From Nocardiopsis terrae (GTDB taxonomy: Bacteria; Actinomycetota; Actinomycetes; Streptosporangiales; Streptosporangiaceae): a stretch of 64,000 bases of DNA. Each line of letters begins with the position of its first letter. The first letter of the stretch is position 1. Location: positions 585,046 through 649,045 of the forward strand of contig NZ_BMXJ01000003.1 in NCBI RefSeq assembly GCF_014651695.1. Reading direction: 5' to 3'. A program made the translations under genes and the position numbers. Shown here piece after piece: positions 1 through 64,000 of the stretch. Under the pieces are notes generated by a model that saw only the letters and a list, made by a program, of their open reading frames with translations, was not told where the DNA came from and ran no database searches.

Positions 1-35
1 AGGGCAAGGGGGTCCCCCTCGTCGGTGCCCGCCAT
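1..35 (-). CDS. 5' end of an unidentified gene (cut by window edge)
   Basis: On the minus strand an ATG at 35 is preceded by a strong purine-rich ribosome site (GGAGGAGGA, bases 41-50 read in reverse). The first codons read MAGTDEGDPLA before the window ends. It lies downstream of and parallel to the ALDH7 gene but has its own promoter region (36-130), so it is probably a separate transcript. Lysine-catabolic neighbours of ALDH7 in actinobacteria often include L-lysine 6-aminotransferase or an Lrp/AsnC regulator, but eleven residues do not allow identification. Confidence 0.55.
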   Translation of the reverse strand, partial: MAGTDEGDPLA

Positions 36-79
36 GGTTCCTCCTCCGTCTTCGCTCGCTGCCGTCATCACCGTAACAG

Positions 80-117
80 AAAATGGTTGTGCACAACAGT
101 ATTGGACACAACTGTTT
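80..117 (-). promoter_or_regulatory. Operator-like palindrome in the leader of the gene at 1-35
   Basis: GTTGTGCACAAC (86-97) is a perfect 12-bp palindrome. Twenty bases further on, a related half-site CACAACTGTT occurs (107-116), so CACAACAGT and CACAACTGT form an imperfect direct repeat. The stretch is AT-richer than its surroundings and sits 50-80 bp upstream of the ATG at 35, the usual place for a promoter and operator. The regulator is not known from this window. Confidence 0.5.
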
Positions 118-139
118 TGGGGCGCGGTGTGCCGGAGAC

Positions 140-173
140 GGGCGGGTCCGCATCCCGGGGTGCGGACCCGCCC
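140..173 (-). terminator. Terminator-like hairpin after the ALDH7 gene
   Basis: A perfect 13-bp stem (140-152 with 161-173) and an 8-base loop lie just past the stop codon of the minus-strand ALDH7 gene. There is no following T-run, which is common for actinobacterial hairpin terminators. Confidence 0.6.
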
Positions 174-205
174 GTCCGGGCCCCGTGTCCGGGCCCCTGC
201 TCCGT

Positions 206-1753
206 TCAGAGGAAGCGCACGCCCTGGGCCAGGGGGAGCTCCCCGCCGTAGTTCACCGTGTTGGTGGCCCGGCGCATGTACGCCTTCCAGGAGTCCGAAC
301 CCGACTCCCGGCCGCCGCCGGTGTCCTTCTCACCGCCGAAGGCACCGCCGATCTCGGCCCCGGAGGTGCCGATGTTGACGTTGACGATGCCGCAGTCGGA
401 CCCGGCCGCGGACAGGAAGCGCTCGGCCTCGGCCTGGTCCTGGGTGAAGATCGCCGAGGACAGCCCCTGCGGGACCGCGTTGTGCAGCTCCACGGCCTCC
501 TCCAGGGTGCGGTAGGTCAGCACGTACAGGATCGGCGCGAAGGTCTCCTGACGCACGACCTCGGTCTGCGCGGGCATACGCACCACCGCGGGCTCGACGT
601 AGTAGGCGTCCTCGGCGTCCTTCTCCAGGCGCCGTTCACCGCCCGCCAGGACCTCGCCCCCGTCGGCGCGGGCCTGCGCCAGTGCCGCACGCATGGCCGT
701 GTGCCCGCGCTCCCCCACCAGCGGGCCGACCAGCGTCGACTCCGCGTAGGGGTCGCCGATGCGCTCGCTCAACTGCTGGTAGCCGTCCACCACGCGCTCG
801 ACCACCTGGTCGGCCACGTCCTCGTGCACGATCAGCCGGCGCAGCGTCGTGCAGCGCTGCCCCGCGGTCCCTGCGGCCGCGAACACACTGCCGCGCACCA
901 CCAGGTCCAGGTCGGCCGAGGGCCCCACCACCGCGGCGTTGTTTCCGCCCAGTTCCAGAAGGTAGCGGCCCATCCGGGCGGCCACCTTGGGAGCCACGGT
1001 CCGCCCCATCGCGGTGGAGCCGGTGGCCGAGAGCAGCGCCACCCGCTCGTCGCCCACCAGAACGTCGCCGACCTCGGCACCGCCCAGGACGAGCCGGTGC
1101 ACGTCCGAGGGCGCACCGACGTCGGCGGCCGCGCGCATGAGCAGGCCGTGGCAGCCCAGCGCGGTCAGGGAGGTGAGCTCGGAGGGCTTCCACACCACGG
1201 TGTCGCCGCACACCAGCGCCACACAGGTGTTCCAGGACCACACGGCCACGGGGAAGTTGAAGGCGGTGATGACACCGACCACGCCCAGCGGGTGCCAGGT
1301 CTCCATCAGCCGGTGACCGGGGCGTTCGGAGGGCATGGTGCGCCCGTAGAGCTGCCGGGACAGGCCCACGGCGAAGTCACAGATGTCGATCATCTCCTGG
1401 ACCTCGCCCAGGGCCTCCGAGCGGATCTTGCCCGCTTCGAGGGTGACCAGCTCGGCCAGGTCGGCCTTGTGCTCGCGCAGCAACTCACCCAACCGGTGGA
1501 CGAGCTGCCCCCGGACAGGTGCGGGGGTGTCCCGCCAGACGGAGGTGAAGGAGGCGTGCGCGGCGGCCACGGCGCGCTCGGCGGTGTCCGGGGTGTCGAA
1601 CTCCACGGGGAACAGGGTCCGTCCGGTGATCGGCGTACGCGCCGCTCCGGGCGCCCCGACGGGCTCGGGCAGACGGGTCGCTCCGCACCGCTCCAGAGCG
1701 GTCCGCGCCCGTTCGGCGAGGACCTCGGTGTCGGGGAGGGCACCAGTGTGCAT
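206..1753 (-). CDS. ALDH7-family L-piperidine-6-carboxylate / alpha-aminoadipic semialdehyde dehydrogenase
   Basis: A full-length (515 aa) NAD-dependent aldehyde dehydrogenase of the ALDH7 (antiquitin-like) family. Visible landmarks are the Rossmann-side FNFPVAVWSWN segment, the conserved glutamate in LLELGGNN, the catalytic cysteine in GTAGQRCTTLRR, and the C-terminal FGGEKDTGGGRESGSDSWK segment typical of ALDH7. Enzymes of this type oxidise piperideine-6-carboxylate or its open semialdehyde to alpha-aminoadipate in lysine degradation, which in actinomycetes also feeds beta-lactam precursors. The enzyme is cytosolic. The ATG at 1753 is used; no closer alternative is better. A hairpin follows the stop codon, so it is probably monocistronic. 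Family assignment is secure; the exact physiological substrate is inferred. Confidence 0.9.
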   Translation of the reverse strand: MHTGALPDTEVLAERARTALERCGATRLPEPVGAPGAARTPITGRTLFPVEFDTPDTAERAVAAAHASFTSVWRDTPAPVRGQLVHRLGELLREHKADLAELVTLEAGKIRSEALGEVQEMIDICDFAVGLSRQLYGRTMPSERPGHRLMETWHPLGVVGVITAFNFPVAVWSWNTCVALVCGDTVVWKPSELTSLTALGCHGLLMRAAADVGAPSDVHRLVLGGAEVGDVLVGDERVALLSATGSTAMGRTVAPKVAARMGRYLLELGGNNAAVVGPSADLDLVVRGSVFAAAGTAGQRCTTLRRLIVHEDVADQVVERVVDGYQQLSERIGDPYAESTLVGPLVGERGHTAMRAALAQARADGGEVLAGGERRLEKDAEDAYYVEPAVVRMPAQTEVVRQETFAPILYVLTYRTLEEAVELHNAVPQGLSSAIFTQDQAEAERFLSAAGSDCGIVNVNIGTSGAEIGGAFGGEKDTGGGRESGSDSWKAYMRRATNTVNYGGELPLAQGVRFL

Positions 1754-1958
1754 GTGTGTTCTCTCTCCGTTGAGAGTGGGAGGCTGTCACCACACACCTT
1801 GCCAACTCCGAGCCCCCCGGTCCAGCCCCGGTGTCAAGGAACGGCGGGAACGCCGCCGGGCCCCGCGACCGGAGCGCAGCCCGGCGGTATCGGCGCCGCC
1901 CGGCGGCGTTAGACTCGCCAGGCCCGCTCAGACCGCCCCCGACCCAGACAGCTGGCCC

Positions 1959-3032
1959 GTGCACCACGACACCACCCCCGAAGAGGACCGCGCCGACCGT
2001 CCCGAGCCCCGTCGGATCCTGGCGCGCTCGGGGTTCGGCGCCGCCGAGCCCCTGTTCGCCGCCGACCTGCGCACGAGCACCGACCCCGAACAGGCCCGGG
2101 AGGTGGTCGCCTCACACGCCTCCCGGCTGTGGACGGAGGCCACCCGCACCGGCACCGACCCCGTCGACGACCGCCCCCTGTACTGGGCCCGCCTGGTGCT
2201 CCGCGCCCGACTGCGCACATGGACTCCCTCCTTCGACCTGTCCGAGGAGGACCACTCCGAACTCCTGCACCTGTTCGAGAGCACCTCGCGGGGCATCGCC
2301 GACCTGCACTTCCCTCCGGGGGAGAGGTGGATCCGCCTCGTGGTCACCGGGTTCGACCCCTTCCACCTGGACACGGACGTGGAGTGCTCCAACCCCTCCG
2401 GGGCCGCCGCCCTGGACCTGAACGGGTGGACCTTCCCGGTGGGTGAGCGCACCGCTGTGGTGCGCACCGCGGTCTTCCCCGTGCGCTGGGCCGACTTCGA
2501 CGCCGGAGTGGTGGAGGAGGCCCTGGCCGGGCAGTACGGGGCGGCCGACGCGGTCCTCACCCTGAGCCGGGGCCGCCCCGAACGCTTCGACCTGGAGGTC
2601 TGGAACGGGGTGTGGCGGGGCGGCGGCCGGGACAACCTGGGGGTCTCGCGGACCGAGCGCGCCCCGGTGCCCGGAGCCGGGGCCCCGGAGTGGACGCGCT
2701 CCTCCCTGCCCCTGGAGCGGATCCTCGGCGCGGCGACCGGCCGGCACGAGGTGGTGGCCAACACCGAGGTGAGTGAGGTCCCCGCCGCGGGCGGCGGGCC
2801 GGTGCCGCGCTCCGAGGGCCCCAGCCCGGGTTCGGCGGCGCGACGCGGGGGCGGCGGTGACTACCTGTCCAACGAGGTCGCCTACCGGAACACGCTCCTG
2901 CGTGACCGCGCCGGGTCGCAGATCCCCGCCGGGCACGTGCACCTGCCCGGAACCGCCCGCCCCGAGGAGCACACCGCCGCCCTGGCCCAGGTGCGCGCCA
3001 TCGTGGCGGCCGTGGCAGGGGAGAGCCCCTGA
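1959..3032 (+). CDS. Pyroglutamyl-peptidase I-like (C15 family) protein with Cys-to-Ser change
   Basis: About 357 aa from the in-frame GTG at 1959; the open frame runs further upstream but overlaps the promoter side of the ALDH7 gene, and there is no clear ribosome site. The C15 signature LVVTGFDPF occurs near residues 128-135, SNPSGAAALDL near 144-154, and the Glu region GRPERFDLEVWN near 205-216 (E209). The segment YLSNEVAYRNTL (303-313) aligns with the family's YLCNxxYYRSL, so the nucleophilic cysteine is replaced by serine (S304), while the histidine in GHVHLP (H328) is kept. The protein has an N-terminal extension of about 125 residues and a Gly/Pro-rich insert at about 275-300, both absent from compact bacterial enzymes. 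Either activity is lost or a serine is used. No signal peptide is seen. Confidence 0.75.
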   Translation: MHHDTTPEEDRADRPEPRRILARSGFGAAEPLFAADLRTSTDPEQAREVVASHASRLWTEATRTGTDPVDDRPLYWARLVLRARLRTWTPSFDLSEEDHSELLHLFESTSRGIADLHFPPGERWIRLVVTGFDPFHLDTDVECSNPSGAAALDLNGWTFPVGERTAVVRTAVFPVRWADFDAGVVEEALAGQYGAADAVLTLSRGRPERFDLEVWNGVWRGGGRDNLGVSRTERAPVPGAGAPEWTRSSLPLERILGAATGRHEVVANTEVSEVPAAGGGPVPRSEGPSPGSAARRGGGGDYLSNEVAYRNTLLRDRAGSQIPAGHVHLPGTARPEEHTAALAQVRAIVAAVAGESP

Positions 3033-3183
3033 GGCGGGGCTGCGTACGTGGTGACACGCCCGACCCCGGGACTGGATGACAAATTTCGCGTTCCGGTCAT
3101 CAGAGGGCAATCAATCACTCTCTGATTCTGCGACATCACGCTGGGGTTATCCTTTGAGTCCGCGGCTCCGATATGGTCCCCAC

Positions 3184-4788
3184 GTGGATGCCACCTCTCT
3201 GCGACGAAAACTCACTGTCAGCGCTGCCCTGGGGCTGCTATTGGTTCCCGGCTGTCACGCGGCGGAGGACGCGCTGCCCTACGCCGAGGCGATCCGGTTC
3301 TCCCCCGACTCCCTGGAACACCTGCGAACGCACACGGTGGCGGTGCAGGCCGAGCACAGCACGGTGAGCTACCGCTATCCGGTCCTGGGCGAGTCCCATC
3401 CGCTGACCATCGAGGTCCGCACCCGGATGGCCGAACGCCAGACCGCGTTCCTGGAGGAGCTGCCCGACCGCGGCAGCCCCGGACTGACCCAGGACGTGGA
3501 GCTGTTGGCGGCCTCCGAACACGTCATCGGGACCCGCACCACCGCCGTCACCTCGGGTACACCCGGTGACGGCACCGAGGCCGCGACCCTCTGGTACGAC
3601 TCCGCCACCGGGGAGGTACTGCCCTGGACCTCGCTCTTCCGGGACGAACAGGCCCTGGAGAACGCGCACCTGGCGGTCGCCGACGTCCTGCAGGACGGCT
3701 ACGACCTGTCCTTCGAGCAACTGCCCGGGCTCGTCGGCGAGGTCGCCGCACGCGCCGAGGCGGGGTCGGACCCGGCCTCGGCTGCGGCCTCCGCTCCCGA
3801 CGAGGCCTCCGGGGCCGCCGGGGCCGCCGGGGCCCCTCGCCAGGCCCCGGCGGAGGAATCGGCCGAACAGACCCCGCAGGACGGCGGCAGCGACCTGGCC
3901 GACCCCGAACAGGCCTGGGAGGCCGCCGAGCGCTGGTCCGCCTCCCCCCTGGCCGACCTGGCCTTCAGCACCGCCGGCGGACTGGCCGTGCGAATGGACC
4001 CCGCGGTGGTCCCCAGCGCGGGCCGAGTGGACGAGGTCCTGCTCCCGGTGGAGCCGGAGGAGGCCGAGGAACTCCTCTCCGAACTGGGTTACCACGCCCG
4101 GAGCGCGGCCGTGGCCGGCAACTCCGACCCCGGGGACTTCCCCTTCGACGGCACCCTGACCGCCGAGGGCGCCACCCTGGACTGCGAACGCCTCAAGTGT
4201 GTGGCGCTGACCTTCGACGACGGCCCCGGCGAACACACCGAGGAACTCCTGGACACCCTGGACGAGTACGACGCCAAGGCGACCTTCTACGTCCTGGGCT
4301 CACTGGTCGACGAGTTCCCCGAGATCGTGGAGCGCACCCACGCCGAAGGGCACGAACTGGGGAACCACACCTGGAAGCACGACGACCTCACGACCCTGTC
4401 CGCCGCCGGGGTGACCAAGGACCTGGACCGCACCGACAAGGCGATCCAGGAGGTGACCGGCGAACTCCCGCCCACCCTGCGACCGCCCTACGGCGCGCTG
4501 AACGGCACCGTGCGCAGCGCCACCCGGCACCCGATCATCCTGTGGGACGTCGACACCATGGACTGGCAGAGCCGCGACACCGACGCCGTGGCCCAGCACG
4601 CGCTCGAGGAGACCCAACCGGGCAGCGTGGTCCTGTTCCACGACATCCACAAGACCAGCGTCGACGCCATCCCCGAGGTCCTGGAGGGCCTGCACGGCGA
4701 CGGGTACCACTTCGTGACCGTCAGCGAGATCTTCGGGCTGGGCGGTATGGAACCCGGCGCGCTGCACACCGACGCCCGGGTGAGCTGA
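3184..4788 (+). CDS. Polysaccharide deacetylase (NodB) lipoprotein with N-terminal RsiV/PdaC-like domain
   Basis: From the GTG at 3184 the protein is 534 aa and starts with a basic stretch, a hydrophobic core and LLVPGC, a plausible lipobox. The GTG is preferred because it opens a lipoprotein signal and aligns with the start of the paralogue at 5007 (both begin V-x-x-TSL). An N-terminal domain (about residues 30-130, with YRYPVLGESHPLTIEVRTR) resembles DUF3298/DUF4163 domains found before NodB domains in peptidoglycan deacetylases such as PdaC. A low-complexity Ala/Pro linker follows. The C-terminal NodB domain carries LTFDDGPG (the Asp pair), GNHTWKHDDL (metal His), LRPPYGALN and VLFHDIHKT. 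Likely role: N-deacetylation of peptidoglycan or another amino sugar polymer outside the membrane. Confidence 0.85.
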   Translation: MDATSLRRKLTVSAALGLLLVPGCHAAEDALPYAEAIRFSPDSLEHLRTHTVAVQAEHSTVSYRYPVLGESHPLTIEVRTRMAERQTAFLEELPDRGSPGLTQDVELLAASEHVIGTRTTAVTSGTPGDGTEAATLWYDSATGEVLPWTSLFRDEQALENAHLAVADVLQDGYDLSFEQLPGLVGEVAARAEAGSDPASAAASAPDEASGAAGAAGAPRQAPAEESAEQTPQDGGSDLADPEQAWEAAERWSASPLADLAFSTAGGLAVRMDPAVVPSAGRVDEVLLPVEPEEAEELLSELGYHARSAAVAGNSDPGDFPFDGTLTAEGATLDCERLKCVALTFDDGPGEHTEELLDTLDEYDAKATFYVLGSLVDEFPEIVERTHAEGHELGNHTWKHDDLTTLSAAGVTKDLDRTDKAIQEVTGELPPTLRPPYGALNGTVRSATRHPIILWDVDTMDWQSRDTDAVAQHALEETQPGSVVLFHDIHKTSVDAIPEVLEGLHGDGYHFVTVSEIFGLGGMEPGALHTDARVS

Positions 4789-5006
4789 ACGGTCCCCGGC
4801 CGCGCAGACGGACTCACCCCCAGGGGCCCGGCCGCCCCAATACGACACCACAACGCCAGCGCGCGGCCGGGTCCCTCGGATGTCCCGGAGCCACAGGGCG
4901 AACCGGGTTTCATTCCCGTGTGAAACCAAAGAGTCCTTTCTCACTTCAAGACCCTGAGCTGGCTTTATCTTTGCCTCATCGGTTCACGTCACATACATTT
5001 CGACGC

Positions 5007-5735
5007 GTGAACGTTACCTCTCTGATGCACAAAGCTTCCGTCGGGACTGCCGGAGGGCTGCTGATCACCTCGGGGCTCCTCCTGAGCACGGCGGTACCCG
5101 CGGCCGCGTCCCCCACTGACAGGTCCCCGGACTGCACAGAGGTCAAGTGCGTGGCGCTGACCTTCGACGACGGTCCCGGGCAGTACACCGACGAACTCCT
5201 GGACACCCTCGAGGAGCACAACGCCAGGGCGACCTTCTACCTCCTGGGCTCCAGGGTGAGCAGCTACGAGGAGGAGGTCGAGCGCATGGCGGAGCAGGGC
5301 CACGAGGTCGGCAACCACACCTGGAAGCACGACGACCTGGCCACGCTCTCCGCCGAGCAGATCCAGGACGACCTCGACCACACCGACAAGGCCATCAGCG
5401 AGATCACCGGCAGGACCCCCGCGACCATGCGCCCGCCGTACGGGTCGCTGGACGACACCGCGCGCGGGGCCATCGACCACCCCATGGTGCTGTGGGACGT
5501 GGACACCCTGGACTGGGAGCACCGCGACGGCGACAGGATCCTCGACATCACCGAGGACGAGACCCGGGCGGGCAGCGTGGTCCTGTTCCACGACATCCAC
5601 AAGACCAGCGTCGACGCCGTCCCCGACGTCCTGGAGCAGATGGCCGCGAACGACTACCACTTCGTGACCGTCAGCTACCTGTTCGATCACGAGCTCGAAT
5701 CGGGCACGGCCTACTCCAACGCCCGACCCGAGTAG
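5007..5735 (+). CDS. Secreted polysaccharide deacetylase (NodB domain only)
   Basis: 242 aa from the GTG at 5007 (alternative ATG 5025). The signal peptide ends near AVPAAASP, so it is secreted rather than lipid-anchored. The rest is a bare NodB domain with LTFDDGPGQYTDELLD, GNHTWKHDDL, MRPPYGSLDD, VLWDVDTLDW and VLFHDIHKTSVDAVP. It is strongly similar to the NodB domain of the gene just upstream, including whole phrases (VVLFHDIHKTSVDA), so the pair is a tandem duplication in which one copy has gained or lost the N-terminal domain. The 218-bp gap between them and separate upstream motifs suggest separate promoters. All metal-binding residues look intact. Confidence 0.88.
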   Translation: MNVTSLMHKASVGTAGGLLITSGLLLSTAVPAAASPTDRSPDCTEVKCVALTFDDGPGQYTDELLDTLEEHNARATFYLLGSRVSSYEEEVERMAEQGHEVGNHTWKHDDLATLSAEQIQDDLDHTDKAISEITGRTPATMRPPYGSLDDTARGAIDHPMVLWDVDTLDWEHRDGDRILDITEDETRAGSVVLFHDIHKTSVDAVPDVLEQMAANDYHFVTVSYLFDHELESGTAYSNARPE

Positions 5736-5744
5736 GCGGGAAGG

Positions 5745-5766
5745 GCCCGGACCGGCTGGTCCGGGC
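5745..5766. terminator. Hairpin between convergent genes
   Basis: A 9-bp perfect stem, GCCCGGACC (5745-5753) with GGTCCGGGC (5758-5766), and a 4-base loop lie between the convergent deacetylase and ALDH3 genes. No T-run is present; it could serve both directions. Confidence 0.55.
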
Positions 5767-5822
5767 AGCGGCCCGCGCGGTCGGCTCATCCGCCGGTGCC
5801 GTGACGACGAGCCGTCGCGGCA

Positions 5823-7232
5823 CTAGAGCATCCTGCGCAGGAGCTTCTCCTTGACCTGGCTGATCGGCGCGTAGGCCACCCGCATGGTGTCCATCAGCAG
5901 GGACTTGTCGAGCACCGACTTGGTGTGCGAGAACGTGTCGACGGACGCCGAGGAGTGGTAGGCGCCCATGCCGCTCTCCCCGACCCCGCCGAAGGGCAGG
6001 TCGGGCACGGCCAGGTGGGCGATCGGCAGGCCGAACCCCAGGCCGCCCGAGGAGGTCTCGGTGGTCAGACGGCGCTTGGTGGCCTCGGAGCCGGTGAAGG
6101 CGTACAGCGCCAGGGGCTTGTCGCGCTCGTTGACGAACCGGATCGCCGCGTCCAGGTCGGGGACCCGCACGACCGGCAGGATCGGCCCGAAGATCTCCTC
6201 CGCCATCACCGGGGTGTCCGGCTCGACGTCGCCGAGCACCGTGGGCGCGATGTAGAGGTCCTCGCGGTCGGTGCGGCCGCCCGCGACCACCTCACCGCTC
6301 TCCAGCAGTGCGCTGAGCCGCTCGAAGTGGCGCTCGTTGACGATGCGCCCGTAGTCGGGGCTCTGTGCCGGGTCGGATCCGAACATCTCGGTGATGGCGG
6401 CGCCCAGCTCCCGCTGGAGCTCGCCGGCGGTGTCACCGATGGCGAGCACGTAGTCGGGGGCCACACAGGTCTGGCCCGCGTTGGTGTACTTGCCCCAGGC
6501 CAGGCGGCGGGCCGTGGTGGCCAGGTCCACGCCGGGTTCGACGATGGCCGGGCTCTTGCCGCCCAGTTCCAGGGTGAGGGGGGTCAGGTGCTTGACGGCG
6601 GCCGCCATGACGATGCGGGCCACCGCCGAGTTCCCGGTGTAGAAGATGTGGTCGAAGCGTTCCTCCAACAGGGCGGTGCTCTCCGCGACACCCCCCTCGA
6701 CCACTGCGATCGCCTCACTGTCCAGGTAGCGCGGGATCAGGTCTGCCAGCACCCCGGAGGTGGCCGGGGAGAGTTCGCTGGGCTTGACCACGGCGCTGTT
6801 GCCCGCGGCGATCGCACCGACCAGCGGGGCCAGGGCCAGGTTGACGGGGTAGTTCCACGGGCTGACGATCAGCACGGTGCCCAGGGGCTCGCGCACGCGG
6901 CGCGCCCTGGCCGGGGCCAGGGCCATCGGCACGGACACGCGCTGGGGCCGCAGCCAGGAGGCCAGGTGTTTGAGCGTGTGGTCGATCTCGTTGACCACGA
7001 AACCGATCTCGGTGGTGTGCGCCTCCACCGGGGGCTTGCCCAGGTCGTCCTTGAGGGCCTTCTCCAGGGCCGGGCGCTCCTCGGTGAGCATGCGGCGCAG
7101 GGCCCGCAGCTGGGCGCGGCGCCAGGAGATCGGTTTGGTGCGACCGCCGTCGAAGGCGGCGCGCAGCCTGGCGACGACCGGAGGGATGTCGGTGGTCAGC
7201 GTCAGGGGCTGGGGGGTCTCGGTGTTGGACAT
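5823..7232 (-). CDS. ALDH3-family aldehyde dehydrogenase
   Basis: 469 aa. The length, absence of the long N-terminal arm of other ALDHs, and motifs SPWNYPVNLALAPL, TLELGGKSPAIV and TNAGQTCVAPDYVL (catalytic Cys) place it in the ALDH3 / coniferyl-aldehyde-dehydrogenase-like group, which oxidises medium-chain or aromatic aldehydes with NAD(P). The C-terminus PISQVKEKLLRRML is hydrophobic-basic, as in family members that associate with membranes. It is transcribed divergently from a TetR regulator gene, with an 8+8 bp palindrome between the two starts, so it is very probably that regulator's target and part of an aldehyde or lipid stress response. Confidence 0.88.
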   Translation of the reverse strand: MSNTETPQPLTLTTDIPPVVARLRAAFDGGRTKPISWRRAQLRALRRMLTEERPALEKALKDDLGKPPVEAHTTEIGFVVNEIDHTLKHLASWLRPQRVSVPMALAPARARRVREPLGTVLIVSPWNYPVNLALAPLVGAIAAGNSAVVKPSELSPATSGVLADLIPRYLDSEAIAVVEGGVAESTALLEERFDHIFYTGNSAVARIVMAAAVKHLTPLTLELGGKSPAIVEPGVDLATTARRLAWGKYTNAGQTCVAPDYVLAIGDTAGELQRELGAAITEMFGSDPAQSPDYGRIVNERHFERLSALLESGEVVAGGRTDREDLYIAPTVLGDVEPDTPVMAEEIFGPILPVVRVPDLDAAIRFVNERDKPLALYAFTGSEATKRRLTTETSSGGLGFGLPIAHLAVPDLPFGGVGESGMGAYHSSASVDTFSHTKSVLDKSLLMDTMRVAYAPISQVKEKLLRRML

Positions 7233-7243
7233 GCCACAAGACT

Positions 7244-7262
7244 AAACGAAAACGTTTCGTTT
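7244..7262. promoter_or_regulatory. TetR operator between ALDH3 and tetR-type genes
   Basis: AAACGAAA (7244-7251), ACG, TTTCGTTT (7255-7262) form a perfect 8-bp inverted repeat with a 3-base spacer. It begins 11 bp upstream of the ALDH3 start and ends 29 bp upstream of the regulator ATG, the standard location for a TetR-family operator controlling both genes. Confidence 0.8.
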
Positions 7263-7291
7263 CCAATAGGGGCCTGGCATAAGATCTACCC

Positions 7292-7930
7292 ATGACGACG
7301 GACCATCTGCCGGAGACGTCCGCCGTGGCCGCCCATCGGGGCCGGCCACGGGACGCCAACCGGGACCGCGCGCTGATGGACGCCACCCTCACCGAACTCC
7401 AGCTGCACGGCTACAGCGGTCTGACCACCGCCGCCGTCGCCCGCCGGGCCGGGGTGTCCACGGCCACCCTGTACCGCCGCTGGCGTTCGAAGGAGGACCT
7501 GGTGGTCGGCGCCGCCCGGGCCTGGGCCGAGAACCTGGGCCCCGACCACGACAACGGCGACCTGGGCTCGGACCTGGGCGCACTGCTACGCGACAAGGCC
7601 ACCGCGTTGGAGGGCCCCTCCGGCCGCCTCCTGCGCGCCGTGCTCGGCGAGGCCGCGCACAACCGGGCCCTGGCCGACGTGCTCTTCGGCGCCTTCGTGA
7701 TCCCCCTGCAGGAACGGGTCTTCGCCCTGCTGGAACGGGCGGTGGAGCGCGGGGAGATCCCCCCGGTGGCCGACCCCCTGGTGGTCGCGGAGATGGTCAT
7801 CGGACCGATGGTCAGCCACACCTTCCTGGTCCCGCCGCAGGAGGGCGACGCCGGCACCACCCCCGGCACCGACATCGCCGAACGCCTCCTGCCCTACCTG
7901 CTCAGGGCCCTGGGCTCACGGGAACTCTGA
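7292..7930 (+). CDS. TetR/AcrR family transcriptional regulator
   Basis: 212 aa. The N-terminal helix-turn-helix is visible at about residues 35-70 ([28 protein letters not shown]). The C-terminal ligand domain, with [26 protein letters not shown] and [16 protein letters not shown], resembles the TetR_C_16-like group. It is divergent from the ALDH3 gene with a shared palindromic operator, so it probably represses that gene and itself until an aldehyde-related or lipophilic ligand binds. The 3' end abuts the broken ABC-transporter gene on the other strand, where the sequence has been joined by deletion. Confidence 0.88.
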
Positions 7931-7989
7931 GCGGAAGACCCGCAACCGACACGGGCGCCCGGGCCGGGAGCAGAACCCCCGGCCCGGGC

Positions 7990-8355
7990 GGCTGCGCGGG
8001 TCCGGTCCGGTGGTGGGTTCGTCCAGGAAGATCAGCCGCGGCTCCCCCACCAGGGTCATCGCCAGGTCGAGACGGCGGCGCATGCCCCCGGAGTAGGTGA
8101 CGGCCGGTTTCCCCCGGCCTCCACCAGGTCGAAGCGTTCCAGCAGCTCGGTGGTGCGTCGCCGGGCGCGGTCGGCGTTGATCAGTGTGGACAGGATCTTG
8201 ACCACGGTGGTCTTGCCGGCTCCGTTGGGGCCCAGCAGCGAGAAGACCGTGCCGGCCGGAACGTCCAGGTCGATGCCGTCGAGCACCGTGTGGTCGCCGT
8301 AGGACTTGCGCAGTCCGGTGGCGGTGACGGCCGGCCGGGGGGTGTGCTGGTTCAT
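7990..8355 (-). pseudogene. Broken DrrA-type ABC transporter ATPase
   Basis: The reading frame from ATG 8355 encodes a normal ABC ATPase start ([18 protein letters not shown], Walker [12 protein letters not shown]) to about residue 75. It then shifts frame near 8120, and the next frame holds the signature [12 protein letters not shown] and Walker [11 protein letters not shown] before similarity stops near 8005. Compared with daunorubicin-resistance-type ATPases (about 310 aa) it lacks the Q-loop region, part of the helical domain and everything after DPRSR. No partner permease is present. It follows the DUF4097 and HicB-like genes on the same strand, an arrangement that normally continues into an ABC ATPase and permease, so this operon has lost its transporter. 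Confidence 0.85.
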
Positions 8356-8381
8356 CTCTGCCCCGTCTCTGTGGTCTGCAG

Positions 8382-9179
8382 TCAGGACCGGTGGAGCAGG
8401 ATGTCGCCCCAGACGCTGCGGGCCCGGACCTCGACGGTCTGTTCGGTGGGGGCGGGGCCGTCGGCCGCCTCCAGCGAGCTGCGCACGACGCCCTTCGTGG
8501 AGACCGCGTCCAACCAGGCCGCGGTGCCCGCGCGGACACCGATCTCCAGTTCGCCGTAGGAGGTCTCCACGTTGACGCTGCCCTCCACCACCTGGCCGAG
8601 GCGGACGCTGCCGTGGGTGGTGCGCGCGGTGACCGAGCCCAGGGCGCGGTCGACGATCACGTCGCTGTGCGCGGAGTTCGCCCGCAGCTCCCCGGTCACC
8701 TCGCCGAGGGTGATGGTGCCGCTGGTGGACCTGACCATGGCGGAACCGTCGATCTCCGCCACCCGGACCGAGCCGTGGCCCGTGGTGAGCTCGGTGTTGC
8801 CCGCGATACGGCCCACCGTGACGTTGCCGTTGGTCAGGGAGAGCTCGGACGTTCCCAGGCTGCCCTCACAACGGATGTTGCCGAACCCGCCAGAGGCGTG
8901 GACGCGCGAGCCCGCGGGCAGTTCGACGGTGATGTCGACCATGCCCTTGCGCCCGATCATCCGGCCCAGGCCCGAGGGCTGGGGGTCGCGGACCTCGAGG
9001 CGGTCGTTGGCGTAGTCGACCTCGACCAGTTCCGCGGCGCGCACGTCACTGTCCCTGTCCTCGACGCGCGGTCGGATCTCGACGGTGGTCTCGGTGCGGT
9101 CTCCGGCGAAGATCTGAAGGGTTCCGGCGACCATGGTGATGTCGGCGGTGATCGGTTCGGGGGTGTCGAAAGTCGGCAC
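8382..9179 (-). CDS. DUF4097 beta-strand-repeat protein
   Basis: 265 aa from the GTG at 9179, chosen because AGGGAGA sits about 6 bases upstream; the open frame extends to 9245 without a better start. The sequence is a succession of short strands ending in Gly-x-Val or Gly-Ser (for example [37 protein letters not shown]), typical of the DUF4097 right-handed beta-helix or adhesin-like fold. There is no signal peptide or membrane segment, so it is probably cytosolic. Function of the family is unknown. It lies between the HicB-like gene and a broken DrrA-type ATPase gene, in an order usual for actinobacterial transporter operons. Confidence 0.85.
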
Positions 9180-9259
9180 GGCGGTCTCCCTGAGGTGGGT
9201 GGGGTGGGCGCCTCCCCTGGTGGGAGACGTGTCGGTGTAGGTCATGCGGTTCGGTCCGC

Positions 9260-9793
9260 TCAGCGGGCCCAGCCGGTGTAGCCGCGACCCATCTGGCGAC
9301 CGGCTCGCCGGGTGCCCCGGCTGCCCCCGGGTTCGAGGGAGGTGGCGACGGCCCGCACCAGCCAGGCGTTGACCGAGAGCCCCTCGGCCTTGGCGGCCTC
9401 CTCCACGAGCGGCTTGAGGCGGTCCGGGAGACGCAGGGTGATCCGTGAGGTTCCGCCCTCCTCGCCGTCACCCCGAAGCAGACTGACGTCACCCTGACGT
9501 CCCAGTGATGCGACGGGTTCGTCCTCCTCGGCATCAAACGGTTCGTCGGCCGGAGGTGGCGTCACGATGAAGTCGGTCCGCCCACCGCGGAGGCGGACCT
9601 CGACCGACCCCGGGGCGAGGTCCCTGGTGATCTCGTCCGCGGCTGCGGACAGGGCGTCCATCAGGGCCAACCGGGCGGAGGGCTCCAGCGCCGCGGCCAG
9701 GCGTTCGGCGGTGACCCGGGTGTCCTCTCCCCCGGCCTCGGCGGCTACCAGGAGTTGGCGGCGGAGCTCTTCGACATACGGCATCAAATCCAT
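9260..9793 (-). CDS. HicB/Arc-like ribbon-helix-helix protein
   Basis: About 177 aa from ATG 9793 (ATG 9784 or TTG 9814 are alternatives; ribosome sites are weak). The C-terminal part SRITLRLPDRLKPLVEEAAK followed by EGLSVNAWLVRAVATSL is a classic ribbon-helix-helix DNA-binding unit. It is preceded by an acidic linker and an N-terminal helical region containing LAAALEPSARLALMDALSAAA. It is the first gene of the operon with DUF4097 and the broken ATPase gene and probably acts as its autoregulator. No toxin partner of HicA type is adjacent, so antitoxin is only a family label here. Confidence 0.8.
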   Translation of the reverse strand: MDLMPYVEELRRQLLVAAEAGGEDTRVTAERLAAALEPSARLALMDALSAAADEITRDLAPGSVEVRLRGGRTDFIVTPPPADEPFDAEEDEPVASLGRQGDVSLLRGDGEEGGTSRITLRLPDRLKPLVEEAAKAEGLSVNAWLVRAVATSLEPGGSRGTRRAGRQMGRGYTGWAR

Positions 9794-9829
9794 GATGTCA
9801 TCATGACGCCACAAGTGACGTCATGTCAA
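9792..9829. promoter_or_regulatory. Clustered TGATGTCA/TGACGTCA motifs at the RHH gene start
   Basis: ATGATGTCATCAT (9792-9804, palindrome with one central mismatch) and the perfect palindrome TGACGTCA (9816-9823) lie within 32 bp over the start of the ribbon-helix-helix gene. Such proteins bind short palindromic half-sites in tandem, so this is a likely autoregulatory operator. Confidence 0.5.
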
Positions 9830-10328
9830 GCAGCATTCACGCATCAGCAATGCCACCCAGTGTCAGGCTCGGCTTCCACTGTCGCCCAATCTGGATGACG
9901 AGTTCCTTCTGGGGCGTGAAAAACTGCCCCACCTTTACGACGTAGATTTCTATTACCTCTGACCGCTTGACACTCAGCGGCGCAGCCCCCGTCCCGGTTC
10001 CAGGACTGGCTGGGGCACATGGCGTGCCCCCGCCCTCCCGGAAGAGTGCGTTACGGCACCGCCCGCCGGCCCCGGGCTTGCTCCGATTGCCTCCTCCGTC
10101 GTCGCCAGGTCCGGCCCGGCCACGATCGCCCCTCCCCCGGCGCGGCGAAGCGGGTCCGGGCCCCTTCCCCCTCATACCGTCCCCCGGGGGTGAAGGGACG
10201 GACCGGTGATCTCCGGTCGCCTGTCACCGGCTCTCCGCGCTACGGGCGAGCAGGCCGGCGACCAGGTTCTCCAGAGTGCCGTCCGGTGCCCGTCCTGAGC
10301 AGGTTACGATCCCACGAGGCGATGGCGC
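9830..10328. other. Non-coding interval with an AT-richer tract
   Basis: No convincing gene. Bases 9835-9965 are clearly AT-richer than the flanks and contain short gene-like peptides in more than one frame (for example a minus-strand stretch ending IGRQWKPSLTLGGIADA), perhaps a decayed fragment. The rest is GC-rich with no start or ribosome site that I trust. Confidence 0.4.
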
Positions 10329-10931
10329 GTGCAGGTCTGGGGTGGCGTGGTGGGCGTGGGACCGGCGGTGGGGTTGTGGCTCTTCGAGCGTCGTGGGTTC
10401 GAGGACGTGCTCGCCCGGGTGACCCCGTGGCTGGGGAGCTTCTGCGAGCAGGTCGAGAACAGGACCGGCGACGAACTGGACTTCCATGTGCGGGACGGAT
10501 CGGCCGTGGGGCTGCCTGGACTCGATCCCGGCAGCACTGGTGTGTTCTTCCTGGCGGAGGCCGAGGAGATACCGGCACGGGACGAGGACTACTCGGCGTT
10601 CTCTCGGCCACCGGTACAGGGGCTGGTGCTCGGTGCGGGCCGCTCGGGCTCAGTGCACCACCTACCGCTCGGCCACCTTGCGCTCATGCTCGCCGAACGC
10701 CTCGACGCGCTGATCGACTTCGATGGTGTTCTCGGCCATCCCACCCCGCGCGATGGCACCGACGGTGACGCGTTCCTGGGCCGGTCGAGAGCATTGGTTG
10801 CTTCCCTCCCGGGAAGTGTGGCAGAGGTTTCGTACGACACCGGGGGTGGTGGGCGGTGGTTCCGGCACGTCGGCGATGCGGAGTTCCTGCGGTCCTGGCT
10901 CAGCCACCCGCAGTTCCACCTGGTCGAGTAG
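10329..10931 (+). CDS. DUF6368-like hypothetical protein
   Basis: About 200 aa; GTG 10329 or, more likely, a GTG at 10347/10350, because family members begin near GPAVGLWL. It contains CEQVENRTGDELDFHVRD, LPGLDPG and a C-terminal WFRHVGDAEFLRSWLSHP. The pattern resembles the actinobacterial DUF6368 family, small cytosolic proteins of unknown function often found alone. No motif points to catalysis and no membrane segment is present. The neighbouring gaps (about 500 bp before, 290 bp after) suggest it is transcribed alone. Confidence 0.65.
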   Translation: MQVWGGVVGVGPAVGLWLFERRGFEDVLARVTPWLGSFCEQVENRTGDELDFHVRDGSAVGLPGLDPGSTGVFFLAEAEEIPARDEDYSAFSRPPVQGLVLGAGRSGSVHHLPLGHLALMLAERLDALIDFDGVLGHPTPRDGTDGDAFLGRSRALVASLPGSVAEVSYDTGGGGRWFRHVGDAEFLRSWLSHPQFHLVE

Positions 10932-11219
10932 ACCGACTCCCGCTGAAGAACGGTTCGTCTCCTCCTGCGACCGCATCGCGACCACAGGGCCGGCGCGTGC
11001 TCCCTGGATCATGGGCGGAGGAGGCGCTGCGGCTGCTGTCGGTCGTGGGCGCCCGGTGTTCTGGCCCCGTGTACCCCGCCGCAACACGTTCGAGCAGGCC
11101 GGTGGACGGCCGCAGGGGGGTGCCCGTGATCCGGGCTCCCTGCCGGAGGGCGGCGGTTTCTGATCCGCCCAGCGGATCGGGGTTGGCCGCGGGGCGCCAC
11201 GGGGCGGCAGCATTGACCC

Positions 11220-11621
11220 ATGCCGACCGCACCCGAAGCACCGATCCTGTTCCACAACACCATGCGCGTGGCGAAGGGCCATTGGGAGGGTTTCCGCCTG
11301 GCCGCACGGCGTGCCGTGGACTTCACCGAGAAGCAGGCGCCCCAGATCATGGTGGAGTTCTTCACCGACGAGGCGAACATGCTGGCCCACAGCTTCCAGC
11401 TCTACGCGGACTCCGCCTCGATCCGCGCGCACTGGCGGATGTCGGGGTCCTTCATCAACGACGTGATGGACCACTGCTCCGTTGAGCGACTCGATGTCTA
11501 CGGGCAGCCCGACGCACAGGTCAGGAGCGCGTTGGAGGCCTTCGGCCGCGACCTCCCAGTCACCGTCCATCCCCGCCTGGCGGGGTTCACCCGTTTCGCA
11601 GGACCTTCACCGGACCGGTAG
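11220..11621 (+). CDS. Small alpha/beta-barrel-like hypothetical protein
   Basis: 133 aa starting at ATG 11220 (MPTAPEAPILFHNTMRVAKG). The composition and pattern of two similar halves with strand-helix-strand character (MVEFFTDEANMLAHSFQLY, then SFINDVMDHCSVERLDVYG) recall dimeric alpha+beta barrel proteins such as antibiotic-biosynthesis-monooxygenase-like folds, but no signature residue confirms it. There is no signal peptide. It sits between two unrelated single genes on the same strand. The fold guess is tentative. Confidence 0.6.
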   Translation: MPTAPEAPILFHNTMRVAKGHWEGFRLAARRAVDFTEKQAPQIMVEFFTDEANMLAHSFQLYADSASIRAHWRMSGSFINDVMDHCSVERLDVYGQPDAQVRSALEAFGRDLPVTVHPRLAGFTRFAGPSPDR

Positions 11622-11782
11622 GGGGTTCTGTTCTCGGCGAGCGGTGACATCCCTACCGTTCACGGCGGTCAGATGCTGCCTGGAGGGGATCGTGCCAGGT
11701 GAAAAGGGGATGAGCTGGCGCCACACACCCACACGCCGACGGAGTCTTCACAGACGGCGCCGCCCGGTGTTCTGGTGGAGAC

Positions 11783-12598
11783 ATGAGTGAACGACCGATT
11801 CTCGTCCTGGGCGCCACCGGAACCGTCGGCCGCCGTTTGGTGGAACTCCTGAGCGCACGGGGGCACCCCGTGCGGGCGGCCTCACGGAGCAGCCGGGTGC
11901 CCTTCGACTGGTCCGCCCCCTCCACCTGGGAGGGTGCTCTCGACGGTGCGGGGGCGGTGTACCTGATGGCGCCGGACGGGGTGCCCGTGGACCCGGAGTT
12001 CGTCCGTCTCGCGGTGGATCGGGGCGTGCGGCGCCTGGTGCTGCTGTCGAGCCGGGCGATCGAGGAGATGGACGACCAGCGGCTGTTGGCGGCCGAGCGT
12101 ACGGTGCGTGCCAGCGGCGCGGACTGGACCGTGCTGCGCTGCGACTGGTTCGACCAGAACTTCGACGAGGGGTTCCTGCACGGCTCGGTGCGCTCGGGGC
12201 TGATCACGCTCCCGGTGGGCGGGATACGGCAGGCCTTCGTGGACGCGGGCGACATCGCCGCGGTGGCGGCCCGGGCGCTGACCGGGGACGGGCACGCGGG
12301 GCGGACGTACGAGGTGACGGGGCCGCGCGCGCTGTCCTTCGCCGAGGCCGCCGAGACGATCACCGACGCCGCCGGGTACCCGGTGCGGTACAGCGGTGAG
12401 CCCGAGGACTTCGTCCGGGCCCAGGTCGCCGAGGGGTTGTCCGAGGAGGAGGCGCGGGGCGCCGCGGCGGGCTTCGAGGCACTGCGCGCCATGGGGGACG
12501 CCGAACCCAGTGGGGACGTGCTGCGGGTGACGGGCCGGGAGCCGAGGGACTTCAGGGACTACGCCGCGGACGCGGCACCCGCCTGGCGGGACTACTAG
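11783..12598 (+). CDS. NmrA/atypical SDR NAD(P)-binding protein
   Basis: 271 aa. The N-terminus ILVLGATGTVGRRLVELL is the glycine-rich nucleotide-binding loop (GxxGxxG) of atypical short-chain dehydrogenases. RLVLLSSRAIE and the absence of a clear YxxxK pair in the usual place put it with NmrA/azoreductase-like proteins (QOR2, TMR type), which act as NAD(P)H-dependent reductases or redox sensors. The C-terminal part VTGPRALSFAEAAETITDAA is the typical substrate-side segment. No regulator is adjacent. Cytosolic; substrate not predictable. Confidence 0.82.
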   Translation: MSERPILVLGATGTVGRRLVELLSARGHPVRAASRSSRVPFDWSAPSTWEGALDGAGAVYLMAPDGVPVDPEFVRLAVDRGVRRLVLLSSRAIEEMDDQRLLAAERTVRASGADWTVLRCDWFDQNFDEGFLHGSVRSGLITLPVGGIRQAFVDAGDIAAVAARALTGDGHAGRTYEVTGPRALSFAEAAETITDAAGYPVRYSGEPEDFVRAQVAEGLSEEEARGAAAGFEALRAMGDAEPSGDVLRVTGREPRDFRDYAADAAPAWRDY

Positions 12599-12648
12599 GA
12601 CGTGCTGGGCAGCTCAGGCCCCGTCCCGCAACGGGACTGGACAGCTAA

Positions 12649-12664
12649 TCGAAAACGTGTTCGA
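12649..12664. promoter_or_regulatory. LexA (SOS) box upstream of the radical SAM gene
   Basis: TCGAAAACGTGTTCGA matches the Gram-positive/actinobacterial LexA consensus TCGAAC-N4-GTTCGA at 11 of 12 positions. It ends 8 bp before the ATG at 12673, so LexA bound here would overlap the promoter or translation start. No other comparable site was noticed in the window. Confidence 0.7.
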
Positions 12665-12672
12665 ATCAGGGC

Positions 12673-13761
12673 ATGCGCTGGGAGAACCTGCGGGACGACA
12701 CCGCCACCGGCCAGACCGCCCTGTTCGAAGCACCCGCGGCCCCAGTGGCCCGCGGCTCGGGCCGGGCGGGGCTGGGCACGCCCCCGCCCGGGCCGGTACG
12801 GGCGGGCCAGGACGGCGAACCGGTCTCCATCGAGGTCCGGGCCCGCTCGGTCATCAACCGGGTCCCCGGTGCCGATCCCATGTTCCGGTGGACCGTCAAC
12901 CCGTACCGCGGCTGCTCGCACGCCTGCGTGTACTGCTTCGCCCGGCGCACCCACGAGTACCTGGACCTGGACAGCGGGCGCGACTTCGACACCCGCATCC
13001 TGGTCAAGGTCAACGCCGGGGAACGGCTGCGCGCGGAGCTGGCCCGCCCCTCCTGGCGCGGGGAGCACATCGCGATGGGCACCAACACCGACCCCTACCA
13101 GCGGGCCGAGGGCCGCTACCGGCTGATGCCGCAGATCATCCGGGCGCTACGCGATGCCGCCAACCCGTTCTCCATCCTGACCAAGGGGACGCTGGTACTG
13201 CGCGACCTGGACCTGCTCGAACAGGCCGCCCGGGTCACCGACGTCGGCATGGCCTTCTCCGTGGGGTCGGTGGACGAGGCGGTCTGGCGCACGGTGGAGC
13301 CGGGCACGCCCGGCCCCAGGGCCCGTCTGGACGCGGTGCGCCGCCTGACCGAGCGCGGCCTGGGGTGTTCGGTGCTGATGGCACCGATCCTGCCCGGGCT
13401 GACCGACTCGGTCGAGCAGATCGAGGAGACCGTGGCGGCCGTCGCCGAGGCCGGGGCCACCCGCCTCACCCCGGTGGTGCTGCACCTGCGGCCCGGCGCC
13501 CGGGAGTGGTACCGGTCCTGGCTGCACCGGGAGCACCCCCGGCTCCTTCCGCTGTACCGGGAGCTGTACGGCCGGGGCTCCTACGCACCCGAGTCCTACC
13601 AGCGGATCGTCACCACGGCCGTCCGGGAGATCGCCGAGCGGTACGGGTTGAACCGTCCTGGTTCGGCGCGAAAGCCGCAGCACGACGCCGAACCCGACGC
13701 GGCCGCCGGCGGGCCCGACGCCCAACTCTCCCTCGACCTCGCCGAGTCCGGCGGCCGGTGA
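12673..13761 (+). CDS. Rv2578c-family radical SAM protein
   Basis: 362 aa. CSHACVYCF (C81, C85, C88) is the CxxxCxxC iron-sulfur motif of radical SAM enzymes. The flanking VNPYRGC, GTNTDPYQRAEGRYRLMPQI and MAPILPGLTD are characteristic of the Rv2578c / SplB-like group of actinobacteria. Members are related to spore photoproduct lyase and are thought to act on DNA or in its repair, but their substrate is unproven. The LexA box directly upstream supports a DNA-damage role. The C-terminal 40 residues are low-complexity. Cytosolic, monocistronic. Confidence 0.88.
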   Translation: MRWENLRDDTATGQTALFEAPAAPVARGSGRAGLGTPPPGPVRAGQDGEPVSIEVRARSVINRVPGADPMFRWTVNPYRGCSHACVYCFARRTHEYLDLDSGRDFDTRILVKVNAGERLRAELARPSWRGEHIAMGTNTDPYQRAEGRYRLMPQIIRALRDAANPFSILTKGTLVLRDLDLLEQAARVTDVGMAFSVGSVDEAVWRTVEPGTPGPRARLDAVRRLTERGLGCSVLMAPILPGLTDSVEQIEETVAAVAEAGATRLTPVVLHLRPGAREWYRSWLHREHPRLLPLYRELYGRGSYAPESYQRIVTTAVREIAERYGLNRPGSARKPQHDAEPDAAAGGPDAQLSLDLAESGGR

Positions 13762-13898
13762 TCGACGGAGCGCCGGGCCGCGACGCCGCGCGGGCCGTCG
13801 GCAACGCGCCGAGGAACACACCCTGAACAGTGGCGACAGGCTCGGGGACGGATGATGGCCGGGCAGGAGGAGACCGCAGGAGACACAGGAGGCCGCGC

Positions 13899-14204
13899 AT
13901 GTCCGACCCCGAGTCCAATCGTCCCCTGACCGTGCACATCGGTCACGAGGAACTGGTCGTCCGGCAGCGCTACGAGGCGTTGAGCATCCTCAACGACATC
14001 CTGATCGCCCTGTGGTTCATCGCGGGCAGCATCATGTTCTTCTTCCCGGAGTGGACGGTCGCGGGGACGTGGTGCTTCCTGGCGGGCAGTGTGGAACTGC
14101 TGATCCGACCGCTCATCCGGCTCGGCCGCCAGGTCAACCTCTCCCGTGTGCGGGCCCGCACGCGCCCCTCCGGGATGCCGCCGGAGGCCCCGCTGGACTT
14201 CTGA
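13899..14204 (+). CDS. YrhK-domain small membrane protein
   Basis: 101 aa from ATG 13899, preceded by ACAGGAGG; an upstream in-frame GTG at 13830 lacks such a site. The YrhK-like region spans about residues 20-80: VVRQRYEALSILNDILIALW, a hydrophobic helix (IALWFIAGSIMFFF), then a second (TWCFLAGSVELLI) ending in RPLIRL and a basic cytosolic tail. Two predicted membrane helices. The family has no known function. Confidence 0.82.
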   Translation: MSDPESNRPLTVHIGHEELVVRQRYEALSILNDILIALWFIAGSIMFFFPEWTVAGTWCFLAGSVELLIRPLIRLGRQVNLSRVRARTRPSGMPPEAPLDF

Positions 14205-14269
14205 TCGCAGCCCCCGTCCGGCCCTCCGGCCGAGGATGTGCGTGCGACAGGTCAGCGATGTGGCTCCGG

Positions 14270-15517
14270 TCAGTGCTCGGGGACGGCGGCGAGCGCGCCG
14301 GGGGTGACCACCCGCAGGAACGGCACGACCGCCAACAGCGCCGCGAGCGCGAAGAACCCGAAGGCCACCCGCACCCCGGCCAGTTCGGCGACCGCACCGA
14401 CCAGGACCGCACCCAACGGCATCGCGCCCCAGCCGAACAACCGGAAGGCCGCGCTGAACCGGCCCAGCACGGCGGTGGGGACGATTCGTTGGCTGATCGT
14501 GCGGGTGTTGACGGTCCACAGTGTGCCGCCCATTCCGCCGAGGAAAGCGGCGGCACCGACCACCCACACGTTCGAGCTGAGAGCGGGGGCGGCCATCATC
14601 GCGGCGGTGCCGAGCAGGTCGGCGAACATCGCCCACCGCCGCCCCAGCAGGCGGTTCACCCAGCCGACGGTCAGCGCCCCGACGAGGCCGCCCGCACCGA
14701 GCGCGCTCATCAGGGCCCCGTACTCCCCGGCGCTCAGGTCCAGCAGGTCGGTGGCCACCAGCGGCATCAGCGCCAGCCAGGCGCCCCAGCAGGCGCAGAG
14801 CACGGTGAGCAGCAGGGCCGTACCGCGCAGCATCGGCTGCCGCCACAGGTAAAGCAGACCCTCGCGGATGCGGTGGTGCACCGAACCCACAGGGCGTTCC
14901 CCCTGGGACAGCGGGGCGAAACGTCCCACCAGAAGCATCAGCACGAGCATTCCCAGCACGTACGCCGCTCCCGTGGCCCCCAGGGCCAGCCCGGCTCCCA
15001 CGGCCACCAGCAAGCCGCCCGCGAAGGGGCCGGTGAACTCCCCGCAGGCGGTCTCGGCCCCCGCCATCCAGGCGTTGGCCCGTTCCCGGCCGACGGGCGT
15101 CACAGCCGAGGGAGCCAGGGCTACGGAGGCGGTGGTCGCGACGACCTCGGCGACGCCCATGAGTGCCCCGCCCGTGTAGATCAGCGGCAGCGAGACCGAG
15201 TCCGCGGCCAGAGCCGACACCAGGCACACCATGGTGGCGACCCGGGCCAGGTTGGCCACCAGCAGCAGCCTGCGGCGGTCGAACCGGTCGACCAGCACCC
15301 CCACGTGCAGGGAGGTGAGCAGCCAGGGCAGTGTGAGCGTGGTCGCGACCGCGGCGACGGCGGCGGGCGAGTCGGTCAGGGCGATGGCCGCCAGGGGCAG
15401 AGCCACCTTGAGCACCCCGTCGGCGAGGTTGGTGAGCGCGGTGAAGACGACCAGGACCCCGGTGTTGCGTGCGTCGGCCCGGCCGGCGCGGGTCGGCGAG
15501 GAGACGATCTCCGACAT
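14270..15517 (-). CDS. MFS exporter (EntS/MdtH-like)
   Basis: 415 aa with about 12 hydrophobic segments and the MFS loop motif GVLVDRFDRRRLLLVANL between helices 2 and 3. The pattern of two six-helix halves with a central charged loop (LSQGERPVGSVHHRIREG) matches the drug/siderophore exporter subfamily close to EntS. It is divergent from a CGNR-type regulator gene, so it is probably an inducible efflux pump controlled by it. The 113-bp divergent region is AT-rich and carries inverted repeats. Substrate unknown. Confidence 0.87.
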   Translation of the reverse strand: MSEIVSSPTRAGRADARNTGVLVVFTALTNLADGVLKVALPLAAIALTDSPAAVAAVATTLTLPWLLTSLHVGVLVDRFDRRRLLLVANLARVATMVCLVSALAADSVSLPLIYTGGALMGVAEVVATTASVALAPSAVTPVGRERANAWMAGAETACGEFTGPFAGGLLVAVGAGLALGATGAAYVLGMLVLMLLVGRFAPLSQGERPVGSVHHRIREGLLYLWRQPMLRGTALLLTVLCACWGAWLALMPLVATDLLDLSAGEYGALMSALGAGGLVGALTVGWVNRLLGRRWAMFADLLGTAAMMAAPALSSNVWVVGAAAFLGGMGGTLWTVNTRTISQRIVPTAVLGRFSAAFRLFGWGAMPLGAVLVGAVAELAGVRVAFGFFALAALLAVVPFLRVVTPGALAAVPEH

Positions 15518-15630
15518 CTATAACCACCTTAAGTCTTTTGGCGGATAGTAACCTGGGGGAGACTGGGATTGAATCGATCAGAGAATCGAAACCGGTAAAG
15601 TAATTTCGACGGTTACTCGAAGGAGGGATC
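15518..15630. promoter_or_regulatory. Divergent promoter region with inverted repeat
   Basis: AGTAACC (15547-15553) and GGTTACT (15611-15617) are inverted copies flanking the middle of this AT-rich interval, and GAATCGAT/GAATCGAA repeats lie between them. AAGGAGGG (15620-15626) is an unusually complete ribosome site for the regulator gene starting at 15631. Likely operator for the CGNR regulator. Confidence 0.45.
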
Positions 15631-16179
15631 ATGGAGCGACCGCCCAGCGCGGAGCGCATCGAACTGTTCACCAACACCTTCGACCTGGAGAGCGGCCGGG
15701 ACGAGCTCTCCGGCCTCGAGGAACTGGGCCGCTGGCTCCGGGAGAACCGGCTGGTCGGCGAAGGCGTGCGCGTGGACGAGGCCGACCACCGGGCGTTTTT
15801 GGACCTGCGCACCGGACTGCGCGAGGCCGTCGACGGGGAGGAAGCGTCTCCGCACGTGCTCGCCCGGGCCGACGCCCTGTTGGCGGAGCTGCCGCTGCTG
15901 GCCGCGCTCGCCCTCCCTCCCTCACGCACACTGGTTCCGAGCCCGGAACTCTCCCCGGCACGACGGGCCTGCGCCGAACTCGCCCTGGACTGGGTGCGGC
16001 TGGTGATGACCGGCGAGGCGGCACGGCTCAAACGGTGCGCGGAGCACACCTGCCGGTGGGTGTTCTGGGACGGGTCCAAGAACCAGAGCCGACGCTGGTG
16101 CTCGATGCGGGTGTGCGGCAACCGCACCAAGTCCCGCCGCCACCAGGACCGGGAACGCCAGGCGCGCAGGACCGGCTGA
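15631..16179 (+). CDS. CGNR zinc-finger (ABATE-domain) transcriptional regulator
   Basis: 182 aa. The N-terminal ABATE-type helical domain (NTFDLESGRDELSGLEELGRW region) is followed by the C-terminal CGNR finger: C...C in RCAEHTCRWVFWDGSKN and SRRWCSMRVCGNRTKSRRH, with the four zinc cysteines and the eponymous CGNR. Proteins of this family are stress-linked DNA-binding regulators in actinobacteria. Divergent orientation to the MFS exporter suggests it senses the exported compound. Strong ribosome site. Confidence 0.9.
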   Translation: MERPPSAERIELFTNTFDLESGRDELSGLEELGRWLRENRLVGEGVRVDEADHRAFLDLRTGLREAVDGEEASPHVLARADALLAELPLLAALALPPSRTLVPSPELSPARRACAELALDWVRLVMTGEAARLKRCAEHTCRWVFWDGSKNQSRRWCSMRVCGNRTKSRRHQDRERQARRTG

Positions 16180-16180
16180 A

Positions 16181-16229
16181 CCGTCCGCTCCCCGGTCAGG
16201 GTCCCCCGCCCGTTCCGGGGAGCGGACGG
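16181..16229. terminator. Bidirectional terminator hairpin
   Basis: A perfect 15-bp stem, CCGTCCGCTCCCCGG (16181-16195) with CCGGGGAGCGGACGG (16215-16229), lies between the convergent CGNR regulator and PASTA-protein genes. Confidence 0.75.
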
Positions 16230-16274
16230 GGAACCGTTACGGCCCCGGCGTCGCGGCGCCCGGAGCCGGAACCG

Positions 16275-18098
16275 TCAGCAGGAGGCGACCGGGCGCCACG
16301 GGCCCCACTCGTTCGACTCCGCGGGCGAACTCTCGGTGTTCCACCACACGGCCTCGTACTCCTCGCCCTCGTGCACGACGCGCGCCCCCTCCGGGTACAC
16401 CTCGCCCTCCGACCATCCGCCGGACGTGCAGGGGGCGGGCTCTTCCTCCTCGGACGGCGCCTCCTCGGGGTCGGTCTGTGTCGGCGGATCGGCGGCGGCC
16501 TGCCCCTCGTCGCTCCCGTCCTCGGCGCGTGGCTCCTCCTCCGACGCGGGCTCCTCGTCGTCCTCCTCGTCCTCGCCGGAGCCCGGGGAGACTCCGAGCA
16601 CGACGGTCGCCCCGTCCTCGACCACGGCCCCGGACCCGGGGGTGTGCCGTTCGACCTCGCCCTCGGGGCGTTCGGAGCCGGCGGCCTCCTCGACCCGGGA
16701 CTCCAGGCCCAGCTCGGCCAAGGCGTCCACGGCCTCCTGTTCGGTGCTGCCGACCAGGTCGGGTACGGTCACCCCCTCCACGACGGTGAGCACCACCGCG
16801 GAGTCGTAGGGCACGCTCTCCCCGTGTTCCGGATCACTCCCGGTGACGGTTCCGGCGGGCAGGCCCTCGGAGGGCTCCTGGACGAGCTCGACGTCGGTGA
16901 ACCCCTCCGCCACCAGGGCCAGGCGCGCCTCCTCCTCCAGGGAACCGACCACCTCGGGCATGGTGACGGTCAGGGGGCCCGCGGCCACGGACAGCAGTAC
17001 GTCCGCGCCCTCCGCCAGTTCGCTGCCGCTCTCGGGGGTGGAGGAGGCGACCAGCCCGGCCTCGACGTCGTCGCTGCGCACGTCCTGGTAGGAGACCTCC
17101 GGAGAGACCGGCAGCCGCGCCAGTTCCTCGGCGGCCTCGGAGGGGGAGAGCCCGACCAGGTCGGGCATGAACGCCTCGCCCGGGCCCGTGCCCCGGCCCG
17201 GTCCCTGTTGCGTCGCGGCCCACAGCGCCGCTCCCCCGGCCAGCACGACCACGAGTGCCAGGGCGGCCCACAGCACCGCGCGGCGGCGGGGCGGCGCGGC
17301 CTGGAACCGTTCCTCCTCAGCGGGTTCCTCCCGCGCCACGTGTTTGCCCGAGGCGGGGGGCAGGGAGTCGGCGGTGCGGCGCAGCAGGGCGCGGTACTCG
17401 AAGGCGTCGGCGGGGCGGCGCCGCGGGTCGGGGTCGGTCCCCCTGGCCACCAGGGCGCTGATCGCCCTTCCCACCGCGTCGTGTCCGGCGGGCGGATCGC
17501 CCTCGTCCCGGTGGCCTCCCGCGACCATGGCCTCCAACAGCCCGGCGACGGCGGCGACGTCGTCCTGCGGGCCGAGGACGGTCCCGTCCGCCGCGGGGGG
17601 CGGCGGGGACGCCAGGAGCAGGAGGCTGACACCGCCGTCGTCCGCCAGCGAGACGCTGTGCGGGCCGATGTGCCCGTGTACCAGGTCCCGCTCGTGCAGG
17701 TCCTGGAGCGCTCCCAGGAGGACGTCCGCGATGTCGAGCGCCTCCCGTCGGGAGACCCTTTCCTGGAAGCGCTCGCCGGTCAGGTCGCCCACCCAGGCGC
17801 CGTGGTGGGGTTCGGTGACCGTGTACGCCGCTCCCCCGCGCATCCCGCCGGACAGCACGGGGGTCAGGGTGGGGTGTTCGAGTTCCTCGAAGGCGCGCAG
17901 ACGCTCGCGGAAGGCCCTGGTCAGGGCCGCCCCGTCGGGGCCCGAGACGTCGAACAGCTCCACGCGGACCGGGCTCCGGGTCTCGGTGTCGTCCGCTTCG
18001 AGCAGGGTGGTGCGGGTGGAGATCCGACGCTCGCCGCGCACACGGAAACGTCGCCCGAGCGTCTCGTTTGCGGGGGAATCGGGGGGAAGGGTGGCCAT
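16275..18098 (-). CDS. Membrane pseudokinase with three PASTA repeats and a C-terminal chitin-binding-like module
   Basis: 607 aa. Residues about 15-245 resemble a Ser/Thr kinase domain (ITRT..LE, DIADVLLGALQDLHERDLVHG) but the catalytic elements are gone: no VAxK lysine, HGHIGPHSV (141-149) in place of HRDLKPxN, and no DFG. One membrane helix follows (about 274-296). Three extracellular PASTA repeats come next (about 309-374, 377-442, 443-506), then a very acidic linker (507-555). Last is a Cys-bounded module (557-607) with the aromatic pattern W..GEVYPEGARVVHEGEEYEAVWW, W..V..C, typical of CBM5/12 (ChtBD3) carbohydrate-binding domains. PASTA domains bind peptidoglycan or muropeptides, so this is probably a catalytically dead cell-wall sensor or scaffold. 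Architecture is clear; ligand is inferred. Confidence 0.85.
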   Translation of the reverse strand: MATLPPDSPANETLGRRFRVRGERRISTRTTLLEADDTETRSPVRVELFDVSGPDGAALTRAFRERLRAFEELEHPTLTPVLSGGMRGGAAYTVTEPHHGAWVGDLTGERFQERVSRREALDIADVLLGALQDLHERDLVHGHIGPHSVSLADDGGVSLLLLASPPPPAADGTVLGPQDDVAAVAGLLEAMVAGGHRDEGDPPAGHDAVGRAISALVARGTDPDPRRRPADAFEYRALLRRTADSLPPASGKHVAREEPAEEERFQAAPPRRRAVLWAALALVVVLAGGAALWAATQQGPGRGTGPGEAFMPDLVGLSPSEAAEELARLPVSPEVSYQDVRSDDVEAGLVASSTPESGSELAEGADVLLSVAAGPLTVTMPEVVGSLEEEARLALVAEGFTDVELVQEPSEGLPAGTVTGSDPEHGESVPYDSAVVLTVVEGVTVPDLVGSTEQEAVDALAELGLESRVEEAAGSERPEGEVERHTPGSGAVVEDGATVVLGVSPGSGEDEEDDEEPASEEEPRAEDGSDEGQAAADPPTQTDPEEAPSEEEEPAPCTSGGWSEGEVYPEGARVVHEGEEYEAVWWNTESSPAESNEWGPWRPVASC

Positions 18099-18442
18099 GG
18101 GAGGATTTTAGTTACTCTGCGGAGTCCTGGAGCGCCCGAGTACCGCTGACGCCGCGGAATCTGAGGTGTTCGGACGGGGTACCAGGAGGGATGCGCGCGG
18201 CACCCGTTTTTCGGTGGTGTCACCGACCCCCGCCGAGCGGGCGGCAGCGTTACCGGCTCGTCCGCTCCCCCACCCCGCTCCGCCGAAGCAGCGGTCGAGC
18301 CATGTCAGCCCCGGCCAGTACGGGGGTGCGCCGTTGGCCTGAGACCCGCTGCCCGGCCAGAAGGCAGCCGCCCCCGATGGGCAGGCTCGGGGGGTGGTCC
18401 GCACCGGCAGGCGGCCGTACCGAACCCGACAGGGGGAGACTG
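18099..18442. other. Gap without a supported gene
   Basis: This interval carries the promoter side of the PASTA pseudokinase gene. Its last 40 bp match, imperfectly, the sequence upstream of the intact glutaminase gene at 34092, so the duplicated segment that created the glutaminase fragment began here. Confidence 0.5.
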
Positions 18443-18793
18443 ATGCACGCACCAACCCTCAACTATCTCGACGAGATCATCGCCCAGACGGGCCATGTCG
18501 ACTCCGGATCCCTGCCCGAGGGCATACCGGACCTCGCCGCCGCCGACCCCGGCCGTGCGGCGGTCGCCCTGTGCACGGTCAACGGAACCGTGTACGCCAG
18601 CGGCGACACCGAGGACCGGTCCGGCATCCAGTCGATGTCCGAACCCTTCGCCTACGCGCTCGCGATCGAGGACCGGGGACTCGACGCGGTGCTGGAGCGG
18701 ATCGGGGTCGAGCCCAGCGGCGAGGCTTTCGACCAATACAGTCAGCTTTACCTCGTAGATTCTCTGCCGGTCGCCAGGGGGCGGCCGAGGTCC

Positions 18794-18819
18794 CCGCCCC
18801 GCATTCCGGAACGGGGCGG
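18794..18819. repeat. Hairpin adjoining repeat R1
   Basis: CCGCCCCG (18794-18801) and CGGGGCGG (18812-18819) form a perfect 8-bp stem with a 10-base loop and are followed by TTCAC. The right arm is inside repeat R1. Such hairpins mark ends of some insertion sequences, but no transposase is attached. Confidence 0.4.
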
Positions 18820-18852
18820 TTCACGCACCTCCCACGGACTCCTGCCGACGGC
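18808..18852 (+). repeat. 45-bp repeat, copy R1
   Basis: Aligns without gaps to 22763-22807 with 40 of 45 bases identical (core GGGGCGGTTCAC and CCTCCCACGG). This copy lies inside the sequence that replaced the missing part of the truncated glutaminase gene. Confidence 0.75.
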
Positions 18853-19085
18853 GAGTGGGTGTGGTCACGGAACCGAGTCCATGAGCCCTCGATCACCGGG
18901 GACCTGCGAATCACGTCGAACCCGGGCAGGGATCCGCGTCGCTTGCTGTCAGTGACAGTGCCACGGCCAGGCCCTTGCCGGATGCCCTGCGCCGCCTGCT
19001 CGCCCTGACCCGAAACTGAGCCGCGAGTCTTGGTCCTCCCACCCACCTCCCTGTCCGGGGCGGGCTCCGCCCCGGACAGGACCGC
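18853..19085. other. Interval with a possible gene-end remnant
   Basis: No complete gene. A plus-strand frame after a stop near 18880 reads like a protein C-terminus (LPDALRRLLALTRN, stop at about 19020) but has no start. I cannot assign it. Confidence 0.3.
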
Positions 19086-19862
19086 TCAGATTCCGGGCGG
19101 CCCGCACACCCCCTGGGGTGTGCGGTCACGTGTGCGTGCGGCGAATGCCCCCAGGGCGACCACTCCGAACACCGCCGTCCACCCCAGGCTGAGGAGCACC
19201 GACGTGAGCGGGACGGTATCGGTGAACGCCCCTGCCGTACAGACCTGCATCGCTCCGTACCCGGGTAGGAGGAGAACGGCGTCGGCGTCCGCGGTCGGGT
19301 TGATGATCGGGTTCTGCAGGGCGTTGTCGACCACCGTCGCCACGATGATCACGAACGTGCCCTCCAGCTCCTCCGGTAGGAACAGGGCCAGGAAGAGCCC
19401 GATGGCACCGTAGGCCGCCCCGCCCAGGAAGAGGCCCGCCCACAGCGCCAGTGGCTGCTCCGCGGCCCAGTGCAGGGAGGTCCAGGCGGTGGTGTAACCG
19501 CTGACCGTTGCCGAAGCCACCACCAGCATGGTGAGCTTGGCCAGGATGAGCGCCGTACGGGGGTAGCCCACCCGGGCCAGGCGCCGGTCGAAGTCGGCCG
19601 AGCGGTGCGCCGCGGTGAACATGGCGAACCCCACCAGCAAGGACACCAGATTGAGTACACAGCCCAGGGTCGTGACCTGGTGCCCCAGCGCCTGGATCCG
19701 CGTGTCCGTGGACCGGTGCACGAACTCGACGGGTTCCCCGGTCACCACCGAGTCGATCAACCAGATCAACAGGGGTACGAGGCAGACCAGCACCACCACC
19801 GCGAGACGGTTACGGGCCAGCTCCAGCAGCGAGTACCGGGTCGCCACCAGATAGGCGTTCAC
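19086..19862 (-). CDS. ABC-2-type transporter permease
   Basis: 258 aa with six hydrophobic segments (for example NRLAVVVLVCLVPLLIWLI, GCVLNLVSLLVGFAMF, YGAIGLFLALFLP, VLLSLGWTAVFGVVALGAFAA), as in ABC-2 half-size permeases. Its ATG (19862) overlaps the stop of the ATPase gene by 4 bases, so the two are translationally coupled and almost certainly form one transporter. The operon starts with a prenyl-synthase fusion, suggesting that an isoprenoid product or an isoprenoid-linked molecule is moved. Confidence 0.85.
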   Translation of the reverse strand: MNAYLVATRYSLLELARNRLAVVVLVCLVPLLIWLIDSVVTGEPVEFVHRSTDTRIQALGHQVTTLGCVLNLVSLLVGFAMFTAAHRSADFDRRLARVGYPRTALILAKLTMLVVASATVSGYTTAWTSLHWAAEQPLALWAGLFLGGAAYGAIGLFLALFLPEELEGTFVIIVATVVDNALQNPIINPTADADAVLLLPGYGAMQVCTAGAFTDTVPLTSVLLSLGWTAVFGVVALGAFAARTRDRTPQGVCGPPGI

Positions 19863-20470
19863 CGGCCGCTCCCGAGGTCGCTCTGCTCGAACGTGCCCGC
19901 ACGCAACTGGTACAGGGTGTCCAGACGGTCGACGTCGTGGGCCAGATGGGAGATGACCACGATGGCGCGTCCTTGGGCCTGCAGTTCCGCGGAAATCTCC
20001 CAGAACCGCAGGTAGGTCTCCCAGTCGAAGCCCTGGTAGGGCTCATCCAGCAAGAGGACGGCCGGGTCGTGCATGAGGGACAGGACCAGGTTCAGCTTCT
20101 GCCGTGTTCCGCCGCTCAGGTGCCGGACCCGGGTGGCACCGTACTGCTCGAACCCGAGTCGGTCGATGAGGGCGCGAGCCCGGTCCAGGCGGCGCAACCG
20201 GTAGGCGACGGCGAAGTAGCGCAGATGCTGGTCCACGGTCAGTTCCGGGTTGGTCACCGGATGCTGGGGACAGTAGCCGATCCGGCCCTCGACCTGCACC
20301 CGGCCGGAATCGGGCGCGAGTTCACCGGACAGGATCCGCAGCAGGGTGGTCTTGCCCGCTCCGTTCTCGCCGACGATCCCCACCAGCTCCCCGGGCGCGG
20401 CCCGCAGGCTCACCCCGCGCAGGACACGCCTCGGCCCGAAGGCCTTGTGCACGTCCGCCACACGCAGCAT
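19859..20470 (-). CDS. ABC transporter ATP-binding protein
   Basis: 203 aa from ATG 20470. Walker A GENGAGKTT, signature LSGGTRQKLNL, Walker B AVLLLDEPYQGFD and the H-loop VVISHLAHD are all present, so it should hydrolyse ATP. It is short for an ABC ATPase, as is usual for the CcmA/ABC-2 class. Its start overlaps the stop codon of the upstream prenyl-synthase fusion (TGATG), and its stop overlaps the start of the permease gene: a three-gene, fully coupled operon. Confidence 0.9.
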   Translation of the reverse strand: MLRVADVHKAFGPRRVLRGVSLRAAPGELVGIVGENGAGKTTLLRILSGELAPDSGRVQVEGRIGYCPQHPVTNPELTVDQHLRYFAVAYRLRRLDRARALIDRLGFEQYGATRVRHLSGGTRQKLNLVLSLMHDPAVLLLDEPYQGFDWETYLRFWEISAELQAQGRAIVVISHLAHDVDRLDTLYQLRAGTFEQSDLGSGR

Positions 20471-22164
20471 CAGACGCTCTCCTCGCTCAGGGTGCCGCCG
20501 AAGCTCCTGCGCCGTCCCGCGTAGGCGTTGACGGCGCGTACCAGGTGGGAGCGGTCGAAGTCGGGCCAGAGAGCGTCCTCGAAGAAGATCTCGGCGTAGG
20601 CGGTGTGCCAGGGCAGGAAGTTGCTGGTGCGCTGCTCGCCGGCGGTTCTGATCAGGAGGTCCACGTCGGGCAGCTCGGGATCGTAGAGGTACTCGGCGAG
20701 GTCGGACTCCGTCATGCGCGTCGGGTCCAGCCGCCCCGAGAGCGCCTCGGCCGCCGTGCGTTTGAGCGCGTCCACCATCTCCTGGCGGCCTCCGTAGTCC
20801 AGGCAGAACGTGAACGTGACCCCGCTGTTGCCCGACGTCAGCTCCTCGGCCCACTCCAGCCGTTCGCGGAGTACCGCCTCGACCCTGCTGCGGCGGCCGC
20901 ACCAGCGCATCCGAACGCCCCGGGCGTGCAGGCGCCCGGCCAGCCCCGGAACGCCCCGCGTCATCATCCTGAACATAGAGGACACCTCTTCGGGAGGACG
21001 CGACCAGTTTTCCGTGGAGAAGGCGAAGGTGGTCACGTACTTGATGCCCAACTCCCCGGCGGCGTCCACCAGACGGTACATCGCCTCCTCTCCCGCCGAG
21101 TGCCCTTCCACGGCGACCAGACCGAGCGCCCGGGCCCACCGCCGGTTACCGTCCATGATCACGGCCACGTGCTCGGGGACCGCGGCGGGAGGGCCCCCGG
21201 GGCCCGGGGTCGGGACGGGGAACCGCCGTTGCCGCAGCCCGGGCACGAGTGGCAGGACTCCGACAGGTGTCTCTCGGGTTTGCGACAACCGGGCGGGAAC
21301 GGCTGTTCGCGGTGGAGCGCCCGGCCGGTCCGCTGGAAGGTACGCGCACTCGTCCAGGCCCGTTCGCAGCCCGGCCACCATGGATGCGAGGAAGGGACGG
21401 CTGGAAGGGTGTACGGCATCGACCACCTCCTGCCCCTGGTGCAGCAGTCCGCGTGCCCGCTGCACCTGTAGTGCGATCAGTTCCCGATAGGCGTTCGTGC
21501 CGCGCGCACCGATCAGGCCGTCCGCGTCCAGGCCGAACCGCTCCAGGTCCTGGCGGGGCAGGTAGCAGCGGCCCTGTTCGAGGTCTTCGGGCAGGTCGTG
21601 GAGGATGTCGATGTACTGGAGGGCTTCGCCCAACAGCGACATGAGTTCCGGGGCGTCCTCCCGGACCGGCTCCAGCACGGTGCCGAGCAACTCCCCGACG
21701 GTGCCGCTCGTACCGCGCATGTAGCCGCGTAGGTCGGCGAAACCGGGAAAGTCGGGCGGCCGACGACTGTCCTGCTCGAGTGTGGTGAGAAGCTCCTCCA
21801 GCACCGGTACGGGCATGTCCCACGCCCGCACCGTGTGGACCATGGCGCGCTGGACCGGCAGCAGGCGGACGGGTGCACCGGGTTCGTCGGCCAGCGCGGC
21901 CAGGGTGTCGGTGCGGAACCGGGCCAGGGCCGGCCCGCGCTCGGAGACCTCCCCTTCGTCGGCCAACCGATCGGCCCATAGCGCGAAGGCGACCAGTGCG
22001 TGCGCGTAGGGGCGCTTGTGGGCGGGCAGCAAATCGACGATCTGCGGAGAGAGGTGGTCCGCACCCGTGTGGATCCTGCGACAGACCTCGAAGGCGCGCG
22101 CCAGACCAGTGTCGGCACCCCGCTCCGCGACCAGCAGGGAATCCGTCCTCATGTGCCCGCTCAT
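20470..22164 (-). CDS. Fusion of squalene/phytoene-synthase-like and cis-prenyltransferase (UppS-like) domains
   Basis: 564 aa from ATG 22164 (AGGA seven bases upstream; in-frame ATG 22152 is an alternative). Residues about 20-280 form a trans-isoprenyl head-to-head synthase domain with both acidic motifs: ADRLADE (D65, D69) and DILHDLPEDLEQGRCYLP (186-203). A Pro/Arg-rich linker (about 280-330) leads to a complete cis-prenyltransferase domain: VAVIMDGNRRWARALGL (334-350), GHSAGEEAMYRLV, FAFSTENWSRP, and IRTAGEQRTSNFLPWH (505-520). Cis-prenyltransferases elongate allylic diphosphates; squalene/phytoene synthases join two prenyl diphosphates. The single polypeptide could make a Z-chain product and condense it. 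It is first in an operon with an ABC transporter. Domain calls are firm, the product is not known. Confidence 0.9.
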   Translation of the reverse strand: MSGHMRTDSLLVAERGADTGLARAFEVCRRIHTGADHLSPQIVDLLPAHKRPYAHALVAFALWADRLADEGEVSERGPALARFRTDTLAALADEPGAPVRLLPVQRAMVHTVRAWDMPVPVLEELLTTLEQDSRRPPDFPGFADLRGYMRGTSGTVGELLGTVLEPVREDAPELMSLLGEALQYIDILHDLPEDLEQGRCYLPRQDLERFGLDADGLIGARGTNAYRELIALQVQRARGLLHQGQEVVDAVHPSSRPFLASMVAGLRTGLDECAYLPADRPGAPPRTAVPARLSQTRETPVGVLPLVPGLRQRRFPVPTPGPGGPPAAVPEHVAVIMDGNRRWARALGLVAVEGHSAGEEAMYRLVDAAGELGIKYVTTFAFSTENWSRPPEEVSSMFRMMTRGVPGLAGRLHARGVRMRWCGRRSRVEAVLRERLEWAEELTSGNSGVTFTFCLDYGGRQEMVDALKRTAAEALSGRLDPTRMTESDLAEYLYDPELPDVDLLIRTAGEQRTSNFLPWHTAYAEIFFEDALWPDFDRSHLVRAVNAYAGRRRSFGGTLSEESV

Positions 22165-22762
22165 CGCTGGTCCTGCACGGTGGCCGCGGGAGTGCGCCCT
22201 CGCACCCGTGAACCGTTTCCCGTGGGGGGACACGCCTGTGCCCACACCTTGACCAGAACTGAGGGGATCTGAATAATCACGCTGGGTAGCTTAATGGTTT
22301 CCGGGCCTGCTTTGAACTGCGGACGGTGGCCCGCAGGGCCGCTCGCCCACCGCTGCTCCGGCCGCGAACACGCTCGGGACGGCTATCGATGACCACCGAC
22401 CCGGGCTGGGAACGACGCCCCCTCCGGTCACGGGGTTCAGGGCGGATTCAACCAGCCCTGGACCTTCACCCGCTGGGCCGAGGAGTCCGGAATGGCACCC
22501 TCTACGGGGTCGCCCGGAAGGTGTTCGACTGAGCCTGTACAACGCATGCTCAGTTTGAGGAACGGTTCGGCGAAACCACCTCGTCCGAGGAACTCCGCCG
22601 GCATCCGACGCCCGGCCTCTTCGGTTTCCCACTCGCGTGGACGGGGGTCAGCAGGCCTCAGCGCGCTCCGGTGCGGGAGTGTCGAGGTCCGCGGGCGTTG
22701 GGATGCTCTTGATCCGCTCACGCGCCTGGTCGGCGAAAAGCCGGACTTTGGGTGACAGCCCA
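22165..22762. other. Gap: promoter side of the prenyl-synthase operon plus unassigned sequence
   Basis: No gene that I can support. Bases 22245-22300 are AT-richer and should hold the promoter of the minus-strand operon. A minus-strand open stretch at about 22648-22760 (DQARERIKSIPTPADLDTP) looks coding-like but has no start of its own: reading upstream it runs into repeat R2. Confidence 0.4.
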
Positions 22763-22807
22763 GGGACGGGGCGGTTCACCAACCTCCCACGGGCTCCTGG
22801 CGACGGC
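22763..22807 (+). repeat. 45-bp repeat, copy R2
   Basis: Forty of 45 bases match copy R1 at 18808-18852. R2 overlaps the last codons of the AlkD-like gene on the minus strand, so that protein's final residues (RRQEPVGGW) are encoded by the repeat. This suggests the gene's original 3' end was replaced or capped by it. Confidence 0.75.
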
Positions 22808-23459
22808 TCACCATCTCGTTGATCCAGACGGGGGCGAACGGGGACGTGCAGCCGGGCGGGGTCGGGTAGTCCTTGAGCACCTCCAGGCGCTCCCCGATGC
22901 CGACGGCCCGGGCGCGGTGTTCGGCGTGCTCGATGCCGATCTGCGCCAGGCAGGTGTTCATCGCCCACTGCAGGCGCTCCGGAGCGTCCCGCATCCGCTC
23001 CTCGATGGTCTCGAGCAGTCCCGGAAGGTCCAGGACCTCGGGCCGCTTGGTCACCAGGTCGGCGGTGAGCGCCCACCCGGCGCTCGCCACCACCGGGTCC
23101 GGGTCGGCGAACCAGGCCAGGCGCAGCTCCTCGGCGTGCGGGCCCTTCTTCACCACGTAGTTGACCAGCCAGTCGTGCACCTTGGGGGCGCGGGCCTGCC
23201 GCAGCATGGTGTCCAGCTCGTCCCGACCGAACGCCTTGGGCCGGCTGATCAGGATCGCCAGCAGTTGCGTGGCGCTGTCCCCGGTGGCCCAGAGTTTCAA
23301 GGCCAGGTCCTGCTGCTTCTTGAGCCGCTTGGCCACGGCTCGCAGCTTGGTGAGATTGACGCCGTGGTCGTCACCGTGCTTCTCGTTGACCGCACGGATG
23401 TTCGGGTCCTTGAGCTCAGCCAGCTCAGCCATCACTTCATCGACCGTCGTATCAGCCAC
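22776..23459 (-). CDS. AlkD-like DNA alkylation repair (HEAT-repeat) protein
   Basis: 227 aa from GTG 23459, preceded by GGAGGGG; an upstream TTG at 23492 is open but less supported. The protein is a series of helical pairs (ELRLAWFADPDPVVASAGWA, GLLETIEERMRDAPERLQWA) ending GIGERLEVLKDYPTPPGCTS and FAPVWINEMV, typical of the DNA-alkylation-repair family related to the AlkD glycosylase. These proteins recognise alkylated bases without base flipping or act as DNA-binding scaffolds. The last residues lie in repeat R2. Cytosolic; activity inferred from family. Confidence 0.8.
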   Translation of the reverse strand: MADTTVDEVMAELAELKDPNIRAVNEKHGDDHGVNLTKLRAVAKRLKKQQDLALKLWATGDSATQLLAILISRPKAFGRDELDTMLRQARAPKVHDWLVNYVVKKGPHAEELRLAWFADPDPVVASAGWALTADLVTKRPEVLDLPGLLETIEERMRDAPERLQWAMNTCLAQIGIEHAEHRARAVGIGERLEVLKDYPTPPGCTSPFAPVWINEMVSRRQEPVGGW

Positions 23460-23570
23460 CTCGGCCGCCCCTCCCCTGCTCGTGCCACCCAACCTACGCC
23501 GGGACTCGGACGTTTTCGCAGGACCGCTCCCGGGGCGCAGGCACTCCCCCCTTCGATGGGGGCGAACCCT

Positions 23571-24908
23571 TCAGGGCGTGACGCAGACCATCGAGGGTGG
23601 TCCGGCCCCCGCCGAGATACCCGAGCCCTGACCGGGTCCCCGCTTGACGCGCGGGGCCCTGACGGGGCCGGGAGTAGACCCACCAGAGAGGGAGGCGCTC
23701 ATCCGTGCCAGCAGCTCCGGATCCAGGCCCTCCTCCGGGGCGGGAGAGGGCTTCGCGGGCCGGGGGCCGTTCTCGGGCGATGGGGCGGGCACGGGCTCGT
23801 GCATGAGCTCTCCGGGCACCGACCGGCACCGCCTTCCGCAGATCACGCAGGTGCCACCGGGGACATTGCGCGTACTCCCGTGCTCGGGGCAGGTGCGGTT
23901 GGCCCGGCCCTGGGAATCCACCAGGAACCGCTCAGGCTGGGCGAACGGGTCGCCTTCACCCGGCACCGGCCATGACGGCGCGGGCAAGCCCGAGTGGATG
24001 CCTCGGCCCAGCAAGCCGTCCAGGTATTGACGCGCGGAGCGCATGTTGCGCATCCGCCACATCAGCGCCGGGAACGGACGTCGTAGTGCTTCCAGTCCCG
24101 AGATCAGCCCCCGCGCATCGTCCACGCTCAGGCCTTGGCAGAGGAGCTTTTCCACAGCCGCCCCCAGCCGAACCCGATCCGCGACCGGGTCGGACAGGAA
24201 TGTGTCGGGGATTCGATCAATGAGACCGAACGGCCCGTTCCTGGGCTTTGTCCGGGTTTGCTCTCCTGTGCTTTCGCTGCCACGGACGGAACCGTCGGCC
24301 CCCTCATCAGAACAGTCCCCAGGGAAACAGTCTGTGGGGCGATCTGAGCTGTGGGCGGGTTCAATCTGAACCGGGGTGCCACGGCGCTTCAACGACGGCC
24401 GATTACAGGAATCGAGAGGCTCCTCCCCCAGCTGCGCACGGCAGGCGTTGATTTCTTCGAGCACCACCTCGGGATAGTCCTCAGCCGGGATGAGGAGCTC
24501 CAGCACACACGGCAGTTGATAGGAGGATCGCCCGCGCTCGATGTCCCTGGCGAAGAACTCGATGGTCTCCGAACGGGTCAGCTTGCGGACCACACCGGCC
24601 TCGACCAGGTCGTCGATGGCGCGCTTGAGGCTGCTGACACTGAGGGTCCCACCGGAGCGTTCGGCCAGGTTCTCCAGGAGGAAGTAACACCATCGGCCGT
24701 CGGCGTCGACCACATCGGCGATGGCCAGCAGGGCCGAGAGCGAGCGCAGCGTGGGCAGCACGCCCCGGCGGTAGACCTGCTGCACCCAGATCGCGAGGAT
24801 GAACCCGATGCCCTTGAACGCGCCTCTGGGGCGTTTGCGGGGCGGAGAGAACCCCGACGGATTCGGAGTTTCGGATGTGCTGCGGGGGCGCGTGAGGGTA
24901 GACTCCAC
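23571..24908 (-). CDS. Winged-helix protein with C-terminal zinc-ribbon-like motif (replication-initiator-like)
   Basis: 445 aa from GTG 24908, with AGGAAGG nine bases upstream. Residues about 25-110 read as a winged helix (LRSLSALLAIADVVDADGRW, LAERSGGTLSVSSLKRAIDD, LVEAGVVRKL), the layout of DnaD/RepA-type N-termini. A Ser/Asp-rich disordered region follows, then a helical segment, and a CPEHG...CVICGRRC pair of cysteine motifs that may bind zinc, and a Pro-rich tail. Proteins of this shape occur on actinobacterial plasmids and integrative elements, where they are replication or regulatory proteins. The adjacent antisense RNA candidate and inverted repeats fit that idea, but no name can be given with confidence. 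Confidence 0.7.
   Translation of the reverse strand: MESTLTRPRSTSETPNPSGFSPPRKRPRGAFKGIGFILAIWVQQVYRRGVLPTLRSLSALLAIADVVDADGRWCYFLLENLAERSGGTLSVSSLKRAIDDLVEAGVVRKLTRSETIEFFARDIERGRSSYQLPCVLELLIPAEDYPEVVLEEINACRAQLGEEPLDSCNRPSLKRRGTPVQIEPAHSSDRPTDCFPGDCSDEGADGSVRGSESTGEQTRTKPRNGPFGLIDRIPDTFLSDPVADRVRLGAAVEKLLCQGLSVDDARGLISGLEALRRPFPALMWRMRNMRSARQYLDGLLGRGIHSGLPAPSWPVPGEGDPFAQPERFLVDSQGRANRTCPEHGSTRNVPGGTCVICGRRCRSVPGELMHEPVPAPSPENGPRPAKPSPAPEEGLDPELLARMSASLSGGSTPGPVRAPRVKRGPGQGSGISAGAGPPSMVCVTP
24899..24904 (+). promoter_or_regulatory. Candidate -10 element for the antisense RNA
   Basis: TAGACT fits the actinobacterial -10 consensus; 17 bases upstream is TGTGCT, a poor -35. It would start transcription near 24911 on the plus strand, within the start region of the winged-helix gene. 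Confidence 0.35.
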
Positions 24909-24910
24909 GA

Positions 24911-25018
24911 CGAGTCGCCTTCCTGGGGTAAGCAGGGCGTGGCTCAGTCGACAAACCTGTTTCCGCAGGCGTCGGCCACAACCCGACCGGGTGTTGTCAG
25001 CACCCGGTCGGGTTTTTC
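24911..25018 (+). ncRNA. Candidate antisense RNA over the winged-helix gene leader
   Basis: On the plus strand GTGGC (24939-24943) pairs with GCCAC (24975-24979), enclosing a hairpin CCTG/CAGG (24956-24959, 24966-24969), and is followed at once by a strong rho-independent terminator (24982-25017). No plus-strand gene precedes the terminator, so it must end a short transcript. The RNA (about 108 nt) would be complementary to the ribosome site and leader of the winged-helix gene, as in antisense control of plasmid rep genes. Promoter support is weak. Confidence 0.5.
24982..25017 (+). terminator. Strong rho-independent terminator
   Basis: A perfect 12-bp stem CCCGACCGGGTG (24982-24993) with CACCCGGTCGGG (25001-25012), a 7-base loop and a run of five T's (25013-25017). 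The T-run is on the plus strand only, giving its direction. One of the few textbook terminators in the window. Confidence 0.88.
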
Positions 25019-25335
25019 TTGTCGCCGTCCAACCTAGCGAGCCGAACAAGAGTTCGCGGGGATTTCTCTCAAATCCGCACACGTGAGAGAGACGAAAAAC
25101 CAACCGCAAACCCATAATGCGAAGCTCGCCCTATTTGGTCCGTTACGCGAGAACTCCCTTTTCGTGCAAAAGGGGCCTCCGACTTCTGGGCCAGCGGGCC
25201 TTCGTGTGCTGTACCCGAACAGCATTCCCGACAACACTCCGGTGGCCGCCCTCGCGACCGACCAGGCTCCCGCATGGGCGACCTACTTGCGGGTAACTGT
25301 CCAGTGGTGCTCCGCACGGGGCGGAAGCGGATCCG
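25019..25335. other. AT-richer upstream region of the winged-helix gene with an inverted repeat
   Basis: No gene. CCCTTTT (25156-25162) and AAAAGGG (25168-25174) form a perfect 7-bp inverted repeat with a 5-base spacer. The region from 25030 to 25190 is clearly less GC-rich than the rest of the window. It should contain the promoter of the winged-helix gene. Confidence 0.5.
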
Positions 25336-26313
25336 TCAGACGGCGCTGCCGTCGCCGGACCGCATCCAGACGGTGCGCTGGGGGAACGGGATCTCGATAC
25401 CCGAGGAGTCGAGGGCGGCCTTGACACGGCGGCGCAGCTCGCGGGTCACGCCCCACTGCTCCAGGGGAACGGTCTTGGCGGCCATGCGCACGACGACGCC
25501 GTCCGCGTCCAGGGACTGCACGCCCCAGACGGACGGGTCCTCCAGGAGGAGCTTCCCGAACTCCGGGTCCTCGCGCATGTCCCGACCGGTCTGCTCCAGG
25601 ACGGCGTAGACCTTCTCCAGGTCGGACTCGTAGGCCACGGAGACGTCGAGGACGGCGCGGGCCCAGCCCTGGCTGTCGTTGCGCACCCGCTGGATCTCAC
25701 CGTTGCGGATGTGCCACAGGCCGCCGTTGATGTCGCGCACCTGCGTCAGGCGCAGACCGACGTTCTCGACCTCGCCGACCGCCTCGCCGAGGTCGACGAC
25801 GTCGCCGACGCCGTACTGGTCCTCGGCCATGATGAGCAGGCCGGACAGGTAGTCGGCGACCAGGCTCTGGGCGCCGAAGCCGATCGCCAGGCCGACCACG
25901 CCCGCGCTGGCCAGAAGCGGACCGAGGGCGATGCCGACCTCGCCGAGCACCATCGCCAGGGCCGTCGCCACGATGACGATGGACGCGAAGCTGCCGAGCA
26001 CCGAGCCGAGGGTCTTGGCGCGCTGCTGGCGCCGCTCGTCGGCCCGCGACGGGTCGCGTTGGAGGACCGCAGGGCCCCGTGCGGGACGGCGCTGCCCGTT
26101 CCGGCTATCGCCGGGCCGCAGGACGCGTTCCATGAGGCGGGAGATGGCGCGCCTGGCCAGGGCTCGGACGATCAACGCGCCGACGATGATCAGGAGGATC
26201 CGCAGGGGGACACCGATCAGCAGATCGAGGTTGTCCTGCAGCCACGCGGGCAGGGCGGCGGTGGCCTGATCAACAGCTTCGCTGTTCACCAGGTCGAGCT
26301 CGGCGGGTGCCAT
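25336..26313 (-). CDS. MscS-type small-conductance mechanosensitive channel
   Basis: 325 aa. Three hydrophobic helices: LLIGVPLRILLIIVGALIV, then TLGSVLGSFASIVIVATALA, and the pore helix GPLLASAGVVGLAIGFGAQS, the glycine/alanine-packed TM3 of MscS. The beta domain follows (SLVADYLSGLLIMAEDQYGV, GEVENVGLRLTQVRD, WHIRNGEI). A charged loop (residues about 70-100) is typical of actinobacterial members. It releases small solutes on hypo-osmotic shock. Plasma membrane, homoheptamer by family. It is not obviously linked to the neighbouring regulators. Confidence 0.92.
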   Translation of the reverse strand: MAPAELDLVNSEAVDQATAALPAWLQDNLDLLIGVPLRILLIIVGALIVRALARRAISRLMERVLRPGDSRNGQRRPARGPAVLQRDPSRADERRQQRAKTLGSVLGSFASIVIVATALAMVLGEVGIALGPLLASAGVVGLAIGFGAQSLVADYLSGLLIMAEDQYGVGDVVDLGEAVGEVENVGLRLTQVRDINGGLWHIRNGEIQRVRNDSQGWARAVLDVSVAYESDLEKVYAVLEQTGRDMREDPEFGKLLLEDPSVWGVQSLDADGVVVRMAAKTVPLEQWGVTRELRRRVKAALDSSGIEIPFPQRTVWMRSGDGSAV

Positions 26314-26621
26314 GGAAAATGCTCCACTTTGTCAGAGGGATGTACGCAACGATCGCCGTAGAACGTACTTGCGCAGCTCCACGCTGGTCAAAGCTTGTGA
26401 GACTGGTCTCCGCTCCACCACGGGACCGCCGAGGAGGCTCCCGTCCGCTCGGAGGGGGCCTTCCCCGACTGTCGCGGCGTCGTGGCGCCCGGAGCGGTGG
26501 GACCGCCCGGCGTTCACCCCTCGAAAGCCACGATCCCCGCACCTCCCTGAAATGCAGGGTGCTGCGAGGATCGCCAGAACCCGCCGAGACGAAGGGCCCT
26601 TGAGGTGTTCGGGGGCCAGTA

Positions 26622-26801
26622 CTACTGGGAGCGCGCTCCGCTGAGCAGGGCCAACCACTCGCGGCGGGCGAAGGTCAGGTGCCCGGCCTCGCGGTTCTGG
26701 GTGTCGCGCACATCCGCCCCAACCTCGAACTCACGAACCTCGACGCAGTTGCCCCCGTTGGCGCTGTAGCTGGACTTGTGCCATTCGGTGGTGGTGTTCA
26801 T
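26622..26801 (-). CDS. DUF397 small protein
   Basis: 59 aa: MNTTTEWHKSSYSANGGNCV is the standard DUF397 opening (WxKSSYSxxGGxCVEV), and it ends with an RDTQNREAGHLTF-type strand and WLALLSG helix. Its ATG overlaps the stop of the upstream XRE gene by 4 bases. XRE/DUF5753 plus DUF397 pairs are extremely common in actinomycetes and are thought to work as regulator and partner, sometimes likened to toxin-antitoxin modules. Confidence 0.9.
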   Translation of the reverse strand: MNTTTEWHKSSYSANGGNCVEVREFEVGADVRDTQNREAGHLTFARREWLALLSGARSQ

Positions 26802-27559
26802 GTGAGCTTCCTCAGTACTTCGAGCGAGAGTGCGAGTGGCAGGGAGGCTGCCAGCGCTGCGGTGACCTGACTGGACAACCTGTCATGCGCGCTGTCCTCG
26901 TGGATCACGTTACCGTCAGCATGGTCGCTCACCGCCGCGAGTTCCCCTGATCCGAGGCGGAACAGCATCAACGGAGCAGAGGGAGCCATCAGCGTTGTTC
27001 CCTCCGGTACCAGATGAACAGCCACTCGCCCGGTTTTAGCCCATTCAATGAGGTGAAGCGCCTGCGGTCGGCGCAGAGGCTCGGTCAGGGCGGACACCGC
27101 CGTAACGGGAAAGACGGCGGTTACTTCAAGCTCGGGGAGCTCTTTCAGCCTTCCGGTGCGCAGCGCAACCAATCGGTCAAGCTCATCTGCGGTCGCCAGC
27201 GGGTGCGCCGCTCGGAACACGCAGCGAGCAACTTCGGAGTTCTGCAACATGCCCGGCACCAATGCGGGCACGACGATCGTGACCTGCCTTGCCGCGCGCT
27301 CGATAGCGTCCAGGTCCCGAGCCCACTCAGGAAGCCCGTTTCCGGTGGCCACAGCGCGCCAGGCGGCCAGCAACACCCCCTCCGCCCCGAGCGCCTCGTC
27401 CAAGGCCTCCGCGTTGTCCCGCTTTGGCAGCGAACCACCCTTCTCCCATCGGTTTACGGAGGAGTGAGCTGTCTGGGACTTCTTGGCTAACTGCAACTGT
27501 GTGAGACCTGCGAATTCACGGAAACGAGCGAGGGCTCCGGCGAAGTCATTGGGGATCAT
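26798..27559 (-). CDS. XRE helix-turn-helix regulator with DUF5753 domain
   Basis: 253 aa. The helix-turn-helix at about residues 8-60 (LARFREFAGLTQLQLAKKSQ, SSVNRWEKGGSLP) is followed by the DUF5753 (Scr1-like) domain with the ALVPGMLQNSEVARCVF and RTGRLKELPELEVTAVF segments. It is coupled to the DUF397 gene downstream and is divergent from a small-ORF cluster. A symmetric element in the divergent region is the likely operator. Confidence 0.9.
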   Translation of the reverse strand: MIPNDFAGALARFREFAGLTQLQLAKKSQTAHSSVNRWEKGGSLPKRDNAEALDEALGAEGVLLAAWRAVATGNGLPEWARDLDAIERAARQVTIVVPALVPGMLQNSEVARCVFRAAHPLATADELDRLVALRTGRLKELPELEVTAVFPVTAVSALTEPLRRPQALHLIEWAKTGRVAVHLVPEGTTLMAPSAPLMLFRLGSGELAAVSDHADGNVIHEDSAHDRLSSQVTAALAASLPLALSLEVLRKLT

Positions 27560-27599
27560 GCTTCATGACTACCCCCAGGATCCCGTCTCTGCACAAGAA

Positions 27600-27640
27600 A
27601 TCCCAAGTTTCATTGAAACACTATGAGATGACTTGGGGAT
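27600..27640. promoter_or_regulatory. Operator-like inverted repeats in the XRE divergent region
   Basis: ATCCCAAGT (27600-27608) and ACTTGGGGAT (27631-27640) are inverted arms with one extra G. Between them TTTCATTGAAA (27608-27618) is itself a palindrome. The interval is AT-rich and separates the XRE gene from the divergent small genes. Confidence 0.55.
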
Positions 27641-27656
27641 CACACACCATGGAGTC

Positions 27657-27938
27657 ATGACTCCGCACACAAGCCCTGTTGTAGATTCAGATAAAACCGC
27701 ACTATATGCCCTGCTCTCCGCGCTGCGGCGACGGGGGCTGATCCCCCGCGATGATTCCATCAACGGAACGGTGACGGTGGAATACGGCTATCGGGTGATC
27801 GCCGTACGCCTCGGCGACGACGGGTGGGCGCGGTCCGTCCCCGGCGAGCCCGACTCCGCCGTGGTCATCGCGCGGCAGGGAAACGAGGAGACCCTGGCAC
27901 GGCAACTGGCCCGCGAGCTCCTGGACCGGCTGCCGTGA
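27657..27938 (+). CDS. Small hypothetical protein divergent from the XRE regulator
   Basis: 93 aa from ATG 27657 (TTG 27633 also in frame). It has an N-terminal helix (TALYALLSALRRRGLIPRDD), a strand pair (VTVEYGYRVIAVRL), and a C-terminal helix (EETLARQLARELLDRLP). No known domain. Similar short genes accompany XRE/DUF397 modules in actinomycetes; its promoter region is shared with the XRE gene, so it is probably under that regulator's control. Its stop overlaps the start of the next small ORF. Confidence 0.65.
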   Translation: MTPHTSPVVDSDKTALYALLSALRRRGLIPRDDSINGTVTVEYGYRVIAVRLGDDGWARSVPGEPDSAVVIARQGNEETLARQLARELLDRLP

Positions 27939-28105
27939 CCACCACTCCCGAGCCCGGAAAGCCCAGGGCGCTCACGCTCGCCGACCTCGCACGCCTGCTG
28001 AGGCCGCGCACACCACCCGACTCCCTCAGCCCTCCGCAGCACAAACTCCCCCTCCCCCGCAGGAACCGCAGGCCCGCACCGCCTCCACTCGAAGGAGAAT
28101 CCTGA
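27935..28105 (+). CDS. Very small Pro/Arg-rich ORF
   Basis: 56 aa from GTG 27935, which overlaps the preceding stop codon (GTGA). It starts with a short helix ALTLADLARLLRPRTPP and is otherwise Pro/Arg-rich and probably disordered. Its stop overlaps the next gene's start (TGATG). The tight coupling on both sides is the main evidence that it is translated. Confidence 0.5.
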   Translation: MTTTPEPGKPRALTLADLARLLRPRTPPDSLSPPQHKLPLPRRNRRPAPPPLEGES

Positions 28106-28287
28106 TGAACCCGCTCCAGGAACAGGCCGACTCCCTCTTCGACGAACTCTCCGCCGTGCTGCGCCACGCCCCCGAGGACCCCGGGCAGGCGATCCAGACC
28201 CTGCGCGCCGCCGACCGGGCCTTCGACAGGCTCCACGCCTGGATGCGCGAGGGCAAGCCCCTCCCCCAGCCCTGGAACGCCCGCTGA
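28105..28287 (+). CDS. Small helical hypothetical protein
   Basis: 60 aa, starting at ATG 28105 with GAAGGAG upstream (inside the previous ORF). It is a single long amphipathic segment (LQEQADSLFDELSAVLRHAP, ALQTL-like, RAADRAFDRLHAWMREGKP). Third gene of a coupled small-protein operon divergent from the XRE regulator. No recognisable function. Confidence 0.6.
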   Translation: MNPLQEQADSLFDELSAVLRHAPEDPGQAIQTLRAADRAFDRLHAWMREGKPLPQPWNAR

Positions 28288-28461
28288 GCACCGGCCGCTC
28301 TCTCGGACTGCCGCCGCATCCGCCCAGCGTCGCTTGGACGCGATCCGCGCGGGGAACGGGAGTTGTGAGACGGCTGTCCGGGTTCCACCAACAGCGATCC
28401 TCGTGCCGCGGTTCGCCGCGAGGTGCCCGAGAAGCCCGGCGGCACGGGAAGGGGCTCGACC

Positions 28462-29022
28462 ATGCTGCTCGTATCGATGGGTGTCTCGGTGGACGGCTTC
28501 ATCGCCGACCGCACCGGGAGGTTCGACTGGACGGTTCCCGAGGAGGAGCTGTTCCGCTTCCACCTCGCCCGGGTGGGGGAACTCGGCGGTTGTCTGTGCG
28601 GCCGGCGGCTGTACGAGACGATGCTTCCGTGGGAGACCGAACCGTCGATGCGTGACGGCGAGCTCGGCGCCGCGTTCGCCGACGCGTGGTCGGCGCTGCC
28701 GAAGGTCGTGTTCAGCCGCACGCTCGATCGTGTCGAGGGCAACGCCCGGCTCGCCGAGGGATCGGTGGCCGAGGAGGTCGCCGCGATGCTCGCTTCGGCC
28801 GACGGGGATGTGGAGATCGGCGGCGCCGTCCTGGCCGGGCAGGCGATCGAGCTCGGGCTCGTCGACGAGCTCCGGCTCTTCCGCCACCCGATCATCGTCG
28901 GCGGAGGCACGCTGCTGCTGCCGCCGGTCACCGACGCGATCGCGCTTGAACTCGTGGAGAGCCGGACGTTCGCCTCGCACGTGGTGTACGAGCGGTACCG
29001 CCGTACCGGCGGGCCCGGCTGA
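28462..29022 (+). CDS. Dihydrofolate reductase-like (RibD C-terminal) protein
   Basis: 186 aa from ATG 28462, with GGGAAGGGG upstream. VSMGVSVDGFIADRTGRFDW at the start and IGGAVLAGQAIELGLVDELR plus PIIVGGGTLLLPP later are hallmarks of the RibD_C/DHFR-fold family that binds NADPH. Members are rarely true dihydrofolate reductases; the substrate is unknown. It stands alone, with VOC-family and SDR genes nearby. Confidence 0.87.
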   Translation: MLLVSMGVSVDGFIADRTGRFDWTVPEEELFRFHLARVGELGGCLCGRRLYETMLPWETEPSMRDGELGAAFADAWSALPKVVFSRTLDRVEGNARLAEGSVAEEVAAMLASADGDVEIGGAVLAGQAIELGLVDELRLFRHPIIVGGGTLLLPPVTDAIALELVESRTFASHVVYERYRRTGGPG

Positions 29023-29217
29023 CCGCGACCCGGGATCACGTGGCGGGGCGGCCCCGTGCCGGACCAACCGCAGGGGAGGTCCTGGCCGGGCGCCTCCGCT
29101 GAACGGTTCCTCGTCCTCGCGCCCGTCGCGGAAATGTGGGCGGTCCCGGTTACACTCCCCCCGCTCCAGGACGGACCCGGGAGCACGTCAGTCACCAACT
29201 CCCAGGAGGATTCACCC

Positions 29218-29577
29218 ATGTCCATCCGCCGCGTCATGCCCGACATCCGCTCCGAGGCGATGGAGGAGAGCCGGGACTTCTACGGCCTCATGGGGTTCGA
29301 GACCGTCATGAACCTGGGCTGGGTGATGACGCTCGCCTCCCCCGCCAACCCCACGGCACAGGTCACGTTCATGAGCCACGACGAATCCGCTCCGGTCGTG
29401 CCCGACATGAGCGTGGAGGTGGACGACGTGGACGCCGTGCACGCGGTGATGCTCGAACACGGCGCGGAGATCGTGCACCCGTTGCAGGACGAGGAGTGGG
29501 GGGTGCGCCGGTTCTTCGTCCGCGACCCCAACGGCCGGGTGGTCAACGTGCTGGGCCACCGCACCGCCCGTGGCTGA
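29218..29577 (+). CDS. VOC/glyoxalase-family protein
   Basis: 119 aa, with AGGAGG eight bases upstream of ATG 29218. It has a single vicinal-oxygen-chelate module: RRVMPDIRSEAMEESRDFYG, LASPANPTAQVTFMS, MSVEVDDVDAVHAVMLEHGA and VRRFFVRDPNGRVVNVLGH. One-module VOC proteins dimerise; functions range from glyoxalase to antibiotic resistance. No neighbour clarifies its substrate. Confidence 0.85.
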   Translation: MSIRRVMPDIRSEAMEESRDFYGLMGFETVMNLGWVMTLASPANPTAQVTFMSHDESAPVVPDMSVEVDDVDAVHAVMLEHGAEIVHPLQDEEWGVRRFFVRDPNGRVVNVLGHRTARG

Positions 29578-29745
29578 TGCCATCGGTTCACGGTGAGGCA
29601 CCCGCCTGGCCGGTGGATCCGGCTCCCGCGCCCCGCACCCTCTTCAGGTCGAGGATGCGGGAGCGGTTGACCGGCGTCCCGGGGCCGGGGCGAGCACATG
29701 GACCTGTAACAGGTCTCGGAGGGCGTCGAGGGCCCGGCCGAACCG

Positions 29746-30468
29746 TCAGCGCTGGGCCGCCGGCCGCACCACGATCTCGTTGACGTCGACGTCCTCGGGC
29801 TGCTCGACCGCGAAGGCGACGGCGCGGGCGATCGCCGAGGGCGGGATCGCGTTCGCGCGGTAGGCGGCCATCGCCTCACGGGCGGTGTCGTCGGTGATCG
29901 TCTCGGCCAGTTCCGACTCGACCACCCCGGGGGTGACCGTGGACACCCGCAGCCAGGGTTCGCTCTCCAGGCGCAGACCCTCGGTGATCGCCCAGGCTGC
30001 GTACTTCGTGCCGCAGTACACGGCGGCGGTCGGCGACACCTCGTGGGAGCCGATCGAGGCGACCGTGACGACATGGCCGCCGCGCTGGGCCTCGAACACC
30101 GGCAGGGCGGCGGCGATGCCGTGCAGCAGCCCGCGTACGTTGACGTCGACCATCCGGTCCCACTCGTCGGTCCTCAGCGCGGCCAGCGGGGACAGCGGCA
30201 TGACGCCCGCGTTGTTGACGAGCACGTCCACGCGGCCGTGTTCGTCGAGGGCGCCCTCGACGAAGGCGCGCACGTCGGCCGCGTCCATCACGTCGAGGGA
30301 GTGGGCCCGGGCCCGCCCGCCTGCGGCCTCGATCCGTTCGACCAGCGACTTCAGGCGGTCGAGGCGGCGCGCCCCGAGCACGACGGTGCAGCCGCGCTCG
30401 GCCAGGTGCAGTGCGGTGGCCTCGCCGATACCGCTGGACGCTCCGGTGATGAGCACGGTCCTGTCCAT
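29746..30468 (-). CDS. Classical short-chain dehydrogenase/reductase
   Basis: 240 aa. TVLITGASSGIGEATALHLA is the nucleotide loop (TGxxxGxG), NNAGVMPLSPL the NAG motif, and YCGTKYAAWAITEGL the YxxxK active site with the upstream serine in VASIGSHEVS. It belongs to the YdfG-like group, which uses NADP and reduces small hydroxy or keto compounds. The ATG overlaps the stop of the Atu4866-like gene upstream (TGATG), forming a two-gene operon divergent from an XRE regulator. Confidence 0.9.
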   Translation of the reverse strand: MDRTVLITGASSGIGEATALHLAERGCTVVLGARRLDRLKSLVERIEAAGGRARAHSLDVMDAADVRAFVEGALDEHGRVDVLVNNAGVMPLSPLAALRTDEWDRMVDVNVRGLLHGIAAALPVFEAQRGGHVVTVASIGSHEVSPTAAVYCGTKYAAWAITEGLRLESEPWLRVSTVTPGVVESELAETITDDTAREAMAAYRANAIPPSAIARAVAFAVEQPEDVDVNEIVVRPAAQR

Positions 30469-30725
30469 CAGGTGTTCTCCTTCTCGGCGCGGCGGGTGAG
30501 CACCATGCCCGCGTGGTGCAGGGTGTCGGTGTCGACGAAGTCCCCGTCGGCGCTGAAGCCGGTGTCGTCGACGTAGTCGATGTGGGTGCCGGTCACGGTG
30601 TAACGGCCGGTGTAGGCGCGTTCACGGCTGCCGCGGGCCTCGACGTAGCGGCCCCGCGGCAGTAGTTCGTGGCGGATGTGGCCGTCGGCGGTGACCCACA
30701 GCCCGGCGTAGGGGTGGTCTGTCAT
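30468..30725 (-). CDS. Atu4866-like small protein
   Basis: 85 aa from ATG 30725. PYAGLWVTADGHIRHELLPR, GRYVEARGSRERAYTGRYTV and a closing DTLHHAGMVLTR are typical of the Atu4866 domain, a small beta-barrel (lipocalin-like) fold of unknown function often coupled to SDRs. It is the first gene of the operon with the SDR, divergent from the XRE regulator. Confidence 0.85.
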   Translation of the reverse strand: MTDHPYAGLWVTADGHIRHELLPRGRYVEARGSRERAYTGRYTVTGTHIDYVDDTGFSADGDFVDTDTLHHAGMVLTRRAEKENT

Positions 30726-30869
30726 GGTGCTGCTCGCCCTCCCGGCGGAAGTGCCTCTTCTTCTGTCGGGACCCCACTCTGTGGGCCTCGCCGCCGGGGT
30801 ACCAGGCCGGCCTGAGCCTGGGTGCGACGCACCCTCCCCGTCCGGGGCTGCGCGAGGTAGCGTCGCGGC

Positions 30870-31757
30870 ATGACAGCACCGTCCCTGGCCCGGTTCCTGC
30901 GAGCCCGCCGTGACGCGACCCCGCCGGAGAGCGCAGGGCTGCGCGGCAACACCCGGCGGCGGGTGCCCGGTCTGCGCCGGGAGGAGGTCGCGATGCTCGC
31001 CGACGTGAGCGTCGACTACTACGTCCGCCTCGAACAGGGGCGGGAGACCGGGCCCTCGGCGCAGGTGCTCGACTCCCTCGCCGACGCCCTGGCCCTGGAC
31101 GACGACGGGCGCGGCCACCTCTACCGGTTGGCCGGGCTGGCGCCCCGTCCGCGCGCCGACCTCGTCGGCGGGCGCGTGGACCCGCACCTGCTGCGGCTGA
31201 TGGACTCCTGGGCGGGCACCCCGGCGCTCATCGTCAACGCCGCCTACGACGTACTCGCCCGCAACGTGCTGGGCGACGCCCTCTTCTGCGGGTTCGCGGT
31301 CAGCCGCAACCTGTTGGAGAAGGTGTTCCTGGACCCGGCCTCGCGGAGCTTCTACGCCGACTGGCGGCTCGCGGCGGAGAACTCCGTGGCCGGTATCCGC
31401 CTCGCCGAGGGGCGGGCGCCGGAGCATCCGCGCATCCGCGCCGTCGTCGACGGCCTGGTCGGGGCGAGTCCGGAGTTCGCGCGGTTGTGGGCGCGGAACC
31501 AAGCCCGGGGCAAGCGCATGGAGGTCAAGGAGTTCGTGCATCCGGCCGTGGGCGAGCTGACCCTGTGGATGCACACCTTCGACGTCGCCCAGGCTCCGGG
31601 GCAGCAGCTGCTCTGCTACCAGGCGGAGCCGGGCAGCCGCAGCGCCGAGGCCCTCGCCCTGCTCGGCTCGGTCTCGGCAGGGGCGGCGCCCGGCACGAAC
31701 CGTGCTGGTTCCCCTCCTGGCCGGGGCGGGAGGGCGTCGGGTACCCGGCCCGGGTGA
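30870..31757 (+). CDS. XRE-family regulator with MmyB-like ligand domain
   Basis: 295 aa. The N-terminal HTH has the typical RRVPGLRREEVAMLADVSVD and YYVRLEQGRETGPSAQVLDS segments. The C-terminal MmyB-like PAS domain includes WAGTPALIVNAAYDVLARNV and FARLWARNQARGKRMEVKEF with HPAVGELTLW. These regulators bind fatty-acid-like ligands and repress a divergent SDR or reductase gene. Here the divergent partner is the Atu4866-SDR operon. Confidence 0.9.
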   Translation: MTAPSLARFLRARRDATPPESAGLRGNTRRRVPGLRREEVAMLADVSVDYYVRLEQGRETGPSAQVLDSLADALALDDDGRGHLYRLAGLAPRPRADLVGGRVDPHLLRLMDSWAGTPALIVNAAYDVLARNVLGDALFCGFAVSRNLLEKVFLDPASRSFYADWRLAAENSVAGIRLAEGRAPEHPRIRAVVDGLVGASPEFARLWARNQARGKRMEVKEFVHPAVGELTLWMHTFDVAQAPGQQLLCYQAEPGSRSAEALALLGSVSAGAAPGTNRAGSPPGRGGRASGTRPG

Positions 31758-32077
31758 GTTCCTTCGGGCCGCCTGCTTCCGACGTCGGCGAGGAATCCCA
31801 GAAAACATCCCATGATTCCATAATCGGTTTAATTCGAACCCGGGGCAGCAGATCACGGCGACGTAACGAATTGATCAATCAGCCCCGCCGGCCCGGACTC
31901 CGACACCGGTCGGCCGCCAGACGCACGAAGGCCGCCGCCAAGCCCCCAACCGTCGGGCATGGGGCTTGTCGAGGGCGCTCTGATCAGCAGTGTTTACCCG
32001 AATCCCCCCTCCGACCGGGGAACGCGGGGCAAAAGTAAAACTTCGTGACCTTTGTGACTCAGGTCTATTTGTGGGCC
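31758..32077. other. Gap upstream of the symporter leader
   Basis: No gene. The sequence is less GC-rich than average from 31800 to 31880 and again from 32030, and it leads into the promoter of the symporter gene. I see no transposase remnant. Confidence 0.45.
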
Positions 32078-32083
32078 TAGGAT
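32078..32083 (+). promoter_or_regulatory. -10 element of the symporter leader RNA
   Basis: TAGGAT matches the -10 consensus; TTGTGA (32052-32057) is a possible -35 but at a long spacing of 20. Transcription would begin near 32090, just where the leader's closing stem begins. Confidence 0.5.
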
Positions 32084-32090
32084 CCGAAAA

Positions 32091-32213
32091 GTGAAGTTCC
32101 ACTAAAGCCCGCACGTAGGGCGTCTAAACCCTCCGCCAACCGCGGAGTCAACGGAACTTCGCCCACCACTTCCCGTCCGACGGGCCAGAACCGGTCGCCC
32201 ACGAAGCGACCGG
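32091..32213 (+). promoter_or_regulatory. Structured 5' leader (riboswitch-like three-way junction) of the amino-acid symporter gene
   Basis: GAAGTTCC (32093-32100) pairs perfectly with GGAACTTC (32153-32160), closing two inner hairpins: GCCC/GGGC (32107-32110 with 32118-32121, 7-base loop) and CTCCGC/GCGGAG (32131-32136 with 32142-32147). A separate 8-bp hairpin CCGGTCGC/GCGACCGG (32191-32213) follows, 70 bp before the start codon. The arrangement of a compact aptamer-like junction and then a second hairpin is that of a cis-regulatory RNA. I could not match it to a known riboswitch class. Confidence 0.55.
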
Positions 32214-32285
32214 CCGGGTGCCGTGCGTCCGACCACCGGACCGCGGAGCCGTTCTGACCGTCACCCCGGCCGAAAGGTGCGCTAC

Positions 32286-33845
32286 ATGATCAGCGCTGAC
32301 GCCGCCTCCCCCGAGGGAGGAATCGGCGCGACCATCGAGAACGCGGTCGACGTCGTCTTCAACCCGATCGCCACGACCCTCAGCAACGTGGTGTTCGCCA
32401 ACGTCAACGTCTTCGGGATCGAGTTCCCCTGGATCGTCGCCTGGCTGATCGCCGCGGGCGTCGCCCTCACCCTGTACTTCGGGTTCGTGCAGTTCCGCAG
32501 GCCCCTCACCGCCGTCCGAATCGCCCGCAGGGGCCTGGGCGACGACGCTCCGGGCGAGGTCTCCCACTTCCAGGCGCTCACCGCGGCCGTCTCCGGCACC
32601 GTGGGCCTGGGCAACATCGCCGGTGTGGCCATCGCGGTCACCATCGGCGGACCCGGCGCGACCTTCTGGATGGTCCTGGCGGGCCTGCTGATGATGGCCG
32701 TCAAGTTCGCCGAGTGCACCCTGGGCGTGAAGTACCGGGAGATCGGCCCGGACGGGACGGTCAGCGGCGGCCCGATGAAGTACCTGGCCAAGGGTCTGGC
32801 CGAGCGCGGCATGGCGGGCGTCGGCAAGTTCCTCGCCGGACTGACCGCCGCGTTCATCCTCATCTTCGCCGTGGCGGGCGGCAACATGTTCCAGGCCAAC
32901 CAGACCCTGGAGCAGCTGCGGGCGGTCACCGGCGGCGAGGAGGGCCTGCTCGGCGGCAGCACCGGATCATTCGTCTTCGGAGTCTTCCTGGCCCTGCTCG
33001 TGGGTGCCGTGGTCATCGGCGGCATCACCAGCATCACCAAGGTCACCAGCAAGCTCGTCCCGAGCATGACCGTCGTCTACGTGCTCGCCTGCGTGGTCGT
33101 CATCGGCATGAACATCCCCGTGCTGCCCGACGCGATCGGCCAGATCATCAGCGGCGCGTTCGCCCCGAGCGGCGTCGCGGGCGGAGCCCTGGGCGCGATG
33201 ATCATCGGCTTCCAGCGCGCGGCCTTCTCCAACGAGGCCGGGATCGGCTCCTCCCCGATCGCGCTGGCCACCGTCAAGACCAACTACCCGGCCAGCGCCG
33301 GTCTGGTCGCCATGCTCGGCCCGTTCCTGGACACCGTGGTCATCTGCACCATGACCGCGCTGACCATCGTCATCGCCTCCCCGCAGTCCTGGATCGCGGC
33401 GCGTGAGGCGGCCGCCGCGGGCGAGGCCCTGCCCGGCGGCGTGAGCCTGACCTCGGACGCCTTCGGCACCGCCCTGCCGTGGTTCCCCTACGTGCTGACC
33501 GTGGCGGTCGTGCTGTTCGCCCTGAGCACCGTCATCACCTGGAGCTACTACGGGCTCAAGGGCTGGACGCACCTCTTCGGCGGGGGCAGGCGCAGCGAGC
33601 GCGTCTACCTGGTCATCTACTGCGCGTTCCTGGTCATCGGCTCCGTCCTGACCCTGGGCGCGGTCCTGAACCTGGCCGACGCCCTGGTGTTCGCTGCGGC
33701 GCTGTTCAACATCATCGGCCTCTACCTGCTGGCCCCGGTCGTCAAGAAGGAGCTGGCCCGCCTGCTCACCCACCTGCGCGGTGAGAGCGAGCCCGAGACC
33801 TCGGCCGACAGGCCGGAGGGCCCCGCCGAGGAACTGGTCGAGTAA
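32286..33845 (+). CDS. AGCS-family sodium:alanine/glycine (amino acid) symporter
   Basis: 519 aa from ATG 32286. The AGCS signature is clear: FQALTAAVSGTVGLGNIAGV and AIGGPGATFWM-type segments, YREIGPDGTVSGGPMKYL, and AFSNEAGIGSSPIA. About 11 membrane helices; the N-terminal segment places residues 20-70 before the first core helix. These carriers import alanine, glycine or glutamine with sodium. A glutaminase gene follows after a terminator, suggesting a common theme of glutamine/alanine use. Expression is probably controlled by the leader RNA at 32091-32213. Confidence 0.92.
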   Translation: MISADAASPEGGIGATIENAVDVVFNPIATTLSNVVFANVNVFGIEFPWIVAWLIAAGVALTLYFGFVQFRRPLTAVRIARRGLGDDAPGEVSHFQALTAAVSGTVGLGNIAGVAIAVTIGGPGATFWMVLAGLLMMAVKFAECTLGVKYREIGPDGTVSGGPMKYLAKGLAERGMAGVGKFLAGLTAAFILIFAVAGGNMFQANQTLEQLRAVTGGEEGLLGGSTGSFVFGVFLALLVGAVVIGGITSITKVTSKLVPSMTVVYVLACVVVIGMNIPVLPDAIGQIISGAFAPSGVAGGALGAMIIGFQRAAFSNEAGIGSSPIALATVKTNYPASAGLVAMLGPFLDTVVICTMTALTIVIASPQSWIAAREAAAAGEALPGGVSLTSDAFGTALPWFPYVLTVAVVLFALSTVITWSYYGLKGWTHLFGGGRRSERVYLVIYCAFLVIGSVLTLGAVLNLADALVFAAALFNIIGLYLLAPVVKKELARLLTHLRGESEPETSADRPEGPAEELVE

Positions 33846-33868
33846 GCCGGTCCACGGCTCCGCGCCAC

Positions 33869-33900
33869 GCCGCCCGCCCGGCCCCCACCGGGCGGGCGGC
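33869..33900 (+). terminator. Terminator after the symporter gene
   Basis: Perfect 13-bp GC stem GCCGCCCGCCCGG (33869-33881) with CCGGGCGGGCGGC (33888-33900) and a 6-base loop. It separates the symporter from the glutaminase gene. Confidence 0.75.
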
Positions 33901-34091
33901 GCCGTGCGCGGGGTTCCTGCCCCTTCCGCCGAAACGACGGCCGGGCATGTCGGCCCAGGCCGGCGCGGGGGCGCGCGGTTAGTCTGAGGCTCGCCGCCGG
34001 ACCGGAGGGTGTGTACATCCCGAGGGGCGAGCCCCGGGGCGAAGGCCCCGGCGACCGGTCGGCGGTACCGATCCCGAGACGGGGGACCCCG

Positions 34092-35363
34092 ATGCGCTCA
34101 CCGATCCTCGACTACCTCGACGGCATCATCGCCGAGACCGCCCACGTCGACTCCGGCGCCCTGGCCGACTACATACCGGAGCTCGCCGCCGCCGACCCCG
34201 ACCGGGTGGCGGTCGCGCTGTGCACGGTCAACGGGACCGTGTACGCGAGCGGGGACAGCGAGCACCTGTTCAGCATCCAGTCGATGTCCAAACCGTTCGC
34301 CTACGCCCTCGCGATCGAGGACCGCGGGCTCGGGGACGTCCTCGAACGCATCGGCGTCGAGCCCAGCGGCGAGGCCTTCAACGAACTGTCGCTGGATCCC
34401 GAGACCGGCCGTCCCCGCAACCCGATGATCAACGCCGGGGCGATCGCCGCGCACGCGCTCGTCAGGGGCGGGGGTTCAGAGGCCGTCGACCGTGTGCTGG
34501 CGCTGTTCTCCGAGCTCGCCCAGCGACCGGTCGGGATCGACGAGTCCCTGGCCGCCTCCGAACTGGCGACCGGGGACCGCAACCTCGGACTCGCCTACCT
34601 GCTGCACGCCTCGGACCGCCTGGCACAGGACCCCGGGACCGCCGTCCGGGGCTACGTCCGCCAGTGTTCGGCCTCCGTCACCGTGCACGACCTCGCCCTC
34701 ATGGCGGCGACCCTCGCCAACGGCGGGGTCCAGCCCAACACCGGCGCCCGGCTGTTCAGCAGGCGCACCACCAGGCACCTCCTCAGCGTGATGACCTCGT
34801 GCGGCATGTACGACGCGGCCGGGGACTGGCTCACCGGCATCGGCATCCCCGCCAAGAGCGGTGTCGCCGGAGGCATCATCGGGGTGCTGCCCGGGCAGGT
34901 CGGCCTCGCGGTCTTCTCCCCCCGGCTGGACCCCCACGGCAACAGCGCGCGGGGAGTGGAGATGATGCGGCGCCTGTCCGAGGACCTGGGTCTGCACCTG
35001 ATGGAGGCGGGCCGGCCAGCACGGTCGTCGCTACGGGAGACCCACACGACGACGGTGGAGGGGCGCACCGCGACGGTCTACGTGCTCCAGGGCGACCTGG
35101 TGCTCAGCAGCGTCGAGTCGCTCGTGCGCGAGATCATCGAGCGCCCTCCCGCCACGGACGTCGTGGTCTTCGACATGAGCCGGGTGGACGAGGTCCTGCC
35201 CGTGGCGCGCAGGACCTCGGCGGAGACCGCCACGAAACTCGTCGACAACGGGTACCGGATCATCCTCGTCGACCCCGAGCAGACCCTGCACGGCTTCCGG
35301 GACAGCCGGGGCCGGGACGTCGAACGCTGGTCAAGCGCACGCCTGGCGAAGAGCCAGCGGTAG
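34092..35363 (+). CDS. glsA: Glutaminase with C-terminal STAS-like domain
   Basis: 423 aa from ATG 34092 (GGGGGA six bases upstream). The serine-dependent beta-lactamase-like glutaminase domain spans about residues 1-305: SIQSMSKPFAYALAIEDRG has the catalytic Ser and Lys, then NPMINAGAIAAHALV, YVRQCSASVTVHDLALMAAT, SCGMYDAAGDWLTGIGIPAK and SGVAGGIIGVLPGQVGLAV. A C-terminal domain of about 110 residues (VVVFDMSRVDEVLPVARRT) resembles STAS/anti-sigma-antagonist folds, as in other long glutaminases. It hydrolyses glutamine to glutamate and ammonia in the cytosol. A broken copy is at 18443. Confidence 0.93.
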   Translation: MRSPILDYLDGIIAETAHVDSGALADYIPELAAADPDRVAVALCTVNGTVYASGDSEHLFSIQSMSKPFAYALAIEDRGLGDVLERIGVEPSGEAFNELSLDPETGRPRNPMINAGAIAAHALVRGGGSEAVDRVLALFSELAQRPVGIDESLAASELATGDRNLGLAYLLHASDRLAQDPGTAVRGYVRQCSASVTVHDLALMAATLANGGVQPNTGARLFSRRTTRHLLSVMTSCGMYDAAGDWLTGIGIPAKSGVAGGIIGVLPGQVGLAVFSPRLDPHGNSARGVEMMRRLSEDLGLHLMEAGRPARSSLRETHTTTVEGRTATVYVLQGDLVLSSVESLVREIIERPPATDVVVFDMSRVDEVLPVARRTSAETATKLVDNGYRIILVDPEQTLHGFRDSRGRDVERWSSARLAKSQR

Positions 35364-35554
35364 CGGAGGTGCCGACGGGCGGTCGCGCCCGGGACGCCGG
35401 TTCCCCCGCATCCGCAATCCGGTGGGGCTTTGCACCGCGTTCCCCTATGTTTGGTGCGACGAGAACCCAGTCGGGGGGCGGGTTCCCGGGCGCTCGCGTG
35501 CCGGGTTCCACTCCCCCCGGCGCGAACCCCCTTGCGTATCGAGGTAGATGCACC

Positions 35555-36376
35555 ATGACCGAAGGCCCGTCCTCCACCACCCCCGCGGGCTCCGACCGCC
35601 CCCCGCAGATCGACACCACCCGGACCCACTCGGCCCGGATCTGGAACTACTGGATGGGCGGCAAGGACCACTACCCGATCGACCGCACGGCGGGCGACCA
35701 GGTGGCCGCGTCCTTCCCGGAGATCGTGGACCTGGCCCGCACCAGCCGGGAGTTCCTGGTCCGTGTCGTGACCCACCTGGCCGGCGAGGCGGGGATCCGT
35801 CAGTTCCTCGACATCGGCACCGGCATGCCCACCGCCAACAACACCCACGAGGTCGCCCAGGCCGCCGCCCCGGAATGCCGTGTGGTCTACGTGGACAACG
35901 ACCCGCTCGTGCTCGCGCACGCGCGCGCCCTCCTGGTCGGCACCCCGGAGGGTGCCACCGACTACCTCGACGCCGACCTGCGCGACCCCGACGCCATCCT
36001 CAGCCGGGCCGCCGAGACCCTGGACTTCGACCAGCCCGTCGCGCTGATGCTCATGGGGGTCCTGGGCCACGTCCCCGACGGGGAGGTCCTGCCGATCGTG
36101 CGCCGCCTGGTGGACGCGCTGCCCTCCGGGAGCTACCTGGCCAGCTACGACGGCGCCAACACCAGCGAGGCCTACAACGAGGCCATCGAGGTCGGGAACA
36201 AGCAGGGCGACGTCCCCTACCTGCTGCGCAGCCCGGAGGACATCGCCGCCCGTTTCGAGGGCCTGGAACTGCTGGAGCCCGGGGTGGTCCCCTGCCCGCT
36301 GTGGCGCCCCTACCCGCTGGAGGTCGGCGCCCGCCGCGGCCTGGACCAGTACGGCGGGGTGGCGCGCAAGCCCTGA
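35555..36376 (+). CDS. DUF574/SAM-dependent methyltransferase
   Basis: 273 aa from ATG 35555, with GAGGT nine bases upstream. HSARIWNYWMGGKDHYPIDR near the N-terminus is the hallmark of this actinobacterial family (PF04672), and FLDIGTGMPTANNTHEVAQ is the SAM-binding loop, with VVYVDNDPLVLAHARALL as the acidic strand 2. Many copies occur per Streptomyces or Nocardiopsis genome; the substrates are unknown. It is convergent with the homogentisate operon, separated by a perfect palindromic terminator. Confidence 0.9.
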   Translation: MTEGPSSTTPAGSDRPPQIDTTRTHSARIWNYWMGGKDHYPIDRTAGDQVAASFPEIVDLARTSREFLVRVVTHLAGEAGIRQFLDIGTGMPTANNTHEVAQAAAPECRVVYVDNDPLVLAHARALLVGTPEGATDYLDADLRDPDAILSRAAETLDFDQPVALMLMGVLGHVPDGEVLPIVRRLVDALPSGSYLASYDGANTSEAYNEAIEVGNKQGDVPYLLRSPEDIAARFEGLELLEPGVVPCPLWRPYPLEVGARRGLDQYGGVARKP

Positions 36377-36436
36377 CGGGCGCCCTTCCGTCGGCGGCCC
36401 CGGACTGACACGGGCGGCGGGCGGGAACAGCCACGC

Positions 36437-36464
36437 ACGGGCGGCGGTGCGCACCGCCGCCCGT
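36437..36464. terminator. Perfect 28-bp palindrome between convergent genes
   Basis: ACGGGCGGCGGTGC followed directly by its reverse complement (36437-36464), with no spacer. It lies between the methyltransferase and fumarylacetoacetase genes, so it can stop transcription both ways. Confidence 0.7.
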
Positions 36465-36492
36465 CCGGCGTCGTGTTCCGGTTCCGTTGCGG

Positions 36493-37704
36493 CTACTTCG
36501 CCGGCAGGATCCTCCCGGTGACCTCGCCGAAGTCCACCCGGGTGCCGTCCGGGCCGGGGGCGGTGGCGGTGATGGTCACCTCGTCGCCGTCCTCCAGGAA
36601 GGTGCGCTCGGTGCCGTCGGGCAGCCGCAGGGGCTCCTTGCCGGACCAGGTCAGTTCCAGGAAGCAGCCGCGCTGGGAGGGCTCGGGGCCGCTGACGGTA
36701 CCGGAGGCGTACACGTCACCGGTGCGCAGGGACGCACCGTTGACGGTCATGTGCGCCAGCTGCTGCGCCGCCGTCCAGTACATCTGGGCGAAGGGCGGGT
36801 GGGACACCACGTGCCCGTTGAGGCGGACCTCCAGACGCAGGTCCAGGCCCCAGGGCTGCGAACCCCGCAGGTAGGGCAACGGCTCGGGGTCCTGGGCGGG
36901 CTGCTCCACCCGGGCCGACTCCAGCGCGGCGACCGGCACCACCCACGGCGAGACCGAGGTGGCGAACGACTTGCCGAGGAACGGGCCGAGCGGCACGTAC
37001 TCCCAGGCCTGGAGGTCACGGGAGGACCAGTCGTTGAGCAGGAACACCCCGAACACGTGGTCGGCGAAGTCGTCCACGGCCACCCGCTCCCCCATCGGAC
37101 TGGGGGTGCCCACCACGAACCCCACCTCGGCCTCGATGTCCAGGCGCGCGGAGGGGCCGAAGACCGGAACCGGCTCGGTCGGGGGTTTGCGCTGGCCGGT
37201 GGGGCGCACGATGTCGGTGCCCGAGGCCACGACGGTGCCCGAACGGCCGTGGTAGCCGATCGGCAGGTGCTTCCAGTTGGGGGTGAGCGGCTCCTGCTCG
37301 GGGCGGAAGATGCGGCCCACGTTGGTGGCGTGGTGCTCGGAGGCGTAGAAGTCCACGTAGTCGGCGACGGTGAACGGCAGGTGCAGCGTCACCGAGGCGC
37401 GGTCCACCAGGTGCGGGCGCACGACCTGCTCGTGCACCGGGTCGGTGAGCCAGGTGAGCAGGCTCTCGCGCACCTGGTCCCACACGGGCCGCCCGGCGGC
37501 CAGCAGGGCGTCCAGGTTCGGGCCGCTGACGGCGTCGGCGAACGGGGCGCCCTGGGCGCGGGCCGCCGCGCCCAGGTCCAGCACGCGGTCGCCGACGGCC
37601 ACGCCGACCCGGGGACCGCCCGCGCCGGTGGTGTAGACGCCGTAGGGCAGGGTCGCCAGGCCGAACTGTGCGTCGGGGGCGATGTCGAGCCAACTGTCAG
37701 GCAT
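36493..37704 (-). CDS. fahA: Fumarylacetoacetase
   Basis: 403 aa from ATG 37704. Compared with eukaryotic FAH (about 420 aa) the whole chain is present: VADYVDFYASEHHATNVGRI has the catalytic region, HLPIGYHGRSGTVVASGTDI, the metal-binding EAEVGFVVGTP with DFADHVFGVFLLNDWSSRD, and LGPFLGKSFATSVSPWVVP. It splits fumarylacetoacetate into fumarate and acetoacetate, the last step of homogentisate degradation. It is last in the operon, 20 bp after the unknown gene. Confidence 0.94.
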   Translation of the reverse strand: MPDSWLDIAPDAQFGLATLPYGVYTTGAGGPRVGVAVGDRVLDLGAAARAQGAPFADAVSGPNLDALLAAGRPVWDQVRESLLTWLTDPVHEQVVRPHLVDRASVTLHLPFTVADYVDFYASEHHATNVGRIFRPEQEPLTPNWKHLPIGYHGRSGTVVASGTDIVRPTGQRKPPTEPVPVFGPSARLDIEAEVGFVVGTPSPMGERVAVDDFADHVFGVFLLNDWSSRDLQAWEYVPLGPFLGKSFATSVSPWVVPVAALESARVEQPAQDPEPLPYLRGSQPWGLDLRLEVRLNGHVVSHPPFAQMYWTAAQQLAHMTVNGASLRTGDVYASGTVSGPEPSQRGCFLELTWSGKEPLRLPDGTERTFLEDGDEVTITATAPGPDGTRVDFGEVTGRILPAK

Positions 37705-37724
37705 GGGTCTCGCTTTCTGGGTCT

Positions 37725-38573
37725 TCAGAGGGTGAGCGCCCCGAGGACGACCAGGTCCTCCAGGGGTTCGGTGATGCTGCAGGTGCCGAAGGAGCGGAAA
37801 CTCGAACGCACGCCCTCCGCCTCGGCGGCGGTGAGCGCGGCGGCGCGGGCGGCCAGGGCGGGGCCGTCCCGGTCGGCCAGGACCGCCTCGGCGTCGGCGG
37901 GCGTCCCCCCGGTGCGCAGGGCGTGGGTGGCCAGCAGCACGTTGAGGAAACCGTGCTGCTCGAACCCCTCCGTGCTGGTGTGGCGGACCGCGTGGTGCAG
38001 CCCGGCCGTGCACTTGAAGGGCACCCCGGCGCCTACCGCGGCGGCCAGCAGCGAAGCGAGCTCGTGCTCGCCGGGGTGGGCCGCCGCGGTGACCCCGCCG
38101 GTGCGGAACTTGGCGCTGGCGCCGGTCCCGGCGAGGGCGGCGGTGTCGGCCGCCGCCCCGTCCCCGCGGGCCACCTCGACGTAGCCCTCGGCCCCCGCGG
38201 GCAGGGCTCCGGTGAGCACGGCGGCGGTCCGGGCGGCCTGCCCGGGTTCCGCTGCCACCTCCGTTCCGACCAGGCTCAGCGCCGGGTCGGCGCAGACCGC
38301 CTCCACCGCCGCGGCCACGCCGTCGGCGCCGCCGGGGACGGTGACCGCGACCGCGAGCGGCCCGTGGCCGCCGTCCTCCCGGGCGAGGACCGCGCGCAGT
38401 TCGGCAGTGCGGGCGTCGGAGACCAGGAACGGCCCCACGTAGGGCGCCCGGCGCGAGGTCCGGTGGCCCCAGTGGGCGGGGATCGCCTCACCCATGGGTG
38501 CGTTGCCGGGCGGGAACAGCGCGGCGTCGTCGAACAGGGCCCCGTAGAGGGCGCGGCTGGGGAGGTCGCTCAC
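37725..38573 (-). CDS. Conserved unknown protein coupled between HmgA and fumarylacetoacetase
   Basis: 282 aa. GTG 38573 overlaps the HmgA stop (GTGA), so it is translated with HmgA. The start ALYGALFDDAALFPPGNAPM is distinctive, and GTGASAKFRTGG, GAGVPFKCTAGLHHAVRHTS, and RRFGTCSI-like SFGTCSITEPLEDL follow. The FKCTAGLHHA stretch combines Lys, Cys and two His and looks like an active-site or metal site. There is no match to known domains that I recognise, and no signal peptide. A dedicated maleylacetoacetate isomerase gene is missing from this operon, so this is a candidate for that step or an accessory role. Function unknown. Confidence 0.8.
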   Translation of the reverse strand: MSDLPSRALYGALFDDAALFPPGNAPMGEAIPAHWGHRTSRRAPYVGPFLVSDARTAELRAVLAREDGGHGPLAVAVTVPGGADGVAAAVEAVCADPALSLVGTEVAAEPGQAARTAAVLTGALPAGAEGYVEVARGDGAAADTAALAGTGASAKFRTGGVTAAAHPGEHELASLLAAAVGAGVPFKCTAGLHHAVRHTSTEGFEQHGFLNVLLATHALRTGGTPADAEAVLADRDGPALAARAAALTAAEAEGVRSSFRSFGTCSITEPLEDLVVLGALTL

Positions 38574-39790
38574 GCCTTCCCCCGCCCCTCGCCGCGGCGC
38601 CCCTCGGCCCAGGTCCAGGCGTAGCTGCCGTCGTCGACGGCTCTGCCGCCCTCGCCCAGGTCGAGGGGGCGGAAGGTGTCGACCATGACCGCGAGTTCGT
38701 CGAAGGCCTGCACGCCGACGCTGCGCTCGTAGGCTCCGGGCTGCGGGCCGTGCGAGTGGCCGCCGGGGTGCAGGGAGACGGAGCCCTGGCCGATCCCCGA
38801 ACCCTTGCGGGCCTCGTAGTCGCCGCCGCAGTAGAACATGACCTCGTCGGAGTCCACGTTGGAGTGGTAGTACGGCACCGGGATGGAGGCGGGGTGGTAG
38901 TCCACCTTGCGGGGCACGAAGTTGCAGATGACGAAGTTGTGGCCCTCGAACACCTGGTGCACGGGCGGCGGCTGGTGGATGCGGCCGGTGATGGGTTGGA
39001 AGTCGTCGACGTTGAACACGTACGGGTACAGGCAGCCGTCCCATCCCACGACGTCGAAGGGGTGGGTGGGGTAGGTGTAGCGGGTGCCGGAGATGCCGCC
39101 GGGGCCGTCGCCGCGGTGCTTGATGAGCACGTCCACGTTCTCGCCCTCGACGAGCAGGGGCCCGGCGGGGCCGCGCAGGTCGCGCTCGCAGTAGGGGGCG
39201 TGTTCCAGGAGCTGGCCGTAACGGGACAGGTAGCGCCTGGGCGGGGCGATGTGGCTGTTGGCCTCGACCACGTAGGCGCGCAGCGGTTCGTCGCCGGCGG
39301 GCACCCAGCGGTGGGTGGTGGCGCGCGGCAGGATGACGTAGTCGCCGCGGCCCACCTCCAGCGCGCCGAAGACCGTCTCCACGCGGGCGGTGCCGGACTC
39401 GACGTACACGCACTCGTCGCCGATGCCGTTGCGGTACAGCTGCGAGGGCGCTCCGGCGACCACGTAGGAGATGCGCACGTCGCCGTTGCCCAGGACGAGG
39501 CGGCGGGACTCGACGACGTCGGCGGCCTTCCAGTCCTGGCCGCCGAAGAGGTCGTGCAGCCTGAGGTGGCGGGGCACCATCGGCGCGTTGCGCTGGAGCG
39601 ACTGGTCGGGGACCTGCCACTCGGCGGCGTCGACGATGGCCGAGGGGATGGCCCGGTGGTACAGGAGCGAGGAGTCGGAGGAGAAGCCCTCCTCCCCCAT
39701 CAGCTCCTCGTAGTACAGGCCGCCCTCGGGGTTGTGGTGCTGGGTGTGGCGGGTGCGGGGCACCTCGCCGACCTGGCGGTAGTACGCCAT
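38570..39790 (-). CDS. hmgA: Homogentisate 1,2-dioxygenase
   Basis: 406 aa. The non-haem iron ligands occur in the expected C-terminal block (HSNVDSDEVMFYCGGDYEAR; SVSLHPGGHSHGPQPGAYE), along with HPFDVVGWDGCLYPYVFNVD and QVFEGHNFVICNFVPRKVDY. It cleaves homogentisate to maleylacetoacetate with O2. The protein is somewhat shorter than the eukaryotic enzyme (about 440 aa), as in other actinobacterial versions. It is third in the operon after the MBL and flavin hydroxylase genes. Confidence 0.94.
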   Translation of the reverse strand: MAYYRQVGEVPRTRHTQHHNPEGGLYYEELMGEEGFSSDSSLLYHRAIPSAIVDAAEWQVPDQSLQRNAPMVPRHLRLHDLFGGQDWKAADVVESRRLVLGNGDVRISYVVAGAPSQLYRNGIGDECVYVESGTARVETVFGALEVGRGDYVILPRATTHRWVPAGDEPLRAYVVEANSHIAPPRRYLSRYGQLLEHAPYCERDLRGPAGPLLVEGENVDVLIKHRGDGPGGISGTRYTYPTHPFDVVGWDGCLYPYVFNVDDFQPITGRIHQPPPVHQVFEGHNFVICNFVPRKVDYHPASIPVPYYHSNVDSDEVMFYCGGDYEARKGSGIGQGSVSLHPGGHSHGPQPGAYERSVGVQAFDELAVMVDTFRPLDLGEGGRAVDDGSYAWTWAEGRRGEGRGKA

Positions 39791-39871
39791 GTGATCCTCC
39801 TCCTTGGATGTGTCCGGTGGTCCGTGCGGGCCCGGTCCGACCCCGTCCCGGTCGTCCTCGTCCGGGCCGCG

Positions 39872-41536
39872 TCAGGCGGAGACGGTGTCGGCGGCCGGGT
39901 GTCCCAGGGCGGTGCGGACCGCCCTGCGGACGGTGTCGGCGTCGGTCCCCGCGACGACAGCGGCGACGTGGGCGTCGGGGCGCACCAGCCAGACCTGGCC
40001 GGGTTCGGGGGCCAGGGCGCGGCGCAGGGCGCCGGTGGTGTCGATCTCGTCGAGGCGGAGTGTGGTGACGGGGGCCGGGGTGGCCTCCGTGGCAGCGGTG
40101 TGCACGGCGCGGCGCAGGGCTTCGCGGTCGGTGCCGGTGTCCGGTCCGGTGCCGACCAACAGGGTGAGTCCCTCGCGCAGCAGCGGGCGCAGCCGGGTGG
40201 TGCCGGGGCGGTCGGCCACCGTGACGGGCGCGTCGGGCAGGATCACGCCGGGGCAGGGGTCGGGTGCCCGGCCGCGCGGGGGGCGGCCGCCGAAGGGGCG
40301 TTCGGGGCAGGCGGTGGTCAGCGCGGACCCGGTGTACCAGAACGGTTCGGCCAGGCGCCCGGAGTCCACGTGCGGGTGGGCCGCGGCGTCGGTGAGGGCC
40401 CGTTCCAGGACGCTGACGCGCCGCTCGCGGGCGGCGTCGTCCTGGGGGACGAGGAAGCGCATGGTGGCGCTGGTGACGTCGGCGTTCTCCAGGGCCGCGG
40501 CGTGGCGTTCGGTGTGGTAGCTCTCCAGGAGCTCCTCACCGGCCCAGCCGTTGCGCACGTAGGCGAGTTTCCAGGCGGCGTTCTCGGCGTCCTGGACCCC
40601 GGAGTTGAGGCCGCGGGCCCCGAAGGGCGCGACCAGGTGGGCGTTGTCCCCGGCGAGCAGGATCCGTCCCGAGCGCATGCGGTCGGTGACGCGGGTGTGG
40701 AAGCGGTACACCGAGTGCCAGACGATCTCGTACGGGGTGTCGCCGATGATCTGGCGGATGCGGGCGTCCAGGCGGCCGCTGGACTCCTCGGTCTCCAGGT
40801 CGAAGTCGGAGGGGACCTGCCAGTCGATGCGGAAGACCGAGTCGGGGCAGGGGTGGATGAGGACCTGGCGGCCGGGGTTCCACTCGGGGTCGAAGTAGAA
40901 GCGGCGTTCGCGCGCCCAGTCGCCGAGGTCGGCACGGATGTCGCAGATCAGGAAGCGGTCGTCGAAGCTGGTGCCGGAGAAGTCCAGGCCCAGGGCCCTG
41001 CGGACGACACCGCCGTGGGCGCCCATGCAGGACAGGGCGTGGGAGCCGCGCAGGCGCACCGGGCCTTGGGGGGTGTCGCACTCGACGGTGACGCCGTCCG
41101 CGTCCTGGTCGATGCCGGTGACCTCGTGGCCCCAGTGGACGGCCACGCCCGCCCGGGCGAGGAGGTCGTCGAGGACCTCCTCGGTGCGGGACTGGGAGAT
41201 GTTGACGAAGGAGGGCCGGGAGGAGGCGCCCGGGTCGGGCAGGCGCACGCTGAAGAGTTCGTGTCCCCGGTAGAAGGTGCGGGCGGTGTCCCAGGTCAGC
41301 CCTTCCGCCGCGATGGCGTGTCCGCCGAGCCAGTCCCAGACGTCGAGGACGTCGCGCTGCTGGCAGATGGCCTTGGAGCCGACGGCGTCGCGTTCGGGGC
41401 GGCCGTCGACGACCAGTACGGGGACCCCACGGCGGGCCAGCAGCAGGGCCGCGGTCTGCCCGACCGGGCCCGCGCCGAGCACCAGCACGGGGTCGGCGGT
41501 GGTCTCGGCCGGGGTACGAGGCGCTGGGGGGCGCAT
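39872..41536 (-). CDS. FAD-dependent aromatic hydroxylase (class A, MhpA/PheA-like)
   Basis: 554 aa from ATG 41536, preceded by GGAG at seven bases. VLVLGAGPVGQTAALLLARR is the FAD-binding GxGxxG, GRILLAGDNAHLVAPFGARG with LNSGVQDAENAAWKLA the GD motif that contacts FAD ribityl, and a C-terminal thioredoxin-like domain (about 410-540) is present as in MhpA-type hydroxylases. Located inside a homogentisate operon, it may hydroxylate a mono-phenolic acid (for example 3- or 4-hydroxyphenylacetate) to homogentisate. Family is certain, substrate inferred from context. Confidence 0.88.
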   Translation of the reverse strand: MRPPAPRTPAETTADPVLVLGAGPVGQTAALLLARRGVPVLVVDGRPERDAVGSKAICQQRDVLDVWDWLGGHAIAAEGLTWDTARTFYRGHELFSVRLPDPGASSRPSFVNISQSRTEEVLDDLLARAGVAVHWGHEVTGIDQDADGVTVECDTPQGPVRLRGSHALSCMGAHGGVVRRALGLDFSGTSFDDRFLICDIRADLGDWARERRFYFDPEWNPGRQVLIHPCPDSVFRIDWQVPSDFDLETEESSGRLDARIRQIIGDTPYEIVWHSVYRFHTRVTDRMRSGRILLAGDNAHLVAPFGARGLNSGVQDAENAAWKLAYVRNGWAGEELLESYHTERHAAALENADVTSATMRFLVPQDDAARERRVSVLERALTDAAAHPHVDSGRLAEPFWYTGSALTTACPERPFGGRPPRGRAPDPCPGVILPDAPVTVADRPGTTRLRPLLREGLTLLVGTGPDTGTDREALRRAVHTAATEATPAPVTTLRLDEIDTTGALRRALAPEPGQVWLVRPDAHVAAVVAGTDADTVRRAVRTALGHPAADTVSA

Positions 41537-41667
41537 GGTGAGCTCCGTTCGTGGGGCGCCCCGTACGGGCGCGGTGGACGTGGACAGGGCCGGGGCCACG
41601 GGTGGTCAGCGCTGTGGCCGGCCGGACCCGTGGCCGAGGCGCCGGCGGGTCCCGGGGCGGCCCCGGG

Positions 41668-42630
41668 TCAGTCCTGCAGCTGGTCCCAGACCTCGCGGTC
41701 GCGCTCGGCGGTCCAGATGACCGGGCGCTCGATGCCGGAGAACTCGTCCCACAGGCGCGAGACGTCGAAGGGCAGGCAGTGCTCGAAGATGGGCCAGTGG
41801 CCGTAGTCGTCGACCAGGGCGGCGTGGGTGGCGGTGAAGGCCTCCTTGAGGGTGCCGCCGCGCTCGTGGACGGCGCCGACCTCGCGGATCATCACGTCGA
41901 GGAAGTTGCGGGTCTGCTCGATGGCGGCGTCGACCTCGGCGCGGCCCCGGCTGACGGCGCCGCGTCCGCCGACGAGCATCTCGGCCTCCAGCGCCTTGAC
42001 GCTGTCGAGGGTGGCCCCGGCCCAGTCCCTGTGGAAGGCGTCGCCGGTGTAGAGGGCGGCCTGGGCCTCGACGAGGTCGCCGGCGAAGAGGATCTTCTGC
42101 TTGGGCAGCCAGGCGACGATGTCGCCCTCGGTGTGGCCGCGGCCGAAGTACTCCAGGACGAGTTCGCCGCGGTCGCCGCCGAGGTCGATGGTAGTGCGGT
42201 CGGCGAAGGTCTGGGTGGGCCAGGTCAGGCCGGGGACGGAGTCGGCGTCCTTGGCCAGGCGGGGCATGCGGCCGAACTCGCTGGCCCAGTCCTCCTTGCC
42301 GCGTTCGCGGATGAGTTCGTGGGTCTTCTCGTGGGTGAGGATGACGGTGGCGTCGAAGGCGCTGGCGCCCAGGACGCGCACGGCGTGGTAGTGCGAGAGC
42401 ACCAGGTAGCGGATCGGCTTGTCGGTGTGTTCGCGGAGCTTGGCGAGCCACTCCCCGGCCGCGGTGGGGGTGGCCAGGGCCTCGAAGGCCACGACGAAGT
42501 CCTCGCCCTCGATGGCGCCCACGTTGGGGTCGCCCTCTGCGGTGAGCGCGTAGACGCCGTCGGCCAGGACCTCCAGGGTCTGCTCCTTGGCCTCGGTGTC
42601 GGCGGATGAGGCGAACGGCTTGGCTGCCAT
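41668..42630 (-). CDS. MBL-fold metallo-hydrolase with incomplete metal site
   Basis: 320 aa from ATG 42630. The metallo-beta-lactamase fold is clear (YLVLSHYHAVRVLGASAF; YFGRGHTEGDIVAWLPKQ; ILFAGDLVEAQAAL). But the HxHxDH motif reads HYHAVR: the Asp and third His, ligands of the second metal, are replaced. The other ligands (His in GHTEGD, Asp in FAGD) remain. It is first in the homogentisate operon and may hydrolyse a thioester or lactone intermediate, or act with the flavin hydroxylase. No signal peptide. Confidence 0.82.
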   Translation of the reverse strand: MAAKPFASSADTEAKEQTLEVLADGVYALTAEGDPNVGAIEGEDFVVAFEALATPTAAGEWLAKLREHTDKPIRYLVLSHYHAVRVLGASAFDATVILTHEKTHELIRERGKEDWASEFGRMPRLAKDADSVPGLTWPTQTFADRTTIDLGGDRGELVLEYFGRGHTEGDIVAWLPKQKILFAGDLVEAQAALYTGDAFHRDWAGATLDSVKALEAEMLVGGRGAVSRGRAEVDAAIEQTRNFLDVMIREVGAVHERGGTLKEAFTATHAALVDDYGHWPIFEHCLPFDVSRLWDEFSGIERPVIWTAERDREVWDQLQD

Positions 42631-42678
42631 GGTCGAAGGACCCTTCACTCGTCGCGGGCGGCTGCCACCGCCCAGATG

Positions 42679-42692
42679 ATCAAACGTTTGAT
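42679..42692. promoter_or_regulatory. MarR operator of the homogentisate operon
   Basis: ATCAAACGTTTGAT is a perfect 14-bp palindrome, 48 bp upstream of the first operon gene. The divergent MarR gene starts at 42901. Symmetric AT-ended sites of this length are typical of MarR dimers. Confidence 0.7.
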
Positions 42693-42743
42693 GAATCTGA
42701 CCATAACGTGTTCCGCACCACAGGGCCAAGAGGTCCGCGACCA

Positions 42744-42774
42744 CCTGATACGTGATGCAGGTCACTCAATCAGG
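42744..42774. promoter_or_regulatory. Second inverted repeat in the divergent region
   Basis: CCTGAT (42744-42749) and ATCAGG (42769-42774) are inverted 6-bp arms with a 19-base spacer, next to the GTGATGCAGGTCAC tract. It could be a second site for the MarR protein, or for another regulator. Confidence 0.4.
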
Positions 42775-42900
42775 CTACCCATCACCCCTCCACACCACCC
42801 GGACCCGCACCGGAGCCCCCACGGCCGAGTCGGCCCGGGGAAGAACGCAAGGTGAAGACAGGGCGAACCACGGATACCTCCGCGTACTAGGCTGGTCCGC

Positions 42901-43440
42901 GTGACTCACAACACCGCACCCCCCGACGAGCTCACCTTCTGGTCATTCGTGGACTACGCGGTGCAGAAGGCCGAACGGGAGCTCCCCTCGGTCAACGCCG
43001 AGGCCATGCGCATGGTCCTGACCCTCAACCGGGCGACGAGCATGGTCGTCTACGACCTGGAGTCCTCCGTCCACCGCCCCCGGGGATGGACCTGGCCGGG
43101 CTTTCGCGTGCTCTTCGCACTCTGGTTGGCCGGACCCATGGAGGCCAAGACCACCGCCGAGATCTCCGGCATGAGCCGCGCCGCGCTGTCCGCCCTGCTC
43201 AACACGCTCGAACGCGACGGTCTGATCACCCGCGAACGCGCCACACACGACCGCCGCGCCCTCCAGCTCAGCCTCAGCGAGGCCGGGTACGGGGCCATCC
43301 TGGGCGTCTTCCGCGCACACAACCGCCGGGAGAGCGCCTGGGCGCAGGCCCTCGAACCCGAGGAGCGCCGCGAACTGGTGCGGCTGCTCAACAAGCTCAT
43401 GGCCGGTTCCACCGACGCCGAGGCCAAGTTCCGCAACTAG
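42901..43440 (+). CDS. MarR-family regulator of aromatic catabolism
   Basis: 179 aa from GTG 42901. WPGFRVLFALWLAGPMEAKT, EISGMSRAALSALLNTLERD and a winged strand GLITRERATHDRRALQLSLS form the winged helix-turn-helix, flanked by helical dimerisation segments (MRMVLTLNRATSMVVYDLE). It is divergent from the homogentisate operon, across a region with a 14-bp palindrome, so it most likely represses that operon until an aromatic acid binds. Confidence 0.88.
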   Translation: MTHNTAPPDELTFWSFVDYAVQKAERELPSVNAEAMRMVLTLNRATSMVVYDLESSVHRPRGWTWPGFRVLFALWLAGPMEAKTTAEISGMSRAALSALLNTLERDGLITRERATHDRRALQLSLSEAGYGAILGVFRAHNRRESAWAQALEPEERRELVRLLNKLMAGSTDAEAKFRN

Positions 43441-43599
43441 CGCTGCGACCGGAAGCGTTGCCGGCGTCAGCCAGGGGCCCGGTCCCCTCCCCGATGATCT
43501 TGCTACCAGAGACGACTTCGGCTCCTACCGGGCAAGTGGCCTGCTCCCGGGCCCGAATTGGCCCTTGAGTGAACGGCCCCGCCCTGTGAGCATCACCGC

Positions 43600-44661
43600 A
43601 TGGACCACACCGACCGCGCCCGCCTGCGCGAAGCACAGCAGCAGTTCTCCTCCGAGAACACCTACCTCAACACCGCCACCCACGGCCTGACGCCCCACCG
43701 GTCCCGGCTGGCGCTGGAGCGCCACACCCACGAGGTGGCCACCGGGCGCTTCTCCCCCGGCGCCGTCGACAGCGTGATCGACGACGCCCGGGCCGCCTAC
43801 GCGCGCCTGGCCGGAGCCAGCGCCGACCGCGTCGCGGTGGGCACCCACACCTCGCAGTTCGCCGGAACGATCGCCGCGAGCCTGCCGCCGGGTTCGGAGG
43901 TCCTGCTCGCCCGGGACGAGTTCACCTCGGTGGCCTTCCCCTTCCTGGCCAGGCAGGCGCACGGGGTCCGGGTCCGGGAGGTCCCCCTCGAACAGCTGCC
44001 CGAGGAGGTCGGACCGGCCACCACCCTGGTCGCCGTGGCCGCCGCCCAGTCCGCCACCGGGGCGCTCGCCCCCGTCGAGGACCTGGTCACCGCCTGCGCC
44101 GACCACGGCGCCCGGCTCATGCTCGACACCAGCCAGTCAGCGGGCTGGCTGCCCGTGCCCGCCGGTGTGGACTTCCTGGTGTGCAGCACCTACAAGTGGC
44201 TGCTGGGCACCCGGGGCGCGGCCTTCCTCACCGGGACCGCGGAGGCCCTCGACACCCTCGAACCCCTCGCCCCCGGCTGGTACGCGGGCGCCGAACCGTG
44301 GAACGCGCTCTACGGCGGCCCGCTGCGCCTGGCCGAGGGGGCTCGCCGCCTGGACCTGGCCCCGGTGTGGTCGGCGTGGATCGGCCTGGCCCCAGCCCTG
44401 GACCTGCTGAACGAGGTCGGGATCCCGACCGTGCACGCGCACGACACCGCCCTCGGCGACCGGTTCCGGACCGCGATGGGGCTGGCGGAGGCGGGTTCGG
44501 CGATCGTGTCGCTGCCCGTCCCCGAGGGGGCCGCCGAACGCCTCGCCGAGGCGGGGATCGCCGCGGCCACCCGCGACGGGCGGCTGCGGGTCTCCTTCCA
44601 CCTGTACAACACCGAGGATGACGTGGACCTTCTGGTCAAGACACTGTCCGCGGCACGCTGA
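43600..44661 (+). CDS. Class V aminotransferase (cysteine-desulfurase/epimerase-like fold)
   Basis: 353 aa. A PLP enzyme of class V: the lysine lies in FLVCSTYKWLLGTRGAAFLT, and the upstream LMLDTSQSAGWLPVPAGVDF includes the Asp and the preceding Ser/Gln that bind PLP. AAQSATGALAPVEDLVTAC is the usual substrate-side loop. No active-site cysteine loop of NifS type is seen, so an aminotransferase or isopenicillin-N-epimerase-like activity is more likely. Nothing around it defines the substrate. Confidence 0.87.
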   Translation: MDHTDRARLREAQQQFSSENTYLNTATHGLTPHRSRLALERHTHEVATGRFSPGAVDSVIDDARAAYARLAGASADRVAVGTHTSQFAGTIAASLPPGSEVLLARDEFTSVAFPFLARQAHGVRVREVPLEQLPEEVGPATTLVAVAAAQSATGALAPVEDLVTACADHGARLMLDTSQSAGWLPVPAGVDFLVCSTYKWLLGTRGAAFLTGTAEALDTLEPLAPGWYAGAEPWNALYGGPLRLAEGARRLDLAPVWSAWIGLAPALDLLNEVGIPTVHAHDTALGDRFRTAMGLAEAGSAIVSLPVPEGAAERLAEAGIAAATRDGRLRVSFHLYNTEDDVDLLVKTLSAAR

Positions 44662-44804
44662 CGGACGGTTCCGGCCCCTTCCGCCACGGGAGGGGCCGAA
44701 ACTCCCTTGCCCCGCCGCGCGCCACGCCCTAGCTTGTCCGGGGCCCCGACACCTGCCACACCCCGCCCCTGACGAACCGAGCGACCCGAAGCGGAGACCG
44801 CGAC

Positions 44805-46064
44805 TTGCCACGCCGTGCCCTGCCGGTCCCCCGGGCACTGCGACACCGGAACCTGCGCCTGCTGCTCGGCGGCAGGGGCGCGGGCGACCTGGGCTCGGAG
44901 ATGCTGCCGGTCGCGATGGTCGGCCTGGTGCTCGTCGATCACGGGCCCCTGATGCTCGGGTTGGTCCTGGGCGTGCGCGGAGCGGCCGGATCGCTGTTCG
45001 CCCTGCTGAGCGGGGCGCTGCTGACCCGGATGCGCAAGTCGACGGCGCTGGTGGCCAACGACTCCGTGCAACTGCTGGTGATGCTGGGGTTCGCCTTCGG
45101 ACCCGGGAGCGGAACGTGGCTGCTCGCCCTGGCCGTGCTCAGCGGGGTGGCCGGTTCCGTGGTGGAACCGGCCAGCGGCTCCCTGATGCCGCTGATCGTC
45201 GCGCGGGAGCGGCTCCAGCAGGCCAACGCCCTGCGCAACATCGTGGGACGCGCCGCCGGGATCACCGGGCCCGCCACCGCGGGGGTTCTCCTCGCCGTCC
45301 TGGACGTGCGAGCCGTGTTCGTACTGATCGCGGCGCTGTTCGCGGTCTGCGCGGGCACCCTGGTGTGGATCCGGGAGGCGCCGCCCGCACCCGAGCGGAC
45401 CGCGGAGAGCACGGGGACGAGTCTGCGGGCGGGCTGGCGCGAGGTGGTGCGCAGACCGTGGGTGCTGGCGGTCATCGCGGTCGCCACCGTGCAGGCTCCC
45501 GCCACCCTGGCCCCCGGGTTCACCCTGCTGCCGATCGTGGTCGCGGACTCCTACGCCGAACCCGTCTACGGGCTGGCCCTGTCCTGCATGGCGGCGGGCC
45601 AACTGGCGGGCGGAGTCCTCGCGGCCCGGTGGAGACCGGCCCGGCCCGGACTGGTGTCGCTGGCGGGCGTGCTCTGCTACCCGCTGGTGCTGCTGGGCCT
45701 GGCGCTGACCGCACCGGTGCCGGTGCTGCTGACGGGCTACGCCGCCACCGGAGTGGGTTTCATGGTCTTCGGCGTGTACTGGTACACCGCGTTGCAGCGG
45801 GCCGTCCCGCAGGACCGGCTGAGCGTGGTCATCAGCATCGACCAGGTGGGCAGCTTCGGACTGGAGCCCGTCGGGTACGCGGTGGCCGGCGCCCTGGCGG
45901 AGACCGCGGGCGCCCGACCGGTGCTGTTCGGTGCGGCCGCTGTGGGTGTGGCCACCAGCCTGCTTCCGCTCCTGGTACCCGGGGTGAGCCGGTTGGCGGA
46001 CCGGCCCCCTCCCGCCGACCCGCACTCCGGCACCGCGCCCGCCCCTGCGGGCCAGCCCTCCTGA
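44805..46064 (+). CDS. MFS transporter
   Basis: 419 aa from TTG 44805, with GGAG at eight bases. Twelve hydrophobic segments; RHRNLRLLLGGRGAGDLGSE at the start, the motif-A-like LLSGALLTRMRKSTALVAND, and PASGSLMPLIVARERLQQAN are typical of the enterobactin-exporter/MFS_3 group. The last about 45 codons plus 65 bp downstream occur again at 46973, 1040 bp away, as a leftover of a duplication. Substrate unknown. Confidence 0.86.
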   Translation: MPRRALPVPRALRHRNLRLLLGGRGAGDLGSEMLPVAMVGLVLVDHGPLMLGLVLGVRGAAGSLFALLSGALLTRMRKSTALVANDSVQLLVMLGFAFGPGSGTWLLALAVLSGVAGSVVEPASGSLMPLIVARERLQQANALRNIVGRAAGITGPATAGVLLAVLDVRAVFVLIAALFAVCAGTLVWIREAPPAPERTAESTGTSLRAGWREVVRRPWVLAVIAVATVQAPATLAPGFTLLPIVVADSYAEPVYGLALSCMAAGQLAGGVLAARWRPARPGLVSLAGVLCYPLVLLGLALTAPVPVLLTGYAATGVGFMVFGVYWYTALQRAVPQDRLSVVISIDQVGSFGLEPVGYAVAGALAETAGARPVLFGAAAVGVATSLLPLLVPGVSRLADRPPPADPHSGTAPAPAGQPS

Positions 46065-46129
46065 CCCCCGGTCGGGTCTGTGCCCTTTCCGGAGGACCCC
46101 GGCCAACGGAGAATCCCGCCGCCGGGAAC
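45933..46129 (+). repeat. Direct repeat DR1 (MFS 3' end and downstream flank)
   Basis: From GCGGCCGC at 45933 to CCCGCCGCCGGGAAC at 46129 the sequence closely matches 46973-47153, with several small indels. The shared part includes the last codons of the MFS gene (VGVATSLLPLLVPGVSRLAD). Confidence 0.75.
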
Positions 46130-46308
46130 GGTTCTGGCGCTGATCTTGTGGTGCGGTGACAGCCCGTCATGTTGACGAGCGCGAAATTGTCGGAGGCCGG
46201 AGTGATAATCCCGGTGTCCACCCACAACCGCAGGGGCAGGGCGAAAGCCCGTTCCGAGGAGCGTCCGATGACATCACCAGTACCCTGCCCGTGCCGCGGA
46301 GTCCGCCG

Positions 46309-46944
46309 ATGAGCGGTCGCGCGGACCTGTGGCCGCTGATCCACCAGGAGCGGGCGGCGTTGGCCGACGATTTGTCGGGACTGAACGAGGAACAGTGGGC
46401 GACACCGTCGCTGTGTGAGGGCCTGACCGTGCGCGAGGTACTCGCACACCTGACGTCGGCGGCGACCCTCAACGGCTTTCGATGGCTGGCCGGGGTCGTC
46501 CGCTGCCGGTTCGACTTCGACGCCCAGGTCGCGATGCGCCTGGCCGAGCAGATGGGGACCTCCGGCGCCGAGACCCTTGCACGCTTCCGAGGGGTCACAA
46601 GGAGTACGACCTCACCGCCCCTGCCGAAGCCCGCCATCCTGGGAGAGGCCATCGTGCACGGAGAGGACATCAGGCGGCCCCTGGGCATCGTCAGCGCCCG
46701 TCCGATCGCCACGCTGACCCGCGTGGCGGACTACTACCAGGGCTCGGACCAGGTCGTCATCGCCAAGAGCCGGGTCCAAGGGTTGAGACTGCAAGCCACC
46801 GACGGTCCGTTCGCCTCCGGCACCGGAGCGCTCGTCTGCGGGAGCACACTCGCTCTGATCATGGCGATGACCGGTCGCTCCGCACACCTGGACGAGCTCA
46901 CCGGCGACGGTGTGGAAATCCTGCGCGAACGTGTGGACGGCTGA
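46309..46944 (+). CDS. Mycothiol-dependent maleylpyruvate isomerase-family (DinB-like) protein
   Basis: 211 aa from ATG 46309, preceded by CGGAG. LWPLIHQERAALADDLSGLN and LCEGLTVREVLAHLTSAATL include the first zinc His; GEAIVHGEDIRRPLGI carries the Glu and His of the metal site. This family includes mycothiol S-transferases and maleylpyruvate isomerases. The gene lies between the two direct repeats DR1 and DR2, and so appears as an inserted cassette. A role in maleylacetoacetate isomerisation for the nearby homogentisate operon is possible but unproven. Confidence 0.83.
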   Translation: MSGRADLWPLIHQERAALADDLSGLNEEQWATPSLCEGLTVREVLAHLTSAATLNGFRWLAGVVRCRFDFDAQVAMRLAEQMGTSGAETLARFRGVTRSTTSPPLPKPAILGEAIVHGEDIRRPLGIVSARPIATLTRVADYYQGSDQVVIAKSRVQGLRLQATDGPFASGTGALVCGSTLALIMAMTGRSAHLDELTGDGVEILRERVDG

Positions 46945-46972
46945 CCCGCCCCGACCGTGGGGCGAGGGGGCG

Positions 46973-47153
46973 GCGGCCGCAGTGGGTGTGGCCACCAGCC
47001 TGCTCCCGCTCCTGGTGCCCGGGGTGAGCCGGTTGGCGGACCGACGGCCTCCTGTCGCCGACCCGCGCCCCGGCACCGCGCCCGCCGCAGAGAATTCCCT
47101 CCTCTGAACGCGCCGGACCCCGCCCTTTTCCGGAAAATCCCGCCGCCGGGAAC
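46973..47153 (+). pseudogene. MFS 3'-end fragment / direct repeat DR2
   Basis: Second copy of the MFS C-terminus (frame reading VGVATSLLPLLVPGVSRLADR, stop at about 47107) followed by the same flank up to CCCGCCGCCGGGAAC at 47153. There is no start and no N-terminal part, so it is a remnant. It arose by duplication around the isomerase-family gene. Confidence 0.75.
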
Positions 47154-47211
47154 TTCCCGGACCCGCCGGACGACGTCAGTGGCGACCGGGACACCGACGG
47201 CGAGGAGACCC

Positions 47212-48594
47212 ATGGAACCGGCGCCCAGCACGACCGAAACCGCAACCGGAAGGGACTCCGAACGTCCCCCGCCCCGCCCGGGGGCCTGGGCCCAGCTCAG
47301 GCCGCTGGTGCTGCGGCTGCACTTCTACGCGGGCGTACTGGTCGCCCCCTTCGTACTGGTGGCCGCGGTCTCCGGGCTGCTGTACGTGTGGACGCCGCAG
47401 ATCGAGAACGCCCTGTACGCCGACCAGTTGCGGGTCCCCGCCGCGGAGGAGTCGCTCCCCCTGAGCGAACAGGTGCGGATCGCCGAGGCCGAGGTCCCCG
47501 GCTCCCGGGTCGACTCCGTACGTCCGGCCACCACCCCCGAGGACTCCACCCGGGTCCTGCTGGCCCGGCCCGACGGGGCTTCGGGGCCGCAGCCGACGGT
47601 GTTCGTGGACCCCCACGCAGGCGAGGTGCTGGGGGTGGCCGAGACCTACGGCACCAGTGGCGCCATGCCCGTGCGGACCTGGATCGACCTGCTCCACCGC
47701 GAACTGCACCTGGGCGAGGCGGGCCGCCTGTACAGCGAACTCGCGGCCAGTTGGCTGTGGGTGGTCGCCCTGGGCGGGTTCGCGCTCTGGGTGGCCCGAG
47801 CCCGGCGCCGACGGGCGCGCCGCCTGCTGGTCCCCGGGGCCGGGACCGCGCCCGGGCGGGGCCGCACGGTCTCACTGCACGCCGCCACCGGGGTGTGGCT
47901 CCTGCTGGGGCTGCTGATGCTGTCCGCCACCGGTCTGACCTGGTCCAAGTACGCGGGAGCGAACATCGCCGACCTGCGCGGGGAGATGTCCTGGACCACC
48001 CCGGCCGTGGCCACCGACACCCCGTCCGCGAACCCCGGGGTGGACGCGGGACTGGACGCGGTCCTGGCCAGCGCCCGCGAGGCCGGTCTGGACGGGCGGG
48101 TCTCCGTGGAGGTTCCCGGCGACCACGCCTCGCCCTACGTCGTCACCCAGATCGAACGCTCCTGGCCGACCAGGGCGGACTCGGCCGCGGTGGCCCAGGA
48201 CACCGCCGAGGTCACCGACGTGGTCCGGTTCGCCGACCACCCCCTGATGGCCAAGCTGAGCCGCTGGGGTGTGGACGTGCACATGGGCGTGCTGTTCGGG
48301 GTGCCCAACCAGATCCTGCTCACCGCCGTGGCCGGAGGGCTGGTCTGGGTGATCGTCCTCGGCTACCGGATGTGGTGGCAGCGTGGTCCGGTACGCGCGG
48401 GTACGGCCGGTCCGGGCCGGCCGTACCCGCGCGGGTCCTTCCTCGCCCTGTCCTGGCCCCTGAGGGCCGCGGTGGTGGTGTTCCTCGCGGCGGTCGGTTG
48501 GGCGATACCGGTGCTGGGGGCCTCCCTGCTCCTGTTCCTGCTGGTCGACACCGTCGCGGGTTGGCGGGGGCGGCGAGGCCCGCGGGCCGGTTAG
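47212..48594 (+). CDS. PepSY-associated membrane protein
   Basis: 460 aa from ATG 47212 (GAGGAG upstream). Four main helices: FYAGVLVAPFVLVAAVSGLL, WLWVVALGGFALWVA, ATGVWLLLGLLMLSATGLTW and ILLTAVAGGLVWVIVLGY, then a C-terminal pair. PepSY-like segments (WIDLLHRELHLGEAGRLYSE; VDVHMGVLFGVPNQI) with conserved His residues are typical of the PepSY_TM family, linked to iron/copper reductases. It is convergent with the copper-chaperone gene; the two stops overlap by 4 bp. Confidence 0.85.
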   Translation: MEPAPSTTETATGRDSERPPPRPGAWAQLRPLVLRLHFYAGVLVAPFVLVAAVSGLLYVWTPQIENALYADQLRVPAAEESLPLSEQVRIAEAEVPGSRVDSVRPATTPEDSTRVLLARPDGASGPQPTVFVDPHAGEVLGVAETYGTSGAMPVRTWIDLLHRELHLGEAGRLYSELAASWLWVVALGGFALWVARARRRRARRLLVPGAGTAPGRGRTVSLHAATGVWLLLGLLMLSATGLTWSKYAGANIADLRGEMSWTTPAVATDTPSANPGVDAGLDAVLASAREAGLDGRVSVEVPGDHASPYVVTQIERSWPTRADSAAVAQDTAEVTDVVRFADHPLMAKLSRWGVDVHMGVLFGVPNQILLTAVAGGLVWVIVLGYRMWWQRGPVRAGTAGPGRPYPRGSFLALSWPLRAAVVVFLAAVGWAIPVLGASLLLFLLVDTVAGWRGRRGPRAG

Positions 48595-49148
48595 TGGTGG
48601 CCGTCGTGGGCTCCGGGGTCACCGCTGTCGGAACGGGCGGTCATCTCCTGGACCGGGGCGTCGACCTCGACCTCGGCTCCGCTCGCGAAGGTGAGCCTGA
48701 CGGTGACCCCGTCACCGACGGTGAGGGGCTCGGTGATGTCGTTGACCATGACGTGGTAGCCGCCGTCCACGAAGGTGGTGGTCCCCCCGGCCGGAACCGG
48801 GATCCGCGACACGGTCCGCATGACCGAGGCGCCGGACCCGGTGGTCCCGGTCTCGCACAGGTCGGCGTCCTCGGAGGCGCTGGTGCGCACCCCGGTGACG
48901 GTGTCGTCCTCGGTGGCGGTGTTGGTGACGGCCAGGTAGACCACGCCCACCTCGGGGTTGGCGGGCTCGGGCATCCAGGCGTCCTCGACGAGGAGGTCGC
49001 CGACCCGGGCGCTGCCCCTCCCCGCGGCCTCGGCCGCGTCGGTGGCGGCGTGCTCCTGCGACTGGGCGTCCGGGCCCACGGCGCAGGCCGCCGCGAACAG
49101 GGGCAGAGCCGCCAGTGCCGCCGCGGTGACCGTCCGGTTGGTCCTCAT
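48591..49148 (-). CDS. PCu(A)C-type extracellular copper chaperone (lipoprotein)
   Basis: 185 aa from ATG 49148, with AGGA at eight bases. The signal ends FAAACAVG, a lipobox, so it is likely membrane-anchored outside. The PCuAC fold is seen in AWMPEPANPEVGVVYLAVTN and RIPVPAGGTTTFVDGGYHVM, with the M...H.M part of the Cu site present; the first ligand histidine of the usual HxnMxnHxM is not evident, and instead the C-terminus ends DGHH. In Streptomyces a related protein (ECuC) hands copper to Sco. Last gene of the copper operon. Confidence 0.85.
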   Translation of the reverse strand: MRTNRTVTAAALAALPLFAAACAVGPDAQSQEHAATDAAEAAGRGSARVGDLLVEDAWMPEPANPEVGVVYLAVTNTATEDDTVTGVRTSASEDADLCETGTTGSGASVMRTVSRIPVPAGGTTTFVDGGYHVMVNDITEPLTVGDGVTVRLTFASGAEVEVDAPVQEMTARSDSGDPGAHDGHH

Positions 49149-49210
49149 GTTCTCGTTCCTGTCATCGTTCGGATGGTTGCGCGGGGCGGCCCCGCCTGCT
49201 GCCGCGGGAG

Positions 49211-50476
49211 TCACCAGAGGCCGTACGCCACGTGGGGTTCGTCCTCACGGACCGGGGGCACGGCGAACACGGCGCTGCCCTCGTGCCGGACGTAGGCGTT
49301 GAGCGCGTCCCCTCCCCTGTCGAGTTCGCGCTGCACGGCGGTGAAGCCGGTACGCGGGTCGGCCTGCCAGGCGGTGAACAGCAGCCCGGCCTCCCGGCCG
49401 TCGGAGCCCCAGCCCAGGTCGTAGTTGAACCCCCGCCGCAGCATGCGGGCACCGAGGGTGCGTTCCGGGCTGGCCAGGCGGATGTGCGCGTCGGCCGGGA
49501 TGACCGGCTCCCCGTCGGCGTCCCGGGCGGCCAGGTCGGGGAGGTCGTCCTCCCGGGCTCCGCCCAGGGGCGCCCCGTCCGACAGGCGGCGGCCGACCAC
49601 CCGTTCCCGGGCCCGGGGTTCCAGGGCGGACCAGTCGTCCAGGAGCATGCGGATCCGGCGCACGACCACGTAGGTTCCGCCGTCCATCCAGGACGCGCCT
49701 CCCCCGGGGTGCGCGGCCAGGACCTGCGGGGCGAACCGCGCCTCGCCGGGGTCGGGGTTGACCGTCCCGTCGATCTGCCCCATGAGGTTGCGCGGAGTGG
49801 CCGAGGGGTCGACCGCGGTGGCCGCCGCCCGCTGGAACCCGGGGAGCGACCACCGCACGGTGGCGTGCTCGCGGACCCCGCCGAGCAGGTGTTCCACCGC
49901 CGCGCTCACCACGAGGGGGTCCTCGGCGCCCACGTGCAGCATCAGGTCGCCGCCGCACAGCCCGGGTTCGAGCCGGTCCGCCTCGAACCCGGGCAGGTCC
50001 GCCAACGGGTCGGGGCGGCGGTCCGCCAGTCCGGCCCGCTCCAGCAGGCCCGCACCCAGGCCGAGGGTGACCCCCAGGGAGGCCGGGTGCAGCCCCCGGG
50101 CGGGTGTGCCGGGGGCGAGTTCCGGCAGACCGTGCCCGTGCAGTTCGCGGGCCTGCGCACTCCACCGTTCCAGGACCAGGCGGGCCTGTTCGGACACCTG
50201 CGCGGGCTCCTCGGCGTTCAGGTCCACCGCGACCACGTGCACGTGGGCCGGGGTCGGGGTCAGGACCGCGGGCGGCAGCCCCTGACGCGGCCCTCCCCGG
50301 GACAGGGACAGGTCCCGGGCGGGGTCTCCCGCCCCGGAAGAGCTCCGGACCGCGCCGGCGCCGAGGAGTCCTCCGCCCGCCAGTCCCGTCGCCCCGGCGG
50401 CGCCCAGCCCGGCGAGCAGCCCCCGGCGGGAGACGCCCTCGGGGGCGCGCCCCTGCGCGGGGCCGGACCGGCTCAC
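49211..50476 (-). CDS. Tat-exported DyP-type peroxidase (DtpA-like)
   Basis: 421 aa. The N-terminus has the twin-arginine signal SRRGLLAGLGAAGATGLAGG. The GxxDG motif is in NLMGQIDGTVNP, with the haem-side region RRGFNYDLGWGSDG. GTG 50476 overlaps the stop of the Sco gene (GTGA). It is a class-A-like DyP peroxidase, as in the Streptomyces copper locus, where DtpA works alongside Sco and the copper oxidase GlxA in morphological development. Acts outside the membrane with haem. Confidence 0.9.
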   Translation of the reverse strand: MSRSGPAQGRAPEGVSRRGLLAGLGAAGATGLAGGGLLGAGAVRSSSGAGDPARDLSLSRGGPRQGLPPAVLTPTPAHVHVVAVDLNAEEPAQVSEQARLVLERWSAQARELHGHGLPELAPGTPARGLHPASLGVTLGLGAGLLERAGLADRRPDPLADLPGFEADRLEPGLCGGDLMLHVGAEDPLVVSAAVEHLLGGVREHATVRWSLPGFQRAAATAVDPSATPRNLMGQIDGTVNPDPGEARFAPQVLAAHPGGGASWMDGGTYVVVRRIRMLLDDWSALEPRARERVVGRRLSDGAPLGGAREDDLPDLAARDADGEPVIPADAHIRLASPERTLGARMLRRGFNYDLGWGSDGREAGLLFTAWQADPRTGFTAVQRELDRGGDALNAYVRHEGSAVFAVPPVREDEPHVAYGLW

Positions 50477-51093
50477 AGCAGCTCCTCCCGGAGGGCGGGC
50501 AGCAGGGGCGCGATCTGGTCGGCGGTGACCCCCTCGTCGAACATGCCCGCGGCCTCGCCGCCCGGGGTCAGGACGAGGATCCGGCCCCCGTGGGAGACCA
50601 GGTACTCCCCCTCGGTCTCCTGGGGCGCCTCGATGGGGACGCCGTAGTCCCGGGCCGCCTCGACCGTCGCGTCGACGTCCCCGCGCACCCCCTGGAAGTC
50701 CGGGTCGAACCGGTCCAGCCAGGAGCGCAGCTGCTGGTCGGTGTCGCGGACGGGGTCGCTGCTCACCATCACCACGTCGAACCCGTCCGCGTCGTCCCCG
50801 GCCTCGTCCAGGGCCAGGTCGATCTCGGCCATGGTCATGGGGCACACGTCCGGACAGCTCGTGTAACCGAAGAAGAGCAGGGTGAGGCGGTCCTCGGCGA
50901 CGTCGGTGAAACCCCAGGGCTCGCCGTCCACCGTGGCGAGTTCGATCTCCGAGGCGGCCATGGGCTGGTCGGAGAGGTCGAGGTAGTGCTCGACCCCGGC
51001 CGGGTCGACGCCGCCTCCGCAGGCGGTGGCGCCGAACAGGAGCAAGGCGGCCAGGGCGCTCCACCGGGCGGGGCCGGTGCGTGGGTCCGTCAT
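50473..51093 (-). CDS. Sco/SenC copper metallochaperone (lipoprotein)
   Basis: 206 aa from ATG 51093, with AGGAAG at seven bases. LLFGATACGGG is a lipobox; the thioredoxin-like domain carries TLLFFGYTSCPDVCPMTMAE (CxxxC copper site) and the distant His in EYLVSHGG. It delivers copper to cytochrome c oxidase or, in Streptomyces, to secreted copper enzymes. It is coupled to the DyP gene downstream and follows an ECF sigma gene. Confidence 0.93.
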   Translation of the reverse strand: MTDPRTGPARWSALAALLLFGATACGGGVDPAGVEHYLDLSDQPMAASEIELATVDGEPWGFTDVAEDRLTLLFFGYTSCPDVCPMTMAEIDLALDEAGDDADGFDVVMVSSDPVRDTDQQLRSWLDRFDPDFQGVRGDVDATVEAARDYGVPIEAPQETEGEYLVSHGGRILVLTPGGEAAGMFDEGVTADQIAPLLPALREELL

Positions 51094-51131
51094 CGGATAC
51101 TTCCTCGTGGATCGGTGGGTGCGGCGGGCGT

Positions 51132-51749
51132 TCACGCCGCCTCCCGGAGCAGGCGTGCCAGGTCGCGGCGGCCGCGGGCGACGCGTGAGCGGACGGTGCC
51201 GACGGGAACGCCGGTGAGCTCCGCGGCCTCGGAGTAGGGCACGCGGTGGACCTGGGTGAGGACGAAGGCGGTGCGCCGGTCCTCGGGCAGGTTCTCCAGC
51301 AGGGAGACCAGGGCGAGGTACTCGTCGAACCTCCCCGGTGACGCGGAACCGGGGCCGAGTACGCGTTCCCAGTCCTCGACCGGTTCCGTGCGGGGGGCGC
51401 GCTCCCGGCTGCGGTAGCGGTCGGCGACGGTATGGCGGGCCACGGACAGCAGCCATGCCCGGACGGGCGCCCGTCCGGCGTAGCGGGGCAGCCCCCGCAT
51501 GGCGCGGGAGAAGGTCTCCTGGGTGAGGTCCTCGACCCAGGAGGGGTCGACGCGGCGTGCGATGTAGCGGGCCACGTCGCCCCGGGTGAGCGCGAACAGG
51601 GTGTCCATCGCCCCGAGTGAGCCCGCACCGGCGCGCAGGGCCAGCCGGGCCAGGTCGGGGTGTTGCGGGTCGGGGCGGGGGGCGGGGTAGGAGGTGCGGG
51701 CGACCACGCGCCCGTTGCCACAGGTCATAACGTGTGTGCTTTCTGTCAC
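51132..51749 (-). CDS. ECF-type RNA polymerase sigma factor
   Basis: 205 aa from GTG 51749 (ATG 51728 is an alternative). Region 2 is in DVARYIARRVDPSWVEDLTQ and ETFSRAMRGLPRYAGRAPVR; region 4 is in TAFVLTQVHRVPYSEAAELT followed by GVPVGTVRSRVARGRRDLAR. No anti-sigma gene of ZAS type is adjacent, but a small membrane protein is encoded just upstream. It precedes the Sco, DyP and PCuAC genes on the same strand and may direct their transcription. Confidence 0.88.
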   Translation of the reverse strand: MTESTHVMTCGNGRVVARTSYPAPRPDPQHPDLARLALRAGAGSLGAMDTLFALTRGDVARYIARRVDPSWVEDLTQETFSRAMRGLPRYAGRAPVRAWLLSVARHTVADRYRSRERAPRTEPVEDWERVLGPGSASPGRFDEYLALVSLLENLPEDRRTAFVLTQVHRVPYSEAAELTGVPVGTVRSRVARGRRDLARLLREAA

Positions 51750-51947
51750 CGACCGCGTGGTGGCCCGGCAGGGTACGGCGCTCGCGCTCAGGACGGAGCG
51801 GCCCGGGGGCCAGTTCGGGAGGAACCGGATCGGGACCGCTTCGGCGCGGGGCCGGGCCGTTCGGGAACGGGGCGGCGCGGGACGGGTCCGCGCGGCGCGC
51901 GCCCGTCCGGGCAGCCGGGTACCACGGGGTGTTCTGGCTGGTGTGGG

Positions 51948-52520
51948 TCAGGCGGCCAGAACCGGCGGCGGCCCGCGCAGGACCCGGGAGTGGCGCAGGT
52001 AGGGCGGGCGCGACCGGGAGCGTTCGTCGGTGGCGGCGAACCTGGGGCGCGCCGTCTCGCGGGCGGCCGGAACCGCGCCGACCACCAGGAGCAACGGGAT
52101 CAGGGAGAGCGCCATGAAGCGCAGGAACGCGAAGAGGGCGTTCTCACCCACGTGCAGCCACCACGCGCTGACCAGGGCCATCACGAGGTGCATCACGATC
52201 ATCGCCCACGCGGGCATGGCCTCCTGTGCCAGGACCGCCCCGCCGTGGCCGTCGTGCCCCGAACCCGCCTCCTGGGTGTAGGCGAAGGTCACGTGCAGGG
52301 CGAACTGCCCCCAGAGCATCCACGCGGTGAGCATCCAGGGGCTCTGCCGCCGGCTCGACACCGCCCACGCCATGGCGAGGACGGCGGCCGTTCCCAGCAG
52401 GAGACCGACGAGGGGCACGTCGTGTCCCGAACTGACGGCGTGCCCGATCGCGGACAGGCTCGCGCACACCAGGGTGAACACCCCGGCGCGCAGCGGTCGG
52501 CACTGTTCGCTCTCGGTCAT
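51948..52520 (-). CDS. Small polytopic membrane protein of the copper locus
   Basis: 190 aa from ATG 52520; the open frame continues upstream without a good start. Five hydrophobic segments (for example LVGLLLGTAAVLAMAWAVSS, MLTAWMLWGQFALHVTF, FLRFMALSLIPLLLVV) and a His/Gly/Asp-rich loop GSGHDGHGG that could bind copper. It is the first gene on the strand that runs into the ECF sigma, Sco, DyP and PCuAC genes. Similar proteins occur in other actinobacterial copper operons without known function. Confidence 0.75.
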   Translation of the reverse strand: MTESEQCRPLRAGVFTLVCASLSAIGHAVSSGHDVPLVGLLLGTAAVLAMAWAVSSRRQSPWMLTAWMLWGQFALHVTFAYTQEAGSGHDGHGGAVLAQEAMPAWAMIVMHLVMALVSAWWLHVGENALFAFLRFMALSLIPLLLVVGAVPAARETARPRFAATDERSRSRPPYLRHSRVLRGPPPVLAA

Positions 52521-52573
52521 CGCCCTCACATCGTCGCACCTGTCTCCGGGGGTCCGCCACGGGGGTCTTGTCT

Positions 52574-52607
52574 GTTCGTGTGTGCGGTCGCATGAGCACA
52601 CGCGAAC
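52574..52607. repeat. Inverted repeat upstream of the copper operon
   Basis: GTTCGTGTGTGC (52574-52585) and GCACACGCGAAC (52596-52607) match at 11 of 12 positions with a 10-base loop; AACGTGCAC/GTGCACACGTT follows directly (52605-52626). The region is upstream of both the copper operon and the TnpB-like gene. It could be an operator or the left flank of the mobile element. Confidence 0.5.
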
Positions 52608-52790
52608 GTGCACGGGTGCACACGTTGAACCGCTTCGCTGGTGAAGGGCGCTGGTGCCGGACCCGGCCGGTCCACGGCCTACTCGGTCACAGGAGTTTTT
52701 CGGTTTCTGGGACACCGGACCCCGGATGCGTCTAACGTCGTTCTCGAACACATGAACGGGTCGCGGTCAGGGGGCGAGGGTGAGGGACGG

Positions 52791-54431
52791 ATGGCGCATG
52801 CCAAGGAGCAGGGTGTGCGGCCGATCGCGGCCCCCTATCTGATCCCGGGCCCGACCGGTGTGGCCGTGCGCACCCGCCTCAAGCACCTCACCCCTGGGGA
52901 CGAGCAGGTGTTGCGTCGGGTCGGTGCCCATCTGGGTTCGCTGGCGGCCAGGGACCTCAAGGCCCGCTGCGGTGACGGTGTGAACCACGACGGCCGTACC
53001 TGGGCGGCGCGTAAACGGGCCCTGACACCGGTGTCGTCGGCGCGGTGGGCGGGGTCGATCACCAGGGCCACTCATGAGCAGTGGGCGCTGGCCCGCCGCG
53101 GCCAGGTCGCGCACCTGCGCTCCCTGGAAGCCGGGGTCAGGACGATCACGTACAGGTTGTCGTTGCCGGTCGGTTCGAAGGGCACCAAACGGGTGCCGGG
53201 CGGGTACCGGTCAGCGAAAGAGTGGCACGCCAAGTCCCGGCGCCTGCGTGTCCTCCAGGACCGGCTTGCCGCTGTGCGTGCTGACTGTGAGGCTGGTCGG
53301 GTGCGGGTGGTGCGGGGCGGCAAGCGCCTGGCCCGCAGCCGCCACCACCTCAACGCGGCCCAGTTGAGCGAGGCCCAGTGGCGCCAGCGGTGGGAAGCCG
53401 GACGGTGGTTCCTGCAGGCGGACGGCGAGTCCGGCAAGCGGTTCGGTAATGAGACGATCCGTATCGGCCCCGACGGGCAGGTGAGTATCAAGCTCCCCGC
53501 CCCACTGGTCGAGTATGCGAACGCCGCGTACGGCCGGTACGTGCTCTCGGGCCGCGTGGCCTTCTCCCACCGGGGACAGGAGTGGGCCGACCGCGTCCAA
53601 GCCGACCGGGCTGTGGCCTACCGCATCCACTACGACGTGGGCCGGGGGCGTTGGTATCTGACCGCGTCCTGGCAAATCCCGGCCACGCAGACGGCCCCGC
53701 TCGGGGCCGCCCTCGCCCAGGGGGTGATCGGTGTGGATACCAACGCCGATCATCTGGCCGCCTGGCAGCTGGATGTGCACGGCAACCCGACCGGGTCTCC
53801 ACGCCGCTTCGACTACGACCTGTCCGGAAGCGCCACCCACCGCGATGCCCAGGTACGCCATGCCCTGACCCGCCTGCTGCACTGGGCGCGAGAGAGCGGT
53901 GTCAAGGCCATCGCGATCGAGGACCTGGACTTCAGCGATTCCACGACCCGGGAGAAGCACGGCCGTAAGAAGCGGTTCCGCCGGGTGATTTCCGGTATGC
54001 CCACCGCCAAACTGCGTGCCCGGCTCGTCTCGATGGCCCAGGCCACCGGCACCGCGATCGTCGCCGTAGATGCGGCCTACACCTCCCGGTGGGGCGCCCA
54101 GCACTGGCAAAAACCCACCACCAGCAAACGCAAGACGTCCCGACACGCCGCCGCTGCGGTGGCGATCGGGCGACGCGCCCAGGGGTATCCGATCCGGCGA
54201 CGGACGGCACCGCCCCGCACCCACCGGAGCGATGGGTGCGGGCCTCGGACCGTCCAGGCCGATCGTGGTGCCCCCGGGCGCGAGGGAACCCGCCACCCGG
54301 CCCCGGAGCGCGCACACGATGCGCGTGCCCGGGCCGAGGGAAAGAGAACGCGGGGGACCAGCGCGTCCAACACCGTTCGGGACGCGCGCAGTACCGGGAG
54401 AGCGCCAGAGGCCACTCCCGCACACTACTGA
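52791..54431 (+). CDS. TnpB-related protein (IS200/IS605 accessory type) lacking a zinc ribbon
   Basis: 546 aa from ATG 52791, with GAGGG just upstream (ATG 52752 is in frame). RuvC-I is GVIGVDTNADHLAAWQLD (D316), RuvC-II IAIEDLDFSD (E377), while the RuvC-III position reads TSRHAAAAVAIG, with His (H452) in the place of the usual Asp. The CxxC...CxxC zinc ribbon that sits between RuvC-II and -III in canonical TnpB is absent; in fact no CxxC occurs. The C-terminal 90 residues are low-complexity. No Y1 or serine transposase is adjacent. A short hairpin (GGAAC/GTTCC, 54432-54446) follows the stop. An actinobacterial variant, probably non-mobile. Confidence 0.82.
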   Translation: MAHAKEQGVRPIAAPYLIPGPTGVAVRTRLKHLTPGDEQVLRRVGAHLGSLAARDLKARCGDGVNHDGRTWAARKRALTPVSSARWAGSITRATHEQWALARRGQVAHLRSLEAGVRTITYRLSLPVGSKGTKRVPGGYRSAKEWHAKSRRLRVLQDRLAAVRADCEAGRVRVVRGGKRLARSRHHLNAAQLSEAQWRQRWEAGRWFLQADGESGKRFGNETIRIGPDGQVSIKLPAPLVEYANAAYGRYVLSGRVAFSHRGQEWADRVQADRAVAYRIHYDVGRGRWYLTASWQIPATQTAPLGAALAQGVIGVDTNADHLAAWQLDVHGNPTGSPRRFDYDLSGSATHRDAQVRHALTRLLHWARESGVKAIAIEDLDFSDSTTREKHGRKKRFRRVISGMPTAKLRARLVSMAQATGTAIVAVDAAYTSRWGAQHWQKPTTSKRKTSRHAAAAVAIGRRAQGYPIRRRTAPPRTHRSDGCGPRTVQADRGAPGREGTRHPAPERAHDARARAEGKRTRGTSASNTVRDARSTGRAPEATPAHY

Positions 54432-54529
54432 GGAACGGTGGGTTCCGCACAGATCGGTCCCGCCGGGGCTTGACGCGGCGGTCTCGACTATGCTCGTGGA
54501 CGTCCCCAGTGTGAGAACAGAGGTCGCCT

Positions 54530-55921
54530 GTGTCCGTCTCCCCGCTCGCCCTGTTGCACGAGTGGACCTCCCGTACCGACGGGGCTCCGCTCCGCGAGTT
54601 CCTCTTGGTCGGTACGGAGATCGATCTCCCCGCCCTGGAGGAGGGCATCGTCCCCGCTGCCCTGGGCCTCGGTGCGGCGGTCACGGTCCTGGGCGCGGCG
54701 GCCGAGGGCGAGGACCCCGCGGGGGTTCAGCGTCCGGACCGCGTCTACGCCCTGATCGACCGGACCTGCCACGACCTCCTCCCCGAACTGGCCCTGCTGG
54801 TGGGGGACGAGTACGTCGCGGCCGCTTTCGGCAGTGGGGCGCCCGGCACCTGGGACCGCGCCTGGACGGTGCTGCGCGGCGGCCCCGAGGGGGTTCCGTG
54901 GGCGCTGGCCGAACTGGGGGTGTGGCTTCGGGGCTGCCCGGGCGCGGTCACGCTGCCCGCCGCCACGGCCCAGCGGTTGGCCGAGGTCGCCGACCGTCTG
55001 GAGGACCTGCTGCTGACCGCCCCGGTGGAGACCGAGGCGCGCGTGGTGCACAACCTGGACGCCCCGCTGGTCAGCCACCTTCCCGAGGGGCCCGTGGCCG
55101 AACTCACCCTGCACGCGCCGCTGCGCGGTTACGACGCGCGGGCGCTGCACGCCCTGACGGACCGGCTCTCCCCTGCCCGCGTGGTTCTGGGCGTCCCCGG
55201 TTCGTGGCCGGTGCAGGACCGGGACGCGGCCGCCGACTCCCTGGCCTCGGCGGGGATCGAGGCCACCCTCCGCCCCGTCGCCGAGGGCTTTCCCGAACAC
55301 GGCGGTCTCATCGAATGGACCGTGCACGACCGGCACTCCGCACTCACCTGCGGTGCCAACCCGAACGCACTCACCCGTACCGCCAACGAGCGAACGAACC
55401 TGGAGCTGGGCCTGATCCTCCCGACCACCGTTTCACCCGAGCCCGAGAACCCCGCCCCCTCCGCCGAGGAGGACAGCTACCTGCCCCAGGTGGCCGCCGA
55501 CCTGGAGGCGTCCGGCTGGAGCCTGGAGTACGACGCCGGCATGCACCGCGTGTACGGCGGCTTCACCAACCCGATCCCGGTCGTCGCCCAGGTGGCCGAG
55601 CTGCTGGAGAAGCACGTCGACACCGTCCACGTCCACGCCGAGGGCCCCAAGGGGTGGGCGCTCATCGTGTGGAAGCGGCCGATGATGCTGCTGGCCTCCG
55701 CCCCCAGGGGCAGCGCCTGGCGCCTGTACCGTGTCGACCCGCCCGCCACCCCGTCCTCGCGGCTGGGCGGCGGCGAAGGCGTGTCCCGGGTCGGCCTGCT
55801 GCGCACCAGCGCCCCGCTGCACCGGGTCCCGCACCGTGACGTGCTCGCCTTCCTGGAGACCCTGGGCACCGACCACATCAGTCTGCTGGAGCAGGTCGGC
55901 TTCCTCACCAAGCCCCTCTGA
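54530..55921 (+). CDS. Unknown protein with degenerate phospholipase-D-like pattern
   Basis: 463 aa from GTG 54530, with AGAGG six to seven bases upstream. The region around 250-290 (DRHSALTCGANPNAL ... NLELGLIL) resembles the HKD-motif context HxKxxxxGSxN of PLD-like nucleases and synthases but lacks the Lys and Asp. The N-terminal ALLHEWTSRTDGAPLREFLL and TEIDLPALEEGIVPAALGLG resemble the start of PLD-like proteins that open with a helical leader. A C-terminal domain of about 130 residues (SGWSLEYDAGMHRVYGGFTN; PKGWALIVWKRPMMLLA) is unassigned. No signal peptide. I cannot name it. Confidence 0.6.
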   Translation: MSVSPLALLHEWTSRTDGAPLREFLLVGTEIDLPALEEGIVPAALGLGAAVTVLGAAAEGEDPAGVQRPDRVYALIDRTCHDLLPELALLVGDEYVAAAFGSGAPGTWDRAWTVLRGGPEGVPWALAELGVWLRGCPGAVTLPAATAQRLAEVADRLEDLLLTAPVETEARVVHNLDAPLVSHLPEGPVAELTLHAPLRGYDARALHALTDRLSPARVVLGVPGSWPVQDRDAAADSLASAGIEATLRPVAEGFPEHGGLIEWTVHDRHSALTCGANPNALTRTANERTNLELGLILPTTVSPEPENPAPSAEEDSYLPQVAADLEASGWSLEYDAGMHRVYGGFTNPIPVVAQVAELLEKHVDTVHVHAEGPKGWALIVWKRPMMLLASAPRGSAWRLYRVDPPATPSSRLGGGEGVSRVGLLRTSAPLHRVPHRDVLAFLETLGTDHISLLEQVGFLTKPL

Positions 55922-56066
55922 GCGGCCGCCCGACCGCGATCCGCGGGAACCTCCCGGTCCGGGACGGGTCCCCGCCCATCCGGCGGACCGCCCTCACCTC
56001 GGGCTAACGCACCGAGGTGAGGGCGCTGACCAGCGATCCCGGGACAGCACGCTAGGGTCTGTCCCC

Positions 56067-57029
56067 ATGCGGATTCTGGTGTTGGGCGGTACCTCTTTCG
56101 TCGGTCGGGCCATCGTTGACGACGCACTGCGGGAGGGACACGAGGTCACCCTCTTCAACCGGGGCAGAACCGGACCGGAACTCTTCACACAGGCGGAACG
56201 GCTCCTGGGCGACCGGGAGGAGGGCGACTACACCGCGCTCTCCGGGGGTTCGTGGGACGCGGTCGTGGACGTCAGCGGGTTCGTGCCCCGGCACGTACGG
56301 CAGGCCGCCGACGCGCTCGGGGACCGCGTCGGCCGGTACCTGTTCGTCTCCAGCAACGCCGTCTACGCGGCCGGGGTCGGACCCGGGGCGGACGAGTCGG
56401 CCCCGCTCAGGGCGGCGGAGTGGACCACCGAGGAGGTCGGTCGGGACACCTACGGCCCGTTGAAAGCGGCCTGCGAACAGGAGGCGGCCTCCCGTTACGG
56501 GGAGCGCGCCACGATCGTGCGGCCCGGGATGCTCGCCGGCCCGCACGACAACGTCAACCAGTTCACCTACTGGGTGCGGCGGACCGCGAGGGGCGGCAAG
56601 GTCGTCCTACCCGGCGACCCCGGCCAGCCGGTGCAGGTCCTGGACGTGCGCGACCTGGCCAGGTTGGTGTCCCGGCTGCTGGCCGACGACCGCGGCGGCG
56701 CGTTCAACGCCATGGGACCCGCAGAGCCCCTCACCCTGTCCGAGATGGTCCGTGTCTGCGCGCAGGCGACCGGGAGCGAGATCGAGCTCGTCCTCGTCCC
56801 GCCGGAGACGATGATGGCCGCGTTTCCGCTGGTGCGCCCCGACCGGGTGTCGGAACAGTCCTTTCAGCGCGACTTCGGCAGGGCGCGCGAGGCCGGTCTG
56901 CCCTCGACCCCGCTGCTCACCACCGCCGCCGACGTGCTGGCCTGGGACCGTGACAGGGGCGAGCCGCCGCTGGACGTGGGCCCCGCCCCCGAGGTCGAAC
57001 GCACCCTGCTCTCCTATGTCCAGGGCTGA
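56067..57029 (+). CDS. NAD-dependent epimerase/dehydratase-like protein
   Basis: 320 aa from ATG 56067. MRILVLGGTSFVGRAIVDDA is the glycine-rich nucleotide loop; YLFVSSNAVYAAGV and YGPLKAACEQEAA are the Ser-Tyr-Lys active site of extended SDRs, and VLDVRDLARLVSRLLADD is the usual C-terminal segment. The long insert and small size suit the WcaG/reductase-like group rather than sugar-nucleotide epimerases. Its role in the neighbourhood is unclear. Confidence 0.87.
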   Translation: MRILVLGGTSFVGRAIVDDALREGHEVTLFNRGRTGPELFTQAERLLGDREEGDYTALSGGSWDAVVDVSGFVPRHVRQAADALGDRVGRYLFVSSNAVYAAGVGPGADESAPLRAAEWTTEEVGRDTYGPLKAACEQEAASRYGERATIVRPGMLAGPHDNVNQFTYWVRRTARGGKVVLPGDPGQPVQVLDVRDLARLVSRLLADDRGGAFNAMGPAEPLTLSEMVRVCAQATGSEIELVLVPPETMMAAFPLVRPDRVSEQSFQRDFGRAREAGLPSTPLLTTAADVLAWDRDRGEPPLDVGPAPEVERTLLSYVQG

Positions 57030-57044
57030 GCCGGGGCCGACCGG

Positions 57045-57383
57045 TCAGCGGTTCCCGTCCCTGTTGCCGCGGACCCGCCGCAGCAGGCGGCCGATTGTGG
57101 CCACCGGCGGACCGGACCGCACCGCCGCCAGCCCCGAGCGGACCCTGTTCCCCGGGCCGCGCAACCCGTGCCCGGTGGCGGTTCCGACAGCCGCGTTCCC
57201 GGCGGTCCCGGTCCCGACCTGCCCCTCCTCCGCCCGGCCGACCTCGGCGGCCCGGGCGTGGAGACGTTCCCTGACCTGCTCCGGGGTGTAGGCACGGCGC
57301 TGCCGTTCGGCTCGCGCGATCGCCACTCCGCTGGCCGCCACGCCCACGAAGGCGGCCGCTCCCAAGGCTTTCCACCACTTCAT
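57045..57383 (-). CDS. Small membrane-anchored hypothetical protein
   Basis: 112 aa from ATG 57383. One N-terminal hydrophobic segment (ALGAAAFVGVAASGVAIARA) is followed by an amphipathic helix rich in Arg/Glu (YTPEQVRERLHARAAEVGR) and a Gly/Arg-rich tail. It starts only 27 bp from the divergent papain-like gene. Function not predictable. Confidence 0.6.
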   Translation of the reverse strand: MKWWKALGAAAFVGVAASGVAIARAERQRRAYTPEQVRERLHARAAEVGRAEEGQVGTGTAGNAAVGTATGHGLRGPGNRVRSGLAAVRSGPPVATIGRLLRRVRGNRDGNR

Positions 57384-57410
57384 ACTCCTAGGCTAGGGCC
57401 TGTGGCAGAT
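57384..57410. promoter_or_regulatory. Very short divergent promoter region
   Basis: Only 27 bp separate the starts of two divergent genes. The palindrome CCTAGG and the overlapping TAGGCT lie in it. One or both mRNAs are probably leaderless or their promoters overlap the opposite gene. Confidence 0.4.
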
Positions 57411-58034
57411 ATGAGTATGGCCCTTGACGAGGCGGTCGACCTGACCAGAACGGGTGACGTGTGGGTGTTCCGCGGCACGAGCGTGCCGGACCGGGCCATC
57501 CAGCTCACCACCAACAGCCCGGTCAACCACGTCGGTATGTCCATCGTGGTCGACGACCTCCCGCCCCTGATGTGGCACGCCGAGCTGGGCCGGTCCCTGG
57601 TGGACATGTGGACCGGAACCCACCAGCGCGGGGTGCAGTTGCACGACCTCCGGGACGCCGTCCTGGTGTGGGGTCGCCGGTACGGGCAGAAGGGCTGGCT
57701 GCGCCAGCTCGACCCGCTGGCCGACCGGGGGATGGAGGACGCCGCGCTGCGGATGGTGGCCCGGTTGAACGGCACCCCGTTCCCGTCCACCGCGCAGCTC
57801 GCCGGCCGGTGGGCGCTGGGCCGGATGCCGTCCCGGCGGCGGGCCCGCGCGAACCGGTTGGAGACCGCCTACTGCGCGGAGGTCATCGCGCTGACCTACG
57901 AGGAGATGGGGCTGCTGCCCCCGGGGAGGCGTCCCGGGTACTACGACCCGGGACGGTTCTGGAGCGGGGACTCCCTGGAGCTGGAGGGCGGGTTCGCGCT
58001 GGGCGGGGAGATCCGGGTCGACCTGCCCGAGTAG
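57411..58034 (+). CDS. Permuted papain-like (YiiX/amidase-type) protein
   Basis: 207 aa; ATG 57411 or the second ATG at 57417. NSPVNHVGMSIVVDD carries a His that would be the permuted active-site histidine, and a Cys occurs in RLETAYCAEVIALTYEEMGL near the C-terminus, in the permuted order of the NlpC/P60-like superfamily (YiiX group). Such enzymes cleave amide or acyl bonds in peptides, lipids or peptidoglycan. No signal peptide. It may be co-transcribed with the ribA-like operon 59 bp downstream. Confidence 0.68.
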   Translation: MSMALDEAVDLTRTGDVWVFRGTSVPDRAIQLTTNSPVNHVGMSIVVDDLPPLMWHAELGRSLVDMWTGTHQRGVQLHDLRDAVLVWGRRYGQKGWLRQLDPLADRGMEDAALRMVARLNGTPFPSTAQLAGRWALGRMPSRRRARANRLETAYCAEVIALTYEEMGLLPPGRRPGYYDPGRFWSGDSLELEGGFALGGEIRVDLPE

Positions 58035-58093
58035 GGCCGCGGTCGGTTGGGGAGACACCCGGACGTACCGCCGTCGGCGGTGAGGGGAGACAG

Positions 58094-58732
58094 ATGTCAG
58101 AACACGCACTGGACGACGGCGCGGTCGCCGAGTCCGACCTGGTGGTACGCCGGGGGACGTTCCGCTGTGTGGCCTTCCGGGACCCGGTCGACGGCCGGGA
58201 GCACCTGGCCCTGGTCCTGGGTGAGATCGGGGACGGCGAGCGGGTCCTGGTCCGGGTGCACTCCGAGTGTGTGACCGGTGACGTCTTCGGTGCGCTGCGC
58301 TGCGAGTGCGGCGACCAGCTGGAGGCCGCCCTGGACGTGATCCTGGCCGAGGGCCGCGGGGTGCTGGTGTACCTGCGCGGCCACGAGGGGCGCGGGATCG
58401 GACTCGTGGACAAGGTGCGCACGCAGACGCTCCAGGACGAGCGGGGGCTGGACACCGTGGACTCGGCGAAGGCGCTGGGGCTGCCGGTGGACGTGCGCGA
58501 CTACGGACCGGCCGCGCGGGTGCTCCGGTACCGGGGGGTGCGTTCGGTGCGGTTGCTGTCCAACAACCCGGAGAAGACGCGGGCGCTGGAGGAGTACGGG
58601 CTGAAGGTGACCGAACGGGTGCCGTTGCTGGTGGCCGCGCACGTGGACAACATCCGGTACCTGACCGCCAAACGGGACCGGCTCGGCCACGACCTGCCGC
58701 ACCTGGACGGCGGGCCGGGGGGCCGCGGGTGA
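58094..58732 (+). CDS. ribA: GTP cyclohydrolase II paralogue
   Basis: 212 aa from ATG 58094, with GGGGAG at five bases. The zinc cysteines are present (ECVTGDVFGALRCECG; C59, C70, C72), as are the catalytic DVRD (Asp/Arg equivalent to E. coli D126/R128) and RLLSNNPEK. But the residue equivalent to E. coli Tyr105 (in KIRAYALQD) is Gln111 here (KVRTQTLQD). In S. coelicolor a GCH II paralogue with a change at this Tyr forms the formylamino intermediate rather than the fully hydrolysed pyrimidine. It is first gene of a coupled operon unrelated to riboflavin genes. Activity inferred. Confidence 0.88.
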   Translation: MSEHALDDGAVAESDLVVRRGTFRCVAFRDPVDGREHLALVLGEIGDGERVLVRVHSECVTGDVFGALRCECGDQLEAALDVILAEGRGVLVYLRGHEGRGIGLVDKVRTQTLQDERGLDTVDSAKALGLPVDVRDYGPAARVLRYRGVRSVRLLSNNPEKTRALEEYGLKVTERVPLLVAAHVDNIRYLTAKRDRLGHDLPHLDGGPGGRG

Positions 58733-59379
58733 CTGATCCGGCCTCCTGGCCGGACACCCGGGGGTGGGTCGCAGGGGCGTTGTACGCCCTGGTGGTGACC
58801 GTGCTGCTGGTGGCGGCCGTCCGCCGGTACCGGCGCTGGCCGCCCGGCCCGGCGGACCTGGTGACCCTGGTCCGGGTCGGTCTGATCGGCGCGGTGACGG
58901 TGTTGGTGGCCGACGGCGGCCCGGTGGGGGTCCTGGTGCCGGTGACGGTGCTGGCCCTGGTCCTGGACGGGGTGGACGGGCTGGTGGCCCGGGGGACGCG
59001 CACGGAGTCGGACTTCGGGGCGCGCTTCGACATGGAGGCCGACGCGTTCCTCATCCTGGTGCTGAGCGTGTACGTTTCCTGGTCCCTGGGGCCCTGGGTA
59101 CTGGTGATCGGTGTGCTGCGGTACCTGTTCGGGGCCGCAGCGTGGGCGGCGCCGTGGTTGCGGGGGCCGTTGCCGCCGAGCCGGGCCAGGAAGGCGGTGG
59201 CGGCCGGGCAGGGGATCGTGTTGACGGCGGCCGCCTCGGGGCTGCTGCCCGCGCCGGTCGCCGTGGCGGCGGTGGCGGGTGCGCTGGCCGCCCTGGTGTG
59301 GTCGTTCGGACGTGACGTATCGGGACTGTGGCGGGCGCGTTCCCCTCGAACGGGCGCCCGCCGGGAGAGGTGGTTATGA
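58729..59379 (+). CDS. CDP-alcohol phosphatidyltransferase
   Basis: 216 aa; GTG 58729 overlaps the preceding stop. The signature D80-x2-DG-x2-AR-x8-G-x3-D-x3-D is complete: LDGVDGLVARGTRTESDFGA and RFDMEADA. Six hydrophobic segments. Such enzymes link CDP-activated alcohols (for example diacylglycerol or an unusual alcohol) to a hydroxyl acceptor. In this operon it could attach a lipid or other group to the GTP-derived product. Membrane protein. Confidence 0.9.
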   Translation: MTDPASWPDTRGWVAGALYALVVTVLLVAAVRRYRRWPPGPADLVTLVRVGLIGAVTVLVADGGPVGVLVPVTVLALVLDGVDGLVARGTRTESDFGARFDMEADAFLILVLSVYVSWSLGPWVLVIGVLRYLFGAAAWAAPWLRGPLPPSRARKAVAAGQGIVLTAAASGLLPAPVAVAAVAGALAALVWSFGRDVSGLWRARSPRTGARRERWL

Positions 59380-60353
59380 AACGGACGGCGCGAGCTTTCT
59401 GGGTGCGTACCCCCGGTGTGGGCGAGGTGCGGGAGACCGCCCTGCCCGACCCCGGACCCGGCGAGGTGGTGGTGCGGAGCCTGTACTCGGGGATCAGCCG
59501 GGGTACGGAGACGCTGGTGTTCGGCGGCGGGGTGCCGCCGAACCAGTACGGGGTGATGCGGGCGCCCTTCCAGGAGGGCGACTTCCCCGGTCCGCTCAAG
59601 TACGGCTACCTGAACGTCGGTGTGGTCGAGGAGGGGCCGCAGGAGCTGGTGGGGCGGACGGTGTTCACGCTGTACCCGCACCAGACCCGCTTCGTGGTCC
59701 CCGCCTCGGCGGTGTCGGTGGTGCCCGAGGACGTTCCGGCGGGCCGGGCGGTGCTGGCGGGCACGGTGGAGACCGCGGTCAACGCGCTGTGGGACGCGGC
59801 CCCGCTGGTGGGTGACCGGGTGACGGTGGTCGGCGCGGGGATGGTGGGGTGCTGTGTGGCCCGTCTGGTGTCCCGGGTGCCGGGTGCTCGGGTCCAGTTG
59901 GTGGACGTCGACCCGGACCGGGCGGAGGTCGCCGCACGGCTGGGGGTGGACTTCGCCCTCGCCGAGGACGCCGAGGGCGACCGCGACCTGGTCTTCCACA
60001 CCAGCGCGACCGAGGCGGGACTGGTCCGTTCACTGGGGCTGCTGCACGCCGAGGGCGAGGTCGTGGAGCTGAGCTGGTACGGGGACCGGCAGGTGATCCT
60101 GCCGTTGGGCGAGGACTTCCACTCGCACCGGCTGGCGGTGCGGGCCAGCCAGGTCGGCATGATCTCACCGGCCCGCCGTTCCCGCTACGACCACGCCGAG
60201 CGCCTGCGGCTGGCGCTGCGGCTGCTCGGCGACCCCGCCTTCGACGCCCTGGTCACCGGGGAGAGCGGTTTCGAGGAGCTGCCGCGGGTACTACCGCGAC
60301 TGTCCGAGGGCACGCTGTCCGCGCTCTGCCACCGGATCACCTACGACACCTGA
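59376..60353 (+). CDS. MDR-superfamily dehydrogenase (zinc-alcohol-dehydrogenase-like)
   Basis: 325 aa; ATG 59376 overlaps the preceding stop (ATGA). [20 protein letters not shown] is the NAD(P)-binding loop, and the N-terminal GroES-like domain is recognisable ([30 protein letters not shown]). The zinc-binding Cys-rich loop of classic alcohol dehydrogenases and the catalytic Cys near residue 40 are not seen ([11 protein letters not shown] instead), so the metal site is at least altered. It resembles sorbitol-dehydrogenase-like proteins in pterin-related operons of actinobacteria. Confidence 0.85.
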
Positions 60354-60378
60354 CCGCGACACCCCGCTGGGAGCCCTC

Positions 60379-60777
60379 TTGTTCAGTGTCACCGTCCGGG
60401 ACCACCTGATGGTCGCGCACAGTTTCCGGGGTGAGGTCTTCGGCCCCGCCCAGGCCCTGCACGGGGCGACGTTCGTGGTGGACGCGACGCTGCGCCGCCC
60501 GGAGCTGGACCCCGACAACATCGTGGTGGACATCGGCGCCGCCACCCGGGAGCTGGGCGGGGTCGTGGCCGCGCTCAACTACCGCAACCTGGACGAGGTG
60601 CCCGAGTTCGCGGGGGTGAACACCTCCACCGAGTTCCTGGCCAAGGTGGTCGCCGACCGGCTGGCGGAACGGATCTCGGCGGGGGCGCTGGGGCCGCACG
60701 CCGACGGGTTGGCCTCGGTCACGGTGACGCTGCACGAGTCGCACGTGGCCTGGGCCTCCTACGAACGGGAGCTGTGA
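60379..60777 (+). CDS. 6-pyruvoyltetrahydropterin-synthase-like protein with altered active site
   Basis: 132 aa from TTG 60379 (GGGAG at seven bases). [20 protein letters not shown] is the PTPS start: H14 and H28 match zinc ligands, but A30 replaces the third His of HxH, and A24 stands where QueD has its catalytic Cys. The later [20 protein letters not shown] and [14 protein letters not shown] are typical of the family. S. coelicolor has a PTPS homologue in a similar cluster that also lacks PTPS residues. Binding or a different chemistry, not classical PTPS, is expected. Confidence 0.87.
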
Positions 60778-61808
60778 CGGTACTCTTCGTCGTTCCCGAG
60801 GCGAGCGCGCCCAGCGGCGGCCACACCTACGACCGGCGGATCGCGCGGGCGATGACCGCGCTGGGATGGCCGGTGCGGACGGTGGCGGTGGCGGGCGGGT
60901 GGCCGCGCCCCGCCCGGGAGGAGCTCGACGGGCTCGCGTCGGTGCTGGACGGGGAGCCCGACGGGGCGCGGGTGCTGGTGGACGGGCTGGTGGCGTGCGG
61001 GGCGCCCGAGGCCGTGGTCCCGCACGCGGCGCGGCTGCGCCTGGCGGTGCTGGTGCACCTGCCGTTGGCCGACGAGACCGGGCTGGCGCCGGAGACCGCC
61101 CGGGAGCTGGACGCCCGGGAGCGCGAGGTGCTGCGGTGCGGGGTGAGGGTGGTGGCCACCAGCGGGTGGGCGGCACGGCGGTTGGCCGCGCACCACGGTC
61201 TGGCCGGGCAGGGAGGGCGAAGCGGGGTGGAGGTGGTGGCGCCGGGGGTGGATCCGGCGCCGTTGGCGCGCGGGAGCGGGGGCGCGGCGGGCGGTCGCCT
61301 GGCGTGTGTGGCCTCGTTGACCCCGCGCAAGGGTCACGACCTGCTGTTCGAGGCCCTGGCCGGACTGCGCGGCCTGCCCTGGGAGTGCGTGTGCGCGGGC
61401 CCGGGTGCCCCTCCCCCGCGTCCGGGGATCGAGGATCGGGTGCGGTTCACCGGCTCTGTGGTCGGCGCTGAACTGGCCGGTGTGTACGACTCGGCGGACC
61501 TGTTGGTGCTGGCCTCGCGTGCGGAGACCTACGGGATGGTCGTCACCGAGGCTCTGGCCCGGGGGGTGCCGGTGGTGGCCGCCGGGGTGGGGGGTGTGCC
61601 CGAGGCGCTGGGGCGCGCTTCGGACGGGCGGGTGCCGGGGCTGCTGGTGCCGCCCGGGGACGCGGACGCGTTGGGCCGGGCGCTGCGGTGGTGGCTGACC
61701 GATCCGGGGCTGCGAAAAGGGCTGCGGGAGGCGGCCCGGTCGCGCCGCCAGGAGCTGGCGGGCTGGCCGGACGCGGCCCGGGCGATGGCCGGGGCGCTCG
61801 GCCTGTGA
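60774..61808 (+). CDS. GT4-family glycosyltransferase
   Basis: 344 aa; GTG 60774 overlaps the preceding stop (GTGA). The C-terminal Rossmann half shows [20 protein letters not shown] and the donor-binding E-x7-E region [20 protein letters not shown], typical of GT4 (GT-B). The N-terminal half is less conserved and binds the acceptor. It probably uses a nucleotide sugar to glycosylate the operon's product. Cytosolic or peripherally membrane-bound. Confidence 0.88.
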
Positions 61809-61894
61809 CCACGGCCCCGGCCCCGCGAATGTGGCGGTCTTCTCCCCCGCATGTCTCGCTCCTGTCTCACCCGCGGTGATAACGTGCATTGAGT

Positions 61895-61921
61895 GCAAAA
61901 ATGCTTACTCTGTATTTTTGC
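61895..61921. promoter_or_regulatory. Inverted repeat upstream of the DHA2 exporter gene
   Basis: GCAAAAAT (61895-61902) and ATTTTTGC (61914-61921) are perfect 8-bp inverted arms with an 11-base spacer, extended weakly by GAG/CTC. The site lies 53 bp upstream of the exporter start; a regulator gene is not adjacent. Confidence 0.5.
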
Positions 61922-61973
61922 TCCCCCAGCACTCTTTCTCCGTCTGCAAGTTCTCTTCTCCAGAGGTCAGCCC

Positions 61974-63599
61974 TTGAGTACTCCTCAGTCTCCGGGCACC
62001 GGACGCCCACAGATCATGCGCAGCCTGAGCGGGCTGCTGATCGTCCTGGGTGTGACGATGCTCAGCGGCACGATCGTCTCGGTCGCCCTGCCCCAGATCG
62101 TCGGTTCCCTCCAGGGGACCCAGTCCCAGTACACCTGGGTGGTGACCGCGACCCTGCTGGCGTCCACGGCCTCCACCCCGATCTGGGGCAAACTCGCCGA
62201 CCTGTTCCCCAAGAAGCGACTGCTCCAGGTCTCGATCGTCCTGTTCATCGCCGCCTCCCTGCTGTGCGGTTTCGCGCAGACCACCGGACAGCTCATCGCC
62301 GCCCGCGCGGTGCAGGGGCTGGGCATGGGCGCCTCCCAGGTCCTGGTGCAGGCGACCATCGCGGCCCTGGTCAGCCCCAGGGAACGCGGCCGCTTCAACG
62401 GGCTCATCGGCGCCATCATGGCCGTGGCCACCGTCGGCGGCCCACTCGTCGGCGGCGCGCTCACCGACGTCTCCTGGCTGGGCTGGCGCTGGTGCTTCTT
62501 CATCGGCGTACCGTTCATGCTGGTCGCACTGGTCGTCCTCACCCGCACCCTGAACCTGGTGGAGGAGCGCCGCAGGGACGTGCGCATCGACTACCTCGGC
62601 GCCGCACTCATCGCCGCCGGCGTCAGCACGCTGCTGCTGTGGGTGACCTTCGTCGGCGGCAGCTTCGACTGGATCTCCTGGCAGTCCGGAGCCATGGCCG
62701 TCGGCGGCCTCCTGCTGCTGACCCTGGCCGTGTGGGTGGAGAACCGGGTGTCCGAGCCGGTCATCCCGCTGCGTCTGGTCGTCCGCCGGGAGACAGCGAT
62801 CGCGATCGTGGCCAGCGCGGCGGTCGGCATGGCGATGTTCGGCGGCGCCGTCTTCCTGGGCCAGTACTTCCAACTGGCCCGCGGCTACTCGCCGACCGAG
62901 GCCGGGCTGCTGACCACCCCGCTGATGCTCGGCATGATGGCCTCCTCGACCGTCTCCGGCCTGTTGGTCTCCCGCTCGGGCCGGGTCAAGCCCTACGTCA
63001 TCACCGGCCTGGTCTCGCTGACCCTCGGTTTCCTGCTGCTGTCCACCATCGACGAGACGACCTCGCTGCTCGTGGTGTCCCTGGGCATGCTCGGCGTCGG
63101 CGTGGGCGTGGGCATGTCGATGCAGAACCTGGTGCTGGTCGTGCAGAACTCGGTGCCGCTGCGCGAACTCGGCGCGGCCAGTGGAGCGGTCGCGTTCTTC
63201 CGCTCCCTGGGCGGCACCGTCGGGGTGTCCGTGCTCGGCGCGATCCTGGCCAACCGGGTCAGCACCAACATCTCCGACGGCCTGGCGGCCTCGGGGGCCG
63301 ACGTGCCCGCGGGAGGAGGCGACAGCAGCACCCTGGACCTGGCGGGCATGCCCCCGTTCCTGCGCCACATCGTGGAGGGCGCCTACGGTGCGGCGACCGG
63401 CGACATCTTCCTGGTCGCCACCGGGATCGCCGTGGTCGGCCTGGTGGTGGTGTGCTTCCTGCCCCGGGTCCGACTGCGCGACACCCTCGACCTGGTCCGG
63501 GCGAAGGACGGCGGGGAACAGCAGGACCGGCCGGAGCCGACCGGCACGGAGGGGCCCGAGGAGCGCGGGGAGCGCGGGGAGCACGGAGCCCCGGTCTGA
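61974..63599 (+). CDS. DHA2-type (EmrB/QacA) MFS multidrug exporter
   Basis: 541 aa from TTG 61974, with AGAGG at seven bases (open frame starts earlier at 61893; ATG 62016 is another choice). Fourteen hydrophobic segments, motif PIWGKLADLFPKKRLLQVSI, and motif C-like IMAVATVGGPLVGGALTD are characteristic of 14-helix drug:H+ antiporters. A charged Glu/Gly-rich tail ends the protein. It lies between the ribA-like operon and a methyltransferase gene and may export that pathway's product, but it has its own promoter. Confidence 0.9.
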   Translation: MSTPQSPGTGRPQIMRSLSGLLIVLGVTMLSGTIVSVALPQIVGSLQGTQSQYTWVVTATLLASTASTPIWGKLADLFPKKRLLQVSIVLFIAASLLCGFAQTTGQLIAARAVQGLGMGASQVLVQATIAALVSPRERGRFNGLIGAIMAVATVGGPLVGGALTDVSWLGWRWCFFIGVPFMLVALVVLTRTLNLVEERRRDVRIDYLGAALIAAGVSTLLLWVTFVGGSFDWISWQSGAMAVGGLLLLTLAVWVENRVSEPVIPLRLVVRRETAIAIVASAAVGMAMFGGAVFLGQYFQLARGYSPTEAGLLTTPLMLGMMASSTVSGLLVSRSGRVKPYVITGLVSLTLGFLLLSTIDETTSLLVVSLGMLGVGVGVGMSMQNLVLVVQNSVPLRELGAASGAVAFFRSLGGTVGVSVLGAILANRVSTNISDGLAASGADVPAGGGDSSTLDLAGMPPFLRHIVEGAYGAATGDIFLVATGIAVVGLVVVCFLPRVRLRDTLDLVRAKDGGEQQDRPEPTGTEGPEERGERGEHGAPV

Positions 63600-63807
63600 C
63601 CCGCGCCCCGCAGCGGAGTCCCGCGGCCCGCCGGCCGCGGCACCGGGCCCCACCGGACCACCGGCGGGTCCGCGGCCACGGACCGACCGGGCGGTGACAG
63701 AACCGGGCAAAAGCTTGCGCGTTCGACCCGCCCGGGCACGGTCGAGCTGGCACTCTGGAAGGAGGCGGCCACCCCTCGGCGGCCGCACGCCACCGGGAGG
63801 AGTCCCG

Positions 63808-64000
63808 TTGAGTCCAGTTTCCGAGAACCCGCCTCCGGCGTTCGATCCGGCCTGGCTGTCCCTGCGGGAGGCGGCCGACGACGACGCGCGGGCCACCGCT
63901 GCGCTGGACCCGCTCCGGGTCCACCTGGCGGAGCGGGGCACGGGCCCGGGCGCGGCGCCGGTCCGGATCGCCGACCTCGGGTGCGGCACCGGATCACAGG
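63808..64000 (+). CDS. Class I SAM-dependent methyltransferase (5' part, cut by window edge)
   Basis: 64 codons from TTG 63808 (GGGAGGAG upstream) to the window end. The last visible residues IADLGCGTGSQ are the SAM-binding loop, after an N-terminal helical leader (AWLSLREAADDDARATAAL). In related actinobacterial clusters a methyltransferase follows the GT4 and PTPS-like genes, so it may belong to the same pathway; the exporter gene lies between here. Confidence 0.8.
   Translation, partial: MSPVSENPPPAFDPAWLSLREAADDDARATAALDPLRVHLAERGTGPGAAPVRIADLGCGTGSQ

Follow-up and report, generated by a model that had tools for sequence, protein, structure and literature searches.

A squalene synthase-like/cis-prenyltransferase fusion encoded next to an ABC transporter in Nocardiopsis terrae

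Layout of the locus

The window, a 64,000-nucleotide stretch of Nocardiopsis terrae DNA, carries three contiguous reverse-strand genes that encode a squalene/phytoene synthase (SQS)-like domain fused to a cis-prenyltransferase (cis-PT) domain, followed by the ATPase and the permease of an ABC transporter (Table 1). The fusion TGA (20472-20470) has one base in common with the ATPase ATG at 20470, and the ATPase stop (19861-19859) overlaps the permease start at 19862 by 4 bases (GTGA). The first-pass annotation had described a single protein with an SQS-like and a complete cis-PT domain, joined by 1- and 4-base overlaps to the transporter genes, and this description holds exactly in its coordinates, with both domains found by Pfam. 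An alternative in-frame start, GTG at 22245, would add 27 residues and leave the domains unaltered. The ATPase reads GENGAGKTT, which we take to be the Walker A motif, and also contains what are presumably the usual LSGG and LLLDEP motifs. The permease scored above the cut-off of no Pfam family and was recognized through homologues named ABC-2 permease and through its modelled fold. The model of the permease has the fold of a type V (ABCG-like) exporter, with its cognate ATPase alongside, and structure alignments covered the window permease and 56 of its 68 homologues; its identity to the type V exporters ABCG1, ABCG25, NosFY and KpsMT is low, mostly 9-17%, and, in contrast to ABCG proteins, a half-size permease is here encoded apart from its ATPase. 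We would put at just short of even the chance that the three genes are a small operon whose product, a prenyl lipid or a prenylated metabolite, is moved out of the cytoplasm.

Table 1. Genes, domains and motifs of the fusion-ABC locus (positions in the window)
Feature	Position	Strand	Remarks
SQS-like/cis-prenyltransferase fusion gene, 564 aa	20470..22164	-	ATG at 22164
Squalene/phytoene-synthase-like domain, residues 42-279	21328..22041	-	Pfam SQS_PSY, E 4.3e-44
First Asp-rich motif DRLAD (D65, D69)	21958..21972	-	
Second Asp-rich motif DILHDLPED (D186, D190, D194)	21583..21609	-	
Interdomain linker, residues 283-323, predicted disordered	21196..21318	-	pLDDT <50
cis-Prenyltransferase (UPPS-type) domain, residues 336-556	20497..21159	-	Pfam Prenyltransf, E 1.8e-71
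ABC transporter ATPase, 203 aa	19859..20470	-	PF00005 E 1.4e-29
ABC-2/type V permease, 258 aa	19086..19862	-	

Conservation and distribution of the fusion

A frame or sequencing error separating the two domains had been named at the outset as grounds for rejecting the fusion. Such an artefact is excluded, because all 120 fusion homologues listed, of 420 in all, contain both domains by Pfam and purpose-built domain models. In these 120, in which domains and residues were scored, the SQS-like half keeps D65 in 117, D69 in 116, D190 in 116 and D194 in 120, and the cis-PT half keeps D338, R512, S514 and E525 in 120 each. The dN/dS ratios indicate that both halves are under purifying selection, even where the ABC genes are broken. 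Against the close relatives L139-L143 (L numbers denote loci), the ratio was 0.26-0.36 for the SQS-like domain, 0.34-0.59 for the cis-PT domain and about 0.6-1.6 elsewhere in the protein; comparison with the distant L144 and L145 gave 0.41-0.48, 0.35-0.36 and 0.8-0.9, respectively. In five of the seven relatives, selection was thus stronger on the SQS-like than on the cis-PT domain, whereas L144 and L145 showed a modest difference in the other direction; the stretches outside the two domains were nearer neutral.

The SQS-like domains of the fusions form one clade, both in an earlier tree that sampled 27 of the 120 (support 100/100) and in a later tree built without P0122, P0139 and P0141-P0143 (100/98). 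The cis-PT domains, 23 of the 120 being sampled, likewise form a single clade (99/98) apart from housekeeping-type UppS, and the two domains have therefore travelled together; structure alignments covered 94 of the 120 fusions. At a cut-off of E<=1e-85, the fusion is present in 7 of 40 genomes of the same genus and 6 of 394 of the class, the N. terrae genome being counted in both, as well as in at least 3 of 295 Streptomyces-genus genomes and at least 3 of 397 genomes of another order, the latter all within one family. These counts are lower bounds, since the cut-off misses divergent fusions: genome G166, which holds the fusion locus L173, was scored absent among the Streptomyces-genus genomes. 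Besides the fusion, the N. terrae genome has two UppS-type genes, one SQS_PSY gene and three trans-prenyl synthases. The fusion is patchy and, because two further UppS-type genes and a further SQS_PSY gene are present, accessory.

Reactions of the two domains

The cis-PT half combines PF01255 with complete catalytic residues. The accessible part of one report gives the residue at UPPS position Asn-28 as Asn in UPPS and His in lavandulyl synthase (PMC7839719). Its counterpart in the fusion is N340, which lies two positions beyond the catalytic Asp, and the His of irregular lavandulyl-type cis-PTs does not occur there. Because Asn is kept there in 119 of the 120 listed homologues (of 420), the sequence makes regular cis-elongation by this domain likely. 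Actinobacterial UppS proteins, for example Thermobifida fusca dodecaprenyl diphosphate synthase (7cpn), have the complete active site and the Asn-28 equivalent in common with it at 46-50% identity; unlike them, the window domain is fused, belongs to its own clade and is not the housekeeping copy.

The reaction of the other half is harder to assign. It is a SQS_PSY domain with two DxxxD motifs, as in squalene/phytoene synthases, and it has the fold and both Asp-rich motifs in common with HpnC/HpnD, CrtM and CrtB-type synthases (PF00494). The domain could accordingly catalyse head-to-head coupling of two allylic diphosphates, of which the cis-PT domain would supply one or both; the product would be a polyisoprenoid with Z units, linear or asymmetric, for export or membrane insertion by the ABC pair. 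We regard this as possible and would give it something like a one-third share of our belief. Consistent with it, Q183 is kept in 109 of the 120 listed fusions (of 420), the domain has a GTVGE stretch as in CrtM, and its best NCBIfam matches are HpnD and HpnC, though at 107.3 and 103.8 bits these lie far below the cut-offs of 278.6 and 250.45; the CrtB models also fell below theirs (55.0 of 500, 50.4 of 550 and 26.5 of 480 bits). Moreover, Pfam recognized no acceptor-making pathway genes among the window neighbours scanned, which makes an isoprenoid acceptor drawn from primary metabolism the economical choice. Against head-to-head coupling stands the second motif. In all 26 HpnD, near-HpnD and PSY reference rows, which were assigned to their classes from model matches or tree placement rather than from activity, this motif has Asn and, three positions later, Arg; the CrtM alignments show the same pair. 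In the 120 listed fusions (of 420), the Asn position (D186 here) is Asp in 117, and the Arg position is Glu in 71, Gln in 21 and Arg in 11, so that the signature of HpnD/CrtB-type head-to-head synthases is absent from most fusions. Both trees, furthermore, place the SQS-like domain apart from the HpnC, HpnD and PSY clades. Another difference from these known types is the attached cis-PT of the fusion.

The same Asp is found at the Asn position in the carbazole prenyltransferases CqsB4 and LvqB4, PSL enzymes that also have an SQS-like fold, although they differ from the fusions in having Trp at the Arg position. In the later tree, the fusions, L173/L087, the SQS-like protein of L176 and CqsB4/LvqB4 fall on one side with moderate support (93/96), and in the earlier tree, which included L086 and not L173, L087 or L176, the fusions group with CqsB4/LvqB4 weakly (58/78); both placements involve incomplete PDB sequences as well as long branches. 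The L086 row itself switches sides, grouping with the fusions in the earlier tree (58/78) and with HpnC in the later one (83/63), and a fold comparison of the SQS-like domain did not separate CrtM from LvqB4. The earlier description of the domain as bearing head-to-head motifs is too strong, because the Asn is mostly Asp and the Arg is rare in fusions. As far as the accessible parts of the respective papers go, the PSL enzymes NzsG and CqsB4, of SQS-like fold, prenylate carbazoles (PMC7466098), DmtC1 prenylates diketopiperazines (PMC6173783), and so does NozPT, which comes from a Nocardiopsis and whose acceptor is made at a separate locus (PMC10156859). The lack of recognized acceptor genes among the neighbours scanned is therefore compatible with prenyl transfer, even though NzsG and DmtC1 are encoded in clusters that make the acceptor; these two and NozPT were compared by description only. 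On the residues and trees, we lean toward prenyl transfer over head-to-head coupling for the SQS-like domain. The two-residue difference, Asn...Arg versus Asp, may be a signature that separates uses of the squalene synthase fold. Combined cis-elongation and condensation, as first proposed, is hence supported in its first part, with elongation likely and two conserved active sites, and its second part, taken as head-to-head coupling, is not the safest interpretation.

HpnC-type enzymes act on a preformed diphosphate, and of the two diagnostic positions the first is Glu in 19 of 20 HpnC rows and the second Gln in 20 of 20. With the Arg position free to vary in fusions, this raises the alternative that the SQS-like domain transfers nothing and instead isomerizes, cyclizes or hydrolyzes the cis-prenyl diphosphate, or that its part is to dock or regulate the cis-PT. 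We consider this improbable, given that each of the four canonical Asp positions is kept in at least 116 of the 120 listed fusions and that purifying selection acts more strongly on the SQS-like domain in most of the relatives compared, the two distant ones being the exceptions.

The transporter and a proposed route

The permease family offers a view of the transporter beyond the window locus. In all 26 other permease-homologue loci covered, an ATPase gene is adjacent, and in 13 of them a co-directional prenyl synthase gene lies no more than 250 bp away; in two more it is found only at 2.1 and 5.4 kb, and in the remaining 11 none was found in the fetched stretch. The linkage model for trans-PTs was built from proteins of L162, L163, L166, L172, L174 and L176, loci that also enter this count, and Pfam confirmed three of the six; the chance rate for such linkage is an estimated one. 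Gene order varies: L173, a second fusion lineage, reads ATPase-permease-fusion, opposite to the window, and L176 reads ATPase-permease-SQS-trans-PT. This neighbourhood suggests that the ABC family is tied to isoprenoid synthases more widely and points to an isoprenoid product.

The fusion, conversely, is often found without the transporter. DNA context was available for 24 fusion loci (window, L139-L145, L003-L007, L011, L146-L148, L192, L193, L173, L087 and L197-L199; L001 and L002 duplicate L141 and L142, and each such pair was counted once). The ABC pair is intact in four (window, L139, L145 and L173), reduced to remnants beside an open fusion frame in four (L140-L143) and absent from 16, two distant ATPase-like matches, one in L004 (25.6%, at a distance of about 8 kb) and one in L147 (31% across 58 residues), being left out as partners. 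The remnant in L141 comprises ATPase residues 1-182 together with the final 16 permease residues, and those in L140, L142 and L143 only about 25 ATPase codons. At least two of the four remnant genomes, G395 and G502, have a paralogous ABC pair elsewhere that adjoins a trans-prenyl synthase, and these pairs might stand in for the broken one. Among the 16 ABC-less loci, 11 (L003-L007, L146-L148, L192, L193 and L198) have a convergent gene for a predicted secreted protein of about 215 aa and L011 has a short remnant of it; two have an MMPL-type gene near the fusion, either 110 bp away (L197, assigned by similarity to L199) or beyond one small ORF (L199, assigned by Pfam). The fetched stretches of L144 and L087 contained no ABC, secreted-protein or MMPL gene. 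The check suggested with the original observation, whether the ABC genes always follow the fusion, thus came out negative; with the pair whole at no more than 4 of 24 loci and broken at another 4 where the fusion frame is open, it need not adjoin the fusion. Homologues lacking both the transporter and one active domain had been expected to count against the proposal. Transporter-less homologues do exist, but both active sites are kept.

These losses raise the separate question of whether the transporter is functionally linked to the fusion at all or is a chance neighbour or a self-resistance pump. We think an unlinked transporter unlikely: against the breakage in four close relatives with an intact fusion must be set the overlap of the genes themselves, the frequent adjacency of this ABC family to prenyl synthases, including the separate fusion lineage in opposite order, and the occurrence of permease homologues on contigs equal in size to those of the fusion homologues P0007, P0008, P0012 and P0021. 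In addition, L145 retains the synteny with an intact pair even though its fusion is only 51% identical (ATPase 71%, permease 57%), which makes the fusion-ABC association an old one. Of the earlier proposal that the ABC pair exports an isoprenoid or inserts it into the membrane, the modelled fold and the family's neighbours speak in favour, and the rarity of the intact pair at fusion loci against.

We propose that the cis-PT domain would add Z-isoprene units to an allylic primer and that the SQS-like domain would ionize this Z-prenyl or another prenyl diphosphate, with Mg2+ on D65/D69 and D186/D190/D194, and then attach the prenyl chain to an acceptor. A second prenyl diphosphate, used as HpnD and CrtB use it, is the less likely acceptor, given that the Asn...Arg pair is missing and the Asp is shared with CqsB4/LvqB4. 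Fusion may keep the Z-prenyl donor at the second site, apart from the pool that the two stand-alone UppS-type enzymes make. The transporter would move the product into or across the membrane, a role that an MMPL transporter or the secreted protein may take in related form in other lineages. The architecture, its conservation and the linkage are observed; for the sequence as a whole, from cis-elongation through SQS-like transfer or condensation to export, in which the order, the acceptor and the export step are inferred, we see the balance as nearly even. If correct, a single protein would couple cis-prenyl elongation to an SQS-like reaction.

A parallel lies in lavanduquinocin, for which a cyclolavandulyl synthase of cis-PT fold is paired with LvqB4. 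There, as proposed for the fusion, a cis-PT-fold enzyme feeds an SQS-like prenyltransferase, but the two are separate proteins and the synthase is of the irregular head-to-middle type, in contrast to the regular elongation to which N340 points. In the accessible descriptions, none of NzsG, CqsB4, LvqB4, DmtC1 and NozPT is fused to a cis-PT as the window protein is. Full-text searches of the open literature listed no description of the fusion-ABC architecture, in keeping with the first-pass annotation, whose author knew of no such described system. It is conceivable, and we suggest it more tentatively than the route at this locus, that actinomycetes share a modular class of exported isoprenoids in which a Z-prenyl chain is made and at once transferred or condensed within one polypeptide, the product then being brought to the envelope by a dedicated type V ABC or MMPL exporter; the ABC family also pairs with trans-prenyl synthases, with SQS-like enzymes that stand alone and with another fusion that may have arisen independently. 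To our knowledge, isoprenoid transport in bacteria is poorly understood, and an ABC family beside prenyl synthases could, if the association is functional, serve as a genomic marker for exported isoprenoids or prenyl lipids. In L086, unfused cis-PT and SQS-like genes lie side by side, followed by an MMPL-type gene that was also assigned by similarity to L199.

Other arrangements of the synthase genes

The squalene/phytoene-synthase-like (SQS-like) and cis-prenyltransferase (cis-PT) domains recur in a second, divergent fusion lineage, in one member of which (locus L173) the ABC genes lie ahead of the fusion, whereas in the window the fusion comes first. On a Streptomyces linear plasmid (L086), separate, adjacent cis-PT and SQS-like genes are followed by an MMPL-type transporter gene. 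The same ABC family as in the window also adjoins trans-prenyl synthases with a long N-terminal part, which in L162 gave a weak Lipocalin_9 match (23.1 bits, under the cut-off of 26.2).

Features at and around the fusion and ABC loci
Feature	Locus	Positions
Predicted secreted protein, conserved (also in relatives)	L198	8156-8884
	L003	11654-12412
Divergent SQS-cis-PT fusion	L173	8068-11346
	L087	11644-13257
Separate cis-PT and SQS-like genes, transporter	L086	11749-15784
Trans-prenyl synthase	L162	5435-7813
	L163	5198-7399
Fusion in two frames	L011	9965-11595
Transposase-like ORFs	L197	7478-8899
CRISPR-like repeats, leader-like sequence	L140	9434-9605
Leader-like sequence, second copy	L140	7515-7595
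PASTA-repeat protein	window	16275-18098

Neighbouring genes

At 11 loci, the fusion faces a convergent gene for a conserved, predicted secreted protein of ~215 aa; the L003 product had no match in Pfam or NCBIfam. Adjoining the window operon is a gene for a protein of 607 aa, which contains three PASTA repeats and gave weak matches of kinase type.

Possible decay, transposase-like ORFs and repeats

The Streptomyces fulvorobeus fusion (L011) lies in two overlapping frames, which indicates that it is decayed or mis-sequenced. Transposase-like ORFs, presumably of IS3 type, lie immediately downstream of the L197 fusion. In L140, a fusion locus with an ABC remnant, two CRISPR-like repeats spaced 61 bp apart, at a site where a tandem-repeat finder reported nothing, directly follow a 25-codon ATPase remnant; we take the repeat to be type I-E. 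The same site holds a leader-like 81-nt sequence, present in a second copy in that locus.
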